Source of the DNA: Chthonomonadaceae bacterium | GTDB lineage: Bacteria; Armatimonadota; Chthonomonadetes; Chthonomonadales; Chthonomonadaceae | Reading direction: 5' to 3' | DNA length: 64,000 nucleotides | NCBI GenBank assembly: GCA_027459665.1 | Contig: DAIDHN010000016.1 | Location: 1 to 64,000, forward strand | In this document: in pieces, positions 1 to 64,000 of the stretch | How positions within the stretch are numbered: position 1 is the first letter of the stretch | Layout of the letters: every line of letters begins with the position of its first letter | The notes under the pieces: generated by a model | What the model was told of the DNA's origin: nothing | Databases searched by the model: none | Seen by the model: only the letters and a program-made list of their open reading frames with translations | Made by a program: the position numbers and the translations under genes

Positions 1-45
1 CCCCCCCCCGTGGTTGGCGTCGTGGTTGCGATCCTGTTCACTCAT
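1..45 (-). CDS. 5' end of an unidentified gene running off the window
   Basis: Only the first 15 codons are visible: MSEQDRNHDANHGGG. A clear Shine-Dalgarno AAGGAGC lies 10 bases upstream of the ATG, and a near-consensus promoter lies about 110 bases further up. The visible part ends in an uninterrupted run of at least nine G on the coding strand, cut by the window edge. The fragment is hydrophilic with no signal peptide so far. The family cannot be named. The homopolymer near the start codon is a possible slippage site. Confidence 0.75.
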   Translation of the reverse strand, partial: MSEQDRNHDANHGGG

Positions 46-111
46 AATAGTTTGCTCCTTCACAGGGCATGCAGAGGTTGAGTAAAGGGCAGCACATCAA
101 AATGGTGCTGC

Positions 112-143
112 CGAGTGATTAATAAAACGAGTGATTAATAAAA
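112..143. repeat. Perfect 16-bp tandem duplication in a 5' leader
   Basis: The unit CGAGTGATTAATAAAA occurs twice head to tail, without mismatch, between the -10 element and the leader hairpin of the leftmost gene. It is AT-rich and could be a second regulatory site or a recent duplication. No coding role is visible. Confidence 0.85.
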
Positions 144-145
144 CA

Positions 146-184
146 GGTACAACGTATCATACAGCAGTTGTACCAGGTTGTCAA
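146..184 (-). promoter_or_regulatory. Sigma70-type promoter with inverted-repeat operator candidate for the leftmost gene
   Basis: On the minus strand TTGACA (184-179) is followed after exactly 17 bases by TATGAT (161-156). An 8-base inverted repeat, GGTACAAC (146-153) and GTTGTACC (167-174), flanks the -10 element symmetrically with a 13-base spacer, as expected for a repressor site. The transcript would carry a leader of about 110 bases with a hairpin at 88-112 (GGCAGCAC, loop of 9, GTGCTGCC). The regulator is unknown. Confidence 0.65.
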
Positions 185-204
185 GACTTTTTTTTCAGCG
201 GCAG

Positions 205-335
205 CAAGCCAGATCGGATGCGGTGGGACGCCCGTAGCTCACAGGAGGGAGGGCAGCCCATATCGTTCATCGTCTGCAGCCCTCAAAGGAGGGGCTTTGC
301 ATAATAGAACGGGGTTTCAACCCTGTGGAGCAGCA
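205..335 (+). repeat. Dispersed intergenic repeat, copy A
   Basis: This stretch aligns with the reverse complement of roughly 42983-43110. Identical blocks, in the same order and spacing, include GGACGCCCG, CAGCCCA, CGTCTGCAGCCCTC and GAACGGGGTTTCAAC, with diverged sequence between them. It lies in the 515-base non-coding gap before gap. Short open frames crossing it on both strands look non-coding. It could be a non-autonomous mobile element or a structured RNA family. Confidence 0.75.
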
Positions 336-462
336 GCAAGCGGCTGCATCGGCCCTGGGGCCACAGGCGGGTACGTCTGCACTCTTCATCATCAACTGTG
401 GCATCCCTATGCTGCAGCACCTGTCTGGCAGTCCCAATTCCGTCGCGGGCAGGATGCAACAG

Positions 463-492
463 TTGATTCAGGAGTTGCATAAGTGCTACAAT
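463..492 (+). promoter_or_regulatory. Candidate promoter of the glycolytic genes
   Basis: TTGATT and TACAAT are separated by 18 bases, placing a start site about 60 bases before gap. The same -10 hexamer TACAAT, preceded by GC, occurs in the candidate promoter of atpD. Assigned by eye only. Confidence 0.45.
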
Positions 493-533
493 ATAATGTT
501 ACTGCATGAGAAAGCATCTAGATGCAATCCTGA

Positions 534-1574
<1,041 letters not shown>

Positions 1575-1585
1575 AACCAGATGCA

Positions 1586-1625
1586 AAGAGAGGGGACAGG
1601 AGCTATCCTGCCCCTCTCTTTTTTG
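1586..1625 (+). terminator. Intrinsic terminator between gap and pgk
   Basis: A GC-rich stem formed by AGAGAGGGGACAGGA and TCCTGCCCCTCTCT (one bulged base, four-base loop) runs directly into a T tract. It starts 12 bases after the gap stop codon, so pgk-tpiA depend on read-through or their own promoter. Confidence 0.85.
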
Positions 1626-1654
1626 TCTTACCGCATATGCGGAGTAAAACACCC

Positions 1655-2842
1655 ATGAACAAGAAAACAATACAAGATATAGAGGTACACGGCAAAAAAG
1701 TTCTCTGCCGTGTAGATTTCAATGTGCCTCAGGATGAGAACGGCGCAATCACAGACGATACCCGCATAAGAGCGGCTCTGCCCACCATACAATATCTGCT
1801 GCAGCAGGGCACCCGTCTCATTCTTGTTTCCCACCTGGGCAGACCAAAGGGGATAACGCCAAAGTATACGCTTGCACCAGTGGCAGTACGGCTTTCGCAG
1901 CTGCTGGGGCAGCAGGTGCCGCTTGCCCCCACCAGCATTGGCCCCGAAGCGGAAGCTGCCGCCGCCGCGCTGGAAAACGGGCATGCGCTGCTGCTGGAGA
2001 ATGTGCGCTACTACCCTGAAGAGGAAAAAAACGATGCCGAGTTTGCACGCAAGCTCGCCTCACTGGCCGAGCTGTATGTAAACGATGCGTTTGGCACCGC
2101 TCACCGGGCGCATGCATCCACCGAGGGAGTTGCGCATCTGCTGCCGGGAGTGGCGGGGTTTTTGATGCAGAAAGAGCTGGACTATTTGGGCAGCGCACTG
2201 GAAAACCCGAAAAGACCCTTTGTAGCCATTCTGGGCGGAGCCAAGGTGAAAGACAAGATTGGCGTGATACGCCAGCTGCTTGAACGCGTGGATACCCTGA
2301 TTATTGGCGGGGGAATGGCCTACACCTTTCTCAAGGCAAAAGGATACGAAATAGGCAAGTCGCTGCTGGATGAAAGCAACCTGGAGTTTTGCAGCGAGGT
2401 AATGCAGAGCGCCGGAGACCGCCTGCTGCTTCCCGTAGATGTGATTACCACCGACCACAACCCGTTTGCCGATGGCGAGGCAGCCTGCAATACTGCAGTC
2501 TGTGCGGCAGATGCCATTCCTGCCGACCTGGAAGGAGCAGACATTGGCCCCGCAACCATTCAGCGCTTTAGCAGCGTGGTGAAACAGGCAGGCACCGTGG
2601 TGTGGAATGGCCCGATGGGTATTTTTGAATTCGCCAAATTTGCCGAAGGCACCAGAGCCGTAGCCAAAGCCCTGGCAGAAAGCGGTGCAGTGAGCATTAT
2701 TGGAGGCGGCGACTCTGCTGCCGCAGTACAGCAAATGGGCTTTGCAGACGCCATGAGCCACATCTCCACCGGAGGCGGCGCCTCGCTGGAGTTTCTGGAG
2801 GGCAAATCACTGCCCGGCGTGGAAGCCCTGCAGGAGAAATAA
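1655..2842 (+). CDS. pgk: Phosphoglycerate kinase
   Basis: The cytosolic glycolytic kinase transfers phosphate from 1,3-bisphosphoglycerate to ADP. At 395 residues it has the family length. Visible signatures are CRVDFNVP near the N-terminus, SHLGRPKG in the substrate-binding domain, the hinge region with WNGPMGIFE, and the nucleotide loop GGGDSAAAV near the C-terminus. An open frame extends upstream to 1514 inside gap, but the N-terminal pgk homology begins only at ATG 1655. tpiA follows after five bases, so the two are co-transcribed. Confidence 0.98.
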
Positions 2843-2847
2843 AACCT

Positions 2848-3642
2848 ATGAGAACACCGATTATTGCAGGCAACTGGAAAATGCACTGCACACCAGCCGA
2901 GGGAGTAGCGCTTTGCAGGGAACTGCTGCCGCTGCTGCCGGCTGCAAAGGCCCAGATACTGGTATGCCCCCCCTTCACAGCATTGAGTGCCGTGGGTACT
3001 GTGCTTACCGGATCGGAAGTAATGCTGGGCGCACAAGACTGTTTCTGGAAGGAAAAGGGAGCCTACACTGGCCAGATTGCACCGCACATGCTGCGCGAAG
3101 TGGGCTGCAGGGCGGTTATTCTGGGCCATTCTGAGCGAAGAGGAAGATTTGGCGTGCCGGAGCCAGACTTTGATGCACAGATACTGGCGCACTTTGGCGA
3201 CTCAGACCGCACAGTAAACAGAAAAATCAAGGCTGCGCTGGCTGCCGGCCTGCTTCCCATTTGCTGTGTGGGCGAAACCCTGGCAGAAAGGCAGGAAGGC
3301 CGTACCGACATCGTGGTGAAGCGCCAGACCGCCATTGCACTGGAAGGGCTTTCTGCTGAACAGGCGGCAGGGCTTGTGTTTGCCTACGAACCGGTATGGG
3401 CGATTGGCACCGGGGAAGTATGTGCTGCTGAGGAAGCAGACAGAGTGTGCGGAGTAATACGCTCTGCTGTGGGTGAACATGCCGCCGCTGCCGCTGAATC
3501 GGTGCGCATACAGTATGGCGGGAGTGTGAAACCAGACAATGCCGCCGACCTGCTGGCTCGTGCAAACATAGACGGCGCACTGGTGGGAGGCGCCAGCCTG
3601 AAAGCTGCCGACTTTGCCGCCATTGTAGCTGCTGCCGGCTAG
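2848..3642 (+). CDS. tpiA: Triosephosphate isomerase
   Basis: It interconverts dihydroxyacetone phosphate and glyceraldehyde 3-phosphate. The catalytic residues are all present: Lys11 in NWKMH, His94 in GHSERR, and Glu181 in AYEPVWAIGTG. The phosphate-binding motif YGGSVKP is near the C-terminus. At 264 residues it is slightly long. Between GHSERR and the conserved VNRKIKAAL segment it carries about 14 extra residues (around 99-121, including GVPEPDFDAQILAHF) where most homologues have a short FGE-type turn. The gene starts five bases after pgk and ends at a strong bidirectional terminator. Confidence 0.97.
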   Translation: MRTPIIAGNWKMHCTPAEGVALCRELLPLLPAAKAQILVCPPFTALSAVGTVLTGSEVMLGAQDCFWKEKGAYTGQIAPHMLREVGCRAVILGHSERRGRFGVPEPDFDAQILAHFGDSDRTVNRKIKAALAAGLLPICCVGETLAERQEGRTDIVVKRQTAIALEGLSAEQAAGLVFAYEPVWAIGTGEVCAAEEADRVCGVIRSAVGEHAAAAAESVRIQYGGSVKPDNAADLLARANIDGALVGGASLKAADFAAIVAAAG

Positions 3643-3663
3643 CCGCAGGCTGCGCTGAAGTAA

Positions 3664-3697
3664 AAAGAGCGAAGAGACCCGGGTCTCTTCGCTCTTT
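3664..3697. terminator. Bidirectional terminator between tpiA and the convergent selenoprotein operon
   Basis: A perfect 17-bp inverted repeat with almost no loop, AAAGAGCGAAGAGACCC followed by its exact complement, so A and T runs flank it on both strands. It sits between two genes that end toward each other. Confidence 0.85.
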
Positions 3698-3712
3698 GCT
3701 TTGCAGAGTGAA

Positions 3713-4240
3713 TTACTTTTTCTTGCGTGCTGCTTCCTGGGCAAGCAGATGCTGTATCATGGTTCTTACCACTTTCCAGTCGTACGAGCTGCCCACTATC
3801 TGGAAATGACGATTCAGCACCACCGTGAGCGGGATGGCGGTTACTCCGAAACGGGTTGCCACTTCCCCTTTGGGGTCTATGAGCAGAGGGTAGGTAACGC
3901 CATGTTTTTTTCTGAAGGCTCTCAGTTGAGAGAGCGGCATTTTCATTCCTTCAGGAACCGATATGCCTATTACCTGCACTCCCTCGTTGTGGTATGCCTT
4001 CCATACTTCTTTTTGCATATGAGGAGCCTCCTCATTGCACATTGGTCAATAAAAACCGTAGAAGCAGAGCGCTATGATGTGATGGGGAAACTGTTTCAGG
4101 TGCACCAGTCGGTTTTGGGCATTGCGCAGTGCAAAATCCTGTACAGTGTCTCCTTTCTGATATACCTTTGGCGCAGCGAGTGCAATGCCTGCACACATCA
4201 GGGCCAGCGAGGTGATCAGAACAGGTAGGCTTCTTTTCAT
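3713..4240 (-). CDS. Predicted exported thioredoxin-fold selenoprotein (TlpA/ResA-like, UxxC)
   Basis: Read through one in-frame TGA (4048-4046) this is a 175-residue protein. Residues 1-23 form a signal peptide ending ALAA. A TlpA-like thioredoxin fold follows, with the active site FYGFY-U-PMC-NEEAP (U65, C68) where homologues have FWATWCPPC..EMP, and the cis-proline motif FGVTAIP (P137). The TGA therefore replaces exactly the first Cys of the CxxC motif, the reading frame does not change, and a SECIS-like hairpin follows. GGAGGAG precedes the ATG. It is the last gene of an operon with two exported S41 proteins, so it probably acts in the envelope on disulfides. A nonsense-mutated pseudogene is the alternative, but it does not explain the position of the stop. 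Confidence 0.85.
4014..4048 (-). promoter_or_regulatory. Candidate bacterial SECIS element next to the in-frame TGA
   Basis: Six bases after the TGA the minus strand forms TGCA-ATGAGGA, loop GGC, TCCTCAT-A-TGCA: eleven base pairs with one bulged A. The apical loop starts about 17 bases after the TGA and begins with G. Both properties agree with known features of bacterial SECIS elements, which lie inside the coding region and are bound by SelB. No folding program was run. Confidence 0.7.
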
Positions 4241-4265
4241 TCTCCTCCTCTTTCTTGGCGGTTTG

Positions 4266-5735
4266 TTACCGTTTCACCGGTGCACCCACTGCATTCATGG
4301 CAGTGCGCACGGGCTGTGGTTTGGGTGAATACTGGCCGCGCACTTTTTGCAGCGCTGTTTGCAGCGGCATGCCCTGCAGCCTGTCTTGCAGAAAACTGAT
4401 TGCAGCATGCAGCTGATTATCGTCTTTCTTGTCGCTGAAATCCATAGGAGTCCACTTGGGCGATTCTTTTACCTTTATATCGGGCAGCAGGCCGCCGGTA
4501 TGTGGAATGCGCTGGTGGTCTTCATCTGTTTTGTAGTTGAGGTCGTAGTGTGAGGGCGTGAAGTAGAGAGCGGTAGTCAGGCGCAGGCACGAACCGTCAT
4601 CCAGCGGGAAGAGGGTTTGCACGCAGCCTTTTCCAAAGGTGCGCTCTCCAATCAGGGTGCCCACCCCATAATCTCTTACGCAGCCCGACACAATCTCAGA
4701 GGCAGAGGCAGTGCTGCCGTTTACCAGCAGCACCAGCGGCATGGGGTGGTAAGGGCTGGGTATATGTTCCAGTTTGCGCCCTTCTTCATACCCCGAACCC
4801 TCATGTATAATGACTGCATTGTCTCTCAGTTCCAGCTTGTTGTTGTGCTGTACAAAAATGGAAGCAGTTTTTACTGCCATGGTAAGCAGACCACCGGGGT
4901 TGTATCGCAGATCAAATATGAGGGCGCGCATTCCCTGCTTTTTCAGCGCCGCAAACGCATGGTTGAGCTGTGCCACTGTTTGTTCATTGAATTCATCCAG
5001 CACCACCCTTCCAATCTTGTTTTTGGGGTCTTCCATCCAGTATTCCACAATGGGCGGTTTCACCAGTGCGCGCACTATATGAAACTGCAGGGTTTTTTTC
5101 TTGCGTAGTATGGTGAGGTGAACTGTAGTACCTGCCGGGCCTTTGATTAGTTTTACTACATCGTCCACGCTTTTTCCTGTGCAGGGTTTGCCATTCACGG
5201 CTTCTATAATGTCGCCTGCTTTAATGCCTGCCTTTTCGGCTGGCCCGGTTTTGATGGGCATTTCTACCACGGTGTTGGGCGGTTCGCCCAGCAGCATGGC
5301 GCCTATGCCTTCAAAGTCGCCCCGGGTGGTAGTGTCTTGAAACTGGTTCCATTCATTTGGGGTCATAAAGCTGGTGAAAGGGTCGTACAGGTTCAGCAGC
5401 ATGCCTCGAATGGCATTGTAGGTGAGAGTGCGCACACGCATGCGGTTAATTGGCTTGCCGTAGTAGTTTGTGCGCAGCAGCTCTATGGCGGTACGGTAGT
5501 CTTCTTGTGGGGAATCTTTTTTGCTGACTGCCGCGGGTGTTTTGGCAGCGCTTTCTACAGGCAGTGTAGAGTGTTCAACATGAAACTGCACCAGCTGCAG
5601 TTTCACTCTCTGGTTGGCGCGCGCTATTGCTTTTCTGCTGCTCAGGTAGCCGGTTAGCAGTGCAATGGAAATAACGGCTACTGCAGCTGGGAGGAAGTAC
5701 GAGCGTTTGGTTTTGTTGCCGGCGGTTTCTGTCAT
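4266..5735 (-). CDS. S41-family C-terminal processing protease
   Basis: A membrane-anchored serine protease of the CtpA/Tsp type, 489 residues. One hydrophobic segment lies at about 13-31. An S41 N-terminal helical region leads into a PDZ domain (about 140-215, with FEGIGAML and AGIKAGDIIEAVNGKP), then the protease core with FDLRYNPGG. The catalytic dyad is intact: Ser344 in STASASE and Lys369 in RTFGKG. The ATG at 5735 is chosen because it follows the previous gene by 22 bases and the signal anchor fits; an upstream ATG at 5780 would overlap that gene. It probably trims or degrades envelope proteins. Confidence 0.93.
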   Translation of the reverse strand: MTETAGNKTKRSYFLPAAVAVISIALLTGYLSSRKAIARANQRVKLQLVQFHVEHSTLPVESAAKTPAAVSKKDSPQEDYRTAIELLRTNYYGKPINRMRVRTLTYNAIRGMLLNLYDPFTSFMTPNEWNQFQDTTTRGDFEGIGAMLLGEPPNTVVEMPIKTGPAEKAGIKAGDIIEAVNGKPCTGKSVDDVVKLIKGPAGTTVHLTILRKKKTLQFHIVRALVKPPIVEYWMEDPKNKIGRVVLDEFNEQTVAQLNHAFAALKKQGMRALIFDLRYNPGGLLTMAVKTASIFVQHNNKLELRDNAVIIHEGSGYEEGRKLEHIPSPYHPMPLVLLVNGSTASASEIVSGCVRDYGVGTLIGERTFGKGCVQTLFPLDDGSCLRLTTALYFTPSHYDLNYKTDEDHQRIPHTGGLLPDIKVKESPKWTPMDFSDKKDDNQLHAAISFLQDRLQGMPLQTALQKVRGQYSPKPQPVRTAMNAVGAPVKR

Positions 5736-5757
5736 AATTGGTTGTTTCCTCGTTTCC

Positions 5758-7116
5758 TCAAAGCTGGGCCGCAGCTGCATTCACTGCAGCATGGGGATTT
5801 GCAGAGCTGCTGGGCAGCTGTATGGCAGGTGAAAGTCCTTTGCTCAGGTCTTCGCCGCCTGCTGTAAATAGGTGCGCGGTAGTGATTTGCATTGCGGCAC
5901 CGCTGCTCAGGTTGGCAAAAAGCGAGAGGGTGTCATCTCCTGCGGTGCGGCTTCCTACCAGTTTTGCACCGCTGCCCTGCAGGGCTGCCGCCACCATTTC
6001 TGCCAGGCCGGCAGTTCCCCGGTTCACCATAACCACCAGCGGCAGATGCAGTGCATTGGGGGCAGAGTGAATGATCAGCGGGGTTGTTTTGCCTGCGTGC
6101 CGCTCTATTCTCGCCTCTACTCCGCCGCGGGTCAGCCTTGCCAGCAGGTTGCATGCCATTTTGTACCCATCCAGATTTGCATTGGGTGCTGCAGTGACTC
6201 CGCCGGGGTTGTTGCGCAGGTCAAGCACAATGCCGTGTGCATGGCCGGCATTGTCAAGCGCTGCCTGCAGCTCTTTTCCAGCCTGGGGGTTGAACTGGCG
6301 CAGGGCAATGTACTGCACGTTATTGGGCAGGCTGCTGGCCGCTACGGGCGGCACGGAGGTTTCTGCTGTAGTGAGCGATACCGTGACTGGTTTTGCCAGC
6401 CCCTGCCGGGTGTAGGTAATGCCCAGTTTTGTCCCTGTGCCTTCGGTGAGCCGCCGAAGTGCGCGGTAAAGCGATATGCCAGTTTGAAAACGGTTGGCAA
6501 TGGGGGTGAGTTCTGCCTGTTTTTGTACCAGGGTGCGCCCCATTTCTTTCTGAATGCGGGCTACGTCTGCCAGAATAGAATAGGCAATGATCCAGTGCTT
6601 GTTCAGGTAGGTAATGTGGTCTCCCGGCCGAATTCCCGCCTTGTCTGCCGGTCCGCCCGGCGCCACATCCATTACTGTGAGGTAGTCGTAATCTACATCC
6701 AGTTTTTTTTCATCGGTAATGCTCAGCATGGCTCCGATGCCGCTGTAGCTGCCCTGGTAGGCGCCCCGCATGGCGGCAGCCCTCACAGGCGCAAGGTACT
6801 GTGTGTTGGGGTCGTTGAGAGCGGTTACGATTCCCTCCAATGCGCCATTGCTCAGGTTTTGGTCGCCAAAATAGTTGCGTACATAGTCTGTGTGAATATG
6901 GTTCAGCACGCTTGCGAAAATCTGGGCGGGGGGCAGGTTGGGCGATGGCGTGATATTGGGGTTATTCTGTAGCAGAACAGCATGCCCGGCATCTGCCAGG
7001 TGAAGGCTGCCTGCCAGAGCGGCCGGGCCGGCCCCCAGTTTGCGCCCTGTAAAGTAGGCGCTTCCTGTTGCCAGCAGCAGCAGCAGCGCGAGAAATGTGT
7101 TTCTCAAAATCTTCAT
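5758..7116 (-). CDS. S41-family protease homologue lacking catalytic residues
   Basis: About 452 residues, with a signal anchor at residues 5-24, an N-terminal helical region, a PDZ-like segment (YSGIGAML, AGIRPGDHITYLN) and an S41 fold core with LDLRNNPGG. The dyad is lost: the Ser motif STASASE of the neighbouring paralogue corresponds to GTAGLAE here, with Gly replacing the catalytic Ser, and the FGKG Lys corresponds to AGDD. The protein is otherwise complete, so this looks like a pseudo-protease rather than decay. It is the first gene of an operon with the active paralogue and the selenoprotein. It may be a regulatory or scaffolding partner. Confidence 0.88.
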   Translation of the reverse strand: MKILRNTFLALLLLLATGSAYFTGRKLGAGPAALAGSLHLADAGHAVLLQNNPNITPSPNLPPAQIFASVLNHIHTDYVRNYFGDQNLSNGALEGIVTALNDPNTQYLAPVRAAAMRGAYQGSYSGIGAMLSITDEKKLDVDYDYLTVMDVAPGGPADKAGIRPGDHITYLNKHWIIAYSILADVARIQKEMGRTLVQKQAELTPIANRFQTGISLYRALRRLTEGTGTKLGITYTRQGLAKPVTVSLTTAETSVPPVAASSLPNNVQYIALRQFNPQAGKELQAALDNAGHAHGIVLDLRNNPGGVTAAPNANLDGYKMACNLLARLTRGGVEARIERHAGKTTPLIIHSAPNALHLPLVVMVNRGTAGLAEMVAAALQGSGAKLVGSRTAGDDTLSLFANLSSGAAMQITTAHLFTAGGEDLSKGLSPAIQLPSSSANPHAAVNAAAAQL

Positions 7117-7212
7117 TGCAACGCATACTCCACGACACCCCGGCATGCGGGGCGCAAAATAACCGATGAACTCCCTTGCACAATGTACAGAGGAGCTTTG
7201 TGTGCCTGCTAT

Positions 7213-7241
7213 ATTATACAATAATACGCAGAACCAGTCAT
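7213..7241 (-). promoter_or_regulatory. Promoter of the S41/selenoprotein operon
   Basis: On the minus strand ATGACT and a perfect TATAAT are spaced by 17 bases, about 100 bases before the first ATG. It lies in a 320-base gap (7117-7436) between divergent genes in which nothing else was recognised. Confidence 0.6.
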
Positions 7242-7436
7242 TATATGCATCTTTGCCGCTTCTTTGGTGCTGAAGGATGCTTTTGAGGCAGGTTTTTATT
7301 TACTCGGCATCTTTTGCCGTGATCTATCATCTATTTTGACGCTGCTGCCCAATGCACCCTGCACTGCCGCTGAAACCTGCCCCTCACTGCTTCCGTATGA
7401 AAAACAGGTGCGAAGTTACGCAACAGGGAGAAAACC

Positions 7437-7889
7437 ATGTGGCCAATGCTTGTGAAGTTGCTGGGTGACCGGCTGGTGCATAAAGAGCTGAAGCGGCGTA
7501 CAAACGGCTTTTTTGATGTGCGCCTGGGTATAAGGCTGCTGCGCAGCAAACAGGTGCCTGTGCGCCCGAAACTGCTTGCAACAGGGCTGGCATGCGCTTT
7601 GCTGGCGGCTTTGCTGGCAGCAGAATTTCCCATCGAATCTCTGCTGGCCACCCTGCTGGTAGGTATGCCGATTGATGTGGCAGTAGACGGACTGGAGATT
7701 ATTGTTGCGCCGCTGCTTTTCACAGCGCTGATGCTGCCCTGGCTGGCGCCCCGTGTACTTGTAGAGGCAGTTCGCGATGGCAGAACCGAGGTTATGCTCG
7801 ATTCTTCGGCAGAGCCTCAGCTTTATACTGGCACAAACCACGGGGAAACTGCTACTCCTGCAGCTTTATTGCGAAATGATGGGCGGTGA
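7437..7889 (+). CDS. Small membrane protein of unknown function
   Basis: 150 residues with a basic N-terminal region, then hydrophobic segments at about 46-62, 68-84 and 88-105, and a polar C-terminal tail. GGGAG precedes the ATG. The pattern of a basic leader followed by a P-ID containing hydrophobic block (GMPIDVAVDG) faintly resembles DUF1232/YkvA proteins, but this is not a firm match. Its last 38 bases overlap the 3' end of the convergent acetyltransferase gene. Confidence 0.65.
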   Translation: MWPMLVKLLGDRLVHKELKRRTNGFFDVRLGIRLLRSKQVPVRPKLLATGLACALLAALLAAEFPIESLLATLLVGMPIDVAVDGLEIIVAPLLFTALMLPWLAPRVLVEAVRDGRTEVMLDSSAEPQLYTGTNHGETATPAALLRNDGR

Positions 7890-8283
7890 TGAGCAGGCGT
7901 TCTCGCAGGTAAAAACGGTGGGCCTCGTACCGCTGTACGCCTGAATCTAGGTGCAGCTGGCCGCAGTTCTCATCAAGCGCAGTCTGTTTCAGGTAGCTCA
8001 GCAGCGCCTGCCCGTGCCCTTGCGAGCGCAGGCTCGTGTCTGTTGCCAGATCGTCTACGTAAAGGTATTTGCCCCACGAAAGGCTTTCTAGAATGCGGTA
8101 GCCGGCTACTGCTGCTGCCTCGCCGTCTTCGGTAATGGTAAATGCCAGGCGGTATCCCTGCTCCATTTGCCGCAGCACCTGCCGGGTGAACACATCGGGG
8201 TCTGCAAGGTGCGGCCTCAGTTGGACCATAACGGTGTGGCAGGCTCGAATCTGTTCCTCTGTGCGCGCTTCATGAATGGTCAT
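7852..8283 (-). CDS. GNAT-family N-acetyltransferase
   Basis: 143 residues. The acetyl-CoA-binding motif of the family is seen in the centre (DLATDTSLRSQGHGQALL, with the Q/RxxGxG/A loop), after a beta strand containing the YLYVDDL segment. The substrate is unknown. The start codon overlaps the stop of the upstream HAD gene (ATGA), indicating translational coupling. The C-terminus has an unusual HxFYLRERLLITAHHF ending, typical of GNATs that end in a final beta strand. Confidence 0.88.
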   Translation of the reverse strand: MTIHEARTEEQIRACHTVMVQLRPHLADPDVFTRQVLRQMEQGYRLAFTITEDGEAAAVAGYRILESLSWGKYLYVDDLATDTSLRSQGHGQALLSYLKQTALDENCGQLHLDSGVQRYEAHRFYLRERLLITAHHFAIKLQE

Positions 8284-8945
8284 GGGGTTTCCTCAATCAG
8301 TTTTTCTACTTCCTGTGGGGTGCGGCAGAGATAGTCCGCCTGCTTCAGTTCTTCGGCGCTGCCATAGCCCCACAGCACGCCTGCTGCTGCAATGTTGCTG
8401 CGGTGCGCCGCCTCTATGTCAAAAGCTCTGTCGCCTATCATCACTGCCTCTTCGGGGCGAATCTGCTGCTCTTGCAGTATGCGCTGTATCAGCAGACCCT
8501 TGTCATCGTAGTCGCCGTTCAGCTCACTGCCGTACACGGCGGTAAACCAGCAGGCCAGGCCGAAGTGGTCAAGAATGCGCCGGGCGTAGGGGTGGGGCTT
8601 TGCTGTGGCCAGATAAAGCTTTTTGCCCTGCTGGTGCAGGTTTTGCAGCATTTGCGGAATGCCGGGGTAGAGGGTGTTTTCGAAGAGGCCCACCGAGGCA
8701 AAACGTTCGCGGTACAATGCCACTGCACGTTCAACGGTTTCGGGGCGGGCATCGTTGAGCAGTTCGGGAAATGTTTGGCGCAGCGGGGGGCCGATGTATT
8801 TCTGCAGCTGATGCAGCGGGGGCGATGCTGCCCCCATGCCTTCCAGCGCATGGCGTATGCAGCGGGTTATCCCCTCGACAGGGTCGGTGAGGGTGCCGTC
8901 GAGGTCGAGCAAAATAGCAGTGCGGCGTATGCAGACAGAGGGCAT
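8280..8945 (-). CDS. HAD-superfamily phosphatase (phosphoglycolate phosphatase-like)
   Basis: About 221 residues. Motif I is LLDLDGTLTDP (nucleophile and acid/base Asp), motif II/III contains the Lys in YLATAKPHPYA, and motif IV is GDRAFDIEAA. A helical cap follows motif I, as in subclass I enzymes such as Gph/PgpP. Two ATGs, at 8951 and 8945, are possible; GAGAGA upstream is better spaced for 8945. It is translationally coupled to the GNAT gene. The substrate is probably a small phosphate ester. Confidence 0.9.
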   Translation of the reverse strand: MPSVCIRRTAILLDLDGTLTDPVEGITRCIRHALEGMGAASPPLHQLQKYIGPPLRQTFPELLNDARPETVERAVALYRERFASVGLFENTLYPGIPQMLQNLHQQGKKLYLATAKPHPYARRILDHFGLACWFTAVYGSELNGDYDDKGLLIQRILQEQQIRPEEAVMIGDRAFDIEAAHRSNIAAAGVLWGYGSAEELKQADYLCRTPQEVEKLIEETP

Positions 8946-9049
8946 GAGCATTCTCTCTCTAAAAGCTGGTTTGAGTATACCCAGTGGCACACCGGGAAAG
9001 CTTGTTGATGTATGTTTACTGTTGTGAAGAGAACTGTGCAGTATATGGC

Positions 9050-9512
9050 CTATTCAGCACTATAGGCTTTCTTGATTGCCTGAGCCTTCCGTAATTCTTG
9101 TACCAGTTTATCCACGGTCTGTTCGCTGCATCCCAGTAAGGCGGCGATATGCTGCCTTCTCAAAGTCGGGTTTTCCGCCATCACCTGCAAAATCTGTTCG
9201 CGTGTAATATCCGCACGCTTGCGCCGGGTAACGTTGTCAGCTTGTATACGAGGTATCGATATCATCTGCAAAACAAAGAATATCGGCAATGTTGACAGCG
9301 AGAAAGCCACCGGGTTGCAACACAATAAAGTGCCCCTCAATGGCCCTGCGCAGAAGATGCTTCCACTCTATGAATGAGATATCCTGTTCATAACTTTTTC
9401 CAACATGATAGGGCGGAGACCAGACGCTGAGAGCAATGCTGTTAGGAGCAATATAGTCTGCTATGTTTCGGGCATCACCCTGATAGACGCCATTCGCGGT
9501 AAATTCGGTCAT
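9050..9512 (-). pseudogene. Truncated, frameshifted DNA (cytosine-N4) methyltransferase
   Basis: The first frame (from ATG 9512) reads GDARN and the catalytic SPPY motif, then FLAVNIADILCFAD before stopping near 9237. The continuation is in another frame overlapping it from about 9280 and reads IPRIQADNV, RKRADITREQ and LLGCSEQTVDKLV, the central helix-turn-helix segment known from this methyltransferase family. The frames join near 9255-9280. The C-terminal half, with the second methyltransferase motifs, is missing. So the gene carries at least one frameshift and a 3' truncation. It directly follows an equally damaged restriction gene. Confidence 0.8.
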
Positions 9513-9515
9513 GAA

Positions 9516-10226
9516 TTATTCTTCCCATTGATATAGAACATGGTTGTTTTCAGTATCATACTGAATTGTTTGCGCGCGCCATTTTGCAAATTGCCTGAGT
9601 TGGCTGAATGATATGCGAACGCGAAACCCCTCACCTCTTGCAGGGGCATTCCTTCCTGCCATCCAAAAGCTGGTGCTTGCGTCAGGGTTGTCTTTTGCCT
9701 GCAGGCGGCCATTTGGTATAGCAGCAACAGTAATTTCTTTCAGGTCATTGTATCCTGCAGCATCGTTATAGTAGTAGTGAGCGAGCAGCGTTGTGGTCAG
9801 GTAGCATACCCCTCCATAGGTTGAGAATTGCGGCAGTAATCCAGCTTCATCAACTGCTGCACCTGCCCTTGTTTGTCTAATGCGCATTGAAGTTTGAGAT
9901 AGCTGGAGAGTGCCTGAGCGTTTTTCCTTTTCGGCTTTGCTGTCTGTTAGAAATGCCTGTCTGACCATAAAATCGGGCAGAATAACGTACCGGGCAGCTC
10001 TGTAATCTACGGTGCCATATATACGCTGGGCAATGGAATAGCCACGCATTTTATCCAGCGCTTCACGAGTAATGTCTTCTGCAATATCCTTCTGGTCAGC
10101 TGTAGAATCGCAAATATTGTATGTGCTTCCATTCCTGCCTCAATGATTGCCTGAAACAGTGACCGCAGCAATAGTCGTTCAATGTCTTCAATCTCTTCAT
10201 CTGTCGAGGAAGGGCCTCACCTGCAT
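9516..10226 (-). pseudogene. Frameshifted SfiI-like type II restriction endonuclease
   Basis: The main open part, from about 10110 downward, reads DIAEDITREALDKMRGYS, then VDYRAARYVILPDF and LTDSK. The Asp-x20-Asp-x-Lys spacing (VDYR ... DSK) is the PD-(D/E)xK arrangement recalled for SfiI. The N-terminal part (DEEIEDIERLLLRSLFQA) is in a different frame, and its only ATG (10226) is in a third. At least two frameshifts are therefore needed. It ends three bases before the damaged methyltransferase, so the pair is a dead restriction-modification system. The SfiI assignment is from memory and less certain than the R-M assignment. Confidence 0.65.
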
Positions 10227-10293
10227 TATTCGGCTGCGAAGATATGCTGTGTTCAGAAAGGGGAGGGGGCAAACCCGCAGGGGCGTGAAAAAA

Positions 10294-10365
10294 TTGGCGG
10301 TACTGGATTTGAACCAGTGACCTCTTCCGTGTCAAGGAAGCGCTCTACCACTGAGCCAACCGCCA
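10294..10365 (-). tRNA. tRNA-Val (anticodon GAC)
   Basis: A full cloverleaf can be drawn: acceptor TGGCGGT/ACCGCCA, D-stem GCTC/GAGC, anticodon stem CTTCC/GGAAG with loop TTGACAC, T-arm ACTGG-TTCAAAT-CCAGT, and discriminator A. CCA is not encoded. The U1-A72 pair is unusual. The decayed restriction genes begin about 70 bases downstream, consistent with a tRNA-proximal insertion site. Confidence 0.95.
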
Positions 10366-10473
10366 GCATATTTGTATTCTACATCAACCTGCCGCCCTGT
10401 GTCAACCAGAAAGGCGGCACGAGAGCAGGGGGAAGGCTGAAAAAGCGCTTCCCGCCTATGCTCTCAGGGTGTG

Positions 10474-11499
10474 TTAGGGAACGGGGGTAGTCTGCGCAAT
10501 AATAGGCTGCATGGCAGCGGCTATTCCGGCATCGCCTTCACCCAGGTCTACATGGTTGAACAGCCACCAGCGTTCGGTGTGCTCAATGCTCTGCCCCGGC
10601 TGCACCATTTCGAGGGGGCCAACCGACTCCATTTCCAGAAAGTTGTTGTCGGTGTAGGTTTCGTTGTTGCAGCCAAAGTCGGGGTAAACGGCATCGGGGT
10701 GCGCCCCAAAGCGTTTTACAAACAGCAGGCCGTCGCGGTCGTAAGCAGACCAGCCCAGGTGGTTCATGATGCCTATTTTTTGCGGGTCGCTCATTTTTGG
10801 GTTTTGCGTGAGAGTAATAAACTCTTTGCCCCAGTGCCAGCGCGGGTCTGCCATATTGGTATAGCTCCAGAGTACTACTGGGCGGGCAGGCAGCAGGCTC
10901 ACATCGTGGCTTGCAAACGGCTCTTGCGGATAAATCGCCTTGCCGCCGGGGTGCATGGCCGAAAGCATCCAGCAGGCATAGCTAATGGGCCACAGATTGT
11001 GGTTGATCAGCTTCATGGTCACTGTTACTTCAGTGCCCTCCGGGGCCAGGGTGATGGTGGCCTCTTTCTGAATGCCGGTGGCTTTTTCAGTTGGCTCTAT
11101 CAGCGTAACGCTGCTGCCATCGATTTTGTACTGAATGGGGGTGTTGTCGGGCACATAGGTGCGCGGAATGCCTTCGGGTGCATGCCAGAAGCGTGTGCCC
11201 CCGCGAATGTACCAGCTGCCCAGGTCTGTTTTCAATGGTGCAACATGGTTGAGTGTAGCAAACACATTGCCGTTGTCGCCAGAACCGGCAAAGGCATAAC
11301 GCATAATGCGCGGGCCATAGTCTGTGCTGAGAATCAGCTCAACCGTTCCGTTGCTCATGCGGATATTGTTGGGGTGGTTGAGATAGTTTACATGTTCTTC
11401 CACGGTAACTTTTCCCTGGGCATGAGTGACCGACGCCGCAGCAGCCAGCAGTGCAGTGCAGGCAACTCCACTGAGTATGCGAAGCATTGAGTTTGTCAT
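10474..11499 (-). CDS. Exported DUF4380-type protein
   Basis: 341 residues with a signal peptide (about 1-28, ending THAQ), so it is periplasmic or secreted. The mature part starts with a beta-rich domain containing LSTDYGPRIMRYAF, which resembles the DUF4380/aldose-epimerase-like galactose-mutarotase fold, and conserved HPGG and WSY patches. ATG 11499 is chosen because GAGGAGG precedes it at good distance and it begins the signal peptide. Its biological role is unknown; related proteins are found beside carbohydrate genes. It stands alone, divergent from the large membrane protein gene. Confidence 0.8.
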   Translation of the reverse strand: MTNSMLRILSGVACTALLAAAASVTHAQGKVTVEEHVNYLNHPNNIRMSNGTVELILSTDYGPRIMRYAFAGSGDNGNVFATLNHVAPLKTDLGSWYIRGGTRFWHAPEGIPRTYVPDNTPIQYKIDGSSVTLIEPTEKATGIQKEATITLAPEGTEVTVTMKLINHNLWPISYACWMLSAMHPGGKAIYPQEPFASHDVSLLPARPVVLWSYTNMADPRWHWGKEFITLTQNPKMSDPQKIGIMNHLGWSAYDRDGLLFVKRFGAHPDAVYPDFGCNNETYTDNNFLEMESVGPLEMVQPGQSIEHTERWWLFNHVDLGEGDAGIAAAMQPIIAQTTPVP

Positions 11500-11730
11500 G
11501 CAGGTTCCTCCTCGAACGTTTGGTTTGAAATTACAAGGCACAGGTATATTCTGCAATGAATTGCAATTCTCCTGTATTATTCTTTTGCAGGCTTTACTGG
11601 ATTATGCATGCAATATAAAAAGCCAGCATAAACAGAAAAAAGTCAAAAGAAGGTGAAAAATAGCCGCTGCTAGAATTTATCAGAAAATACTGGGGCAGTA
11701 TAAAGCGCCCCCCCTTCAAAGGAAAACCCT

Positions 11731-13728
11731 GTGGCAACTCTGCCTGAAAATTCTGATGACCGGCAGCCGGCTCCGCGCAAGCGTGCGGGCATTACTCCGC
11801 GGGCGCTGATTATCGGCCTGTTGCTGATACCGGTGATGGCATTTTGGAATGAGTACACCGAAATAGTGGCGCAGGCCACCGACCTGGCCGCCATGTCGCT
11901 CATTATCGCAGTGGTATTCGCCCTCTTTGTGCTGCTGCTGGTCAACTGGCTGCTGAAGCGCTACCTGCCCCGTTTTGCGTTTACCCAGGCCGAGCTGATG
12001 TACATATACATTATGCAAACCTGCTCTATTGGCATTTCGGGCATAGGCATGATGCAGTTTCTCAACGTTACACTGGCCGATGTATTTAAATACGGCACCC
12101 CCGAAAATCACTGGAAAGAAAAGCTGCTGCCTTATGTGCGGCCCTGGCTGCTTCCAGACAAGTCGGTGGTGAAGGCATATTTTTCGGGCGAGTCTACTTT
12201 TTGGCGCGCCGACCACATACTGGGCTGGCTTACGCCGATGCTGGTGTGGAGCGGGTTTATTGTAGTGCTGCTTTGGGTTATGATTTGCATTAACGTTTTG
12301 ATAAGAAAAAGATGGGCGCAGGAAGAACGCCTGAGCTTCCCCATCACGGCGCTTCCGCTGGAAATTACGCGTGACGGCTGGGCAGATGAACTGTTTTCCA
12401 ATCCGCTGCTCTGGGCAGGGTTTTTCATCCCCGTGGTGCTTGAATCGCTGGCTTCGCTCAATACCCTCTACCCAAGCATCCCCTTTCTGCCCATCAAACC
12501 CTCCGACCCGCGCCTCGACCTGAGCGCGCTGTTTACCCACCCGCCGCTCAGCGGCATTGGCACGCTGCAGCTCTCGTTTTACCCTATGGTGATCGGGCTT
12601 ACCTATTTTCTGCCGCTGGATGTAGCCTTTTCACTCTGGTTCTTCTTTTTGTTTGGCAAAGTGCAAAACGTGCTGGCAACCATGTTTGGCTACCACGACC
12701 CTGGGGCGCCGCCTTCTGCCTCAGAAATGCCCTACCTGGGCGAACAGTCGGCAGGGGCTTTCATTATGGTAGCCCTGTTTGCACTTTGGGGGGTGCGCGG
12801 ACATGTGAAGGCCGCCCTGGCCAGTATTTTTCAGCGAAAAGAGAAGAAAGCAAGAGACCCCGATGAGCCGATGCCCTACTCGCTGGCGCTTGTCGGCGCG
12901 CTGGCCGGCTTTGCAGCGCTCACTGCTTTTGGCATAGCCATTGGCATGGTGTGGTGGCTGCCGCTGGTTTATTTTCTGCTCTATTACTGCTATGTAATTA
13001 CCTTCACCAGAATGCGGGCAGAAGCAGGTTTGCCCTGGGGTTTTGGGCCGGATATGAATGTGCACACCCTCATTAAATCGGCAGGGGGCACGCAGGCGCT
13101 GAGTGCGCAAAGCCAGGTGGGGATGAATATGCTGCTCTGGAGCGATTCAGACATGCGCACCACCCAGATGCCCAACCAGCTGGAGGCAATGCAAATTGGC
13201 GAAAGTGTAGGCATGAACCTGCGCCATGTGGCCCTGGTGCTAGTGCTTTCGGTGGTGGTGGGCGTCTTCTCTTCCTGGGCGGCGGTGCTTACGGTATATT
13301 ACCAGTATGGGGCGGCTTCTGCCAAGGTAAACAGCTGGCGCACCTCCATGGGGCTGCAGGGCTGGAACGCAATGCAAAACTGGATGGACAATGTGAAGCA
13401 GCCCAATCTGCCCCGCATGGAGGGCGTGGTGCTGGGAATGCTGGTAACAGTGTTTCTCTACGTAATGCGCGGCCAGTACACCGAATGGCCGTTTCACCCC
13501 ATCGGGTATGCCCTTTCGGGCACATTCACCATGAGCTGGCTCTGGTGCGCTACCATGATAGGCTGGCTGATTAAAGCGCTGGTAACGCGTTATGGCGGCA
13601 TGAAGTCGTATCGAAAGTTTATCCCCTTCTTTATCGGCCTGATTCTGGGTGACTACATCACCGGGGCGGCATGGGCTGTGTTTGGCTCGGTGATGGGAAT
13701 TCAAACCTATCGCTGCTTCCCGATCTGA
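11731..13728 (+). CDS. Large polytopic membrane protein resembling DUF6784/DUF6785 family
   Basis: 665 residues from a GTG start with AAAGGA upstream. About 14 hydrophobic segments are spread over the whole length, and no enzymatic motif is recognised. Central conserved-looking stretches include FTQAELMYIYIMQT, RKRWAQEERLSFP and the loop RAEAGLPWGFGPDMN. These features resemble the uncharacterised DUF6784/DUF6785 membrane proteins common in Armatimonadota and Planctomycetota, which look transporter-like. The substrate is unknown. The aat gene follows after 12 bases and is probably co-transcribed. Confidence 0.75.
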   Translation: MATLPENSDDRQPAPRKRAGITPRALIIGLLLIPVMAFWNEYTEIVAQATDLAAMSLIIAVVFALFVLLLVNWLLKRYLPRFAFTQAELMYIYIMQTCSIGISGIGMMQFLNVTLADVFKYGTPENHWKEKLLPYVRPWLLPDKSVVKAYFSGESTFWRADHILGWLTPMLVWSGFIVVLLWVMICINVLIRKRWAQEERLSFPITALPLEITRDGWADELFSNPLLWAGFFIPVVLESLASLNTLYPSIPFLPIKPSDPRLDLSALFTHPPLSGIGTLQLSFYPMVIGLTYFLPLDVAFSLWFFFLFGKVQNVLATMFGYHDPGAPPSASEMPYLGEQSAGAFIMVALFALWGVRGHVKAALASIFQRKEKKARDPDEPMPYSLALVGALAGFAALTAFGIAIGMVWWLPLVYFLLYYCYVITFTRMRAEAGLPWGFGPDMNVHTLIKSAGGTQALSAQSQVGMNMLLWSDSDMRTTQMPNQLEAMQIGESVGMNLRHVALVLVLSVVVGVFSSWAAVLTVYYQYGAASAKVNSWRTSMGLQGWNAMQNWMDNVKQPNLPRMEGVVLGMLVTVFLYVMRGQYTEWPFHPIGYALSGTFTMSWLWCATMIGWLIKALVTRYGGMKSYRKFIPFFIGLILGDYITGAAWAVFGSVMGIQTYRCFPI

Positions 13729-13740
13729 AAGGATTTGCGC

Positions 13741-14322
13741 ATGGGGCAGTTCTTCAACCCCGAACAGGTAATAACAGCAGCAAAGCAGGGCGTTTTTCCA
13801 ATGTACGATTCTGCAGATGAATGCATTTACTGGCTGCTGCCGAAGGTGCGTGCCGTGCTGCCGCTGAATGCTTTTCACTGCTCCCGCTCTCTGGCGAAGG
13901 TACTGCGCAGGGGCATTTTTGAAATTCGCGTTGATACCTGCTTCACAGAAGTAATGCGCGCCTGTGCAGACAGGGAGGAAGGAACCTGGATAAGTGAAGA
14001 TTTTATCACGGTGTACACCCAGCTGCATGAGAAGGGGCTGGCGCACAGCCTGGAAGCATGGCACGGGGACAAGCTGGCCGGAGGGGTGTACGGGGTGGCG
14101 ATGGGGGGAGCATTTTTGGCTGAGAGCATGTTTCACTATGAAACCAATGCTTCTAAGGCAGCCCTGGCTGCTCTGGTTGACAGGCTGAGAATGCACGGTT
14201 TTGCGCTGATGGATGTGCAGTTTCTTACGCCGCACCTTGCCAGCCTGGGCGCGGTGGAGATAAGCCACCGGCAGTACTTTCGCCTGCTGCAGAATGCACT
14301 TGCCATGCACTGCGAATTTTAG
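13741..14322 (+). CDS. aat: Leucyl/phenylalanyl-tRNA--protein transferase
   Basis: 193 residues. It adds Leu or Phe from aminoacyl-tRNA to proteins with N-terminal Arg/Lys, feeding the N-degron pathway. Family signatures seen are GVFPM near the N-terminus, the R-V-P/L strand RAVLPLNAFHCSRSL, TWISEDFITVYTQLHEKGLAHSLEAW, GGVYGVAMGGAFLAESMF and the C-terminal LxxxLGAVEISRxxY-type segment. A TTG at 13735 is in frame, but ATG 13741 has correct spacing to AAAGGA. The last four bases overlap the convergent MFS gene. Confidence 0.94.
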   Translation: MGQFFNPEQVITAAKQGVFPMYDSADECIYWLLPKVRAVLPLNAFHCSRSLAKVLRRGIFEIRVDTCFTEVMRACADREEGTWISEDFITVYTQLHEKGLAHSLEAWHGDKLAGGVYGVAMGGAFLAESMFHYETNASKAALAALVDRLRMHGFALMDVQFLTPHLASLGAVEISHRQYFRLLQNALAMHCEF

Positions 14323-15641
14323 GCCGAAGCGCCTATTTGGTTGCGGTGCGCCGTTACTGCCAGGGTTTGCACCGAAGCGCCCAGCACAATAACGCCAAAA
14401 CAGATACAGAATGCTGTGAGCCAGTGGAAGTGAAGCAGATGCAGCAGAGGAATGGCCAGCAGGGGAGCCAGCGTGCCCCGTATGCCAAACAGGGTGGAAT
14501 GAATGGCCTGGTACTGTGAGGCGCTGTCTGATTCTGCAAAAAGCAGCACAGAATTGAGGTAGCCCAGGTCTACGCCCGATTGTGCCGCACCCGAAAGAAA
14601 ACCGGCCAGCATAAGCCAGGAAATGGTTGGCCCAAAGGCATAGCAGAGCGGCACCATGCTGTTGAGACCCACCGAGACAAAGGTGGTGGTGAGCGGGCCG
14701 AACCTGTCGGTGAACCAGCCCCAAAACGGGTAGCCGAACAATGCAGCAGCCGAAGAGGCCATAACGACGACGGCTATCTGCTCGGGCAGAATGTGAAAGC
14801 GGTCTACCTGGTAAAGCGGATAGTAGGTGTTGGCGCAAAGGTTGCCCATGCCTGCCAGAAACACCCCAATGCAAAAGAGTCTGTACGCAGTGTTGCAGCG
14901 CAGAATGCGCCCTGCATCCTGCAAAAAGTGCTGAAAGCGGGGCTTCTCTTCTTCTTTTTCTTCCTGCAGTTCCAGCCTGCTAAAGGCAATTGCGGTGCAT
15001 ACGCCGAAAATGCCGCCCACGCAAAAAATCCAGCGGTAATCTACATGGTACTGTTCCTGCAGCAGTCCCATAAAGTGCGCAGTAGCAAATGTTGCGGCGG
15101 CCACGCCTATTCTTACCACGCTCATAAGGCGCGCTCTTACCTCTGCCGGGTAGATCATTTTCATGAGGGCGGTGTAGGCAGGGTTTGAAATTGAGAAGAA
15201 AATGGGGGCGTAGCAAATGAGAAACAGATACCATTCACGTGCATAGGCGCCCCGCACCAGCAGGGGGGTGAGCATAAAGCATCCGCGTGTGAAAAGCCAT
15301 GTAATGGTGACAAAGGGCAGTTTGCGACGTCCTTCCATCTGGTGTGCCCATACAATCACAAACAGGTAGCCCAGCGCCTGCGAAGCAACAGCCAGACCCA
15401 TCTGATAAGAAGTAGCATGCAGCGTGCCTCGGGCAAGCTGCAAGGCAAAAGCCCAAACGCAGCCCTGGTACACCCCGGTGCAGCAGCCTGCGGTAATATC
15501 GCGCCGCCAGTTGCGCAGAATGACCTCTGAAGCGGGGATGTCGTCGAGGGGGAGCGCTCGTTCGCGCAGCCTGCGAAGTCTTTGACCTGCCGACTGAGGC
15601 GATGACGCTGTTTGTAGCTGATTGTGTTTATTCTGCTTCAC
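14319..15641 (-). CDS. Major facilitator superfamily transporter
   Basis: 440 residues from a GTG start with AGGAG eight bases before it. After about 60 hydrophilic residues come roughly twelve hydrophobic helices in two halves. A basic cytosolic loop after the second helix (MEGRRKLPF) and another in the second half (GWFTDRFGPL) match the MFS A-motif pattern. A long charged loop (about 225-250, LQEEKEEEKPR) separates the halves. The substrate cannot be told from sequence. Confidence 0.88.
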   Translation of the reverse strand: MKQNKHNQLQTASSPQSAGQRLRRLRERALPLDDIPASEVILRNWRRDITAGCCTGVYQGCVWAFALQLARGTLHATSYQMGLAVASQALGYLFVIVWAHQMEGRRKLPFVTITWLFTRGCFMLTPLLVRGAYAREWYLFLICYAPIFFSISNPAYTALMKMIYPAEVRARLMSVVRIGVAAATFATAHFMGLLQEQYHVDYRWIFCVGGIFGVCTAIAFSRLELQEEKEEEKPRFQHFLQDAGRILRCNTAYRLFCIGVFLAGMGNLCANTYYPLYQVDRFHILPEQIAVVVMASSAAALFGYPFWGWFTDRFGPLTTTFVSVGLNSMVPLCYAFGPTISWLMLAGFLSGAAQSGVDLGYLNSVLLFAESDSASQYQAIHSTLFGIRGTLAPLLAIPLLHLLHFHWLTAFCICFGVIVLGASVQTLAVTAHRNQIGASA

Positions 15642-15941
15642 CCGTGCATCTCCTGCCGACCCCGGCCAGGCAGGGCGGAAGAATAGTGTACCTCAGTGAG
15701 AAACAATACCAAAGCAAAAGAGTTTCCTGCGGCCTCAGGCAGGTGCAGTGAGGCAGAAGCACTGCCCAATTTATGAGGAGAGTATGAGACAATAATTACT
15801 GTAAAGCAGATGTTTGCAAACCAAATGAATGAGGCTGCAGAAGAGCTGAGAAAAGTTGTGGAAGCATTGCTGCATGTCAGTTTACTCTGCGGCCTCCTGA
15901 GCAGGCGAGTTTGCATCAGGAGGCGAGAGTGATTGAGGTAA
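15642..15941. other. 300-base gap between MFS and cytochrome c genes
   Basis: A nine-base inverted repeat GCCTCCTGA/TCAGGAGGC (about 15892-15924) lacks a T tract and may mark the end of the cytochrome transcript or the start region of the MFS gene. A plus-strand 40-codon frame from ATG 15810 starts with an amphipathic stretch (MFANQMNEAAEELRKVVEAL) but has no ribosome-binding site. It is noted, not called. Confidence 0.4.
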
Positions 15942-16388
15942 TCAGGATTTGCTGTGCAGTTTGTAAAGGGTTTTCACGTACTGTGCAGTTGCAGCAATCT
16001 GGTCTTCTGTCATTGTACGAGAGAAAGCAGGCATGCGATTGCCTGCGCCATTGTAAATGGTGGTAGCAATGCGCAGCGGGGAAAAGCCAGGCTGCCGCAA
16101 ATTGGGTGCATTTCCGCCCTGCCCTGTGCTGCCGTGGCAGGATGCGCATTTGGAGGCATACAGTTTCTTGCCTTCCTGAATCATTTGCGGGGTAGAAACT
16201 GCCAGCTTTGCGGTGAGCTGTGAACGCGACTGGTTGATGGCGTTTTGTTCACTCTGGCTCAGTGCGGGCACGGTGGAGGGGGAATAGATTTTCATTCCCT
16301 TTTTTACCGAGAAATAGGCGGCTATCGAACCTGCAATCAGCAGGAGTGCAATGGCAGGGCCTTTGGCTCGCTGCAGCGGTGAACTCAT
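15942..16388 (-). CDS. Membrane-anchored cytochrome c, class I
   Basis: 148 residues. A single hydrophobic segment (about 10-27) anchors it or acts as an uncleaved signal. One haem-c site, CASCH (C81, C84, H85), is followed by GNAPNLR and a probable axial Met in GNRMPAFS. This is a mono-haem electron carrier of the cytochrome c/CccA type on the outer face of the membrane. The start codon directly follows the stop of the small lipoprotein gene (TAAATG), so the two are translated together. Its electron partners are not in the window. Confidence 0.92.
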   Translation of the reverse strand: MSSPLQRAKGPAIALLLIAGSIAAYFSVKKGMKIYSPSTVPALSQSEQNAINQSRSQLTAKLAVSTPQMIQEGKKLYASKCASCHGSTGQGGNAPNLRQPGFSPLRIATTIYNGAGNRMPAFSRTMTEDQIAATAQYVKTLYKLHSKS

Positions 16389-16613
16389 TTAGGGAGCTAC
16401 CCCCCTGCGGGCGAGAAATTTTTCACGTGCCTTGTTTTTCCGCAGACCGTTGCGCACAGAATCTGCCTTCAACTGAGATACTGAGGTGGTGTTTGCCTGC
16501 AGTTTTGAGGCATCTGAGCCTGCAGGTGCGCTGTTGCCAGAACATCCGCTCAGCATTAGAAGAGGCAAAAGAGAAAAAAATGCGATCATTTTTTTCCCTG
16601 AAAAGGTTTGCAT
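16389..16613 (-). CDS. Small lipoprotein downstream of prepilin gene 1
   Basis: 74 residues. A lipoprotein signal peptide with lipobox LSGC is followed by a Ser/Ala/Asn-rich linker and a basic C-terminus (NGLRKNKAREKFLARR). GAGGAG lies seven bases before the ATG at 16613; longer upstream frames overlap the prepilin gene and are not used. It lies between the DUF1559 prepilin gene (behind a terminator-like hairpin) and the cytochrome gene. No family was recognised. A second locus at 24.2-25.3 kb has the same gene order. Confidence 0.8.
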   Translation of the reverse strand: MQTFSGKKMIAFFSLLPLLMLSGCSGNSAPAGSDASKLQANTTSVSQLKADSVRNGLRKNKAREKFLARRGVAP

Positions 16614-16635
16614 GAAAGTTCTCCTCGTCATTTCA

Positions 16636-16676
16636 TAAAAACAGCGGCCTCTGCACCTGAAAGTACAGAAGCCGCC
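16636..16676 (-). terminator. Hairpin/terminator between prepilin 1 and its lipoprotein gene
   Basis: On the minus strand GCGGCTTCTGTAC and GTGCAGAGGCCGC pair (with G-U pairs) around the loop TTTCAG, followed by TGTTTTTA. It sits 10 bases after the prepilin stop and before the lipoprotein Shine-Dalgarno, so it should attenuate downstream expression. Confidence 0.75.
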
Positions 16677-16686
16677 GGAAGCAAAA

Positions 16687-17601
16687 CTAGGGAATGATGG
16701 TTGAGTTGTGGTACAGGTCCTGAATGGCCTGGGTGCAGGTTTCACCACTGGCCTGCAGCGGATAGTTGCCAGAGGTGCCGCCGGGGTAGGAACCAGTCTG
16801 GTTGGGATCGATGCACCAGCTGAGTGCGTCGGTCTGGTTGGCTGGCAGGCCGATGGGGCCATAGCCGTTGTAGTTGGCTACTACCATGTGGATGGGCTTT
16901 ACATGGCCATCGCAGAATACAAACTCAAACATGCCCGAATGGCGGATGGAGGCGGTAGACACACCGGGAGCGCCAGGACGACCGAGGCGGCTCATAATGT
17001 TGTCGAGGGCCAGCGAGTAGTCAGGGTTGTCGTAGCTGTCGCCAAATACAATGGTGGAGGCTGGGGCAGTTATGCCTGCATAGGCGCGGCCTACATTGAG
17101 GTCGTTGCCATAAACGTCGGTGGTGTTGGCATCTTGCAGTCCATAGCCGCCGTCGCTCACCAGTCCGTCGTTGAAACCGTAACCCAGGCAGTGGTGGGTG
17201 GTATTGATGTTGTCGAAGCAGCCGGAAGGATCGGTTGCGCGTGTGTCGGTTGCCCAGGAATTGGCAGTGAAGGTTTCAGAGCGGTCTGGGCAGAGCCATA
17301 CCTGCTGCGACTTGATGTAGGGGGTAAGCAGGTACTGCGGGCTTTCAGTGAAGCCGGTGCCGTCTATGCCGCCGGGAATGGTGTTGTCGCCATTGCACTG
17401 AATCTGCTCATCGTAGTCCTGCAGGTACATTTGCCACGCAAGGCCGATCTGGTTCAGGTTGCTGGCGCAGGTAGCCTGGCGTGCTTTTTCTCTGGCCTGT
17501 GCAAAAACCGGGAAGAGAATGGCAGCAAGAATGGCGATAATTGCGATTACCACCAAGAGTTCAATAAGAGTAAAACCTGTCTTGCGATTCGACAAATACA
17601 T
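16687..17601 (-). CDS. DUF1559 prepilin-like secreted protein 1 (H-X9-DG)
   Basis: 304 residues. The type IV prepilin leader MYLSNRKTG is cleaved before [20 protein letters not shown], the hydrophobic pilin helix, which is followed by the conserved [13 protein letters not shown]. The large C-terminal domain ends with the H-X9-DG signature ([16 protein letters not shown]). Proteins of this family are greatly expanded in Planctomycetota and Armatimonadota, and are exported or assembled as pseudopilins with unknown function. It needs a prepilin peptidase and an assembly ATPase; the GspE-like gene at 32.7 kb is a candidate. A perfect palindrome lies about 60 bases upstream. Confidence 0.92.
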
Positions 17602-17658
17602 AACGAGTTCCCTTTCAGATTAAATAAATCTTCATTGTGCGCATGCTTGCATCACAAT

Positions 17659-17674
17659 ATTAGAGTACTCTAAT
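17659..17674. promoter_or_regulatory. Perfect 16-bp palindrome upstream of prepilin 1
   Basis: ATTAGAGTACTCTAAT is fully self-complementary and lies in the AT-rich 309-base region between the prepilin gene and the divergent aldo/keto reductase. It has the size of a dimeric regulator's operator. No clear -35/-10 pair was assigned next to it. Confidence 0.5.
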
Positions 17675-17910
17675 CTGGCTTGAGATTGCTTTAAGGTATG
17701 GTTAAATTTATGTTAAGAAAATGTTAAAGCTTTATTTATTTAGTGCAATAATTATAGGTCTGTTAACTAAATGCGTGGAATGGTGCTTGCAGCCCGAAAT
17801 GCAGCGAGAAGGCTGCAAAATTGAAGCAGAAGCAGCTGTATACAAGGAAACTGTTTGAGCAGAGGTAAACGTAAAAAAAATGTTTAATAATATCGTCAGG
17901 AGGCATTGTG

Positions 17911-18879
17911 ATGCAATATACCAATCTGGGGCGCACTGCACTGAAGGTAAGCCGTTTGTGTCTGGGTACCATGAACTTTGGGCCGCAGACTACCGAACCA
18001 GACAGTTATGCCATTATGGACAAGGCGCTGGACCTGGGCATCAATTTTTTTGATACCGCCAATGTGTACGGCTGGAAAAAAGGCGAGGGCATTACCGAGC
18101 AGATCATTGGCCGCTGGTGGGGGCAGGGAGGCGGACGCCGCGACAAGGTGGTGCTGGCCACCAAGGTATATGGAGACATGGGCGACTGGCCCAATACCAG
18201 CCGGCTGAGCGCGCTGCACATTCGCAAAGCCTGTGATGAGAGCCTGAAGCGGCTGAAAACCGACTACATCGACCTCTACCAGATGCATCATGTTCACCGC
18301 GATGCACCCTGGGAGGAGGTTTGGCAGGCAATGGAACTGCTGGTGCAGCAGGGCAAGGTGCTCTATGTGGGGTCTTCCAACTTTGCGGGCTGGCACATAG
18401 TGCAGGCTAACGAGGCAGCAAAGCGCCGAAATTTCCTTGGCCTGGTTTCTGAGCAGTCGATTTACAACCTGATGAATCGCAATATCGAGCGCGAGGTAAT
18501 TCCCGCCTGCAGCGCCTATGGCCTCGGCGTCATTCCCTGGAGCCCGCTGGGAGGCGGTCTGCTTGGGGGCGTGCTGCAAAAAATCAGTGAAGGCCGCAGG
18601 GCATCCGAGCATATGCAGCGGCAGATTGCAGAAAAGAAATCGCAGCTGGAAGCGTGGGAAGGTCTCTGCGAAGAGATGGGTGAAAAGCCGGCCGATGTCG
18701 CTCTGGCATGGATGCTGCAGAACCCTGTGATTACTGCCCCCATCATTGGCCCGCGCACCATTGAGCAGCTGGAAGGTTCGCTGCGCACGCTGGAAATCAC
18801 CTTCACTGCTGAAAACACTAAACGCATCAACGAAATCTTCCCGGGGTACCGCACGGCTCCCGAAGATTACTCCTGGTAG
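17911..18879 (+). CDS. Aldo/keto reductase
   Basis: 322 residues with an (alpha/beta)8 NADPH-dependent oxidoreductase pattern. Catalytic tetrad members are visible: Asp48 (FFDTANVYG), Tyr53, Lys85 (LATKVYG) and a His in YQMHHVHRD. NADP-binding signatures appear late (SPLGGGLLGG, PIIGPRTIEQLEGSL). AGGAGG is seven bases before ATG 17911; a GTG at 17908 is less well spaced. It belongs to the YdhF/IolS-type sugar or ketone reductases, but its substrate is unknown. It forms a single-gene unit closed by a strong terminator. Confidence 0.93.
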   Translation: MQYTNLGRTALKVSRLCLGTMNFGPQTTEPDSYAIMDKALDLGINFFDTANVYGWKKGEGITEQIIGRWWGQGGGRRDKVVLATKVYGDMGDWPNTSRLSALHIRKACDESLKRLKTDYIDLYQMHHVHRDAPWEEVWQAMELLVQQGKVLYVGSSNFAGWHIVQANEAAKRRNFLGLVSEQSIYNLMNRNIEREVIPACSAYGLGVIPWSPLGGGLLGGVLQKISEGRRASEHMQRQIAEKKSQLEAWEGLCEEMGEKPADVALAWMLQNPVITAPIIGPRTIEQLEGSLRTLEITFTAENTKRINEIFPGYRTAPEDYSW

Positions 18880-18891
18880 ACAAGGCAGATT

Positions 18892-18929
18892 CAGGTTCTT
18901 CTGCAGAACGCAGAAGAACCTGACTTTTT
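18892..18929 (+). terminator. Intrinsic terminator of the aldo/keto reductase gene
   Basis: A perfect 13-bp stem (CAGGTTCTTCTGC/GCAGAAGAACCTG, loop AGAAC) is followed by ACTTTTTAA. The tract ends only five bases before the gluQRS start codon. Confidence 0.9.
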
Positions 18930-18934
18930 AAGAG

Positions 18935-19771
18935 ATGTCTTTTTCAACGGCCTCTTTTTACCGCGGGCGGCTCGCCCCCACGCCCTCAGGATTGCTGCAT
19001 GCGGGGCATGCCCGTACGTTTTATACTGCCTGGCAGCGCGCCAGAGAGGCAGCCGGCACACTGGTGATGCGCATGGATGACCTGGATGCCGACCGCTGCC
19101 GCCCCGAATATGCCGAAGCAGCGTTGCACGATCTGCGCTGGCTGGGGCTGGAGTGGCAGGAAGGCCCCGACTGCGGCGGCCCTTTTGCGCCCTACTGCCA
19201 AAGCGAGCGCATGAAGCACTATGTCAGCGCCTTCGAGCAGCTGCGCGCCGGGGATTTTGTTTACCCCTGCCGCTGCAGCCGCAAAGAGCTTTCTGCCCTG
19301 CACGCCCCTCACGAAGGTGAGGAAGAACCCGTGTATCCGGGCATCTGCCTGCGCAGCCCGCCGGCGCCTTTTGAGAGGGTGCAATGGCGCTTTCGCACCA
19401 CCCCTGGCGAGGCGGTAGAGTTTACAGACCTTCATTTTGGCCCGCAGCGGTTTGTGGCAGGCAGCGATTTTGGCGATTTCGTGGTGTGGCGCACCTGCGG
19501 CATGCCCTCGTACCAGCTGGCAGTTGTGGCAGATGATGCCGATATGGGCATTACCGAAGTAGTGCGCGGAGCAGACCTGCTGCTTTCTACTGCGAGGCAG
19601 CTGCTGCTTTACAGGGCGCTGAGCCTGCCTGTACCGCAATTTTATCACTGCGATCTGGTGCGCGGCGAAAATGGCGTGCGGCTGGCAAAGCGGTGCAATG
19701 CGCTGTCGCTGCGCTCTCTGCGAGAACAAGGCTGCCAGCCGCATCAGCTGACGGCGCTGCAGGGCGGTTGA
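18935..19771 (+). CDS. gluQ: Glutamyl-Q tRNA(Asp) synthetase
   Basis: 278 residues. This truncated glutamyl-tRNA synthetase paralogue attaches Glu to queuosine at position 34 of tRNA(Asp). The HIGH motif appears as HAGH in RLAPTPSGLLHAGHART. A Cys cluster (PCRCSR ... YPGIC) forms the zinc site. The KMSKS-like loop is RLAKR near the C-terminus, and the anticodon-binding domain is absent, as in the family. The ATG is the only start that keeps the first motif, yet it lies five bases after the T tract of a strong terminator and has no good Shine-Dalgarno. QueE, encoded 2 kb downstream, makes the queuosine precursor. Confidence 0.93.
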   Translation: MSFSTASFYRGRLAPTPSGLLHAGHARTFYTAWQRAREAAGTLVMRMDDLDADRCRPEYAEAALHDLRWLGLEWQEGPDCGGPFAPYCQSERMKHYVSAFEQLRAGDFVYPCRCSRKELSALHAPHEGEEEPVYPGICLRSPPAPFERVQWRFRTTPGEAVEFTDLHFGPQRFVAGSDFGDFVVWRTCGMPSYQLAVVADDADMGITEVVRGADLLLSTARQLLLYRALSLPVPQFYHCDLVRGENGVRLAKRCNALSLRSLREQGCQPHQLTALQGG

Positions 19772-19817
19772 AAAGATGCTTTTTGCAGAATGTGCAGAGC
19801 TGTGGCAAAAAAGCATG

Positions 19818-19847
19818 TTGCATTGGCGTGCGTAAAACTGCTACAAT
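19818..19847 (+). promoter_or_regulatory. Candidate promoter of atpDC
   Basis: TTGCAT and TACAAT are spaced by 18 bases, about 90 bases before atpD. The -10 and its GC context match the candidate gap promoter. Confidence 0.45.
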
Positions 19848-19905
19848 GTTGTGAAAGTTTGCACGATTGCAACACAATAATTTTAGCGAACATGCCGCAG
19901 AATAA

Positions 19906-21333
<1,428 letters not shown>

Positions 21334-21347
21334 GCAGGAGAACCACA

Positions 21348-21755
21348 ATGGCCAATTTTCTGCTTGAACTGGTGACCCCCGAACGCGTGCTGTTTGCCGA
21401 GCAGGTGCAGCAGCTACGCGCGCCCGGCATTTCAGGTTCGTACGGAGTGCTGGCTCAGCACGCTCCCTTTCTTACCGAGCTGGATACCGGCATCATAATG
21501 ATTACCTTTGCAGACGGCAGCAGAGAAGCGCTGGCTACCAGCGGCGGCTTTATGCAGGTAAGGCGCGATAAAACCATTGTGCTGGCAGACACTGCAGAAA
21601 GAGCAGAGGAAATCAACCTGGAACGGGCGCGGGCCTCGCTGGCAACAGCCCAAATGCTGCTGGGCAACCCGGGCGGCCAGAGTCTTGATGAGATACGCAG
21701 GCAGATGAAGCGCGCCCTGAACCGCATTGAAGTCGCCCAGATGCGCTCGCTGTAA
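21348..21755 (+). CDS. atpC: F-type ATP synthase subunit epsilon
   Basis: 135 residues. The N-terminal beta-sandwich contains LVTPERVLF and the family motif GSYGVLAQHAPF, and the C-terminal part is the two-helix region (ERARASLATAQMLLG ... RALNRIEVAQMR) that inhibits ATP hydrolysis. It starts 14 bases after atpD with AGGAG upstream. Together they form the whole ATP synthase content of the window. Confidence 0.95.
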   Translation: MANFLLELVTPERVLFAEQVQQLRAPGISGSYGVLAQHAPFLTELDTGIIMITFADGSREALATSGGFMQVRRDKTIVLADTAERAEEINLERARASLATAQMLLGNPGGQSLDEIRRQMKRALNRIEVAQMRSL

Positions 21756-21763
21756 ATAAAACC

Positions 21764-22537
21764 ATGCAGCCAGCCACGCCCTCCGCACGCCTGGTAGAGG
21801 TGTTTTCCTCTATACAGGGGGAGGGTGTGCTGGCAGGCAGAAGGCAGGTGTTTGTACGCACCTACGGCTGCAACCTGCGCTGTACCTACTGCGACAGCCC
21901 CGAAACACTGCGCGAAACGCCTTCCCCCGCTTTCTGCCGGGTAGAAACGCAGTCAGGCAGCGGCCGCTTCTGCACCATTCCCAACCCGGTTTCTCTTCAT
22001 ACACTCACCCACACAGTACAGTCTTTTCTGCATGAACCCCATCACTCTCTTTCGCTCACAGGTGGTGAACCGCTGCTGCAGGCCAGATTCTGGCAGTGCT
22101 GGCTGCCACAGACCGCCGGCTGGAACCTGCCCGTTTTTCTGGAAACCAACGGCATGCTGCCTGCACACCTGCAGATGGTTCTCCCATACATTTCGCTCGT
22201 TTCCATGGATTACAAGGCGCCCTCGGCCACCGGCATGCCTTACGAAAAAAGCAGAGATTTGCAGCGTGAGTTTTTGCAGGTGGCCAGTGCTAGGCAGGTG
22301 TACATGAAGCTGGTGGTAACGCCGCATACCAGCATGGAAGAACTGGACTGTGCGGTGCAGCTATTGAATGAGGTGTATCCCATTCCTGCCCTGATACTGC
22401 AGCCGGTTACCCCCTGCGGATACGAAACAGAGCCGGTGCAGGCGCAAAAACTGTTTGCCATGCACGCACATGCTTCCAGAGCGCTGCCCGACGTGCGTAT
22501 TATTCCGCAGCTGCACAAGGCGATGCACCTGCTGTAA
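21764..22537 (+). CDS. queE: 7-carboxy-7-deazaguanine synthase (radical SAM)
   Basis: 257 residues. It rearranges carboxy-tetrahydropterin to 7-carboxy-7-deazaguanine in queuosine synthesis. The substrate-binding FSSIQGEG and the cluster motif CNLRCTYC (C36, C40, C43, the CxxxCxxC form) mark QueE, and TGGEPLLQ is the GGE SAM-binding motif. It starts eight bases after atpC and looks co-transcribed with it, possibly by chance. Functionally it pairs with gluQRS upstream. Its 3' end overlaps the convergent Nudix gene by 38 bases. Confidence 0.95.
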   Translation: MQPATPSARLVEVFSSIQGEGVLAGRRQVFVRTYGCNLRCTYCDSPETLRETPSPAFCRVETQSGSGRFCTIPNPVSLHTLTHTVQSFLHEPHHSLSLTGGEPLLQARFWQCWLPQTAGWNLPVFLETNGMLPAHLQMVLPYISLVSMDYKAPSATGMPYEKSRDLQREFLQVASARQVYMKLVVTPHTSMEELDCAVQLLNEVYPIPALILQPVTPCGYETEPVQAQKLFAMHAHASRALPDVRIIPQLHKAMHLL

Positions 22538-23009
22538 GCTCGGCAGCACGCTCGCAGGCAAGGCCGCACACGTTTTCCAGCAGGCTGTCCCACCGATAGT
22601 AGCGGTGAGCAATCTCTTCGCACGGGCAGAGAGAGGTTTCCAGCCCCTCAAACCCGGGAGGCGGCGCTGAGCGCTGCTTTACACGGGCAAGGTAAACAGG
22701 CACCCGCATCTGCCCGTTTGGCGAGGTAAGCAGATAATCGCCCAGAAGTCTCAACTGCCCCAGCCGCAGGCCGGCTTCTTCGTATGCCTCCCTGCGCACA
22801 GCCTGCAGCGGCGTTTCGCCCTGCTCCAGGCGGCCGCCCGGAATAGACCAGCCTCTGCCCTGTATGTTGCACAAAACCAGCTGGTTTTCTTCAAAGGCAA
22901 ACACCAGAGCGGCATAGGCGCGCTGTTTGCTGCGGGGACGGAAATGCGGCAGGCAGAACCGTGCAGTAACATCTCCCCATTCTGCTGCAGGAAAAGAAGA
23001 AACAGACAT
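22500..23009 (-). CDS. Nudix hydrolase
   Basis: 169 residues. The Nudix box is complete: G-RLEQG-E-TPLQAVR-REAYEEAGL, within IPGGRLEQGETPLQ. It hydrolyses nucleoside diphosphates linked to another moiety, but the substrate is not predictable. ATG 23009 is used, since residues from longer upstream frames run into the divergent rodA. A TATAAT on the minus strand lies 15 bases ahead. The 3' end overlaps queE. Confidence 0.9.
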   Translation of the reverse strand: MSVSSFPAAEWGDVTARFCLPHFRPRSKQRAYAALVFAFEENQLVLCNIQGRGWSIPGGRLEQGETPLQAVRREAYEEAGLRLGQLRLLGDYLLTSPNGQMRVPVYLARVKQRSAPPPGFEGLETSLCPCEEIAHRYYRWDSLLENVCGLACERAAELTAGASPCAAAE

Positions 23010-23033
23010 GATACGTATTATACTGTATAGCCG

Positions 23034-24137
23034 ATGAATGAAGAAAAAACAAGTAAAAACCTGGATATTCCCCTGCTGCTGGTCACAGCGCTGCTCTGTC
23101 TGTTTGGGGAAGTGATACTGTATACAGTAACTCATGGCGACCGCGAACCGCTTTACAAAAAGCAGATCATCTGGTTTGCACTGGGTTGGGTGAGTCTGCT
23201 GACTGCCACCCGTATTGATTATCACTTTCTGGTGCGCTTCTCACGCCCGCTTTATGTGCTGAACCTGCTGCTGCTTGCCCTGGTGCTGGTGGTTTCGCAC
23301 CGGGTAAACGGGGCATCCCGCTGGGTACGCCTGGGCGGGTTTGAGTTTCAGCCTTCAGAAACCGCCAAACTGTTTGTGATTTTGATTCTGGCGGGTTTTT
23401 TTACGCGCCGGCGCAAAAAGGCCCATACGCCCCGCATTCTGTTTCTATCGCTTATGCTCATAGCCCTGCCTGTGCTGCTTATATTTAAACAGCCTGATTT
23501 GGGTACGGCACTGGTGGTGCTGGCTATATGGGGCGGCATGGCTTATATGGCGGGAACACCGGGGCGCTATCTGATTGGGCTGACCCTTACAGGGCTTGCG
23601 CTGTTTGTGATACTCTGGAATACTGGCCATGTGATAAAAACCTACCAGAAACAGCGCATAGAAGTGCTGCTCGGCACAGATACCAACACAACGGGAGCGG
23701 GCTACCATGTAACGCAGGCGCGCATTGCAATAGGATCGGGGGGCTTTTGGGGCAAGGGGCTGATGCATGGCAGCCAGGTAAGGGGCGGATACATCCCTGA
23801 AAAGCAGACTGACTTTATATTTACTGCCGTGGGTGAGCAGCTGGGGTTTTTGGGCTGCACTGCGCTGCTGCTGCTGTATGCCTGGCTTTTTTGGCGCATA
23901 GGGAAGACAGTAATGGCACCAGATCAAGACCATGGCGGGCGCCTGATAGCTGCCGGCGTGCTTACCATGATTGCGTTTCATGTAATAGAGAATATAGGGA
24001 TGAATGTGGGTATTCTGCCGGTAGCCGGAGTGCCGCTGCCGCTGGTTTCGGCAGGGGGAAGCAATGTACTGGTGACTCTCTTCAGCATCGGGCTGATAGA
24101 GAGCATACGCATACACAGACCTGAAATACTGTTTTGA
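23034..24137 (+). CDS. rodA: SEDS-family peptidoglycan glycosyltransferase RodA
   Basis: 367 residues with about ten transmembrane helices. Family signatures include RWVRLGGFEFQPSE, KQPDLGTALV, GYHVTQARIAIGSGGFWGKG and PEKQTDFIFTAVGEQLGF. RodA polymerises lipid II during sidewall elongation together with a class B PBP, which is not in this window. The length and the absence of a long N-terminal extension favour RodA over FtsW. It is divergent from the Nudix gene and stands alone. Confidence 0.93.
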   Translation: MNEEKTSKNLDIPLLLVTALLCLFGEVILYTVTHGDREPLYKKQIIWFALGWVSLLTATRIDYHFLVRFSRPLYVLNLLLLALVLVVSHRVNGASRWVRLGGFEFQPSETAKLFVILILAGFFTRRRKKAHTPRILFLSLMLIALPVLLIFKQPDLGTALVVLAIWGGMAYMAGTPGRYLIGLTLTGLALFVILWNTGHVIKTYQKQRIEVLLGTDTNTTGAGYHVTQARIAIGSGGFWGKGLMHGSQVRGGYIPEKQTDFIFTAVGEQLGFLGCTALLLLYAWLFWRIGKTVMAPDQDHGGRLIAAGVLTMIAFHVIENIGMNVGILPVAGVPLPLVSAGGSNVLVTLFSIGLIESIRIHRPEILF

Positions 24138-24141
24138 GGAA

Positions 24142-24166
24142 GCAGAGCGAAGAAGGTTCGCTCTGC
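24142..24166. terminator. Hairpin between convergent rodA and lipoprotein genes
   Basis: A perfect 10-bp stem (GCAGAGCGAA/TTCGCTCTGC, loop GAAGG) starts four bases after the rodA stop. It has no strong T tract on either strand, so it is called by position. Confidence 0.55.
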
Positions 24167-24181
24167 AGAAACGATACAGCC

Positions 24182-24373
24182 TTAGGGTTTTGCAGGCGGG
24201 GTGGAGGGAGTACCGGCTTTGGCCCCTGCCATGGCACCGGGAAACTTTTTGGGGAGAACCTGAGGCCCCTGGCCAGAATGACACCCCGCAAGGCAGAGAA
24301 GCAGACTGGCGCCAAGAGCAAGGCATGCAATTCTGCCGGCTGTGCGCACTCTGCTTTCTGAATAGTAATACAT
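24182..24373 (-). CDS. Small lipoprotein downstream of prepilin gene 2
   Basis: 63 residues. The signal peptide ends in the lipobox LAGC, and the mature part is short and rich in Gly, Ala, Pro and Lys. AAGGAG lies ten bases before the ATG. Like the lipoprotein at 16.4 kb it follows a DUF1559 prepilin gene behind an intergenic hairpin. The two lipoproteins share architecture but little sequence. Function unknown. Confidence 0.75.
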   Translation of the reverse strand: MYYYSESRVRTAGRIACLALGASLLLCLAGCHSGQGPQVLPKKFPGAMAGAKAGTPSTPPAKP

Positions 24374-24404
24374 GCAGTTCTTCTCCTTGTGCAGTAGGCT
24401 GAGG

Positions 24405-24444
24405 TGAGGCCGCACGTACGCAGACATTACCCCATGCGGCCTCA
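24405..24444 (-). terminator. Hairpin between prepilin 2 and its lipoprotein gene
   Basis: A perfect 10-bp inverted repeat, TGAGGCCGCA/TGCGGCCTCA, with a 20-base loop begins eight bases after the prepilin stop. No U tract follows, so it may be an attenuator or an mRNA 3'-end stabiliser. Its position mirrors the hairpin at 16.6 kb. Confidence 0.55.
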
Positions 24445-24451
24445 ATCAATG

Positions 24452-25288
24452 CTATTCCAGCGGTTTTTGTCCTGCTCCGCAGGCATTGTAGCTCGTCATA
24501 TCCTTGATGGTGAAGTACTGGTAAATGCAGGCATTCACAGAAGGATCGTATTTGGAAACGAGCAGCTGCGACAAGCGCATCCATTTGGCATGGCCATCGA
24601 AGAATACGTTGTTGAGGCCCTCGTTGTGGCGGCCGTACAGGGCGCCCTGCGAGTACTGCCCAATGGCATAGGCAAAGTGCGGATTGGAGGCGGTGTTGAT
24701 GGCCATGCCGGCATACTGCGTAACAATCTGCTCGGGGTCCCAGGCGGTAAGCGGGCTTTGGCCGCCATCTGCGCAGAACATGAGGCCGGAGGGCGCCTCT
24801 ATGGCCGCAATGGAGATCGGGTTGCTCTGGAAGATGGCCCCGTAGGTGGAATTATAATTGTAATAGTTGTTGAGCGTGTAGGCCGCCTGAATGGAACCGA
24901 TGAGCGGCCCGGATGTCCAGGGGCTTTCGGGCGAGTAGTCGTATCCGGCATAGAGGCCAGAGGACGCGCTGGCGCTGGGGCAGACCCACAGCGCATAGTT
25001 TTTGATATACGGTTCAAGCAGCGACATCCATGTGTGAATGTAGTAGTTTCCGCTTCCTGCAGGATACTGATACCAGTTGCCATCGTTGTTGAGGCATACG
25101 TGCTCGTCATAGTCCTGCACATACATATTGAGCGCCAGCCCCATTTGAACAGTGTTGGAGAGACAGGAGGTTTGCCTTGCTTTTTCCCTTGCCTGTGCAA
25201 ATACGGGGAAAAGGATGGCAGCCAGAATTGCGATGATAGCGATTACAACCAGTAGTTCGATGAGCGTAAACCCTGCTGTTTTTTTCAT
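24452..25288 (-). CDS. DUF1559 prepilin-like secreted protein 2 (H-X9-DG)
   Basis: 278 residues. The prepilin leader MKKTAG precedes [20 protein letters not shown], and [13 protein letters not shown] follows. The C-terminal signature is [16 protein letters not shown]. Its first 45 residues are nearly identical to prepilin 1, whereas the large domain differs strongly, with many Tyr/Asn/Ser residues. GAGGAG precedes the ATG by seven bases. A near-consensus promoter with an upstream element shared with another surface-protein gene drives it. Confidence 0.92.
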
Positions 25289-25371
25289 AACCCAACTCCT
25301 CGCGTCAACGCTCTGCCTGCGCAGAGAGATGTCGGAACAGGTATTTCCTCCAGCATACCGGAAGATACATA

Positions 25372-25413
25372 ATAATACCATAATATACCATTTGAGTCAA
25401 CAGCTTTTTTGCA
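25372..25413 (-). promoter_or_regulatory. Promoter of prepilin 2 with shared upstream element
   Basis: Minus strand: TTGACT, 17 bases, TATTAT. Immediately upstream and overlapping the -35 is CTGCAAAAAAGCTGTTGAC, a 19-base sequence found identically at the promoter at 28.3 kb. The A-tract resembles an UP element, or the whole may be an activator site. Confidence 0.75.
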
Positions 25414-25431
25414 GGAAGATATTTGGTGTGA

Positions 25432-25467
25432 AACAGAAAACCGCTGCCGAGCGTACATGGGCAGCGG
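25432..25467 (-). terminator. Terminator downstream of the TPR gene
   Basis: On the minus strand CCGCTGCC and GGCAGCGG (8 bp, 11-base loop) are followed by TTTTCTGTTT. It lies between the TPR gene and the promoter of prepilin 2. Confidence 0.75.
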
Positions 25468-25474
25468 TAGAATG

Positions 25475-25513
25475 CACTTCTGCAGGCAGGGGTGCGCTCT
25501 GCCTGCAGAAGTG
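25475..25513. repeat. Perfect 15-bp inverted repeat at the 3' end of the TPR gene
   Basis: CACTTCTGCAGGCAG pairs with CTGCCTGCAGAAGTG over a 9-base loop. No U tract follows directly, so together with the adjacent terminator it makes a double hairpin 3' end. Confidence 0.7.
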
Positions 25514-25520
25514 AAGCGTG

Positions 25521-26564
25521 CTAGGGGTTGTAGAGGCGTATTGTGCCCGGATTAAAGTGCCGCTGACGGTCTGCCTTCACCCGATCAATCACCTCATTGG
25601 CGTAACCGGCAAACTTTGCATCGCTGCTGCCGTTGAGCAGCAGAGCGCGGTGCATGGCAGAGAGAGCCTGCCGGTAATGCATCTGGTGCGCCAGCGCATC
25701 ACCGGAGTAGTACCAGGCGGTCTTCAGGTTCGGAGCCTGGGCAACGGCATCGGCTAGCATATACACGGCACGGTCGTACAGGTGGCTGCCGGAGATTGTG
25801 CCATAAACAGGAGTGGTTATTGTGGAGATAAGGCTTTCCCCCAGCACCACCTCGCAGGCGGCACGCAGCAGGGCTGGCTGAGGATAGTCGGGCGAGAAGA
25901 ACAGACGGAGGGCGGGTATTGCACCACCGATCTTGTTGCCAGGTGCCTGCCTGCTCAACAGCTTCAGCATATAGGAAACAGAGGGCGAGGTAAAAGGAGG
26001 GTTTAACTCATAGAACTGCACCTCATGGTATGCCCCGGCAAGGTCGAAGGCAGCGGCTGCTTCCTTCCAGTTGCCTGCCTGCAACTCAAGTAGTGAGTAG
26101 GTGCAGTAGGCTACTGGTTTCAAATTGTCAAGCAGACCATAAACCTGATTGGTGCCAGGGTGCTTCTTGTAGAAGTAGTCATGAAACACCTGCAGAGCCT
26201 GCTGCGGCTGACCGTTGGCAGCATATGCCTCCGCAAGCACCTCCTGGTTTGGCCAGCACGGGTCTTGACCACCAGGCAGACTTCTCACCTTTGCATACAG
26301 ATCAATTACATCCTGATAGTTGCCGATAAGCATGTCCCTTTCAGCATGTATTTGCATGCGGGTTAGCCAATCACTTACTACCTGTTGATGCAGCTGGTTA
26401 CTTCTCAACTCTTGCGGGCTGATTGGAGTATTGGGAGTGGTGATTGACTGCCCGAAGGTCACAAATGTCTTTGGAGGCTTGACGGTATGCTGGGGCGGGT
26501 TTGCCCATACTGGCTGGCATGCAGCAAGCACTACAAGAACTGTAAGTACAAAATACGGTTTCAT
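25521..26564 (-). CDS. Exported TPR-like protein
   Basis: 347 residues. A signal peptide or lipoprotein-like leader (MKPYFVLTVLVVLAACQPVWA) begins at ATG 26564, 13 bases after AAGGAG. The body is helical with degenerate TPR units (YQDVIDLYAKVRSL, NGQPQQALQVFHDYF, LKTAWYYSGDALAHQMHYRQAL). The presence of C-Q after LAA leaves open whether it is lipidated. It follows the disrupted exported gene by 41 bases and may share its transcript. Function unknown. Confidence 0.8.
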   Translation of the reverse strand: MKPYFVLTVLVVLAACQPVWANPPQHTVKPPKTFVTFGQSITTPNTPISPQELRSNQLHQQVVSDWLTRMQIHAERDMLIGNYQDVIDLYAKVRSLPGGQDPCWPNQEVLAEAYAANGQPQQALQVFHDYFYKKHPGTNQVYGLLDNLKPVAYCTYSLLELQAGNWKEAAAAFDLAGAYHEVQFYELNPPFTSPSVSYMLKLLSRQAPGNKIGGAIPALRLFFSPDYPQPALLRAACEVVLGESLISTITTPVYGTISGSHLYDRAVYMLADAVAQAPNLKTAWYYSGDALAHQMHYRQALSAMHRALLLNGSSDAKFAGYANEVIDRVKADRQRHFNPGTIRLYNP

Positions 26565-26817
26565 TGGTAATCTCCTTGCCATACTTTTGTTATGGCATTC
26601 AGCAATCAGGGTGCAACACTTTGCCACACAGGGTATTGATTTGTAGCTGTTACCTGACCTTCGGCAGTCGGTACCGGAAATTGAATGACATCTGGCTTCC
26701 AGCCGCCAGAGGGCATGGTTTCAAATGCAGACCAGTACCAGCCGCCTGTCAGTAGGGGAACCCACTGCGAACCGCTGCCGGGAGGCTGGTACATTAGAAA
26801 ATCAGTAAAATGTTCAC

Positions 26818-26857
26818 TTGCATTAACCTGGGTAACCAGATATCCAGGTTAATGCAA
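26818..26857. repeat. Perfect 14-bp inverted repeat spanning an in-frame stop
   Basis: TTGCATTAACCTGG and CCAGGTTAATGCAA enclose a 12-base loop. On the minus strand the TAA in the first arm is the second in-frame stop of the disrupted exported gene. It may be a small inserted palindrome or an intrinsic mRNA hairpin. Confidence 0.8.
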
Positions 26858-28160
26858 GCCGGTAAATGGAGAGTCATGCGTTTTCACGGTTATTCCAGAA
26901 GCAGGCGCTATCGAGCCAAAGTAAGGAACTCCTGAATCAAGCGCATCATTGTAGTCAGGAGGAAACGGAGAGACGTTTCCTTCAAAAGTGCCAGTGATGG
27001 AGGAAGATTTTATGATCTGGATCATTTCCATGCTGCCTCCTGTAAAAGGCGCTGGCGTATCGGCTGACAGGGAAAATTCAACGCCATAATTCCCTGTCAA
27101 ACCTGATAGAAAAAGGGCAGGATATTTGCCATTTGCAAAATTGGCATCGTCCCCAATCTGGGCATGTCCAAATTCATACGCCAACTGTGTTTTATCAGGC
27201 ACCACCTGATTCACAGTGTTGGACATGCTTAGTGTCAGCGTGGTGCCATCGGGTGCCAGCAACGTCGCAGTGCAGCTCACTGTTTCCTATTTGGATACCG
27301 TCGTATCATACCAATACCAGCTGGGACCGGGGATGGTGCCAGTCCAGGGGCCGCTGCCCGTCTTAGGCGTCCGACCGCTGGTTGATGTGAGGACGGGAAG
27401 ACCATTGGCGTTAAACCCCCAGCTTTGGGCATTCGAGTCTGAAATCGTCCAGCCATAACGGGTGCAGGTATAGCCGGCAGGCAGCGGCACGCTGGCAGAA
27501 CACATCTGCCCGCACAACACCTGAGGACCAGTGCTGCTCTTGCTGATTCCTGTCAGCACAATCGATACAGGAATCACCTGAGCAGTGTAGTTCACCGTTT
27601 CATAGGCTAAACCGCCAGACCCTGCGCTCGCCGAGGGACTGTTGCTGCAGGTGGCAGCGGCAGTGGCAGACTGAGATTTGGCGCTGTAGTGTGTGCCCTG
27701 CGATACCCCTGTAGTCATGTAACCAGGAAACGGTGTGTTGATTGTGGTGTCTACCTCGCTGTCGCCCAGGCCGTCGTTGCAGCTTCCGTTCATTTGGCCG
27801 CCCATCGCCTGCCAGGCAGCCTTGCAGGTCTGCACTATAATCACCCCCAGGGTAGCTACCCCCTGAGTGTCGCTGGCGAGGGGCGTTGTTACAGGCTTGC
27901 AGGAGACACTAATGGAGCCGGCTGAATTGCTGGGGCCGGCCATCCCGCCTCCGTAGCCGCTGGATGAAAGCGTGTATGGAGCAGGCGGTGCATTGGTCGA
28001 CGTGGTAATGCCTCCTGTGTAGGCGGGTGCATCATAGCCTTGTGCGCTGCATTGCCGCGGGGCAGTTGCAAGCAAAACCGCAAGCAGGGTGCAAAGCGCA
28101 TTCAGCAGGTGAGACGTTTGCGGGGCATAAAAGTTACGAGGCGGCGGTGCAGGCAGTCGC

Positions 28161-28171
28161 GGGGGGGGGGG
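28161..28171. repeat. Homopolymer of 11 C/G at a start codon
   Basis: Eleven C on the coding (minus) strand lie 17 bases into the gene, directly after codon 5. The ATG with the good ribosome-binding site is out of frame with the long reading frame at this length; one added C (or two lost) joins them. Such tracts change length by slippage in phase-variable genes. A sequencing miscount is also possible. Confidence 0.85.
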
Positions 28172-28281
28172 ACGCAAATGTTTGTCATGGTCTATTCTCC
28201 GGCGCCTTCCTCCAGGAGGCGCCCTGCAGCGACTAACAGTGAAGAGCTGCAGGGGCAGCGTTTTCTGCCAGCAGTGGAAAT

Positions 28282-28323
28282 ATTATAAACAAACCTGTGT
28301 ATTTTGTCAACAGCTTTTTTGCA
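28282..28323 (-). promoter_or_regulatory. Consensus promoter with shared upstream element
   Basis: Minus strand: TTGACA, 17 bases, TATAAT, a full match to the sigma70 consensus, with the same 19-base CTGCAAAAAAGCTGTTGAC element as the prepilin 2 promoter. It drives the disrupted exported gene. The leader contains a GGCGCC-bounded hairpin (about 28201-28223) just before the Shine-Dalgarno. Confidence 0.85.
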
Positions 28324-28486
28324 GACAGGGTGCGCGTGTACTGAATTCAAACTGATATTGAAGTACCTTTTGCCTAAACTGTGTGAACTTCAGCTGTAAA
28401 CTGCGATGATGTTAGAAGAAGAGGAAGCATGTATCGGGTGAGGTGAACGGGATTTACAGGCAGGTGCATTGGTAATAAAGAGGGCG

Positions 28487-28510
28487 CCCCCCGGTCAGAT
28501 GACCGGAGGG
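28487..28510 (-). terminator. GC-rich hairpin downstream of a tiny ORF
   Basis: On the minus strand CCCTCCGGTCA pairs with TGACCGGGGGG (11 bp, tight loop), followed by a weak T-rich tract. It ends the transcript of the methyltransferase gene and the 13-codon frame before it. The rest of 28324-28486 shows no gene. Confidence 0.6.
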
Positions 28511-28519
28511 CTGCACTTC

Positions 28520-28561
28520 TCAGCCTCTGTGAACCAGGGCGAGGAAGTGTATAACCGTCAT
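28520..28561 (-). CDS. Possible 13-residue peptide with very strong ribosome-binding site
   Basis: MTVIHFLALVHRG followed by TGA. It is preceded by AAGGAGGAG at ideal spacing, better than most real genes in the window, and followed after 10 bases by a GC-rich hairpin. It could be a small expressed peptide, a leader or a toxin-like peptide. Length alone gives no coding evidence, so the call is tentative. Confidence 0.35.
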   Translation of the reverse strand: MTVIHFLALVHRG

Positions 28562-28641
28562 ATACTCTCCTCCTTCCCGGCAGGAACCGCGCGTTGTTCC
28601 GCCCATGTGATGCCTCTATATCGAAGGCACGGGGGCGATTG

Positions 28642-29424
28642 CTAAACAGCAGGCAGGCAGGGTATGCGTTCCAGTATGGTGAGGCCGTTGCTTACAGCCC
28701 GGTGCGTAATGAGCCAGCCCTGCTGCACAGCAGTATAGTCGCGGGTTTCTTGCAAAGTGCAGTGCAGCACGGTTTCCAGCGCGCTGGTTACCCCGCGGTT
28801 CTCCAGGCCAAGCATTCTTCTGCCATCCTCGCGTTTTATGGTGTGCCGCTGGTTCGAGTCGTGCAGCACAAGAACAGCTTTGCTTGAGAGAAGCGGCATC
28901 CATGCCTTCAGTTCTGCTACAGTGTGATCGTACAAATGGCTGGTATCCAGAAACAGAAAGTCAAGGTCAGAGTGCTTCAGCCCTTCCGACAGGCAGTATT
29001 CCTGAAAGCGCTGTGCAAAGGCTACATCATCGCTCTGTACAAAGCGCCATTCTTTCCAGTCAGAAACCTGCGAGCAGTCATCCATATCTATGCTAATCAG
29101 AGGGCAGCCGCAGAGTTGTGCGACTCGCTGCAGCACAAAAGTAGACTGTCCGCCTCGCACGCCCAGTTCCACCATCATGCGGGGGCAGGTGCGCAGTGCG
29201 GCGGCAAACAGGGCAGGCAGGTGGTCGCTGATGTCGGTATCCTGCAGCGTATGCTGGTATATTTCGTTGAGGGCGGGCAGTGCGCATTCAGGCGGCAGCG
29301 GCAGCCTGCGGTAAAAGCGGTTGTGCAGCGGCAGATACCAGGCCACCAGTACGTTGTAGATAATGCGGGGGCTGCGCAGCGCCTTCAGCAGCTTACCGGG
29401 CATTGTGTTTGCTTTTTTGAGCAT
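28642..29424 (-). CDS. SAM-dependent methyltransferase/cephalosporin hydroxylase-like protein
   Basis: About 260 residues. Glycine-rich motif I reads MVELGVRGGQSTFVL, followed by an acidic strand end (LISIDMDD) and LDFLFLDTSHLYDHTVAELKAW, as in class I methyltransferases of the Methyltransf_24/CmcI type. The substrate is not predictable; neighbours of this type often modify surface glycans or small metabolites. Possible starts at 29454, 29424 and 29403 overlap the end of the upstream aldolase gene in another frame; 29424 is a compromise. The overlap suggests translational coupling. Confidence 0.75.
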   Translation of the reverse strand: MLKKANTMPGKLLKALRSPRIIYNVLVAWYLPLHNRFYRRLPLPPECALPALNEIYQHTLQDTDISDHLPALFAAALRTCPRMMVELGVRGGQSTFVLQRVAQLCGCPLISIDMDDCSQVSDWKEWRFVQSDDVAFAQRFQEYCLSEGLKHSDLDFLFLDTSHLYDHTVAELKAWMPLLSSKAVLVLHDSNQRHTIKREDGRRMLGLENRGVTSALETVLHCTLQETRDYTAVQQGWLITHRAVSNGLTILERIPCLPAV

Positions 29425-30184
29425 CTTCCAGCTGTTTTCGCCGGTAATGCTCATCCGGGCGGGTGTGAATGCGGTTCACCTGCTGCGGGGTAAGAAAGTT
29501 GGGGCCTCCCAGTGCAAAGGTTCCCAGCAGAATGCGTGCGGTTTTTACTGCCATGGCGGTTACCGTTTGCACATCTCCCATAGTTTTGCCCAGCGCAATC
29601 AGCCCATGGTTCTGCATAAGCGCCATTTTGGGCCACTCGCCATATTCCGCCTCGTACTCTATAAAGCGTGCGCGTACGTGTCTTGCCAGCGGTATGCCGG
29701 GGTCGGTGTACTCTATGAAGCAGGGGGCAGGGCCGCAGCACACAATTTCATCTGGAAACAGCCTTCCTTCCAGCGCTGCCCTCGCACCCCTTGCACAGAG
29801 CACGCTGTTGACAGCCGCAGGGTGGCAGTGCCCCACATACTGCACGCCGGGCAGGGTAAGCAGAAAAGCATGAAAAAACGTTTCTACCGAGGGCATAACG
29901 GCGCTGGAGGCATCTGCCTTGCTGTGCAGCAGTGCAGCGCGCACCTCGGCGTCACTCAGATCGGGGCCATTCAGTGCGGCAAGCGCCCGGTCAAATCTCA
30001 CTTCGCAAAACCCGTCTTGTTCAATACTGCCCAGGTGTTTGCCGCTGGCTTTTACCAGAAATGTATCATCGCTGCAGCGCGCCGATGTGTTTCCTTCGCC
30101 CAGAATGGCATAATCGTGGGCGGGGTCGCCCAGCCACCGGGAAAGCACGATCAGGTTTTGCACGATTTCTTCAAGGCTTGCCAT
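29393..30184 (-). CDS. Class II aldolase/adducin-family protein
   Basis: 263 residues. Features of the zinc-dependent class II aldolase fold are seen: EGNTSARCSDDTFLVKASG, the metal ligands in GHCHPAAVNS, and the second His patch in MQNHGLIALGKT. Enzymes of this family act on fuculose, rhamnulose, ribulose or related phosphates or as decarboxylases; no subtype is clear. ATG 30184 follows GGGAGG at good distance. It is co-transcribed with the methyltransferase gene, which it overlaps. Confidence 0.85.
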   Translation of the reverse strand: MASLEEIVQNLIVLSRWLGDPAHDYAILGEGNTSARCSDDTFLVKASGKHLGSIEQDGFCEVRFDRALAALNGPDLSDAEVRAALLHSKADASSAVMPSVETFFHAFLLTLPGVQYVGHCHPAAVNSVLCARGARAALEGRLFPDEIVCCGPAPCFIEYTDPGIPLARHVRARFIEYEAEYGEWPKMALMQNHGLIALGKTMGDVQTVTAMAVKTARILLGTFALGGPNFLTPQQVNRIHTRPDEHYRRKQLEDAQKSKHNAR

Positions 30185-30391
30185 TCCTATCCTCCCAAAT
30201 CGTCGTAGATTACGTAGTATTCGCTGTACGGGCCGCCGGTTCCTGCCCCATGTCTTTTTGAGTGCATGTTTTTCGTATGTAAAAAGAGTGGAGAGTAAGG
30301 AAAAGGGCAGTCGTTTTGGCAGAAACCGATGGCAGGGGCGCAAGAGTGAAGTATAATGCAGATATAAGGCAGAATAAGGGGATGAAAGCTT

Positions 30392-30760
30392 ATGGGCCAG
30401 TGGCGGGACAATGAGGATAACTCCAAACTGGCGCTGTTTCGCGAACAGGTTTTTCAGGAATTTGGAAGAAACCTGGAGCGGGCAACGCCTGCCAACGTAC
30501 GCGACTTTATGTCGAACTGCCAGGAAACCCTGCTGGGGGCATCACCGCGCCAGCGAATTGAATTGAATGAAACGAAAACTACTTATGAGGAAATACTGAA
30601 AGACTTTTTTGCCAGTGTTTTGGAGAGACCTTCGGAGGATGCGCTGATTTTGCTCTGGCTCATGGCGTTTGAGATGTCTTTCTATACCATAGAAGAGCAT
30701 CTTTCAGAGCGGCTGCAGTCGCTGTTTGGAGAGGTCGGTGAGGATGGCGTAGAGCACTGA
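30392..30760 (+). CDS. Hypothetical acidic helical protein
   Basis: 122 residues, predicted soluble and mostly helical, with charged heptad-like stretches (LFREQVFQEFGRNLERA, ETKTTYEEILKDFFASVLERP). No family recognised. The next gene begins one base after its stop, so they are translationally coupled and probably work together. A TATAAT lies about 45 bases upstream of the ATG. Confidence 0.65.
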   Translation: MGQWRDNEDNSKLALFREQVFQEFGRNLERATPANVRDFMSNCQETLLGASPRQRIELNETKTTYEEILKDFFASVLERPSEDALILLWLMAFEMSFYTIEEHLSERLQSLFGEVGEDGVEH

Positions 30761-30761
30761 G

Positions 30762-31388
30762 ATGAAAAGCGATCGTGTTGAGCCAGGCCGCATTACCTGG
30801 TGCGAAACTGCCCGCAGCAACATCCAGAGCCAGTTTAGCGACAAAACCAGCCGCCCGGTGCTGGTAACTGCCTATTTCGGCATGGATGCCGCGGTGTATC
30901 CCTGCAGCAGCATATGCGAGGGGCCGCATGCGGGGGAATGGGTGGGAGATTTTTTTGGCAGCGGAGACACCTATGTGATACATGCCTATGGTCTCTTTTA
31001 CGTTCCTTTTTCCGACTTGCAGCTGCCGGGCATTATCTGGAAGGAATGGGAAGTATACAGCAGGGTGCATGCATTGGCCCTGCAGGAAGACCTTCGGCGT
31101 TTTCGTCATCAGAACCGGCACCGCACAGGGGCGGTGAGAGAAGAAAGCCGCCAGCAGGACACATCGATGACTACACGACTGGCAGACAGGATGCCGCCCG
31201 AACTGCTGCGCCGCTATTCTGAGGCGCCCTCTCCACCTCCACGCCCTGCCGCGCCCTCGCCTCCACCGGTCAAAAAGCTGTCTGCCCGCGAAGAGTTTGA
31301 GAAAGCGCTGGCAGATATTCAGCCCTACCACATATTGAAACCTGATGAAGAGCCGCCCCCGCCTCCGCGCAAAAAAGGCAGGATTTGA
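30762..31388 (+). CDS. Hypothetical protein with proline-rich tail
   Basis: 208 residues. An N-terminal folded-looking part (about 1-120, with the sequence VTAYFGMDAAVYPC and aromatic-rich strands) is followed by a charged linker and two Pro-rich blocks (SPPPRPAAPSPPP and EEPPPPPRKKGRI). No family recognised. It is coupled to the preceding gene, and the Gfo/Idh/MocA gene lies 76 bases downstream. Confidence 0.65.
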   Translation: MKSDRVEPGRITWCETARSNIQSQFSDKTSRPVLVTAYFGMDAAVYPCSSICEGPHAGEWVGDFFGSGDTYVIHAYGLFYVPFSDLQLPGIIWKEWEVYSRVHALALQEDLRRFRHQNRHRTGAVREESRQQDTSMTTRLADRMPPELLRRYSEAPSPPPRPAAPSPPPVKKLSAREEFEKALADIQPYHILKPDEEPPPPPRKKGRI

Positions 31389-31464
31389 CCCTGCCAGCGT
31401 AGAAACAGTAGGGCAGTAAAGGCCGCTGAGTGTTTTGATGCATGCATAACGCAAAGGAGAACAG

Positions 31465-32685
31465 ATGAACAGCGCGAACGAAAAGATAGGAATGGGCTTT
31501 ATAGGAGTTGCCGGCAGGGGCAGAGAAGCGCTGATGCCGTGGTTTGCCCGCCATGCAGATGTTGATATACGCGCTGTATGCGATGTATACCCGGCACACC
31601 TTGAAAGAGCAGCAGCAGACACAAACGGAAAAGCACAGACCTATCGAGACTACAGGGAAATGCTGGCCGACCCGAACGTAGATGCGGTGGCCATTGCCAC
31701 CCCGCCGCACTGGCATGCAATTATGGCGCTGGAGGCAATGAAGGCAGGTAAAGACGTTTATCTGGAAAAGCCGATGAGCCGGTTTCTTGCCGAAACCAGA
31801 CGCTTGGCAGACTTTGCCAAAAAATATGGCCGCATCACTCAGGTAGGAACACAGATACATGCCACCGAAAACTACCGCAGATGCGTAGATATTGTGCGAT
31901 CGGGCAGGCTGGGGCGCATTGTGGCGGCACGGGTGTTTTGCACCATGAACGACGGCTCGGAAGGACTTGGGCACCCGCCGGACGGGCATCCGCCCGAGGG
32001 ACTGAATTGGGAGCAGTGGCTGGGGCCGGCGCCAGAGGCGAGTTTTAACATGGGCCGGTTTCGCGATGGAATGCACAGGTACTTTGCAGATTACGTAGAC
32101 AGCTGGCTGAACGAGCTTGGCCCCCACATAGTAGACCTGCCCTTCTGGGCGCTGCAGCCAGGCGTGCCTCACGCTACGGCAGCATCGGGCGGACGCTATG
32201 CAACCAACAGCATGGCCGATGTGCCCGACACCATGGATGTGCTTTGGGAGTTTCCGCAGCTTACCATTTCGTGGCACATGATGCAGAGCAGCAGCTTTCA
32301 TTTTGGCATAGGCAGCCCGGGAAGAGGACGCAAGCTGGGCATTGTGTTTCACGGCACAGAGGGTACCCTGATGGCAGACTATGGCATGAGGCAGGTGCTG
32401 GATGTAGACGGCAACATTATTTCTGCCGAAGACTGCCCTTCGGTTGAGCCGCCCTCGCCGGGGCATGAGCGAGAGTTTCTGAACAGCATACGCACCCGCC
32501 AGGAATGTTCCTGCTCGTTCCAGAACCATCTTCCGCTGCATGCAGCCCTCAATTTGGCCCATATTGCCATGAAAACAGACCGCAAAATACATTTCGATGC
32601 CGAAAACTGGTGCATTACGGGTGAACCTGACGCAGAGCAGCTGATGCAAACGCCCTATCGCGCGCCCTACAATCTGCCCGAATAG
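31465..32685 (+). CDS. Gfo/Idh/MocA-family oxidoreductase
   Basis: 406 residues, NAD(P)-dependent. The Rossmann start MGFIGVAGRGREAL and the catalytic-Lys motif DVYLEKPMSR mark the family, followed by an alpha/beta C-terminal domain. AAAGGAG precedes the ATG. The protein lacks a twin-arginine leader, so it is cytosolic. It probably oxidises a sugar or inositol derivative, but no pathway neighbour helps. It may be co-transcribed with the pilus ATPase 29 bases downstream. Confidence 0.9.
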   Translation: MNSANEKIGMGFIGVAGRGREALMPWFARHADVDIRAVCDVYPAHLERAAADTNGKAQTYRDYREMLADPNVDAVAIATPPHWHAIMALEAMKAGKDVYLEKPMSRFLAETRRLADFAKKYGRITQVGTQIHATENYRRCVDIVRSGRLGRIVAARVFCTMNDGSEGLGHPPDGHPPEGLNWEQWLGPAPEASFNMGRFRDGMHRYFADYVDSWLNELGPHIVDLPFWALQPGVPHATAASGGRYATNSMADVPDTMDVLWEFPQLTISWHMMQSSSFHFGIGSPGRGRKLGIVFHGTEGTLMADYGMRQVLDVDGNIISAEDCPSVEPPSPGHEREFLNSIRTRQECSCSFQNHLPLHAALNLAHIAMKTDRKIHFDAENWCITGEPDAEQLMQTPYRAPYNLPE

Positions 32686-32714
32686 CAGTTGGAATATTTG
32701 CTGGAGACCAGAGA

Positions 32715-33989
32715 ATGACACAGACGCCTGCACGAGGACCGCAAACCTTTCGGCTGATTATACGAGAAGCCGGCGCTACCCGCGAAATGGGAGGCGAACT
32801 GACAGAAGCGGTATCACAAACCGATTTTCTGCTGCGCAAAGCGCTCGATCTGGGCGCTTCCGATGTACATTTGCAGCCTGAACGCAACCGCATGCTGCTG
32901 CGCTACCGCATAGACGGCGTGATGCATACCGCAGGCCAGATATCTACCGACCTGGTGCCAAACATTCTGGCGCGGCTCAAACTGGCTGCAGGCATGCACA
33001 TTGACGAAAGAAGAGAACCGCAGGATGGCCGCATTGATATGGAATACGGCTCACGCAAGCTGAGCGCGCGCATATCTGCACTACCCGGCCTGAACGGTGA
33101 AAAAATAGTGATGCGCATCCTCGACCCGGTAGGCGCCAAAGTGGAACTGGATAAGCTGGGAATGGACCCAGATGTGCGTCAGAGATGGGCCAACGCAGTG
33201 AAATCATCGTACGGCCTGGTGCTGGTGACGGGGCCAACAGGCAGCGGAAAAACCTCCACCCTCTATGCCTCACTGAACACGCTGGACAGGCAGAAGAGAA
33301 ACATCGTAACGGTAGAAGACCCGGTAGAGTATGAGTTTTCCGACCATATTCTGCAGGTGCAGGTAACAGAAAAAATGACCTTTCCGCGGGTGATGCGCTC
33401 GTTTCTGCGCCAAGACCCGGATGTGATGCTGGTGGGAGAAATGCGCGACCCCGAGTCGCTGGGCATTGGGATACAGGCAAGCTTGACCGGTCACCTTGTG
33501 CTCTCCTCGCTGCACACCAACAATGCAGTAGAAACCATTGGCCGCATGATAGACATGGAGGGTGAACCCTACCTGATTGCCTCTACTCTGCAGGCCGTGA
33601 TGGCGCAAAGGCTGGTGCGCACCATCTGCCCCTCGTGCAAAACCGCAGTGCAGCCTAATGCCGATGAACTGCTGGAGATTGGCCTGAAGCCGGAAAACGT
33701 ACAAGGGGCATCTATTTATCAGGGGCGCGGCTGCGAGGCATGCCGCAACACTGGTTTCAAGGGCAGGGTAGGGCTGTTTGAACTGCTGGTAAGCACCCCC
33801 GAGCTGCGCGAAATGATTGCCAAAAGCGCTACAGTAGGTGAAATAGGCGCCTATGCGCGCCAGAAGCAGAAAATGCGCACCATGCTCGAAGACGGTCAGG
33901 CCAAGGTACTGGCGGGCATCACCACCCCGCGCGAGGTTTTCTCAGCCGTTTACTCCACCATGACCATGGGAGCGGATACCCTGGCCTGA
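32715..33989 (+). CDS. GspE/PilB-type secretion ATPase
   Basis: 424 residues. The N2-like domain (SDVHLQPERNRMLLRYRIDG) leads into the ATPase core with Walker A GPTGSGKTSTLY, the Asp box VTVEDPVEYEF, Walker B DPDVMLVGEMRDPES and the His box GHLVLSSLHTNNA. The zinc tetracysteine motif CPSC ... CEAC, typical of GspE/PilB, is present. It lacks the roughly 130-residue N-terminal domain of full PilB/GspE. It may power assembly of the DUF1559 pseudopilins. No pilC/D genes lie nearby. Confidence 0.92.
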   Translation: MTQTPARGPQTFRLIIREAGATREMGGELTEAVSQTDFLLRKALDLGASDVHLQPERNRMLLRYRIDGVMHTAGQISTDLVPNILARLKLAAGMHIDERREPQDGRIDMEYGSRKLSARISALPGLNGEKIVMRILDPVGAKVELDKLGMDPDVRQRWANAVKSSYGLVLVTGPTGSGKTSTLYASLNTLDRQKRNIVTVEDPVEYEFSDHILQVQVTEKMTFPRVMRSFLRQDPDVMLVGEMRDPESLGIGIQASLTGHLVLSSLHTNNAVETIGRMIDMEGEPYLIASTLQAVMAQRLVRTICPSCKTAVQPNADELLEIGLKPENVQGASIYQGRGCEACRNTGFKGRVGLFELLVSTPELREMIAKSATVGEIGAYARQKQKMRTMLEDGQAKVLAGITTPREVFSAVYSTMTMGADTLA

Positions 33990-34846
33990 TGAATTTTCAG
34001 CATCTTACCGGGCTGTTTATGTCGCCTCCCTGGGGGCTTGCTCTGCTTTTGGCCGTTCTGCTTGGTCTGGCGGGCTGGCGCATGGGCTGGCTTACCGCAG
34101 GAGGCGGCGCTTCTGCTGCCATACTGGGCACGCTTATTTACGGGCTGGGGGGCGGCAGGGCCATTGCCCCGCTGCTGGTGTTTCTGGTTTCCGGTTCGCT
34201 GCTATCGCTTGCAGCAAGGCAGATTGCAGCAATGAAAGAGGGCGGCAGACAGCCGCGCACAGCCAGGCGTGCTGCACAGGTATGGGCAAACGGCGGTGTG
34301 CCGCTTGCTCTTGCACTTGTACAGGCATGGCTGAGAACGCGCTGGCCCCTCTACCGCCTGCCTGCCGAGCAGATGCTTTACCTGGCCTCTATTGCCGCTG
34401 TGAATGCAGATACCTGGGCTACCGAAATAGGGCGCATGAGCGGCTCTGTTCCACGCTCGCTGCGCAGCGGCAAACCCTGTTCTGCGGGCCTGAGCGGGGC
34501 GGTTTCTGTGGCTGGCACCCTGGGCGGGGTAGCCGGCGCACTGGCGATACCCTTTAGCGTTGTGCGGCTCTGGCCGCTGAATGGCGGGCAGCTGGTGCTG
34601 GCAGCCTGGGCAGGGTTTTTGGGGTGCTGGATAGACAGCATTGCAGGAGCTGCAGTGCAGGCACAGTACAAAAACCCGCAAACCGGCATGCTTACCGAAG
34701 AACCGGTGCATGATGGAAAACCCAATGCGCTCGTACACGGCTGGAGATGGATGAATAACGATATGGTGAATGTACTGGCAGGGGCGGGCGGCGCGCTGTG
34801 TGCCGCAGTGATGATGCACTTTGCCCCCTCCCTGTTCATTCCCTGA
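33989..34846 (+). CDS. DUF92-family membrane protein
   Basis: 285 residues with about six hydrophobic segments. The family hallmarks AVNADTWATEIG and a later TxxPxR-like turn with SVAGTLGGVAGA are seen; plant relatives are phytyl-phosphate kinases (VTE6). A CTP- or isoprenoid-linked role is possible but not shown. The ATG shares its A with the stop of the preceding ATPase gene (TGATG), so the two are translationally coupled. Confidence 0.85.
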   Translation: MNFQHLTGLFMSPPWGLALLLAVLLGLAGWRMGWLTAGGGASAAILGTLIYGLGGGRAIAPLLVFLVSGSLLSLAARQIAAMKEGGRQPRTARRAAQVWANGGVPLALALVQAWLRTRWPLYRLPAEQMLYLASIAAVNADTWATEIGRMSGSVPRSLRSGKPCSAGLSGAVSVAGTLGGVAGALAIPFSVVRLWPLNGGQLVLAAWAGFLGCWIDSIAGAAVQAQYKNPQTGMLTEEPVHDGKPNALVHGWRWMNNDMVNVLAGAGGALCAAVMMHFAPSLFIP

Positions 34847-34860
34847 TAGAAATAAACGCT

Positions 34861-35085
34861 ATGCCTGCACAAAAAAGAATGAACTGCTGGAACTGCCCGC
34901 GCTACAGCCGCTCGCAAAAACGCTGTCTGGATGGCAAGACCAACCCGAAGCGCAAGGCGGATGCCGTAGCGGTGGCAGAGCTGCTGGGCGTGCGTTCGCT
35001 CTGTATCTTTTGCCGGTACCGTTCCGACCTGGCACAGCGGCGCGCGCCGGTCTCTTCCTTTACAGGAGGCGCTTCTACATCGTGA
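34861..35085 (+). CDS. Small Cys-rich protein, probable zinc binder
   Basis: 74 residues, basic, with CWNC near the N-terminus, a single Cys at QKRCLDG and CIFCRYR later, together a plausible zinc site. The first half is rich in Lys/Arg (TNPKRKAD), which suggests nucleic-acid contact. Its stop overlaps the GTG start of the next gene (GTGA). No family recognised; the Cys spacing makes random occurrence unlikely. Confidence 0.6.
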   Translation: MPAQKRMNCWNCPRYSRSQKRCLDGKTNPKRKADAVAVAELLGVRSLCIFCRYRSDLAQRRAPVSSFTGGASTS

Positions 35086-36425
35086 CCCCTCGCACCCTGC
35101 TGCCGCTGCCGCTCTGCTGTCTGCTGCTTTTGTTTGCCACAGCTTCCTCTCCTCTTGCAATTGAGCGCAGGGCGGAAGCACGGCTCTATGTCGCCGTGCC
35201 TGCCTCTGCCTCCATGCTGAAAAGGCTGGATACGCATGCGCTCTACGAGCCTCCCACCGGGTGCTATCTGGGTGCGTACATAGATTTTGACCCTACACTG
35301 CAAAACCAGGTGCGTCTCAACGGCTGCCAACCTCACCAAAACCCGCAAATGTTTGAACAAGAGACAGGCAAGGCGCATGCCATGTATTTCTTTTACCTGG
35401 GCTATGGCCAGAAACTGCCTGTACCCTGGATAGAGTTTCTGGCGCGCCAGGGCAAATTTGTGCATATCGCACTCGAACCAAACAATGGCATGCAGCAGGT
35501 GCACAACAACCAGTACCTGCGTACACTTGCCCTGCAGATGCGCCAGACCAACGCGCACATTTTCCTGCGTTTCGCCTCAGAGATGAATGGAACCTGGACG
35601 CCCTATCATCCTGACCCTGCCCTGTATCGCAAAAAATTCAGGCTGGTGTACAACGTGATGCACCGCCTCGCGCCCAATGTGGCCATGGTCTGGTGCCCGT
35701 ATTTTTCCCCTACAGCAAATATCGCCGAATACTATCCCGGCAAACACCATACCGACTGGGTGGGGGTAAACATCTACAACGTGCCCTACCACAACAACCA
35801 GATAGACGATCCGGGGTTGCATGAAAACCCCATAGACCTGCTGAGATTTGTGTACGACCACTATGCGGCTGACCATCCGCTGATGATCTGCGAATTTGGA
35901 GTCAGCCATATTGCCGCCTGCGAGGGGCAAAACAGAAGCCAGTGGGCAATTCGCAAGATGCTCGACCTTTATACCGCCCTTCCGCGCCTGTTTCCGCGTG
36001 TAAAAGCCATCAACTACTTCGACAGCGACAATCTGATATTCGTACACAACGGCGTCAACGACTATTCCGTTGCCGATAACCCGCAGATACTGCAGGCTTA
36101 CCACTCTGCAATCTCTTCCCCCTGGTATCTCAGCGGCCCAATTACTGCATCGCAGGCGCCTCCCGTGCCGGTTCGCATGCGCAATGGCATTACCCTGCAG
36201 GGCATTGTACACCTTTCGTGCATTGCCCGCGCCCCTTCCGACCGTGTAAGCGTGGTCTACAGAGTAGACGGCACGCCGATTTACAGCGCTTTCCGGGCGG
36301 ATGCCTGGGGCTGCCTGTGGAACGCCGGCAGCGTTGGCCCCGGCATGCATACCCTCTCTCTTAGCGTACTGGGGCCGGGAGGCAGAGAAGCAGCAGCTGA
36401 CTCTGTGCGCTTCCGCGTACCATAG
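35082..36425 (+). CDS. Secreted GH26-like glycoside hydrolase (beta-mannanase type)
   Basis: About 447 residues from a GTG start with AGGAGG upstream. Residues 1-26 form a signal peptide. The catalytic domain (about 55-390) has the GH26 acid/base in RFASEMNGTWTPY (Glu167) and the nucleophile in MICEFG (Glu271), with a WVGVNIYN strand between. A C-terminal beta domain (about 370-447) with PVPVRMRNGITLQG and VVYRVDGTPIYSA looks like an Ig/FN3-type module. It probably cleaves beta-1,4-mannan or related glycans. ATG starts further upstream lie inside other genes. Confidence 0.82.
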   Translation: MTPRTLLPLPLCCLLLLFATASSPLAIERRAEARLYVAVPASASMLKRLDTHALYEPPTGCYLGAYIDFDPTLQNQVRLNGCQPHQNPQMFEQETGKAHAMYFFYLGYGQKLPVPWIEFLARQGKFVHIALEPNNGMQQVHNNQYLRTLALQMRQTNAHIFLRFASEMNGTWTPYHPDPALYRKKFRLVYNVMHRLAPNVAMVWCPYFSPTANIAEYYPGKHHTDWVGVNIYNVPYHNNQIDDPGLHENPIDLLRFVYDHYAADHPLMICEFGVSHIAACEGQNRSQWAIRKMLDLYTALPRLFPRVKAINYFDSDNLIFVHNGVNDYSVADNPQILQAYHSAISSPWYLSGPITASQAPPVPVRMRNGITLQGIVHLSCIARAPSDRVSVVYRVDGTPIYSAFRADAWGCLWNAGSVGPGMHTLSLSVLGPGGREAAADSVRFRVP

Positions 36426-36493
36426 CGCCTGTCATGCAGCAGAGAGTGCAGAAGGCGGGTAGTAAATCATCAGCGCTTACAGATTTGGTTCAG

Positions 36494-36697
36494 TTAGCCG
36501 CAGTACTTGTCAGAATGAGTTCCTGCACGTTCCAGCAGCCATTTGGCCGGGCAGCGGTTGGTGAATCCGCTTTGCAGCAGGTTGAACCCAGCAAAGGCAG
36601 TGAGCAGAAGCCAGTGCCGGTTTACAAAGCAGCCCAGCCCCAGCGAGAGCAGGATGACTGTGCCTGCAATCAGGCGCAGAATGCGTTCGGTGCACAT
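36494..36697 (-). CDS. Small DUF2892 membrane protein
   Basis: 67 residues with two hydrophobic helices and the family pattern CTERILRLIAGTVIL ... GFNLLQSGFTNRCPA. AAAGGAG lies nine bases before the ATG. It is the last gene of an operon behind the RND pump, 15 bases after it. Proteins of this family often accompany rhodanese or membrane transport genes. The role is unknown. Confidence 0.85.
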   Translation of the reverse strand: MCTERILRLIAGTVILLSLGLGCFVNRHWLLLTAFAGFNLLQSGFTNRCPAKWLLERAGTHSDKYCG

Positions 36698-36712
36698 AAG
36701 TGTTTTCTCCTT

Positions 36713-39700
36713 TTAGTAAACTTCCATCAGTTCTGGCTCTGCAGCAGGGGGCGGGGGCGTTTCCGCAGATACTGGCATTCCGCTTCTCTTGCGCATCAGA
36801 AAGTAAAGCACTGGAACCGCCAGGCGCGAAAGCAGGGTAGAGGCAATTTCTCCTGCCATCAGCGAGATGGCCAGACCCTGGAAAATAGGGTCGAACAGAA
36901 TAACCGAAGACCCCACAATAACCGCTGCTGCAGTAAGCAGCATTGGCCGGAAGCGTGTAGCTCCCGCATCAATTACTGCCTGCTCCAGCCCCATTCCCTG
37001 TTTGAGGCGCAGCTCTATAAAGTCAACCAGTATGATAGAGTTGCGCACAATAATGCCTGCGCCCGCTATAAACCCTATCATTGAGGTAGCGGTGAAATAT
37101 GCCCCCAGCAGGGCATGGGCGGGCAGTATGCCCACAAGCGTGAGTGGTATGGGCGCCATGATGACCAGCGGTGTTGTGAACGATTTGAACCACCCCACCA
37201 CCAGAATGTAGATCAGCACCAGCACAACGGCAAAGGCAATGCCGAGGTCGCGAAACACCTCATAGGTTATCTGCCATTCGCCATCCCACTTCATTGCCGG
37301 CTTCTGGTCGGTAAAGGGCGGGCGTATAGACAGCACATTCAGCTTTCCTCCGCCGGGCATAACCAGGCGGGCGAGTTTTCGGTTCATGGCGAGAATGGCA
37401 TACACCGGGCTTTCCAGTTTGCCGGTGACATCGCCGGTAACGTACACTACGGGCATCAGGTCTTTGTGATAGCGCGATCGGTCGGCTGAAATGGGTTTTA
37501 CATCTACCAGTTCAGAAAGCGGCGTCATTGTGTTGTGTGCGGCAGGCAGGTAAATCTGCCCCAGCCCGTTCAGGCTGCTGCGAAGCGCACGTGGCATTCG
37601 CATGCGCAGCGGCACCTGCTGCCGATACTGAGGGTTGTGTACCACGCCCAGAGTTTCGCCCGATACCGCCATGGCGAGGGTGTTGGCAACCGTTTGCACG
37701 TCTATTCCGCTCAGCGCTGCTTTTCTGCGGTCTGGCACATACTGCACTGTTGGCTGCCAGGTATCATGGTACCAGTCTACATCGGTTACACCGGGTGTTT
37801 CGGCAAACACCTGTTTCACTTCACGCGCTATGTGCGTGCGTTCTTTTTGCGTTGGGCCGTATACTTCTGCCACCAGTGTTTCAAGTACAGGCGGGCCGGG
37901 CGGTACCTCAGCTACTTTCATGCGTACATGCCACCGCGCAGCTATTTGTGCAAGTGCTGGCCGAATGCGTTTCACAATGTCGTGACTTTGCAGGTTTCGT
38001 TTGTCTTTGCCCACCAGGTTCACCTGAATGTCGGCCTGCCAGGGCTGGCTGCGCAGGTAGTACTGCCGCACCAGACCGTTGAAATTGATGGGGCTGTGCG
38101 TGCCCACATAAATCTGCGTATTTTTAACTTCGGGCACGGTGTTCAGGTAGTCATCCAGTGCGCGTGCTGCCGCAGCTGTCTGTTCCAGGGTAGTGTCGTT
38201 GTTCATATCAATCACCACCTGAAATTCATTCTTGTTGTCGAAAGGCAGCATTTTTACCACAACAGATTTGGTAAAGAGCAGAGAGACCGAACCTGCAAGC
38301 AGCAGCAGCACCAGAGTAAAGAATGCCATGCGAACAGATGTTTTTTCGAGCAGCGGGGTCATAATGCGCACATAAAGGCGCGTGGTCCAGTCTGGTTTTG
38401 CCGTTTCATGGCTGTGCTTTTCACCGGCAGCATGGGGGTGGTGGCTTTCTTCGTACTCTCTGCGCAGCAGGCGAAATGCCGCCCAGGGGGTGACAACAAA
38501 GGCTGCTGCTACCGAAATAATCATGGCAGCAGATGCGCCAACCGGAATAGGGCGCATGTACGGCCCCATCAGGCCGCCTACAAAAGCCATGGGCAAAATA
38601 GCGGCAATTACTGCAAAGGTAGCCAGCAGGGTTGGGTTGCCTACTTCATCTACTGCCTGTATGGCTGCTTCGAGAGGGCTGCGTTTGTCCTGGGCCATAC
38701 GGTAGTGGCGCACTATGTTTTCCACCACAACAATGGCATCATCTACCAGAATGCCAATAGAAAAAATAAGGGCAAACAGGGTAATGCGGTTGAGAGTATA
38801 GCCATACAGATAAAACATGAGCAGGGTGAGCGCCAGAGTGACCGGAATGGCCACGGCCACCACCATCGACTCTCTGCGGCCGAGGGCAAATGCAATGAGC
38901 AGCGTTACAGAGACCACTGCAATGAGCATATGTTCCAGCAGTTCCATAGCTTTTTCATTGGCTGTAATGCCGTAGTTTCTGGTTACAGATACGGTGACAT
39001 CTGCCGGAATGAGGCTGCCCTTGTATCTATTTACCTTGTTTACCACTGCATTGGCCACCGTAGCTGCATTGGTGCCTGCCCGTTTGGCAACTGATATGGT
39101 AACCGCCGGCTCTATTGGCTCGTGCTGCTTCTTGTCTGCCGCTCCATTTGCAAAAAAAACATATGAGGCCGGGGTAGCAGGGCCGTCGATGATTTTGGCA
39201 ACGTTACGCACATACACAGGCGCTCCCTGCCACACGCCGGCCACCACATTACCTGCCTGTGCGCCATCGGATATAAACTGCCCGGCACGCACAGCGGTTG
39301 AACGGTTGAGCGTGGTTACCTCGCCTGCCTGCAGGCTGGCATTGGCAGTTTGCAGCGCTTGGGCGAGCTGCTGCAGGGAGATGTGATAGGCAGCGAGCCG
39401 AGAAGGCACTGGTTCTATGCGCACCTCGTGGGGCGGGCCTCCCAGCACCTCTGTTTCTGCTACATTTGGCACCTGCCGAATTGCATCATCCAGGCGCACT
39501 GCCAGTCTTCTCAGGGTGTAGGCGCTGTAGCGCGGGCTGTGCAGGGTAAGCGCCAGAATGGGCACATCGTTGATCGATTTCTCTTGTATGAGAGGCGCGG
39601 CTGTGTCTGGGGGCAGCAGGTAGGCGTTGTGCTGCAGCTTTTCCTGCAGTTTTACCAGGCTGGTATGCGGGTTTGCACCAACATTGAAGCGTGCTGTAAT

Positions 39701-39985
39701 GATTGCGCCGCCCGGGCTGGAAATGGAATAAACATGGTCTATGCCCTCAATGCCGTATATCCATTTTTCTACCGGAGTGCTGATCTGCCGCTCCACCTCT
39801 TCTGCCGTCGCTCCTGGCAGAGAGTAGTGAATGTCGATGAGCGGCACCTTGATTTGAGGCTCCTCCTCGCGAGGGGTGCGCAGTATGGCAAAAGCGCCCA
39901 GCAGAAGAGAGGCAATAATAAAAAGCGGAGTGAGCCTTGATTGTATGAAGGCTGCTGCAATGCGGCCTGCTATTCCGTAGCGCAT
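36713..39985 (-). CDS. RND-family efflux transporter, permease subunit
   Basis: 1090 residues with twelve membrane helices and two large periplasmic loops, as in the AcrB/HAE group. It has the N-terminal helix with LLLGAFAILRTPREEEPQ, the proton-relay Asp pair in GILVDDAIVVVEN (TM4), and internal duplication. The PREEEP start resembles the HAE2/HAE3-like clade found in Gram-negative non-proteobacteria. It works with the adaptor encoded immediately upstream (two-base gap). No outer-membrane TolC gene is present, so a separate one is needed. Confidence 0.96.
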   Translation of the reverse strand: MRYGIAGRIAAAFIQSRLTPLFIIASLLLGAFAILRTPREEEPQIKVPLIDIHYSLPGATAEEVERQISTPVEKWIYGIEGIDHVYSISSPGGAIITARFNVGANPHTSLVKLQEKLQHNAYLLPPDTAAPLIQEKSINDVPILALTLHSPRYSAYTLRRLAVRLDDAIRQVPNVAETEVLGGPPHEVRIEPVPSRLAAYHISLQQLAQALQTANASLQAGEVTTLNRSTAVRAGQFISDGAQAGNVVAGVWQGAPVYVRNVAKIIDGPATPASYVFFANGAADKKQHEPIEPAVTISVAKRAGTNAATVANAVVNKVNRYKGSLIPADVTVSVTRNYGITANEKAMELLEHMLIAVVSVTLLIAFALGRRESMVVAVAIPVTLALTLLMFYLYGYTLNRITLFALIFSIGILVDDAIVVVENIVRHYRMAQDKRSPLEAAIQAVDEVGNPTLLATFAVIAAILPMAFVGGLMGPYMRPIPVGASAAMIISVAAAFVVTPWAAFRLLRREYEESHHPHAAGEKHSHETAKPDWTTRLYVRIMTPLLEKTSVRMAFFTLVLLLLAGSVSLLFTKSVVVKMLPFDNKNEFQVVIDMNNDTTLEQTAAAARALDDYLNTVPEVKNTQIYVGTHSPINFNGLVRQYYLRSQPWQADIQVNLVGKDKRNLQSHDIVKRIRPALAQIAARWHVRMKVAEVPPGPPVLETLVAEVYGPTQKERTHIAREVKQVFAETPGVTDVDWYHDTWQPTVQYVPDRRKAALSGIDVQTVANTLAMAVSGETLGVVHNPQYRQQVPLRMRMPRALRSSLNGLGQIYLPAAHNTMTPLSELVDVKPISADRSRYHKDLMPVVYVTGDVTGKLESPVYAILAMNRKLARLVMPGGGKLNVLSIRPPFTDQKPAMKWDGEWQITYEVFRDLGIAFAVVLVLIYILVVGWFKSFTTPLVIMAPIPLTLVGILPAHALLGAYFTATSMIGFIAGAGIIVRNSIILVDFIELRLKQGMGLEQAVIDAGATRFRPMLLTAAAVIVGSSVILFDPIFQGLAISLMAGEIASTLLSRLAVPVLYFLMRKRSGMPVSAETPPPPAAEPELMEVY

Positions 39986-39986
39986 T

Positions 39987-41465
39987 TTAGTTGCCTCCCT
40001 GTGGTTCTACGGTTACGCCGTCTTTTAAGCCGGCAGCTGCAGCAGCTGCTATTTTTTCACCCGGCTGCAGGCCGCTGGGCACTTCTACACTGCTGCCAAT
40101 TCGGCTGCCCAGAGTAATCAGGCGCATTCTGGCATGATTGTGCTGCGTAATTACATACACATATTCCATTCCCTGCTCGCTGTGAACCGCCGACCAGGGG
40201 ATGAGCATGCGTTTTTCTGAGCCGAGCGCCACAGTGAGGCTGCCATACATGCCTGCCTGCGCGCCGCTGCCGGCGGGAAGCAGGGCTTTTACCAGAAAAC
40301 TGTGGCTGTATTCGCCGCCCTGGGGAGCAATTTCCTGAATGCGCGCCTGCAGGGTCTTTCCGGGAAGCGCATCCAGGTTCACAGGAATAGAAGCCCCGGC
40401 ATGAATCTGGCCGATGTACTGTTCTGGTACGCTGACATCCAGTCGCATAGGGCCGCTTTGCAGTTCGAGCAGCGGGGCGCCGGGCTGGGCAACTAGGCCG
40501 GGGTCTGCAAGGCGTTTTACCACTACTCCTGAAAACGGTGCGGTAATGCGTGCGTACTGGCTGTTGATTTGTGCCGAGAGCAGAGCGGCTTTTTGCTGCT
40601 GCACGCCCGCCAGGGCGCTTTGCGCCTGCTGCCTGCTTACTGCTGCCTGCTGCAAATTGATGCGCGCCTGCTGTAAGCCGGCCTCGGCCTGCTTTACGGC
40701 AGCATGCGCCTGCAGCAGTGCAGCATGTGCCGCCTCTATCTCTTCAGGACGTGTGCCCTGGTCTGCCATAGACTGTGCCTGCTGCGCGCTGTTCAGCCTG
40801 GCTTGGGCATCTGCGTACTGTGCGCGGTACTGGTCGTACTGCTGTGCCGCTATGGCTCCCTGTGCAAACAGAACAGCCATGCGTTTCAGGTTGCGCGAGG
40901 CCAGATTCAGGTCTGCTTCTGCCTGTTTTGTATTTTGCACTGCCTGCGCCCGCTGCTGGGGACGGGGGCCGGCCAGTGCCAGGGAATATCGCGCCTGCGC
41001 CTGCTGCAGGGCGGCCCTGCTTTGCGCCAGCTGAGCCTGCGCTTCCGCCAGTTTCACCTTAACTTCTGCTGCGGTGATGTTTGCCGCCATTTGGGCGCTG
41101 GTGTAACCTGCTGCAGAAGAGGCAAGCGCTGCACTGGCCTGACTGGCAGCGGCGCTCAGGCTTGAACTGTTGAGCAGAACCAGAGTCTGGCCCGGCTGAA
41201 CAGTGTCTCCCATGTGCACCAGCACTTTGTCTACCCGCCCCATAATTTGTGCAGAAAGCAGCACATCCTGCGAGGCCGTTACATTTCCTGAGGCAAGAAA
41301 GCTGCGCTTCGTGTCTGCAGGCTCTACTGTGATGCAGGGGAGAACTATCGCCCTGCCCGCCTCTGTTTGTGCCTGTGCGCGTGTAGAGTGGGTATTGTGC
41401 AGCAGCGCTGCTGCTGCAAGTGCGGCAAGTGCGGCAAAAAGTGCGGCAGCTCGTTTGGTTTGCAT
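39987..41465 (-). CDS. RND periplasmic adaptor (membrane fusion protein)
   Basis: 492 residues. A signal anchor (about 5-22) is followed by a split biotinyl-lipoyl domain, with the half-motif GRVDKVLVHMGDTVQPGQTL, around a very long Ala/Gln-rich coiled coil (about 110-310), then beta-barrel and membrane-proximal domains (KALLPAGSGAQAGMYGSLTVA). The hairpin is longer than in typical AcrA, which may fit a different outer-membrane partner. CGAGGAG precedes the ATG. It is first in the adaptor-pump-DUF2892 operon. Confidence 0.93.
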   Translation of the reverse strand: MQTKRAAALFAALAALAAAALLHNTHSTRAQAQTEAGRAIVLPCITVEPADTKRSFLASGNVTASQDVLLSAQIMGRVDKVLVHMGDTVQPGQTLVLLNSSSLSAAASQASAALASSAAGYTSAQMAANITAAEVKVKLAEAQAQLAQSRAALQQAQARYSLALAGPRPQQRAQAVQNTKQAEADLNLASRNLKRMAVLFAQGAIAAQQYDQYRAQYADAQARLNSAQQAQSMADQGTRPEEIEAAHAALLQAHAAVKQAEAGLQQARINLQQAAVSRQQAQSALAGVQQQKAALLSAQINSQYARITAPFSGVVVKRLADPGLVAQPGAPLLELQSGPMRLDVSVPEQYIGQIHAGASIPVNLDALPGKTLQARIQEIAPQGGEYSHSFLVKALLPAGSGAQAGMYGSLTVALGSEKRMLIPWSAVHSEQGMEYVYVITQHNHARMRLITLGSRIGSSVEVPSGLQPGEKIAAAAAAGLKDGVTVEPQGGN

Positions 41466-41748
41466 AAAACATCTCCTCGGAAAGTGGTCAGAATATGTGT
41501 ATAGTTATAATGCTATATACGAAATTGTTGAAAATTGGTTCCACTTCTATATCGGCGCGCGCACATGCGAAGTAGAGGAGCCTGCTGCGCTGCGGCAGTT
41601 TGACTGGCTGGCATAAATGCAGAAGATGCTGCAGGGAGATAAGCGGGAGGACAGTTGGTTTATATGGTGCAGTATTGCTGAGCAATTGTGCGTAAAAAAG
41701 GTACAATAATCAGAAGAATGTCATTTTTTGGGGACGAGGTAACTGTTT

Positions 41749-42918
41749 ATGACTGCTACTGCTACTGCTGCTCCAGATGGACTGAGGGACGTAGTAATCG
41801 GGCCTTCAGATATATGCGATGTTCAGCCTTCGGGAGAGCTTTATTACCGGGGCTACAGCATACACGATCTTGCAGATCACTCAACTTTTGAAGAGGTTGT
41901 GTACCTTCTCTGGTACGGCAGCCTGCCATCTCGTAAAGAACTGGAAAACTTTCAGCAGCAGCTGAGGGCGTGCTACGCGCTTCCTGCAGGTGTGATGAAT
42001 TTGCTGCGCGGTTTTCCCGCCAATGCGCTTTCTATGGATGCGCTTCGCACAGGAGTATCTGCCCTGGGTATGTGGGACCCGGATGTGAATGACCACTCAC
42101 ACGAGGCCAATTTGCGCAAGGCCATTCGTTTGCAGGCTGCTCTGCCTACGCTCACTGCCGCGGTGGAGCGATTGAGCCAGGGCAAGGAGCCTGTTGCCCC
42201 CAACCCGGAGCTGAGCATTGCCGAGAATTTTCTTACCATGCTGACCGGCGAAAAGCCTGACCCGCTTTATGTGCGCACGCTGGACATAGATTTTATTTTG
42301 CATGCCGATCATGAAATCAATGCATCTACTTTTGCCACACGCGTTACCGTGGCCACCGGCGCAGATATTTACTCTGGCATGGTGAGCGGCATTGGCACGC
42401 TTTCGGGGCCAAAACATGGCGGTGCAGCAGAAGAAACCATGCATATGCTGCTGGAGATTGGCGATGCATCGCGCGTAGACGAGTATGTGCTGCCGAAGCT
42501 TACAGGCGACAAGCGGGTGCCCATTCCAGGTTTTGGCCACGCTGTATACCGCGCTCCCGATCCTCGTGCGGCGCACTTGCGCGAAATGAGCCGCCAGCTG
42601 GGAGATCTGCATCATGATTCGCGCTGGTATGAAATAACGGTGGCCATTGAAAAGCAGGTGGATGCTCTCAGCAATACCCCCGAGCGTCTGCAGGCGGGCA
42701 AGCAGCCGATTTATGCCAACGTAGACTGTTTTTCTGCTTCCTGCTACCACGAAATGAGTTTCAGTACCCGCCTGTACACTCCATTGTTTGCCATCAGCCG
42801 AACGGCAGGCTGGTGCGCCCATATGATGGAACAGATTACTCACAAGAAAATTATTCGCCCCCGCGCCGAGTACACCGGCCCAAAAAACCAGGCGTACATA
42901 CCCCTCAGCCAGCGCTGA
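41749..42918 (+). CDS. gltA: Citrate synthase
   Basis: 389 residues, condensing acetyl-CoA and oxaloacetate at the entry to the TCA cycle. The catalytic triad is visible: His223 (GPKHGGA), His264 (GFGHAVYR) and Asp326 (VDCFSASCY). The length and lack of a regulatory N-terminal domain place it in the short, dimeric (type I) group rather than the hexameric type II enzymes. GAGGT precedes the ATG. A TACAAT lies about 40 bases upstream. It is monocistronic, with a terminator directly after. Confidence 0.97.
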   Translation: MTATATAAPDGLRDVVIGPSDICDVQPSGELYYRGYSIHDLADHSTFEEVVYLLWYGSLPSRKELENFQQQLRACYALPAGVMNLLRGFPANALSMDALRTGVSALGMWDPDVNDHSHEANLRKAIRLQAALPTLTAAVERLSQGKEPVAPNPELSIAENFLTMLTGEKPDPLYVRTLDIDFILHADHEINASTFATRVTVATGADIYSGMVSGIGTLSGPKHGGAAEETMHMLLEIGDASRVDEYVLPKLTGDKRVPIPGFGHAVYRAPDPRAAHLREMSRQLGDLHHDSRWYEITVAIEKQVDALSNTPERLQAGKQPIYANVDCFSASCYHEMSFSTRLYTPLFAISRTAGWCAHMMEQITHKKIIRPRAEYTGPKNQAYIPLSQR

Positions 42919-42938
42919 GGGGCTATTGTGGTGTTTTG

Positions 42939-42974
42939 ATGTGGAGATGCAATTGCTGCATCTCCACATTTTTG
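42939..42974 (+). terminator. Intrinsic terminator of citrate synthase gene
   Basis: A 13-bp stem (ATGTGGAGATGCA/TGCATCTCCACAT) runs into TTTTTG. A second, smaller hairpin (CCCCTCAG/CTGAGGGG) spans the stop codon just upstream. Confidence 0.88.
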
Positions 42975-42975
42975 T

Positions 42976-43112
42976 TTGCGGCTGTGCCATGGCGTTGAAA
43001 CCCCGTTCCCGTACATGGAGCCACTGCTGCGAGGGCTGCAGACGCTGAAGGGCAGTGGGCTGTGTTCTGCACCTGGGAGCGCGGGCGTCCAGCCCGCATC
43101 TGCCCTGCCAGT
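42976..43112 (-). repeat. Dispersed intergenic repeat, copy B
   Basis: The reverse complement of this stretch aligns with copy A at 205-335: GGACGCCCG, CAGCCCA, CGTCTGCAGCCCTC and GAACGGGGTTTCAAC occur in the same order. It starts right behind the citrate synthase terminator in a 555-base gap (42919-43473). The remaining part (43113-43400) shows no gene. Confidence 0.75.
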
Positions 43113-43402
43113 CTCCTGCACCATAGTATCCTGCATTTGCTCACGCAATCGCTCTGGCTTGCACCCTGCTGCAAAAAATGCTTGACATTTCAGCGCTGCT
43201 GTTGGAAGATGCAAAAAGCCTGTTTGTGTTGACGCTGCATCAACGTTTGCATGCATCCATGCGACAATTCTGGTCGGGCTGGCGGCAAGGGTAATCCAAT
43301 TTTGCACTGTTGTATTCAGGCTGGAATTGGAGCATTGTGTGCAGCGCCAATGGATCATCTTTTCTGTGCCCCGCACTGGAAATCTGCAATGGTCTGTGTG
43401 AT

Positions 43403-43432
43403 TTGAAGCAAATGTATAAGAAATGGGATAAT
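43403..43432 (+). promoter_or_regulatory. Weak candidate promoter
   Basis: TTGAAG and GATAAT are spaced by 18 bases, about 40 bases before the next ATG. Both hexamers deviate from consensus. Confidence 0.3.
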
Positions 43433-43473
43433 TGGCGGCATTGGCCTGTTTTTACGATGCCTGGAGGCGGCTT

Positions 43474-43869
43474 ATGAACCTTGGCACATTACGAAGAAAA
43501 GTACCCTTGTTACGTCGGTGGATAGCAGGGTGGGTTCATCCAGTGGTATTAGGCAGTATTTTCTGGATTGTAGCCGGGATGCCCGACAGGGCAGTCACAG
43601 TACACTATGCTGAAAGCTTTGTATTGGGCTTTTTGGGAGGACTGGCATTTAGAAGTGCCAGTTCGGAGAGATGGGACTGGGCAGGCATTTTGGCTGGTGG
43701 ACTGGTGCTGTTTGCGGTTCTTGACTTCTCGATGGGATTGATCTCGTTTGATAATTCGCTCTATCAATCTGCAGATATCCAGATGCTGATACGTCTCATG
43801 CTGGTGGTTATGGGAAACTGGAGCTTTAGGATATTGCTTGGGTTTACAGCACGAAGCAAAGGTTGCTAA
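43474..43869 (+). CDS. Hypothetical small membrane protein
   Basis: 131 residues with a basic N-terminus (LRRKVPLLRRW) and about four hydrophobic segments (20-36, 47-62, 71-90, 103-120). GGAGG lies six bases before the ATG, supporting the start. No family recognised. The region has lower GC than its surroundings, so recent acquisition is possible. Confidence 0.6.
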   Translation: MNLGTLRRKVPLLRRWIAGWVHPVVLGSIFWIVAGMPDRAVTVHYAESFVLGFLGGLAFRSASSERWDWAGILAGGLVLFAVLDFSMGLISFDNSLYQSADIQMLIRLMLVVMGNWSFRILLGFTARSKGC

Positions 43870-44139
43870 ATTTACCGCGGCCTGACGGGGGGCAGATGGG
43901 TAGCCAGCGCTCAGTACCTGTGGATAGGGGAGGGGGCGGCAGTATGCTATTACACTGCCTGATTGGGGCAAGGAGGTTTGCTGTGAGTTGTATTTTTTAT
44001 TTCAATTTCAGGTAGGAATTAAAGAAATCATGCGACCTGGCGTGGACTGAGGAAAGAATGTTTCTTGCAAAGTTCTGCACACTGCAAAACATGGTAGTTA
44101 CCAGTTGAGACATTATGGTAAGACAAAAGGCGAGGATTG

Positions 44140-44820
44140 ATGGAACAGATGTTATCGGCAAAAGAGGCAGCAGAATTCGCGTTCTGGGAGAAGCGTATTC
44201 AGCAGGAGGGCATTCTTGGAAATGACCACTATGCCTATTTTTACACGACCCATTTTGGTCTCGACCCTGCATTTTACATCGGCAAGCGTGTTCTTGATAT
44301 TGGCTGCGGTCCGCGCGGCAGCCTGGAGTGGGCAGCGGGTGCCAGCCGTCGAGTTGGGCTTGATCCGCTTGCCAATGCCTATCGCCGCATTGGAACAGGG
44401 AGCCATGCCATGGAGTATGTTGCAAGCGGCGCTGAGAGTATTCCTTTCCCTGATGGCGCTTTTGATCTGGTCTGTTCTCTTAACTCGCTGGATCATGTTG
44501 ATGACTTAGACCTTGTGATACCAGAGATCATTCGCGTACTCGCCTCCGGCGGGCTATTTCTTCTCATCACCGATATTCACCGGCAGCCAACTGTGCTTGA
44601 ACCATCTGCGTACTCCTGGGAGATCGTTGAGAGGCTGCTGCCTGCACTGGAACTGGTAGAACAGAGACACAATGAATACTCTGTCTTCACCAATGAGGGG
44701 TTTGGGGATATCTATCAGAGTCTGAAGAACAACATCCCCTACGACCACAGTGACCCTGAAGATCGCTATGGAATTCTTTCAGCCATGTTTCTGAAACGAG
44801 GCAGTATGCCTACGAAATAG
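44140..44820 (+). CDS. Class I SAM-dependent methyltransferase
   Basis: 226 residues. Motif I is RVLDIGCGPRGSLEWA, and the post-motif AESIPFPDGAFDLVCSLNSLDHVDD is typical of the UbiE/Methyltransf_11 family, followed by the IIRVLASGGLFLL strand. The substrate is unknown. An upstream TTG at 44137 is also possible. The 270-base gap before it (43870-44139) shows no gene; codon use and GC fit the AT-richer island around it. Confidence 0.85.
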   Translation: MEQMLSAKEAAEFAFWEKRIQQEGILGNDHYAYFYTTHFGLDPAFYIGKRVLDIGCGPRGSLEWAAGASRRVGLDPLANAYRRIGTGSHAMEYVASGAESIPFPDGAFDLVCSLNSLDHVDDLDLVIPEIIRVLASGGLFLLITDIHRQPTVLEPSAYSWEIVERLLPALELVEQRHNEYSVFTNEGFGDIYQSLKNNIPYDHSDPEDRYGILSAMFLKRGSMPTK

Positions 44821-45182
44821 CTCATACCATTCAGCACGGGGTGAGGTTGCCTCACGCGCCGATGGTTGGAACCTCGTGGCAGGTGCTGAAGAGAGCAGAC
44901 CAAACAGTCTGATATATAGTGGCATCGTACCTGTTGTATCAACGCAGCCGTGCTGTTCGTGTAGTTTTATAACTCAGAGTGATAAAAAAGAGAGTGGCAG
45001 CTAAGCTGTTTGGCATATTGTGTATGCTATAGTTATCTGGTTGTGAGTGCAGAGTGGTGGGCAGTGAGCTATGCCGCATTTGTCGCGAGGCGGTGTGGAA
45101 CTGTTTTGGATATCCTCTTCTTCGAGACGCTTTATCTGAAGAGCAGGAAGTGTTTTGATGATTTATTATTTGGGAATGCGCA
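44821..45182. other. 362-base gap without recognised gene
   Basis: Contains a short hairpin GTGAGG/CCTCAC near 44840-44856 and AT-rich stretches that may hold a promoter for the next gene. No coding frame on either strand looks real. Confidence 0.4.
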
Positions 45183-45557
45183 ATGAAATTTGACATAAAA
45201 AACCTTTACCTGATTCCCATGTATCTGTTTTTAACGGCTGTGGCCCATGTAGGCACTATCAATTTTTGCTGGCTGGCCATTGCTGCAGGAGCAGCAGGGG
45301 TGTTTCAGGCGAAATATTATCGGGCATCTGCCCCCCAGCCGCAAAGTACGGCTTTGGCATGCCCAACTGGTGAATGCAACCGCAGAAGCCTATCTAAAGC
45401 AGTTTATTTGTTAGGCAGCAGGGAAAAAGTATTTGTAACCGCCCTGGCGCTGTTTGCTGGGGGACTGATATGGACAGCAATTCGGTGGGGGGTCACTGTG
45501 GGCGATAAAACATTCTACTGCTTTCTCATCTACTACCTGGCTTCATTAACAGGTTGA
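45183..45557 (+). CDS. Hypothetical small membrane protein
   Basis: 124 residues. Hydrophobic segments lie at about 9-24, 27-42, 85-102 and 108-122, with a polar Cys-containing loop between (about 50-80). The ribosome-binding site is weak (GGGA), and no family is recognised, so the call rests mainly on the membrane pattern and an unbroken frame. Confidence 0.5.
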   Translation: MKFDIKNLYLIPMYLFLTAVAHVGTINFCWLAIAAGAAGVFQAKYYRASAPQPQSTALACPTGECNRRSLSKAVYLLGSREKVFVTALALFAGGLIWTAIRWGVTVGDKTFYCFLIYYLASLTG

Positions 45558-45669
45558 TTATTCAAATTTGAAGCAGCTGCAGCAGAAGTTTGCAGCATGT
45601 TGTGTTAATGACAGCGTATGTGGCAGCATTTTTTCTTTTTGCCGGCCATCTGCTTGAGAGAGTTGGTTT

Positions 45670-46662
45670 TCAGATGGGCGGCAGCTGCTGCGTCATCTCC
45701 TCAATCAGTGTCTTCACCGCCTCTTCCAGTGGAGGCTGCAGCGTACACCCTGAAGCCAGGCGGTGCCCGCCTCCGCCGAAAACGCGGGCTACCCTGTTTA
45801 CATCGCATCCTTCTCGCGAGCGCAGGCTTACCCGTATCTGTTTGCCTGCTATTTCGCGAAACAATATGCCTGCCTGCACCCCGGCGATAGAACGCAGGTG
45901 CGCCACAATGCCTTCTGTGTCTGCGTCGGCTGCCTGCATTTCGGCAAAGTCTGCTGCAGAAATTGCAGACCAGGCTATTCGTCCGCCGGCGACGATGTGC
46001 AGCTTTTGCAGCGCAGCGCCCAGCAGTTTCACTGCGGCAAGAGATTTGTTTTCGTATACCTCATCTGAGATAACGGCTGGGCTGGCTCCCAGCTTTTGCA
46101 GTTTTGCTGCCAGTGCAAAAGAAAAGGGGGTGGTGTTGGTATAGCGAAAAGACCCTGTGTCGGTGATCAGGCCAGCCATGAGGCATTTTGCAATGTCTGC
46201 ATTCAGAAGAGCGGCCCCAGACTGCTTTTCCATTTCTCGCAGCAGCAGCCACATGACCTCGGCGGTGGCAGCTGCTTTTACATTGCGCAGTTCCAGCCAG
46301 CCTTGCTGTTCTTCTTGAACATGGTGATCTATGATGAGCAAGCGTGGTGCAGAAAGCAGTGCAGACTGTACGGCGCTGCCCACTCGCTGCAGCGAGCCGG
46401 CATCGCAAATTACTGCAAGATCGAAGCTGCGGTCTTCAGAAGTTGTCTGAATTAGTTCAGCGCCCGGCAGCCAGTGGTAGATATCGGGCACGCCGTGTGC
46501 AGAGAGGGGTATTGCCTTCCTGCCCAGCGCCTGCAGAGCCAGTGCGAGAGCCAGCGCGCTTCCCAGCGTGTCGCCATCCGGGTTTACGTGTGAGGCAAGC
46601 ACAATACTGCCTGCATTCAGCAGAGCGTCTGCTGTGAGTTTGAGAGTTTTTGAAAAGCTCAT
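45670..46662 (-). CDS. nrnA: DHH-family oligoribonuclease/pAp phosphatase
   Basis: 330 residues. It degrades nano-RNA and dephosphorylates 3'-phosphoadenosine 5'-phosphate. Motifs of DHH phosphoesterases are complete: ASHVNPDGDTLGSALAL, VICDAG, LIIDHHV and TDTGSFRYTNTT; DHHA1 carries GGGHRLASG near the C-terminus. It is the last gene of the nusA-infB operon, and its start overlaps the rbfA stop (ATGA). Confidence 0.95.
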   Translation of the reverse strand: MSFSKTLKLTADALLNAGSIVLASHVNPDGDTLGSALALALALQALGRKAIPLSAHGVPDIYHWLPGAELIQTTSEDRSFDLAVICDAGSLQRVGSAVQSALLSAPRLLIIDHHVQEEQQGWLELRNVKAAATAEVMWLLLREMEKQSGAALLNADIAKCLMAGLITDTGSFRYTNTTPFSFALAAKLQKLGASPAVISDEVYENKSLAAVKLLGAALQKLHIVAGGRIAWSAISAADFAEMQAADADTEGIVAHLRSIAGVQAGILFREIAGKQIRVSLRSREGCDVNRVARVFGGGGHRLASGCTLQPPLEEAVKTLIEEMTQQLPPI

Positions 46663-47036
46663 TTTTCGGTTGGAAGGTCTTCAGGACGCGGACGCAGATC
46701 GGCTTCCACGCTGTGCAGCAGTTCAAAAATATGCTGCCCGCGTGCAAGCGAATCATCGTAATGAAAAGTGATTTCAGGCATTATGCGCAGGCGAATGCGT
46801 TTGGCAATTTCCGCACGAATCAGGCCTGCCGCTCCATTCAGCGCTTTCAGGCTGTTGACGCGTGAGGTTTCTTCACCTAAAACACTCACAAAAATTTTTG
46901 CATAACGCAAATCACGGGTCACTTCTGCGCCGGTTACGGTGACAAAGCCCAGCCGGGGGTCGCGCAGTTCTTTCTGAATCAGGTCGCTGGCCTCGTGTGC
47001 CAGCTGTTCCTGTACTCTTTCCTGTCGCAGTGTCAT
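46659..47036 (-). CDS. rbfA: 30S ribosome-binding factor A
   Basis: 125 residues. This KH-fold protein matures the 16S rRNA 5' end. Family segments include RVQEQLAHEASDLIQKEL, DPRLGFVTVTGAEVTRDL, YAKIFVSVL and RIMPEITFHYDDS. A short acidic tail follows (RPRPEDLPTEK). It is coupled to nrnA by a four-base overlap and lies 15 bases after ylxP. Confidence 0.96.
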   Translation of the reverse strand: MTLRQERVQEQLAHEASDLIQKELRDPRLGFVTVTGAEVTRDLRYAKIFVSVLGEETSRVNSLKALNGAAGLIRAEIAKRIRLRIMPEITFHYDDSLARGQHIFELLHSVEADLRPRPEDLPTEK

Positions 47037-47051
47037 GGGGGGCCTCGCTTT

Positions 47052-47333
47052 CTAAAATAGTTCGATGTCTGCCGCACTTACATCAAAATCGGGCGAGCGT
47101 TCCAGAAAATCGGTTACATTGTCCAGAAGGCTGTTGAGATGCCGGGCATCGTTTGATACCGCGGCAACTCCCAGCAGCGCGCTCTGCCAGAGATCGAGAT
47201 CGCCTACCTCGGCGATGGCAACGTTGAAACGTCTGTGAGTGGTATCAATTACGCTTTGCACAATCTGTCTTTTTTCCTTGAGAGAATGCACTTCATGCAG
47301 CACAAGCCTCAGCGTAATGGTTCCAACATGCAT
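47052..47333 (-). CDS. ylxP: YlxP-like DUF503 protein
   Basis: 93 residues. The pattern MHVGTITLRLVLHEVHSLKEKR, SVIDTTHRRFNVAIAEVGDLD and LLGVAAVSND is the DUF503 signature. These proteins sit between infB and rbfA in many bacteria and are thought to assist ribosome assembly. It lies ten bases after infB. Confidence 0.92.
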   Translation of the reverse strand: MHVGTITLRLVLHEVHSLKEKRQIVQSVIDTTHRRFNVAIAEVGDLDLWQSALLGVAAVSNDARHLNSLLDNVTDFLERSPDFDVSAADIELF

Positions 47334-47342
47334 GGGTTATCC

Positions 47343-49289
47343 TCAGACTCTTTCCACCTGCTTCATTTCAAAGCATTCCAGTACGTCATCCGGCTGCACA
47401 TCGCTCCAGTTTTCTATGGTCAGCCCGCATTCGAAGCCCTGTGCTACTTCTCTCACATCATCCTTTACACGCTTGAGGCTGTCTATTCGGCTGGTATAGA
47501 GCAGTTGTTTGTTTCGCAGTATGCGTACTTCGGCGCCGCGCACCAGCTTGCCATCGGTTACGGTGCAGCCTGCAATAACCACCCCGCGCGATGTCTGGAA
47601 GCGCTGCAGCACTCTTGCTGCACCCAGCGCCGCCTCTTCAAACACTGGGGCGAGCAGGCCCTTCATGGCGCGTTCTATGTCTTCGGTGAGGTCGTAGATG
47701 ATGTTGTAGGTGCGTACATCTATGCCATCCCGTTCGGCAGCGCGCTGTGCTGATGGGTCGGGGCGCGAGTTGAAGCCTATTACAATCGAACCGGTGGCTA
47801 CCGCGAGGCTGATGTCTGATTCAGATATGCTGCCCACTCCGCTCAGCTTCACGCTGACTCTCACCTCTTCATCCGGTCGGTTTTCATTGAGTTTATTGAG
47901 CTGGCCTACCACCGCCTCTACGCTGCCCTGCACATCGCCTTTCACAATAATATTCAGTTCTTTTACAATGCCTTCCAGCGCCTGCCTTGAAAGATCGTCG
48001 AGCGTAAGGCGCCGTGTTTGCCCTCCCAGCCGTTCTGTGCGTGCGCGAGACATGCGCCGCTCTGCTGTCTGGCGTGCTTCCTTTTCATTTTTCACCACTT
48101 CCACTGTATCACCGGCCGCAGGCGCAGCATTCAGGCCAAGCACTTCCACGGGGGTAGAGGGGGGGGCTTTTTGCAGTTTTTCCCCTCGGTCGTTGGTCAT
48201 GGCGCGCACCTTGCCGTAAGCCGGGCCTGCCACAATGCAGTCTCCTATGCGAAGCGTGCCGCCCTGTACCAGCACTGTGGCCACTGCGCCTCTGCCAGGT
48301 TCTACGCTGGCTTCTACAATGGCCCCTATGGCATGGCCGGAGGGAGAAGCCTGCAGCTGCTGTACTTCGGCCACCAGCAGTATGTATTCGAGGAGTTCTG
48401 GTATGCCCTCACCGCTTTTTGCCGAAACGGGCACTGCAATTACTTCGCCGCCGTACTCTTCCACCACCAGGTTGTGTTCGGTGAGCTGCTGCTTGATGCG
48501 GTCGGGGCGTGCATCTGGCTTGTCCATTTTATTGATTGCCACCACAATGGGCACTTTTGCGGCCTGTGCGTGGTGAATAGCCTCTATGGTCTGGGGCATT
48601 ATGCCATCATCTGCGGCTACCACCAGCACCACAATGTCGGTTACGCTTGCGCCGCGTGCGCGCATTTCGGTGAATGCCTCATGGCCGGGGGTATCGAGAA
48701 AAGTGATGCGTTTTTTCTGTGCCTCGTGTTCTACCTCCACCTGATAAGCGCCAATATGCTGCGTAATGCCTCCAAACTCGCCCTCTGCCACGTTTGCTTT
48801 GCGAATAATATCAAGCAGCGAGGTTTTGCCGTGGTCTACGTGCCCCATAATGGTGACAACGGGGGGACGGGGCTGCATGGTGCCAGCCGGCCCGCGGTGG
48901 GCAACAGGCGCCGGCTTTGGTTCGATGCGCGCTTCTGTTTTAACACGCAGCACATAGCCGCAGGCTGCAGCAAGCTTTTCGGCCATGCGCGCATCCAGGC
49001 GCTGATTGGGTGCGATTAGCTGCCCAAATTCCATCAGTTTCTTTACAGCAGTATTCACGGGCATGCTGAGCGCTTCTGCTACTTCACGCACGGTAGAACC
49101 AGCAGAAATTTCGGCTATTTTGGGTTGCGTCAGTACTTCTCGCACCGTGCGTGCTGTCTCTTCATCCAGCATGGTAGCCGGCCCGTCTATATTTACTCCC
49201 AGATCATTCAGTGTTACCGCAAGTTCTGCAGGGGTCATTTTCAGTTCATTGGCAAGGTCTGCAACTCTAATCCCCTTTGCTGTCGCCAT
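47343..49289 (-). CDS. infB: Translation initiation factor IF-2
   Basis: 648 residues. Two short IF2-N helical domains (about 1-60 and 62-125) lead to the GTPase with GHVDHGKT (149-156), DTPGHEAF and NKMDKPDA, then domains II-IV, ending with [20 protein letters not shown]. The long charged linker of E. coli IF-2 is absent, which is usual for short forms. ATG 49289 follows GGAG. ylxR ends five bases upstream. Confidence 0.98.
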
Positions 49290-49293
49290 ATTC

Positions 49294-49602
49294 TCACTCT
49301 CCTTCTCTTGTTTCCGGCAGGCTCTGCTGCAGTGCCATTTCTTCAGCAGCGTGCAGCAGCTGTTCAAAAAGCGTTGACGGCATGTTTTCCAGCCGGAGTG
49401 CGCGTTCCAGTCTTTTCTGTTTGCGCGCTTGTTCTATGCAGTCGGCGGCGGCGCACACATAGGCGCCTCTGCCGTTCATTTTTCCACCAGAGTCATAGAC
49501 AGCAGTTCCATCAGTTAGCCTCACCACGCGCATCAGTCTGCGTTTTTGATCGGTGGTGCGGCAGGCAGTACAGGTACGAACGGGCTGACGCCGAACTCTC
49601 AT
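49294..49602 (-). CDS. ylxR: YlxR (DUF448) RNA-binding protein
   Basis: 102 residues. The signature RTCTACRTTDQKRRLMRVVR and GGKMNGRGAYVC is the DUF448 fold, linked to RNase P modulation and RNA binding in other bacteria. AAAGGA is eight bases before ATG 49602. A 245-base non-coding gap (49603-49847) separates it from nusA, where most genomes have a few bases. Confidence 0.94.
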   Translation of the reverse strand: MRVRRQPVRTCTACRTTDQKRRLMRVVRLTDGTAVYDSGGKMNGRGAYVCAAADCIEQARKQKRLERALRLENMPSTLFEQLLHAAEEMALQQSLPETREGE

Positions 49603-49847
49603 GCAGATTCCTTTCCTGCGAATGGTCTGCCTGCGGGGATTCAATGCGGGGAAAGAAGGAGGAGCGGAGTGCGCCACCTGGCGCAGCTTCAACAGGAGGG
49701 TCAGTTACATGGCGCCTCCTGCCACTCTGCTTCTTCTGCTCTGCGAGGCTTTTGCCTTTGGCAGAGACATCCCTATTGGTTCCCGGTATCTGCAGGGTTT
49801 CATCTTCGCAGCGCCCTGCACACAGCAGGGCGCAGATACCTGCGCGC

Positions 49848-51002
49848 TCATTGGCGCGCATCTCCTTCAACTTCGAATTCGGTTTCTGTCGCAAGCTCAT
49901 GCGGTGCGGCTGTTTGGTCTGCTTCATCAGAATCGCTTGAAGCAGAGCGCGCCGACTTGTCCATTTGCGACTCGCTCCGAATGTCTATACGCTGGCCGGT
50001 AAGGCGTGCAGCAAGACGCACATTTTGCCCTGATTTGCCAATCGCCAGTGAAAGCTGGCTGTCTGGCACAATCACGAAAGCGCTTTTAGCGTCTTCATTT
50101 ACTGTGACGGTGCTTGCCCGTGCAGGCGAAAGGGCTTCAGAAATGAATACGGCCATGTCCTGGTTCCATCGCACAATGTCTATTTTTTCATCGTACAGTT
50201 CGTTCACCACTGCCTGTACTCTGCTTCCGCGGTGCCCCACGCAAGAGCCAACGGGGTCTACCTTGTCGTCGTGGCTGCTCACTGCTATTTTTGAGCGCGC
50301 ACCTGGTTCACGGGCCACGCTTTTAATGGTTACAATGCCATCTGCAATTTCAGGCACTTCCAGTTCAAACAGTCTTCGTACCAGGCTGGGGTGTGTGCGT
50401 GAGACAACTACCTGCGGCCCTCGGCCCAGGTCTTTTACATCCAATACGTATACCTTGAGGCGGTCGTTCAGGCGGTAGGGTTCGCTTTTAACCTGTTCCT
50501 GGGCAGGCAGTACTGCATCCAGCTTGCCCAGGTTGATAATTACGCTGGTGCCTTCCCTGCGCTGCACTGTGCCGGTCATTACTTCTCCGGCGCGGGCAAG
50601 GTATTCATCCAGCACCTTGCGCCGTTCTGTTTCCCTAATGCGCTGCATTACCACCTGTTTGGCGGTTTGTGCGGCAATGCGGCCAAAGTCGCTCATGGGG
50701 CGTGGCAGGTCGAACGAGATGATTTGGCCCAGCACTGCCTGCGGGTTTATTTTGCGTGCCTGTTCAAGAGAGACATGGTAGTTTTCGTCCTCCACCACCT
50801 CTACCACCTGTTTTTCCAGGTATACCCTGAAAGGCAGGGCAAGATGGCTTTTGGTGTCTATAGAGACACGCACTTCCCCGGTGATAGACTGGTTTTTTTT
50901 GTAGGCTGTTGCCAATGCAGATTCCACGGTTTCGATTAGCACGCCAAGTGGCAGCTCTTTTTCGCGGGCTATCTGCTGCAGCGCTTCCACAAACTCGCTC
51001 AT
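49848..51002 (-). CDS. nusA: Transcription termination/antitermination factor NusA
   Basis: 384 residues. The N-terminal RNA polymerase-binding domain (about 1-125), the S1 domain (about 130-200, GTVQRREGTSVIINLG) and two KH domains (ending with SLAIGKSGQNVRLAARLTG) are complete; a short acidic tail (about 345-384) ends the protein. It heads the operon that continues with ylxR, infB, ylxP, rbfA and nrnA. rimP, usually upstream, is absent here. Confidence 0.98.
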   Translation of the reverse strand: MSEFVEALQQIAREKELPLGVLIETVESALATAYKKNQSITGEVRVSIDTKSHLALPFRVYLEKQVVEVVEDENYHVSLEQARKINPQAVLGQIISFDLPRPMSDFGRIAAQTAKQVVMQRIRETERRKVLDEYLARAGEVMTGTVQRREGTSVIINLGKLDAVLPAQEQVKSEPYRLNDRLKVYVLDVKDLGRGPQVVVSRTHPSLVRRLFELEVPEIADGIVTIKSVAREPGARSKIAVSSHDDKVDPVGSCVGHRGSRVQAVVNELYDEKIDIVRWNQDMAVFISEALSPARASTVTVNEDAKSAFVIVPDSQLSLAIGKSGQNVRLAARLTGQRIDIRSESQMDKSARSASSDSDEADQTAAPHELATETEFEVEGDARQ

Positions 51003-51049
51003 GGCTTTACTCCACAGGACTCAGTGAGGAACGGATGTTCCTGCTAACA

Positions 51050-51077
51050 GAAAAAGAGTGGGCGAAAACCCACTCTC
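51050..51077 (-). terminator. Terminator between the SDR gene and nusA
   Basis: On the minus strand AGAGTGGG/CCCACTCT with a six-base loop is followed by TTTTTCTG. It ends transcription from the SDR gene only 48 bases before the nusA start, so it could also act as a read-through-controlled attenuator for nusA. Confidence 0.8.
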
Positions 51078-51161
51078 TTCGGGCACAGATTGCGCCAAAC
51101 TCTAACATGAATTATAGCATACAGGCTTCGAAAAAGCAAGAGAAGCCGAGTGCCTTATTGT

Positions 51162-51926
51162 TTAGTAGCGGGTCACCTGCTGCACCAGTCCGCCGTCTAC
51201 GCAGTAGGTGCTTCCTGTAACGTAGGAGGCATCATCGCTGGCGAGAAAAAGCGCTACCGCGGCCACTTCTTCGGGTTTTCCGAAGCGTCCCCAGGGTATT
51301 TCTCCTACGGCGGCGGCTTTTGCTGCGGGGTCGTTGAGTACTGCCTGATTGATGGGTGTGGCAATGGCTCCGGGAGCAATGTTGTTTACATTGATGTTGT
51401 AGGGGGCAAGTTCCAGTGCCATGTTGCGCATCATCATGCGCACGCCTCCCTTGGATGTGCAGTAGGGTGCATAGGCGGGAAACGGAACATCTTCATGTAC
51501 AGAAGAGATGTTGATGATTTTGCCGCCTCCCTGTTTCACCATTTGCCTGGCGGCGGTTTGCGCCAGAAGAAATGAGCCGTTGAGGTTTACTCCGAGTACA
51601 AAATTCCAGTCTTCATCGGTGATCTCAAGAAACGGTTTTTTTATTTCCACACCTGCGTTGTTTACGGCAATATCGAGTCTGCCATATTTTTGCACTACCG
51701 CCTGTACCATGGCTTCTACATCTGCACGCTTGCTTATATCTGCAGGCGCGGGCATTCCCTCTGTAGGGAAAGCAGCCAGTTCTTTCAGTGTGTCGGCTTC
51801 GCGTGTGCCGCCGGGCAGGTAATTCACTGCTACGTGGGCGCCTTCTGCTGCAAACCTCTGCGCTATGGCCATGCCAATACCGCTGTTGGCGCCGGTGACG
51901 ATTGCTACTTTTCCCTCCAGCCTCAT
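51162..51926 (-). CDS. SDR-family oxidoreductase (glucose 1-dehydrogenase-like)
   Basis: 254 residues. Cofactor motif TGANSGIG, NNAG, the catalytic Ser in INISSVHEDV, and YAPYCTSKGG (Tyr-x3-Lys) identify a classical SDR. The sequence around ISSVHEDVPFP resembles glucose 1-dehydrogenases. GGAGG precedes ATG 51926; a longer frame to 51953 has no support. It stands alone between dnaA and nusA. Confidence 0.92.
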   Translation of the reverse strand: MRLEGKVAIVTGANSGIGMAIAQRFAAEGAHVAVNYLPGGTREADTLKELAAFPTEGMPAPADISKRADVEAMVQAVVQKYGRLDIAVNNAGVEIKKPFLEITDEDWNFVLGVNLNGSFLLAQTAARQMVKQGGGKIINISSVHEDVPFPAYAPYCTSKGGVRMMMRNMALELAPYNINVNNIAPGAIATPINQAVLNDPAAKAAAVGEIPWGRFGKPEEVAAVALFLASDDASYVTGSTYCVDGGLVQQVTRY

Positions 51927-51984
51927 AAAACAACCTCCAGAATGTATTTGCAATACAGAGAGTGTATACGCATTTTGAAAAGCA

Positions 51985-53529
51985 TCATAGTTCCTGCAAG
52001 GTGCGTTTCATGCGCTCTGTCATGGCGTTCAATTCGGGGTCTATGGTGAGTATCTGCCTTATGTGCTTGCAGGCATACACAATAGTGGCGTGGTCGCGCC
52101 CGCCAAACAGCTCGCCGGTGATGGTGGTATTTTGTTCGGGCAGCAGCTCGCGGCTCAGGTACATGGCAACCTGCCGCGCCAGCGAAAGGTCTTTGTTGCG
52201 GCTTGGGCCAATGATTGCCTGCGGAGTCACCCCAAACTGTGCGGCTGCCAGCTCTATGATTTGCCGGGTGGTAATGCTTTCATTGCGCAGGGGGCGAGCT
52301 ATAAAGTATTCACTGAGAACATTGCGGGCAAGGTCTATGCCTGGCGCTACATTCATAATGGAGCAGTGAGCCATCAGGCGGGTGAAGGCGCCTTCAAGTG
52401 CGCGAATGTTGGATTGTATGGCGCTGGCAATGTATTCGAGCACATCATCTCTTACAGGAGAATTTTCGCGGTCTCTAAACTGCTGCAGTATAGCCAGGCG
52501 GGTTTCCATTTCCGGCGGTGCAAGGTCTGCAATCAGGCCGCTTTGAAAGCGGGTGCGCAATCGTTCATCCATCATGTTCAGGTCGCGTGGGCTTCGGTCG
52601 CTGGCAAACACCACCTGTCTACCGCTTTGATACAGGGTGTTGAAAGTATGAAAGAACTCTTCGTTGGTGCGTTCCTTGCCTGCAATAAACTGTATATCAT
52701 CTACCAGCCACACATCTATGTCGCGGTAAAGCCTGCGAAAATCTTCGGTGGCGTGTTCGCGCAGCGAGGTGATGTACTGCTGTGCAAACACTTCTCCTGA
52801 AACATAGGCCACTCTGGCCTGCGGCTTCCGCTCTCGAATGTGGTGTGCAATTGCGTGCAGCAGATGCGATTTTCCCAGACCCGGCCCGCCATAGAGAAAC
52901 AGCGGATTGTATGCAGTACCCGGGTTTTCTGCGGCGCTGAGAGCGCAGGCGTGGGCCAGGCGGTTTGAATGCCCTGTGAGAAAGGTATGAAACCGGTAGC
53001 GATCGTTGAGCGGCAGGCCCGGAATAGGAGCAGGGGCAGTGGAAGAGTCGGCCCGGCGGGTGGTGCGTTCTTTGTCTGCAGTAGTGCGTCGCGGCGCGGG
53101 AGGTGCAGAGCGCCTGGCTGCTGAAGGTTCTGCCTCAAGGGGAAGAGGCGGCTGAATGGTATCTCGTGTTTCTGGCTCAGACGCCGCGGTTTCGGGGCTG
53201 AGCAGCTCTATCTCTACCTGCAGACCTGCACGATCAAGGTGAAACTCAAGTGCGCTGCGAATTGCGTTGGAGGCTTTTTTCTGTACCTGATCTCGTGCGT
53301 AGCTGGAGGCGACTCCCAATACAAAACAATTCTGTTCCAGTCGCAGAGGGCGTGCCGACACAAGAAAACTGTGATAAATTACAGGGCTGAGCCGGGTGGA
53401 AAGTAGCGCCAGGCAGAGCTGCCAGACCTGGGGCAGGTCAGGTTGGCCATCATTCTCCTCTCCAAATTCCAATAATCCGCTCACCCGGTTCTCCACTTCT
53501 GTTCGTTTGCTGTCGCCGCCCCGGGCCAT
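51985..53529 (-). CDS. dnaA: Chromosomal replication initiator DnaA
   Basis: 514 residues. Domain I (about 30-110) binds partners, a charged Pro/Ala/Arg linker (about 115-170) follows, then the AAA+ domain with GGPGLGKS (214-221), the VWLVDDIQF Walker B and LRTRFQSGL sensor region. Domain IV has the DNA-binding signature GGRDHATIVYACKHI. The ATG lacks a clear Shine-Dalgarno. dnaN is not adjacent: the neighbours are the SDR gene and an epimerase. Confidence 0.97.
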   Translation of the reverse strand: MARGGDSKRTEVENRVSGLLEFGEENDGQPDLPQVWQLCLALLSTRLSPVIYHSFLVSARPLRLEQNCFVLGVASSYARDQVQKKASNAIRSALEFHLDRAGLQVEIELLSPETAASEPETRDTIQPPLPLEAEPSAARRSAPPAPRRTTADKERTTRRADSSTAPAPIPGLPLNDRYRFHTFLTGHSNRLAHACALSAAENPGTAYNPLFLYGGPGLGKSHLLHAIAHHIRERKPQARVAYVSGEVFAQQYITSLREHATEDFRRLYRDIDVWLVDDIQFIAGKERTNEEFFHTFNTLYQSGRQVVFASDRSPRDLNMMDERLRTRFQSGLIADLAPPEMETRLAILQQFRDRENSPVRDDVLEYIASAIQSNIRALEGAFTRLMAHCSIMNVAPGIDLARNVLSEYFIARPLRNESITTRQIIELAAAQFGVTPQAIIGPSRNKDLSLARQVAMYLSRELLPEQNTTITGELFGGRDHATIVYACKHIRQILTIDPELNAMTERMKRTLQEL

Positions 53530-53764
53530 AGAACGAATCTGCTAGATGTAAAGCTGTGCAGCGCAGCAGTTACGCGCCGATTATAGCAAATTCATAAGGC
53601 GGGAGGCAAGAAAAAATACCAGTAAAAAAAACTTTTTTTGTGAATTTCAGGTGCAATGAACGCTAGATATATTCTATTTTTTGCAGAGATTCACTAGATA
53701 TAGAAGCCGTAGAAGGGGGAAAACAGGATAAAAAAAAGTGAAAAAGTTGTTTGCTGCAGGGCGC
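53530..53764. other. AT-rich region upstream of dnaA
   Basis: A 235-base gap with long A and T runs (about 53610-53645 and 53730-53750). It could be the dnaA promoter or a replication origin, but no cluster of TTATNCACA boxes is visible, so it is not called oriC. Confidence 0.4.
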
Positions 53765-54700
53765 TCAGTTCTGGCTCAGGGCATTTTGCAGCGCATCATC
53801 GGGGAGTGGGAAGGCAAAATTGTAGCCTGCCTGCAGCGCTGCTTCGGGCAGAACCCGCTGGCCGCTCAGCAGTGTGTCGGCAAATTCACCTGCGAGGGCA
53901 CGCAGGGCGAAAGCAGGCAGAGGCAGGCGTGAAGGCCGGTGCAGTGCGCGCCCCAGGGCATGTGCAAAGTCGGCATTGCGCACTGGGTTTGGCGAGGTTA
54001 CATTGATGGGGCCGCGCAGTAAGTCGTGCTGCAGGGCGAAGCAAAACAGCCCTGTTACATCTGCCTCATGCACCCAGCTAAACCACTGTCTGCCGCTTCC
54101 CATGGGGCCGCCCAGCCCCCACAACCAGGGGTTGAATGGGATGGGCAGCGGATGCAGCATGGCGGGGAGCGCGCCTCCTTTGCTGCCCAGTACAATGCCA
54201 ATGCGCATCAGGGCTACGCGCACTCCCCTGTTTTCGGCCTGCATTGCTTCTGCTTCCCACTGTCTGCATACTTCTGCAAGAAAATCGCTGCCATAGGGGT
54301 GGGCCTCGGTGACTATTTCTTCTCCGCAGTCGCCGTAGCAGCCTATTGCTGATGCGGAGATCAGAACGCCCTGCCGCATCTGTTCCACCAGCGCGCGGGT
54401 TGTTTGAATGCGTGAACTGCGTATGATTTCCTTGTAGTGGGGCGTCCACTTTTGGCTGGCCACCGATTCGCCTGCAAGGTGAATAACCGCATCCGCCTCT
54501 GCAACAATTTGCTGCCATCGGTTATCGCTGCCGCCCCACTGCACACAGTTGAGGGCAGGTGGAAGAAGTGCCTGTGCTTTTTCAGGATTGCGCGAGAGTG
54601 CAGTGAGAGAGTGCCCCTGCTGTACCAGCCGGGCGCATATCTGTCTTCCCAAAAAGCCGGCAGCTCCTGTTACTGCAATGCGGCGGGTGGTTTGGCTCAA
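53765..54700 (-). CDS. TIGR01777-type epimerase (SDR39U1-like)
   Basis: 311 residues. An extended SDR with TGAAGFLGRQIC, LSRNPEK, AVIHLAGESV and an EVCRQWE helix, followed by a C-terminal DUF1731 domain (residues about 250-300, LPLPAFALRALAGEFADTLL). The physiological substrate of this widespread family is unknown. It is the last gene of a four-gene minus-strand operon with the TPR, Hsp70-like and kinase genes. Confidence 0.93.
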   Translation of the reverse strand: MSQTTRRIAVTGAAGFLGRQICARLVQQGHSLTALSRNPEKAQALLPPALNCVQWGGSDNRWQQIVAEADAVIHLAGESVASQKWTPHYKEIIRSSRIQTTRALVEQMRQGVLISASAIGCYGDCGEEIVTEAHPYGSDFLAEVCRQWEAEAMQAENRGVRVALMRIGIVLGSKGGALPAMLHPLPIPFNPWLWGLGGPMGSGRQWFSWVHEADVTGLFCFALQHDLLRGPINVTSPNPVRNADFAHALGRALHRPSRLPLPAFALRALAGEFADTLLSGQRVLPEAALQAGYNFAFPLPDDALQNALSQN

Positions 54701-54722
54701 GTATAGTTCCTTTTCGAGAGTG

Positions 54723-55526
54723 TCAGTGTGTACTCAGCAAGGTTGGCATAAGCCACTTCCATACCTCAAGCAGCGAAATGCAGGTGCCCAGCGACCCCAA
54801 AAAAATTGCCAGTGCTGCTGTGCGGCTGCCTGCCAGGTAGGGGCTGGCATGTATCCATTTGCGAGCCTTGACGGCGCGTGCTATGGCCAGCGGCCCCAGT
54901 ACCAGCCCAACAAGCAGGGGGATGAGGCTGAGCAGGCCAAAGGTAAGCGCCTCGCGGGCCTCACGGCATACTATAGGTTCAAAGTGATAGTGGTCATAGT
55001 GCCCTGCCTGTTCCTCTTTTTTGGCGGGGCGGCGGGCAGTTCTGCGCTTATGGGTAGGTTCTGGAAGCTGTATGAGCGCGCTGGCGGCAGGCATCTGCTG
55101 CCCGCCGGCGTCTGAATCGGGGTGTTCTTCCTCAAATTCCACCGAAGTGTCTTCTGCAGGCAGCCCTGCCTCTGCTGCAGCTCTGCGCTTCCATCTGCGC
55201 AGCACCCGTTCTGCCTGTTGGTAATCGGGCTGCAGCTGCAGAGCGCTCTGCACCGCCTGCTCTGCCTCTTTTTTTCGCCCAATGCGTTCTAGTGCAAGTC
55301 CCAGGTTGTATCGCGCCTGCGAGTTGTCGGGGTTGAGCTGCACTGCTTTCAGCAGCATCTTCACCGATTCATCGTCTCGTTTCAGTTCGTAATAAATGCC
55401 TCCCAGCACCATGTGCGAGTAGAAGTCGTTTGGCCCTGTTGCACAGGCTCTTTCCAGAAGCGGCAGCGCTTCATCATAGTCGCCTCGCCTCAATGCTGCA
55501 AGCCCTTTGTCCCTGTCCAGGTTCAT
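54723..55526 (-). CDS. TPR protein with C-terminal membrane segments
   Basis: 267 residues. Three TPR units occupy about 1-115 (GDYDEALPLLERACA, KMLLKAVQLNPDNSQARYNLG, KKEAEQAVQSALQLQPDY). A charged linker follows, then a DUF4190-like pair of hydrophobic helices (about 195-255, SLIPLLVGLVLGPLAIARA) ending near the C-terminus. The TPR part would face the cytosol. It lies 13 bases after the Hsp70-like gene, so an adaptor role for that chaperone is a reasonable inference. Confidence 0.82.
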   Translation of the reverse strand: MNLDRDKGLAALRRGDYDEALPLLERACATGPNDFYSHMVLGGIYYELKRDDESVKMLLKAVQLNPDNSQARYNLGLALERIGRKKEAEQAVQSALQLQPDYQQAERVLRRWKRRAAAEAGLPAEDTSVEFEEEHPDSDAGGQQMPAASALIQLPEPTHKRRTARRPAKKEEQAGHYDHYHFEPIVCREAREALTFGLLSLIPLLVGLVLGPLAIARAVKARKWIHASPYLAGSRTAALAIFLGSLGTCISLLEVWKWLMPTLLSTH

Positions 55527-55539
55527 GCGTGCATCTCCG

Positions 55540-57180
55540 TTAGCGCAGTTTCACCACTCGTTCTTCCGTGCGCAAATCGCGCTGCAGAAGCAGGTCGTGT
55601 ATGGTTGCGCAAAGGTACCTGTTGCTGTCTATATTGAAGTCTATGCGCAGGCGCGCCTGCTGTCCCTGTCCGGGGCGTGCCAGCCTGAGAGTGTCTCCCT
55701 CATTGAGTGCAATGACGCATTCGGTTTCTTCTGCATCAGACGGAACCCAGTATTCATTGCCGTTCATTCTCCTCATCCAGTTGAGCGAGGTTCTTCCTGC
55801 GTACCCTACTTCGCAAATGGGCAGCCGGAACATCTGCTGCCCTTCTGTTACCGCATAGTAACGTGTTTCAAACGGGTTGGGGGTGGGGTAGCCCGTGCCT
55901 CTGCGCACCAGTCTTTCGTACTCTGGTCTCTGCTGTTCATCGTTGTAGACCCTTATGGCGTAGTCGTGGTGCACTATCTGGTCTACCGAGTATCCCGCCC
56001 CGAATACTGCGGCGCCTTTGACTACAGCCTCAAACGGTTCCCAGTAATGCACGCGCTGTGCGCCAAACAGTCTTTCAAACAGGTCTCGCACTCCCGGCAG
56101 CAGGGTAGAGCCACCCACCAGCAGTATGGCATCTATCTGCGCCTCATCAATTTCATGCCGGCAGTCATCCAGCAGTGCCTCTGTGAGGGTTTCCAGGGTT
56201 TGGTACAGCCCATTTCGCTGCAGCATTTCTACAAACTCCATGCGAGTCACTTCTATGTGTACCCCGCCCTGAAGCAGAAAGTAGCTGCTGTCGGCGATGT
56301 TTGCCTTGTTGCTCAGGTCTTTTTTTATGGCTTCAGCCTGTGCAAGCAGCATGGGGCGCAGTGCGGACTGGTGGGCAGGCAGTCTTTCACAGGCATAGTC
56401 TGCCAGCCAGTTGTCTATAGTTTCTCCGCCGAGTATGGTTCCCCGGCCTGCAATCAGTCTGGCTTTGCGCTGCTCGCCTTCGCGCCCGCTGCCTGCTGGC
56501 TGGGTGCGCACCAGGGCCAAATCGAGCGTGCCTCCTCCGAAGTCTACCACCATGAGAAATTTTTCTTCGGTAAGGTCTACGCCATAGCCCAGCGCTGCGG
56601 CTACAGGCTCATCGAGGGTATGAAATCGTGAAACCCCCAGCTTGCGTGTAATCTGGTAGAGTTCTGCGCGATAGGGTTCGTAGCTGTCTATAGGCACGGT
56701 CATGGTGAGGTCGGCTACCTGGCCTTCTCTTCGCCACCATCGCAGTGCGCGGGCTATCTGCTGCAGTCTGGATCGGTTGGGCTGGTGGTTTTTGCGCTCG
56801 TAGTCCTCACAATTGTGCAGCAGTTCCTGCAGAAATACTGTGGCGCACTGGCGGGCAGAAATTGTTTCTATGCCTATCTGTGCAACAGCCTGCTGGCTGG
56901 AGCGTGCCAGTGTTTTTTTGAAAGACCTTGCCAGCGGGCCAATTCCCTGCATTTCATAGGTACTCATAATTTCCCTGGCAGACAGAGCCGGTCTTCCTAT
57001 GATTGCCCGCTGCGCATCCTGGAAATAGATGGCAGATGGAATGAGCGGCGTATGCCAGGCAGGTTCATAGTCTGCCAGTTCTTCCAGAGCCACTGTAACC
57101 GCATGGGTATCGGCCCATCTGGCTATCAGTGTATTGGTAGTGCCCAGGTCTATTGCCCAGTGCGTCTCATTTTTTTTCAA
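55540..57180 (-). CDS. Hsp70-like ATPase
   Basis: 546 residues. The actin-like nucleotide domain shows phosphate 1 IDLGTTNTLIA, the connect region, phosphate 2 VVDFGGGTLDLALV and the adenosine motif ILLVGGSTLLPGV, with an insertion around 125-160. The C-terminal part (about 430-546) is shorter than the DnaK substrate domain and lacks the EEVD-like lid tail, so this is a divergent Hsp70 rather than DnaK. Its operon partners are a TPR membrane protein and a BadF-type kinase. It may be specialised for particular envelope or vWA-cluster clients. Confidence 0.88.
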   Translation of the reverse strand: MKKNETHWAIDLGTTNTLIARWADTHAVTVALEELADYEPAWHTPLIPSAIYFQDAQRAIIGRPALSAREIMSTYEMQGIGPLARSFKKTLARSSQQAVAQIGIETISARQCATVFLQELLHNCEDYERKNHQPNRSRLQQIARALRWWRREGQVADLTMTVPIDSYEPYRAELYQITRKLGVSRFHTLDEPVAAALGYGVDLTEEKFLMVVDFGGGTLDLALVRTQPAGSGREGEQRKARLIAGRGTILGGETIDNWLADYACERLPAHQSALRPMLLAQAEAIKKDLSNKANIADSSYFLLQGGVHIEVTRMEFVEMLQRNGLYQTLETLTEALLDDCRHEIDEAQIDAILLVGGSTLLPGVRDLFERLFGAQRVHYWEPFEAVVKGAAVFGAGYSVDQIVHHDYAIRVYNDEQQRPEYERLVRRGTGYPTPNPFETRYYAVTEGQQMFRLPICEVGYAGRTSLNWMRRMNGNEYWVPSDAEETECVIALNEGDTLRLARPGQGQQARLRIDFNIDSNRYLCATIHDLLLQRDLRTEERVVKLR

Positions 57181-57229
57181 GTGAATTAAAGCCTGCCCTG
57201 TATTATATTGATTTTTACGAACGGGCCTG

Positions 57230-58207
57230 TCAGGTTTTTACTCTGCCAGACTGTTTCAGGCTGGTTTGCAGAGTTTCAAGCAGGCTTTCATCGAGGCGTA
57301 TGCCAATGGCTTCGAGCGCCATAAGCGCTGCTGCCGCGGCGGCGGGCACTGCAGGCGGTACGATGCGCACTTCCGGGGCGTATTTGTGCAGTCTTTCCCG
57401 AAAGGGCCTCAGTACGTTTCGGCCAGCCCGAAATACCCCGCCTGCTGTGCCCAAAGGCACGTCGCTGTGCTGCAGGTTCAGTTTTTCAAGCGTTTTGAGG
57501 GCAAGCAGCGCCAGTTCCTTGCCTGCACTGTCGAGAATGCGCATGGCGGTGCGATCGCCCTGTGATGCCGCCTTGCTTACCAGCTCGGCCAGCGCTGCAA
57601 TGTCTGCACGAGACATGCTGCTGTACACCAGCGTATGCACCTGTTGAAAATCGTTCATTTCCAGGTGTTCCAGCAGCATGGCGAGTATTTGCGTTTCCTC
57701 TGCTCTGCCATCCTTGTACCGGCAGCAGGCGTTTAGCGCCTGCACGGCAATCCAGTAGGCGCTGCCCTCATCTCCCATCAGGTAGCCCCAGCCGCCGGTA
57801 ACTGCTTCCTCACCCTTTGCCGTGCGGCCAAAGGCTGCAGAACCTGTGCCGGCTATCACTACTGCACCTGGCCGGCCAAACGTAGAGGCATAGAGAGCTA
57901 TGCGTGTATCATGACCAAACAGTACGCGCTCTGCCGGCACAAGAGGGCGGCAAAGCTGCTCCATGTGCGCCGATGCACCCGTCATGCCCAGGCAGGCGGC
58001 TGCAATAGGCTGGTGCTGCAGTTCTGCCATTGTGATAGATTCTTGCAGGGCAGAACGAACAGAATGCTGAATGCGCGCCGTGCCGCCAGGCTCATGAATA
58101 TGATTGGCCGGGCCGCCTATTCCTATACCGAGGAGGCAGCCGGTTTCATCCAGCAACACTGCTGTTGTGGTTGTCTGACCGCCATCTATTCCGATGACAT
58201 AGCGCAT
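57230..58207 (-). CDS. BadF/BadG/N-acetylglucosamine kinase-type ATPase
   Basis: About 325 residues. The ASKHA fold start YVIGIDGGQTTTTAVLLD, AGTGSAAFG and GWGYLMGDEGSAYWIA place it in the BadF/BcrA and GlcNAc-kinase group, most like N-acetylglucosamine kinases that recycle amino sugars. ATG 58207 is used although AAAGGAGG is 15 bases away. It is first in the operon with the Hsp70-like gene, 49 bases before it, and is divergent from the vWA gene. Confidence 0.88.
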   Translation of the reverse strand: MRYVIGIDGGQTTTTAVLLDETGCLLGIGIGGPANHIHEPGGTARIQHSVRSALQESITMAELQHQPIAAACLGMTGASAHMEQLCRPLVPAERVLFGHDTRIALYASTFGRPGAVVIAGTGSAAFGRTAKGEEAVTGGWGYLMGDEGSAYWIAVQALNACCRYKDGRAEETQILAMLLEHLEMNDFQQVHTLVYSSMSRADIAALAELVSKAASQGDRTAMRILDSAGKELALLALKTLEKLNLQHSDVPLGTAGGVFRAGRNVLRPFRERLHKYAPEVRIVPPAVPAAAAAALMALEAIGIRLDESLLETLQTSLKQSGRVKT

Positions 58208-58502
58208 GGATATTCCAGCATGCCTCCTTTGAATATTTGTATAATACTGCAGCAATTTCAACATGAGCCTAACAAATTCCTGCACATGAAACGCACCATG
58301 CCGCTGCAATGCTTTCTTGATAACAGGTGAAGAAGAGTGAAACCGGTATTTTCTGTGATGCGTAGTACTGGCAAAGAACAGGAATGACTGGTATACTGCA
58401 ATAAGAAGTGTTGCTGTAATTCATGTTTTTTTGAAAACTGCAGTTATGCTACAGCGTCTGAATCATCATCAGTTATTTTTTCGTGAACATTAAGGAGCGG
58501 TG

Positions 58503-59213
58503 ATGCCTGCTGTAAGAAGACACTCCAGAAGACAGAGAAACGACGGAAACTCTGCCCCTCGCACCGAAACGCTGGCGGGCCTGCTGGCGCTTGTTCTGAT
58601 TGGTCTGGTGATTGCAGCAGGAGCTGTTTTGATGCGACATTCAAATGATGCCCACCCTGCTGTAGACCTGCTGGTTGGGGCAGATGACACTGCAAGCGTG
58701 CACGCCGGCAAAAGAAAACAGGTGTTTGGCGTGCTGGATGAAACCGTAAGCGAACTGCTGCCGCAAAATTCTACCGTAGATTTGTGGTCGTACGATGTAA
58801 ACGCACACCAGTTTGGCAGCCAGCAGCCCATTCATGCAGAAGACCTGTGGCCAGCAGAAGACCGCATTATGGCCCTGCACCCCACAACCTACGGCACGCA
58901 CCCCGGGGTGGTTCTGGAAGATATGGAAGCGAGGGCGCAGCAGGATGATCAGGCGGGCAAACCCGTGGTGATACTGCTCTTGACCGATGGAGAAGACCAG
59001 AACCCGAAAGAAACCCGAAAAGCCCTGATGCAGCTTGAAAACGACAGCATGCTGCGGGCAGTGTGGTTTTGCGGCGCTACAGGGTCAAACGGATTTCTGG
59101 CCATGCTGAACCGCAGATGGAAGCCCATTCTCGGAAATAAACTCATTGTTACAGGTAAATTCGACTCTCAGCACGGCCTGGATGAATTGCGCACCCTGTT
59201 GAATGGAAAGTGA
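58503..59213 (+). CDS. Membrane-anchored von Willebrand factor A-domain protein
   Basis: 236 residues. A basic N-terminus and one helix (about 24-43) anchor it; the rest is a vWA domain, with a MIDAS-like D-D-T-A-S in place of DxSxS and the conserved LLLTDGEDQN strand end. AAGGAG precedes ATG 58503. It is first in an operon with the coiled-coil and DUF2135-like genes. It probably binds a metal-dependent partner on the outer face or in the periplasm. Confidence 0.85.
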   Translation: MPAVRRHSRRQRNDGNSAPRTETLAGLLALVLIGLVIAAGAVLMRHSNDAHPAVDLLVGADDTASVHAGKRKQVFGVLDETVSELLPQNSTVDLWSYDVNAHQFGSQQPIHAEDLWPAEDRIMALHPTTYGTHPGVVLEDMEARAQQDDQAGKPVVILLLTDGEDQNPKETRKALMQLENDSMLRAVWFCGATGSNGFLAMLNRRWKPILGNKLIVTGKFDSQHGLDELRTLLNGK

Positions 59214-59220
59214 GCGATCA

Positions 59221-60777
59221 ATGGATGAAGAGCTGCATAACCTGCCCGACACCGCAGTAGTTGCCGAACCCGCCAGGGGACAGGTGCGAGAAGCTGACAG
59301 GGAAATACACAATGCTGCGCATGTAAACGGACACAGGCCGCCGCTTTTCTGGCAGGGCGCTCCTGCCCAGGATACTATCTGGCATATACCCCCCACTCCG
59401 CTCGACCCCGATCGGGAGAGAGAGCATCAGCGCAACCTGAAAATGCTGGATGATCTAAGCTCTCTGCTGAAAGACAATCCGTTTCGGGCATGGGAGGTGC
59501 GCTGGCGTTACCTTACCCGCACTGCAGCAGCAGCAGCAGAGCATTACGATGTTGAGTACGAAGCGCGAAAACAGCTGGAGGAACTGCGCGTACAGGCAAA
59601 GGCAGAAACCACGCATCTCACCGACAGGGTGAACAAGCTGCGGGCAGAATACCAGAGCATGGAGGAGCAGCTGGCGCAGGCACGAACGAAGCTGGCGCGC
59701 AGCGTGGCCAGTGCCGGGCTGAGCATTGAGCCGGAAGAGGCGGCAAAAGGAGAGCAGACCACACATCTGGATGAAGAGAATGTGATAGAAACCATCAGCC
59801 CCATTCTGGTGGAAGACGCCCTGCAGAACTCTGTGCCCAAACTGGATGAGATGGCAGGCAGAGAGGGGGTGCTGCCTATTCATAAGCCAGACTTTATGTC
59901 GTCGCTTTTGCGATCGGTGATGCAGTTTATCGCCCCCGCTGTGGCAGGGCTGCTGCTGGCTGTCAGCCTGGGCACCCTGATTGGGCTGATCGATTTGGAT
60001 ACGCTGCTGCGCTCAGACGGCCTGCCTCGCATTGTGCTTTCTGCCGGGCTTGGATTTGTGATTGTCTACCTGATGGGCGAGGTGTTTCATACTGCTGTAT
60101 CTATGCTGGCGCGCAACCTCGAAAGCCGGCACTCTGAGGGTGAGGGCAGAGCGGTACCGCGCATACGCGCCGGTATGGGCCTTGCTATTGCCTTTGCCTC
60201 TATTGCCTTGCTGCTGGGGCTGGCGGAGGTGACAGCCGAAGGCATGGGGCTGCGCATGCTGCATCAGCAGCAAATACTGAGGCAGATGCGCTTTCAGGCC
60301 CCCAATACACCGCCGCCTGCCGAACTGCCGCTGCCGCTCTATATGCTGATTGGCACTCTGATCAGCGGGCCGTACCTGCTGTTTAAATGCGTGAGCGGCT
60401 GGAACGAGAATGAAAGCCAGATGCGGCAGGGCTGGCTGCTGCACAGGCAGAGCGTCTGGCTGGAAGAAAAACGAAAAGAACCTGATGTGCAGGAGACTTT
60501 TCATTTGGCGCATGTGGTGCAGCACCTGGAAAACAACCTGCGGCGCATCAAACGCGAGCTGAAGCACGCCGAGCAGGAACGCAGCGAGATGTCGCATCCC
60601 ACCCTGCCCCCGCAGGTACAGGCCCGACTGGATGCATCGCGTGCAGCTGCAGTGGGAGAAGCAACCGGATTTCAGAAACTGGTGGAAGACCTGTTGCATG
60701 CGAAGGAGCCTCTGCCACAGCCGCCTCAAACGAAACCAGCGGCAGTCAAGCCCGCGCGCGCGGGCTGGAAACGCTGA
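59221..60777 (+). CDS. Coiled-coil membrane protein of unknown function
   Basis: About 518 residues. A coiled coil (about 115-185, rich in Glu/Lys/Ala with LAQARTKLARSV) is followed by four or five hydrophobic helices (about 225-390) and a second coiled coil (about 415-475). ATG 59221 is preferred, but ATG 59203 overlaps the previous gene and is also in frame. No family recognised. Its place between the vWA and DUF2135-like genes suggests the scaffold of one complex. Confidence 0.75.
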   Translation: MDEELHNLPDTAVVAEPARGQVREADREIHNAAHVNGHRPPLFWQGAPAQDTIWHIPPTPLDPDREREHQRNLKMLDDLSSLLKDNPFRAWEVRWRYLTRTAAAAAEHYDVEYEARKQLEELRVQAKAETTHLTDRVNKLRAEYQSMEEQLAQARTKLARSVASAGLSIEPEEAAKGEQTTHLDEENVIETISPILVEDALQNSVPKLDEMAGREGVLPIHKPDFMSSLLRSVMQFIAPAVAGLLLAVSLGTLIGLIDLDTLLRSDGLPRIVLSAGLGFVIVYLMGEVFHTAVSMLARNLESRHSEGEGRAVPRIRAGMGLAIAFASIALLLGLAEVTAEGMGLRMLHQQQILRQMRFQAPNTPPPAELPLPLYMLIGTLISGPYLLFKCVSGWNENESQMRQGWLLHRQSVWLEEKRKEPDVQETFHLAHVVQHLENNLRRIKRELKHAEQERSEMSHPTLPPQVQARLDASRAAAVGEATGFQKLVEDLLHAKEPLPQPPQTKPAAVKPARAGWKR

Positions 60778-60780
60778 CCC

Positions 60781-61971
60781 GTGCTGCGATTTCGGGCGCT
60801 GTTTGCCCTCATTGGCGCAGCTGCCTGCCTGCTAGCCGCACTGGGGATGGAGGGCATTTTTGCCGCCTCGCGTCTTGCCAGAAAACTGAACGACAGCGCG
60901 GCGCCGGTGCTGATTTACCGCAGCGAAATTGCCAGGCGCCTGCAAATGGCAGGCGGAAGCAGCGGCGATGTGCAGATTTCGCTCTCATGGAATAACCGCA
61001 ACGACCTCGACCTTTCGTGCGTAGACCCGCTGGGAAGCAGAATATGGTTTGCCGACAGGTCGTCTCCCTCAGGCGGACGCCTTGATGTAGATGCCAACAG
61101 CAATGTGGATAACCTGACCCGGCACCCGGTAGAGAATATATACTGGCCGTATGGCAGGGCGCCAAGAGGCACCTACACGGTATATGTTACCTATTATGCC
61201 CAGCATGACACGATGCTGCCTACTCGGTGGCGCGTGCAAACACTGGTTCATGGCGAGCTGCATGTATACAGAGGCACACTGACCCAGGTAAAGCAGCGTG
61301 AGAAGGCTGTGACATTTCAGGTTGGCGCGGGTTCTTCTTTCTGGAAAGCGTGGCTGCTGGGCGTATTGATGGGCGCTGCAGTTACGGCATTGTGGAGCAT
61401 GGCGCTTGGGCTGCTGCTTTCGGTAATGCTGCCGGCGGTTGAAAGCGCAGTATGGCGCAGCAGGGAAAATGCGTGGCTTTGCTCGCCCAGGCAGGCAGGG
61501 CGCGCCATGCTGAGCATAATAGGCGCTGCCTGCCTTGCCGGAATACTGGGGCAGGTGGTTTTCAGTTTGGCAAAACTTGCGTTTCAGGCAATGAACCTTG
61601 CTGCTTTTTTCAGCGTTGGCCTGCTGACCCTTACAGCGCATTTGGCGGGATTTATTGTGCTTGGCATTGTGCTTGGAAGCGGCTTGGGGGGGAATATACC
61701 GTTTCTTGCCAAATCTGATGCCCGGCTGGCCGGTTTTTTTGCAGGCATTGGAGCTGCTCTGCTTTATATTTACTGGCCGGGCAGCCTGAGCGGAATGGCC
61801 GGGCGCACCGCTGCAGCTCTGCTGCTTGGCTTTGCCTATGGCTGGATGATAAAAATGCTTTTTCCTGAACATGAAGATGAAGAACCGCCCCCGCCCGCTG
61901 CAGACTGGCTGGAACCCATGCATATTGCGCCGCAGCGAGCTTCGGCGGCTGGCCGACTGAAAGGGCTGTAG
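60781..61971 (+). CDS. Membrane protein with DUF2135/YfaP-like domain
   Basis: 396 residues from a GTG start, three bases after the preceding stop. One N-terminal helix (about 4-23) is followed by an extracytoplasmic beta domain (about 60-170) with NDLDLSCVDPLG, RIWFADRSSPSGG and ENIYWPYGRAPRGTYTVYV, the pattern of DUF2135 (YfaP). Then come about six helices and a short acidic Pro-rich tail. DUF2135 domains are known companions of vWA proteins. Confidence 0.82.
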   Translation: MLRFRALFALIGAAACLLAALGMEGIFAASRLARKLNDSAAPVLIYRSEIARRLQMAGGSSGDVQISLSWNNRNDLDLSCVDPLGSRIWFADRSSPSGGRLDVDANSNVDNLTRHPVENIYWPYGRAPRGTYTVYVTYYAQHDTMLPTRWRVQTLVHGELHVYRGTLTQVKQREKAVTFQVGAGSSFWKAWLLGVLMGAAVTALWSMALGLLLSVMLPAVESAVWRSRENAWLCSPRQAGRAMLSIIGAACLAGILGQVVFSLAKLAFQAMNLAAFFSVGLLTLTAHLAGFIVLGIVLGSGLGGNIPFLAKSDARLAGFFAGIGAALLYIYWPGSLSGMAGRTAAALLLGFAYGWMIKMLFPEHEDEEPPPPAADWLEPMHIAPQRASAAGRLKGL

Positions 61972-62079
61972 CCCTGCCAGTGGCAGCGGCATTGGCAAAA
62001 AGCTTTGCCGCCGGCAGATATGCGGCCGGTTTTACTTGACCAGACCCTGCAGCAGAGGGTACAGTGTACGCAGAGAATA

Positions 62080-62160
62080 AAACGGTCGCGCAACTGGCGT
62101 ATGCGAAGAGTACACTTCGGGGGAGCGCGTGCCTGCTGTCTGCCGCGCGCCTGGGCTGTT
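62080..62160 (+). promoter_or_regulatory. ZTP/ZMP riboswitch (pfl motif)
   Basis: The conserved 5' core GGTCGCGCAACTGGCG (from 62084) and the 3' core CCGCGCGCCTGGGCTG (from 62143) match the pfl consensus, spaced by a variable linker. The motif senses ZMP/ZTP, the purine intermediate that rises when 10-formyl-THF is short. Downstream pairing (GGGCT ... AGCCC, about 62153-62188) may form the expression platform just before the purH Shine-Dalgarno. The rest of the 265-base leader shows no gene. Confidence 0.82.
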
Positions 62161-62236
62161 CCACACATACTTTTGCGGTGGAAAGCCCGGCAGTCTGCCG
62201 CTTTCTTCCGCCCTGTTGAATAAAGGAGAATTGCGC

Positions 62237-63838
62237 ATGACTGCCAAACGACGCGCTTTGCTGAGTGTTTCTGATAAAAGCGGCCTCATTGCTTTTGCAC
62301 AGGGGCTGCACGAGCTGGGATATGAGCTGATTTCTACCGGAGGCACAGCCGCAGCACTCTCGCAGGCCGCTCTGCCTGTATTGAATGTAAGCGACCTCAC
62401 CGGTTTTCCTGAAATGCTGGACGGCCGCGTAAAAACCCTTCATCCGGCTGTGCATGGGGGCCTGCTGGCAGACAGGAGCAAGCCGGAGCACATGGAGGCC
62501 ATTGCCCGGCAGAACATTGCCCCCATCGACCTGGTATGCATCAACCTCTATCCGTTTGCCGCTACAACTGCCCGCCCCGATGTCACTTTGGAAGAGGCTA
62601 TAGAGAACATAGACATAGGCGGCCCCGCCATGATAAGGTCTGCTGCGAAGAACCATGGCGGTGTTACTGTAGTAACCAGCCCGCAGGCGTATGAGGCGCT
62701 GCTGGAAGAACTGAAGGGCAATGGCGGCGATACCACGCTGGAAACCCGAAGAAGGCTTGCTGTGGCTGCATTTGCCCACACTGCAGCATACGATACCGCC
62801 ATTAGCAGCTGGCTTGCCCCGCGCCTTGCACCTGGAACCATGGCAGAAGGAATGCCTGAGTTTTTCGGTATGCATTTGCACAGGGCGCAAAGCTGCCGAT
62901 ACGGAGAAAACCCTCATCAGCAGGCTGCATTTTACACAGCCGCAGGGGTTGCAGAACCATGCGTGGCCAATGCGCGCCAGCTGCACGGCAAAGAGCTTTC
63001 GTACAACAATATATATGACCTGAATGCAGCGCTGGAAACCGTGAAGGAATACAGTGAGGAGAGGCAGGCTGCCGCGGTAGTGATCAAGCATGCCAACCCG
63101 TGCGGCGCGGCGCTGGGAGAGACTCTTGCCGAGGCTTTTCGCAAGGCGCGCGCCGGAGACCCAGTTTCTGCTTTCGGCGGGATACTGGCTATTACCCGCA
63201 CGCTGGATGTTGCAACCGCTGAGGAAATTACAGGTAAAAACACCTTTTTTGAAGCCATTATCGCCCCCGGATACGAACCGGAAGCGCTGCCTATTCTAAC
63301 GCAAAAGAAAGCATGGGGGGCAAATCTGAGGCTGCTGGAAGCAGGTGATTTGAAGGGGTGGCGAAACAAGGCGGCAGCTACCGGTCCCGATTTCAAGAGG
63401 GTAACGGGCGGGCTGCTTGTGCAAACCCCCGACCATCTGCTGCTTGCGCCCAGCGACCTGAAATGCGTAACCGAACGCACACCTACCGAGGCCGAGGTGG
63501 AAGAGCTGCTGTTTGCGTGGCGGGCAGTAAGGCATGTGAAGAGCAACGCCATTGTATTTTCGCACAACAGAATGCTGATTGGGGTAGGGGCGGGGCAGAT
63601 GAACCGGGTGCAGTCGGTCAGGCTGGCGGTGCAGCAGGCCGGCGAGATGGCGCGCGGTGCCGTGATGGCTTCAGATGCTTTTTTCCCGTTTCCCGATGGC
63701 CCTGAAGCGGCGGCTGAAGCGGGAATCAAGGCAATTATTCAGCCGGGCGGCAGCAAAAAAGATGAGGAAACTATTGCTGTGTGCAACCGGTATGGCATCG
63801 CCATGGTGTATACCGGCATAAGGCACTTTTTGCACTAA
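62237..63838 (+). CDS. purH: Bifunctional AICAR transformylase/IMP cyclohydrolase
   Basis: 533 residues. The N-terminal MGS-like cyclohydrolase domain (to about 145, LLSVSDKSGL, LISTGGTA, GRVKTLHP) precedes the transformylase with IKHANPCG, DPVSAFGG and the C-terminal YTGIRHFLH. It carries out the last two steps of IMP synthesis. ATG 62237 follows AAGGAG; a longer frame runs back into the riboswitch and is rejected. The riboswitch upstream is fitting because its ligand ZMP is the substrate of PurH. Confidence 0.98.
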   Translation: MTAKRRALLSVSDKSGLIAFAQGLHELGYELISTGGTAAALSQAALPVLNVSDLTGFPEMLDGRVKTLHPAVHGGLLADRSKPEHMEAIARQNIAPIDLVCINLYPFAATTARPDVTLEEAIENIDIGGPAMIRSAAKNHGGVTVVTSPQAYEALLEELKGNGGDTTLETRRRLAVAAFAHTAAYDTAISSWLAPRLAPGTMAEGMPEFFGMHLHRAQSCRYGENPHQQAAFYTAAGVAEPCVANARQLHGKELSYNNIYDLNAALETVKEYSEERQAAAVVIKHANPCGAALGETLAEAFRKARAGDPVSAFGGILAITRTLDVATAEEITGKNTFFEAIIAPGYEPEALPILTQKKAWGANLRLLEAGDLKGWRNKAAATGPDFKRVTGGLLVQTPDHLLLAPSDLKCVTERTPTEAEVEELLFAWRAVRHVKSNAIVFSHNRMLIGVGAGQMNRVQSVRLAVQQAGEMARGAVMASDAFFPFPDGPEAAAEAGIKAIIQPGGSKKDEETIAVCNRYGIAMVYTGIRHFLH

Positions 63839-63857
63839 ACCGGTCTGGCAGAGTTGT

Positions 63858-63882
63858 CCGGTGCAGCGGCCTGCTGTACCGG
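63858..63882 (+). terminator. Hairpin downstream of purH
   Basis: CCGGTGCAGC and GCTGTACCGG pair (one G-U) around GGCCT, followed by CTTCATTTTA. It lies between purH and a convergent gene, so it may end both. Confidence 0.6.
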
Positions 63883-63910
63883 CTTCATTTTACAACCTTG
63901 CCAGCGGCTT

Positions 63911-64000
63911 TTAGCGGGTTTCTGCCAGAGTTTCCCGGCTCTTAAACAGGCCGTACACCACGCTGTCTAGCAGGGCATGCCAGCTTGCCTCAATCATGTT
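63911..64000 (-). CDS. 3' end of a citramalate/2-isopropylmalate synthase-type gene
   Basis: The last 29 codons before TAA at 63911 read NMIEASWHALLDSVVYGLFK with a basic end. This resembles the C-terminus of CimA/LeuA-type acyltransferases (N-I-IEASWQAL-DS). The gene begins outside the window. The assignment rests on a short segment. Confidence 0.6.
   Translation of the reverse strand, partial: NMIEASWHALLDSVVYGLFKSRETLAETR

Follow-up and report, generated by a model that had tools for sequence, protein, structure and literature searches.

The window analysed in this work is a stretch of 64,000 nucleotides from a Chthonomonadaceae bacterium (contig DAIDHN010000016.1). Three genes on the minus strand of the window form an apparent operon. 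The first gene, S41a (5758..7221), encodes an S41 protease (Pfam Peptidase_S41, 85 bits) and is also recognised by synteny. The second gene, S41b (4266..5780), encodes an S41 carboxyl-terminal protease with a PDZ domain (Peptidase_S41, 138 bits) that carries Cys386 and Cys398. The third gene (3713..4240) lies 25 nt downstream of S41b in the same direction, and a Shine-Dalgarno-like sequence, GAGGAGGAGA (AGGAGG-type), is located at 4241..4252 on the minus strand, 5' of its ATG at 4240. A perfect 17-bp palindrome followed by a T run, read from the sequence at 3661..3697 and belonging to neither strand, separates the third gene from the triosephosphate isomerase gene that converges on it and is likely a bidirectional terminator. 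The terminator scan, which demands a loop of 3-8, did not report this palindrome, and the promoter scan returned no more matches than were found in shuffles.

The first-pass annotation of this locus had read two same-frame segments, separated by a single TGA, as one exported TlpA-like selenoprotein. The translation in which TGA is taken as a residue confirms one ORF of 175 codons (4240-3713, minus strand) whose sole interruption is the TGA at 4048-4046. The TGA encodes residue 65, which occupies the first position of a UxxC motif in the context FYGFY-U-PMC-NEEAP, as also indicated by the orthologue column, and the second position of the pair is Cys68. Two fragments are obtained when TGA is treated as a stop, as the annotation had expected of standard gene callers.

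The protein matches Pfam AhpC-TSA (PF00578) with 75.4 bits (cut-off 26, E 5e-21) and Pfam Redoxin (PF08534) with 57 bits, so that it combines PF00578 with UxxC (U65-P-M-C68). Its N-terminus, MKRSLPVLITSLALMCAGIALA|APK, resembles a type I signal peptide of about residues 1-23 as judged by eye. By sequence, its closest relatives of solved structure are ResA-like. The AlphaFold model, built with seven orthologues as input, has a pLDDT of 85 and a pTM of 0.79, and ResA structures are among its top Foldseek matches (E about 1e-12, TM 0.77-0.86 by target). The model predicts a thioredoxin fold like that of the ResA structures, in which U65 is aligned with the first Cys of the ResA CxxC and C68 with the second. 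The thioredoxin fold and the U in the place of a CxxC cysteine that had been proposed from the letters are borne out by the AhpC-TSA match, the ResA-like model, and the Cys homologues described below. The score for the ResA subfamily NF002854 is 72.8 bits, which is below the curated cut-off of 170, and the match to NF041054 (WAxxUGC_long) is weak (23 bits, cut-off 300). No curated NCBIfam cut-off is reached, which suggests a divergent member that has not been curated. Strict membership of ResA was rejected since the score lies under the cut-off; the protein presumably works in a ResA-like manner and is not filed as ResA. A peroxiredoxin assignment was also rejected because the peroxidatic motif TxxC/TxxU is absent, as FYGFYUPMC has no Thr three residues ahead of U.

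The RNA fold of the region behind the TGA exhibits a hairpin at 4014..4039 on the minus strand. The hairpin begins six bases 3' of the TGA and consists of 11 pairs with one bulged A, and its loop, GGC, begins 17 nt after the TGA. Its conserved core consists of 7 pairs (4035-4019, minus strand) with the apical loop GGC at 4028-4026. The SECIS-like hairpin of 11 bp described in the first-pass annotation, six bases behind the TGA and with a loop about 17 bases on, is thus confirmed with the addition of the bulged A. The predicted energy is -12.5 kcal/mol, which is matched by 3 of 200 shuffles, so that the fold is more than chance. Published rules for the bacterial SECIS comprise a loop of 3-9 nt, a stem of 4-16 bp, a G in the first two loop positions, a spacing of 16-37 nt, and an MFE <= -7.5 (PMC13188914). 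The loop GGC, the 11 pairs (7 in the core), the spacing of 17, and the energy of the hairpin all lie within these limits.

The hairpin is also conserved at the level of codons and pairs. The hairpin codons AAT GAG GAG GCT CCT CAT are identical in seven orthologues (6/6), compared with 1/17 of the other invariant degenerate codons (Fisher p 7e-5). Compensatory changes occur at four of the seven stem pairs among 21 Sec-type sequences, where 98% of cells are paired and the stem passes, for example, through the series GAG..CTC -> GCG..CGC -> CGG..CCG. When the partner is slid by 1-3 columns in these sequences, the pairing drops from 98% to 30-57%. The covariation score is 0.350, whereas shuffles average 0.122 and 0/500 of them reach it; this count is not a probability, as the set consists of related sequences. 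Three further stem pairs are exhibited by 22 of the 24 distinct TGA sequences with the GGAGGCTCC core versus none of the 15 with other codons (p 5e-9). The 16 Cys homologues exhibit 34% pairing and no predicted structure at the hairpin position. In the Cys form L069, the peptide NEEAPH is kept and the codons AAC GAG GAA GCC CCT CAT break the hairpin. The broken hairpin under the same peptide and the absence of structure in the Cys homologues indicate that the RNA selection tracks the TGA and not the peptide. The hairpin is conserved beyond the need of the protein and, as judged from these comparisons, is under strong selection.

Six Chthonomonadaceae orthologues that are 35-47% identical to the protein all carry TGA in the Sec65 column (6/6). 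Further out in the phylum, the homologues differ at this column, some having TGA and the rest TGC or TGT, so that the expected Cys in place of U was found in the more distant homologues. The orthologues examined have no unrelated disruptions. The decay that would have spoken for a pseudogene in the first-pass annotation is therefore not seen; the TGA is common to all seven orthologues and the frames are otherwise intact. SelA was found in 13 of the 17 genomes with the TGA form versus 127 of the 274 other genomes of the phylum (p 0.014, hand-tallied). The TGA-form genomes without a SelA match (G014, G020, G063, and G209) are all fragmented drafts that are 61-92% complete. The four f16 genomes with a Cys form (G161, G162, G168, and G175) are absent from the SelA list. 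The genome G208 holds both forms, namely the Cys form L069 without the hairpin (G208:C77) and a Sec form, L114 (G208:C119).

The genome of the window is 3.67 Mb in size and 99.9% complete, and its Sec genes and tRNA-Sec were located by family searches. The tRNA-Sec gene (selC) has the anticodon TCA. SelA is present with 418 bits. SelB scores 377 bits (cut-off 242) and consists of EF-Tu, beta-barrel, and SECIS-binding winged-helix domains. SelD is present and its gene adjoins that of tRNA-Sec. As a check on the claim that this organism decodes UGA as Sec, the first-pass annotation had named selA, selB, selC, and selD, and all four were recovered. The SelD frame itself contains a TGA in the context HCSGUAGK (L024, 1681 downward on the minus strand, G000:C3) and is a selenoprotein candidate, UxxK being the listed site of Sec-containing SelD. 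This in-frame TGA acts as an internal positive control for Sec decoding.

Other Sec proteins were met among the contigs compared. A second Sec protein of the related genome G007 (L041, 1423-2739, minus strand) has a long N-terminal domain, LolA/RseB-like by eye, fused to AhpC-TSA with the motif WUPAC, and is accompanied by the compensated hairpin GCGGAGGCTCCGC. Contigs of Krumholzibacteriia and other bacteria (L096, L097, L106, L107, and L109) carry a Sec-type FFANWUPVCGPEF protein near a Cys paralogue with WCPGCNEEA. The hairpin of these proteins, CCGGAGTTTTCGG, is of a different shape.

The gene structure, the SECIS hairpin, and the Sec machinery have been established computationally in this work; the incorporation of Sec, the export, the catalytic direction, and the electron donor are inferred. 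The gene is almost certainly that of a genuine selenoprotein, an exported ResA/TlpA-like enzyme that would reduce or exchange disulfides in the envelope. SelB with Sec-tRNA(Sec) would bind the hairpin directly 3' of the UGA and insert Sec65. The protein would be exported and adopt a thioredoxin fold of the ResA/TlpA-like type. The substrate disulfide would be attacked by Sec65, which lies close to the N-terminal end of the active-site helix, and Cys68 would resolve it, so that the enzyme would act on envelope disulfides, with peroxides being less likely substrates. The absence of the peroxiredoxin Thr motif favours disulfide chemistry over peroxide reduction. The re-reduction may be performed by a DsbD-type membrane reductase, and the genome encodes a DsbD_TM protein that is a candidate electron donor.

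Three other readings of the TGA were weighed against the selenoprotein. That the TGA is a nonsense mutation in a decaying gene, or a sequencing or assembly error in a misread one, would agree with the two fragments that a gene caller would see. However, the same TGA occurs in seven independent genomes that have no other disruption, and strong selection acts on the RNA hairpin that follows it, so that a pseudogene or an error is extremely improbable. Reading of the UGA as another amino acid such as Trp, through a reassigned code or near-cognate read-through, is very unlikely. The frame would indeed be open under any code in which UGA is sense, but the Sec65 column aligns with the catalytic Cys of homologues, tRNA-Sec(UCA), SelA, SelB, and SelD are all encoded in the genome, and the full hairpin accompanies TGA and never Cys codons in the sequences compared. 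SelD of the same genome also terminates at an ordinary TGA just ahead of the next gene, which indicates that UGA is not sense throughout the genome. Neither a pseudogene, nor a sequencing error, nor simple read-through accounts for the observed pattern.

An ATG at 4042 follows soon after the TGA in the window copy, and an internal ORF from this ATG (MCNEEAP...) could be imagined as the true product, with the hairpin regulating its start. This alternative start was rejected, and there is hardly any chance that it is used. No ribosome site lies ahead of the ATG, the product would be missing one catalytic residue together with the first half of the fold, and the ATG is not conserved, its place being taken in the orthologues by ACC, GGC, or other codons.

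The selenoprotein reading is compatible with a further proposal that adds a substrate to it. The operon with S41 proteases described in the first-pass annotation is a real layout, as the order S41a-S41b-Sec is kept in four genomes of three genera, namely the genome of the window and three related genomes of two other genera (G007, G010, and G012). Cys386 and Cys398 of S41b are 12 residues apart and invariant in these four syntenic genomes, and the presumed catalytic Lys precedes Cys386 by two residues. In the carboxyl-terminal protease 7rpq, which is the best solved homologue of S41b, these positions are occupied by Ser and Ala. The shared gene order and the invariant Cys pair suggest that S41b may be a substrate of the Sec65 protein. 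In such a dedicated partnership, Sec65-Cys68 would make or break a Cys386-Cys398 disulfide by the presumed catalytic Lys, and the protease activity would track the redox state of the envelope. We regard this partnership as rather unlikely, as the more divergent Sec orthologues do not adjoin S41 genes in the contigs seen, the comparison spans three genera only, and the Cys pair could be a structural or metal site. Slightly less probable again is a full two-part redox switch, in which the Sec oxidoreductase would control the disulfide beside the catalytic Lys and thereby couple selenium-dependent redox to envelope proteolysis in Chthonomonadaceae.

The findings in this work agree with the known families of selenoproteins. 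The Prx-like thiol:disulfide oxidoreductase (PF00578, UxxC/UxxU) is a listed selenoprotein family (PMC13188914, PMC9312934, PMC1794560), and thiol-disulfide isomerase-like (cd02966, UxxC) and UGC-containing TlpA selenoproteins are also listed (PMC13188914). Redoxin-family UxxC proteins are likewise among the selenoprotein families in reviews. Prx-like examples have been reported from, among others, Geobacter and further anaerobic deltaproteobacteria. The Sec65 protein shares with the Prx-like kind the Pfam family, UxxC, a bacterial host, and a predicted dependence on SelB. It differs from that kind, whose type member WP_010940744.1 was compared by description, in its Chthonomonadaceae host, signal peptide, conserved NEEAP hairpin, and S41 operon. 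The cd02966 and UGC-containing TlpA selenoproteins also have a TlpA/ResA-like domain with Sec, but the UGC type has U-G-C whereas the Sec65 protein has UxxC. Bacillus ResA, TlpA, and DsbE (CxxC) exhibit the same fold, active-site place, and conserved Ile-Pro, whereas their first Cys is replaced by Sec in the window protein. The first-pass annotation had overstated the novelty, since PF00578 UxxC selenoproteins are already a listed family; the Sec65 protein is a new, divergent member of the listed Prx-like UxxC kind and its novelty is modest. The literature search, with subscription papers outside its range, returned no paper linking selenocysteine to Chthonomonas, and its only match for selenoprotein and Armatimonadetes concerns Planctomycetes. 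No selenoprotein survey of the phylum was found in the literature searched.

The use of Sec is documented here with a SECIS of textbook quality in this phylum, where a gene caller that stops at the TGA would split or shorten the gene. The covarying hairpin provides a clean natural set of SECIS variants for testing the recognition by SelB in the phylum, and the protease neighbour S41b is a testable candidate substrate.
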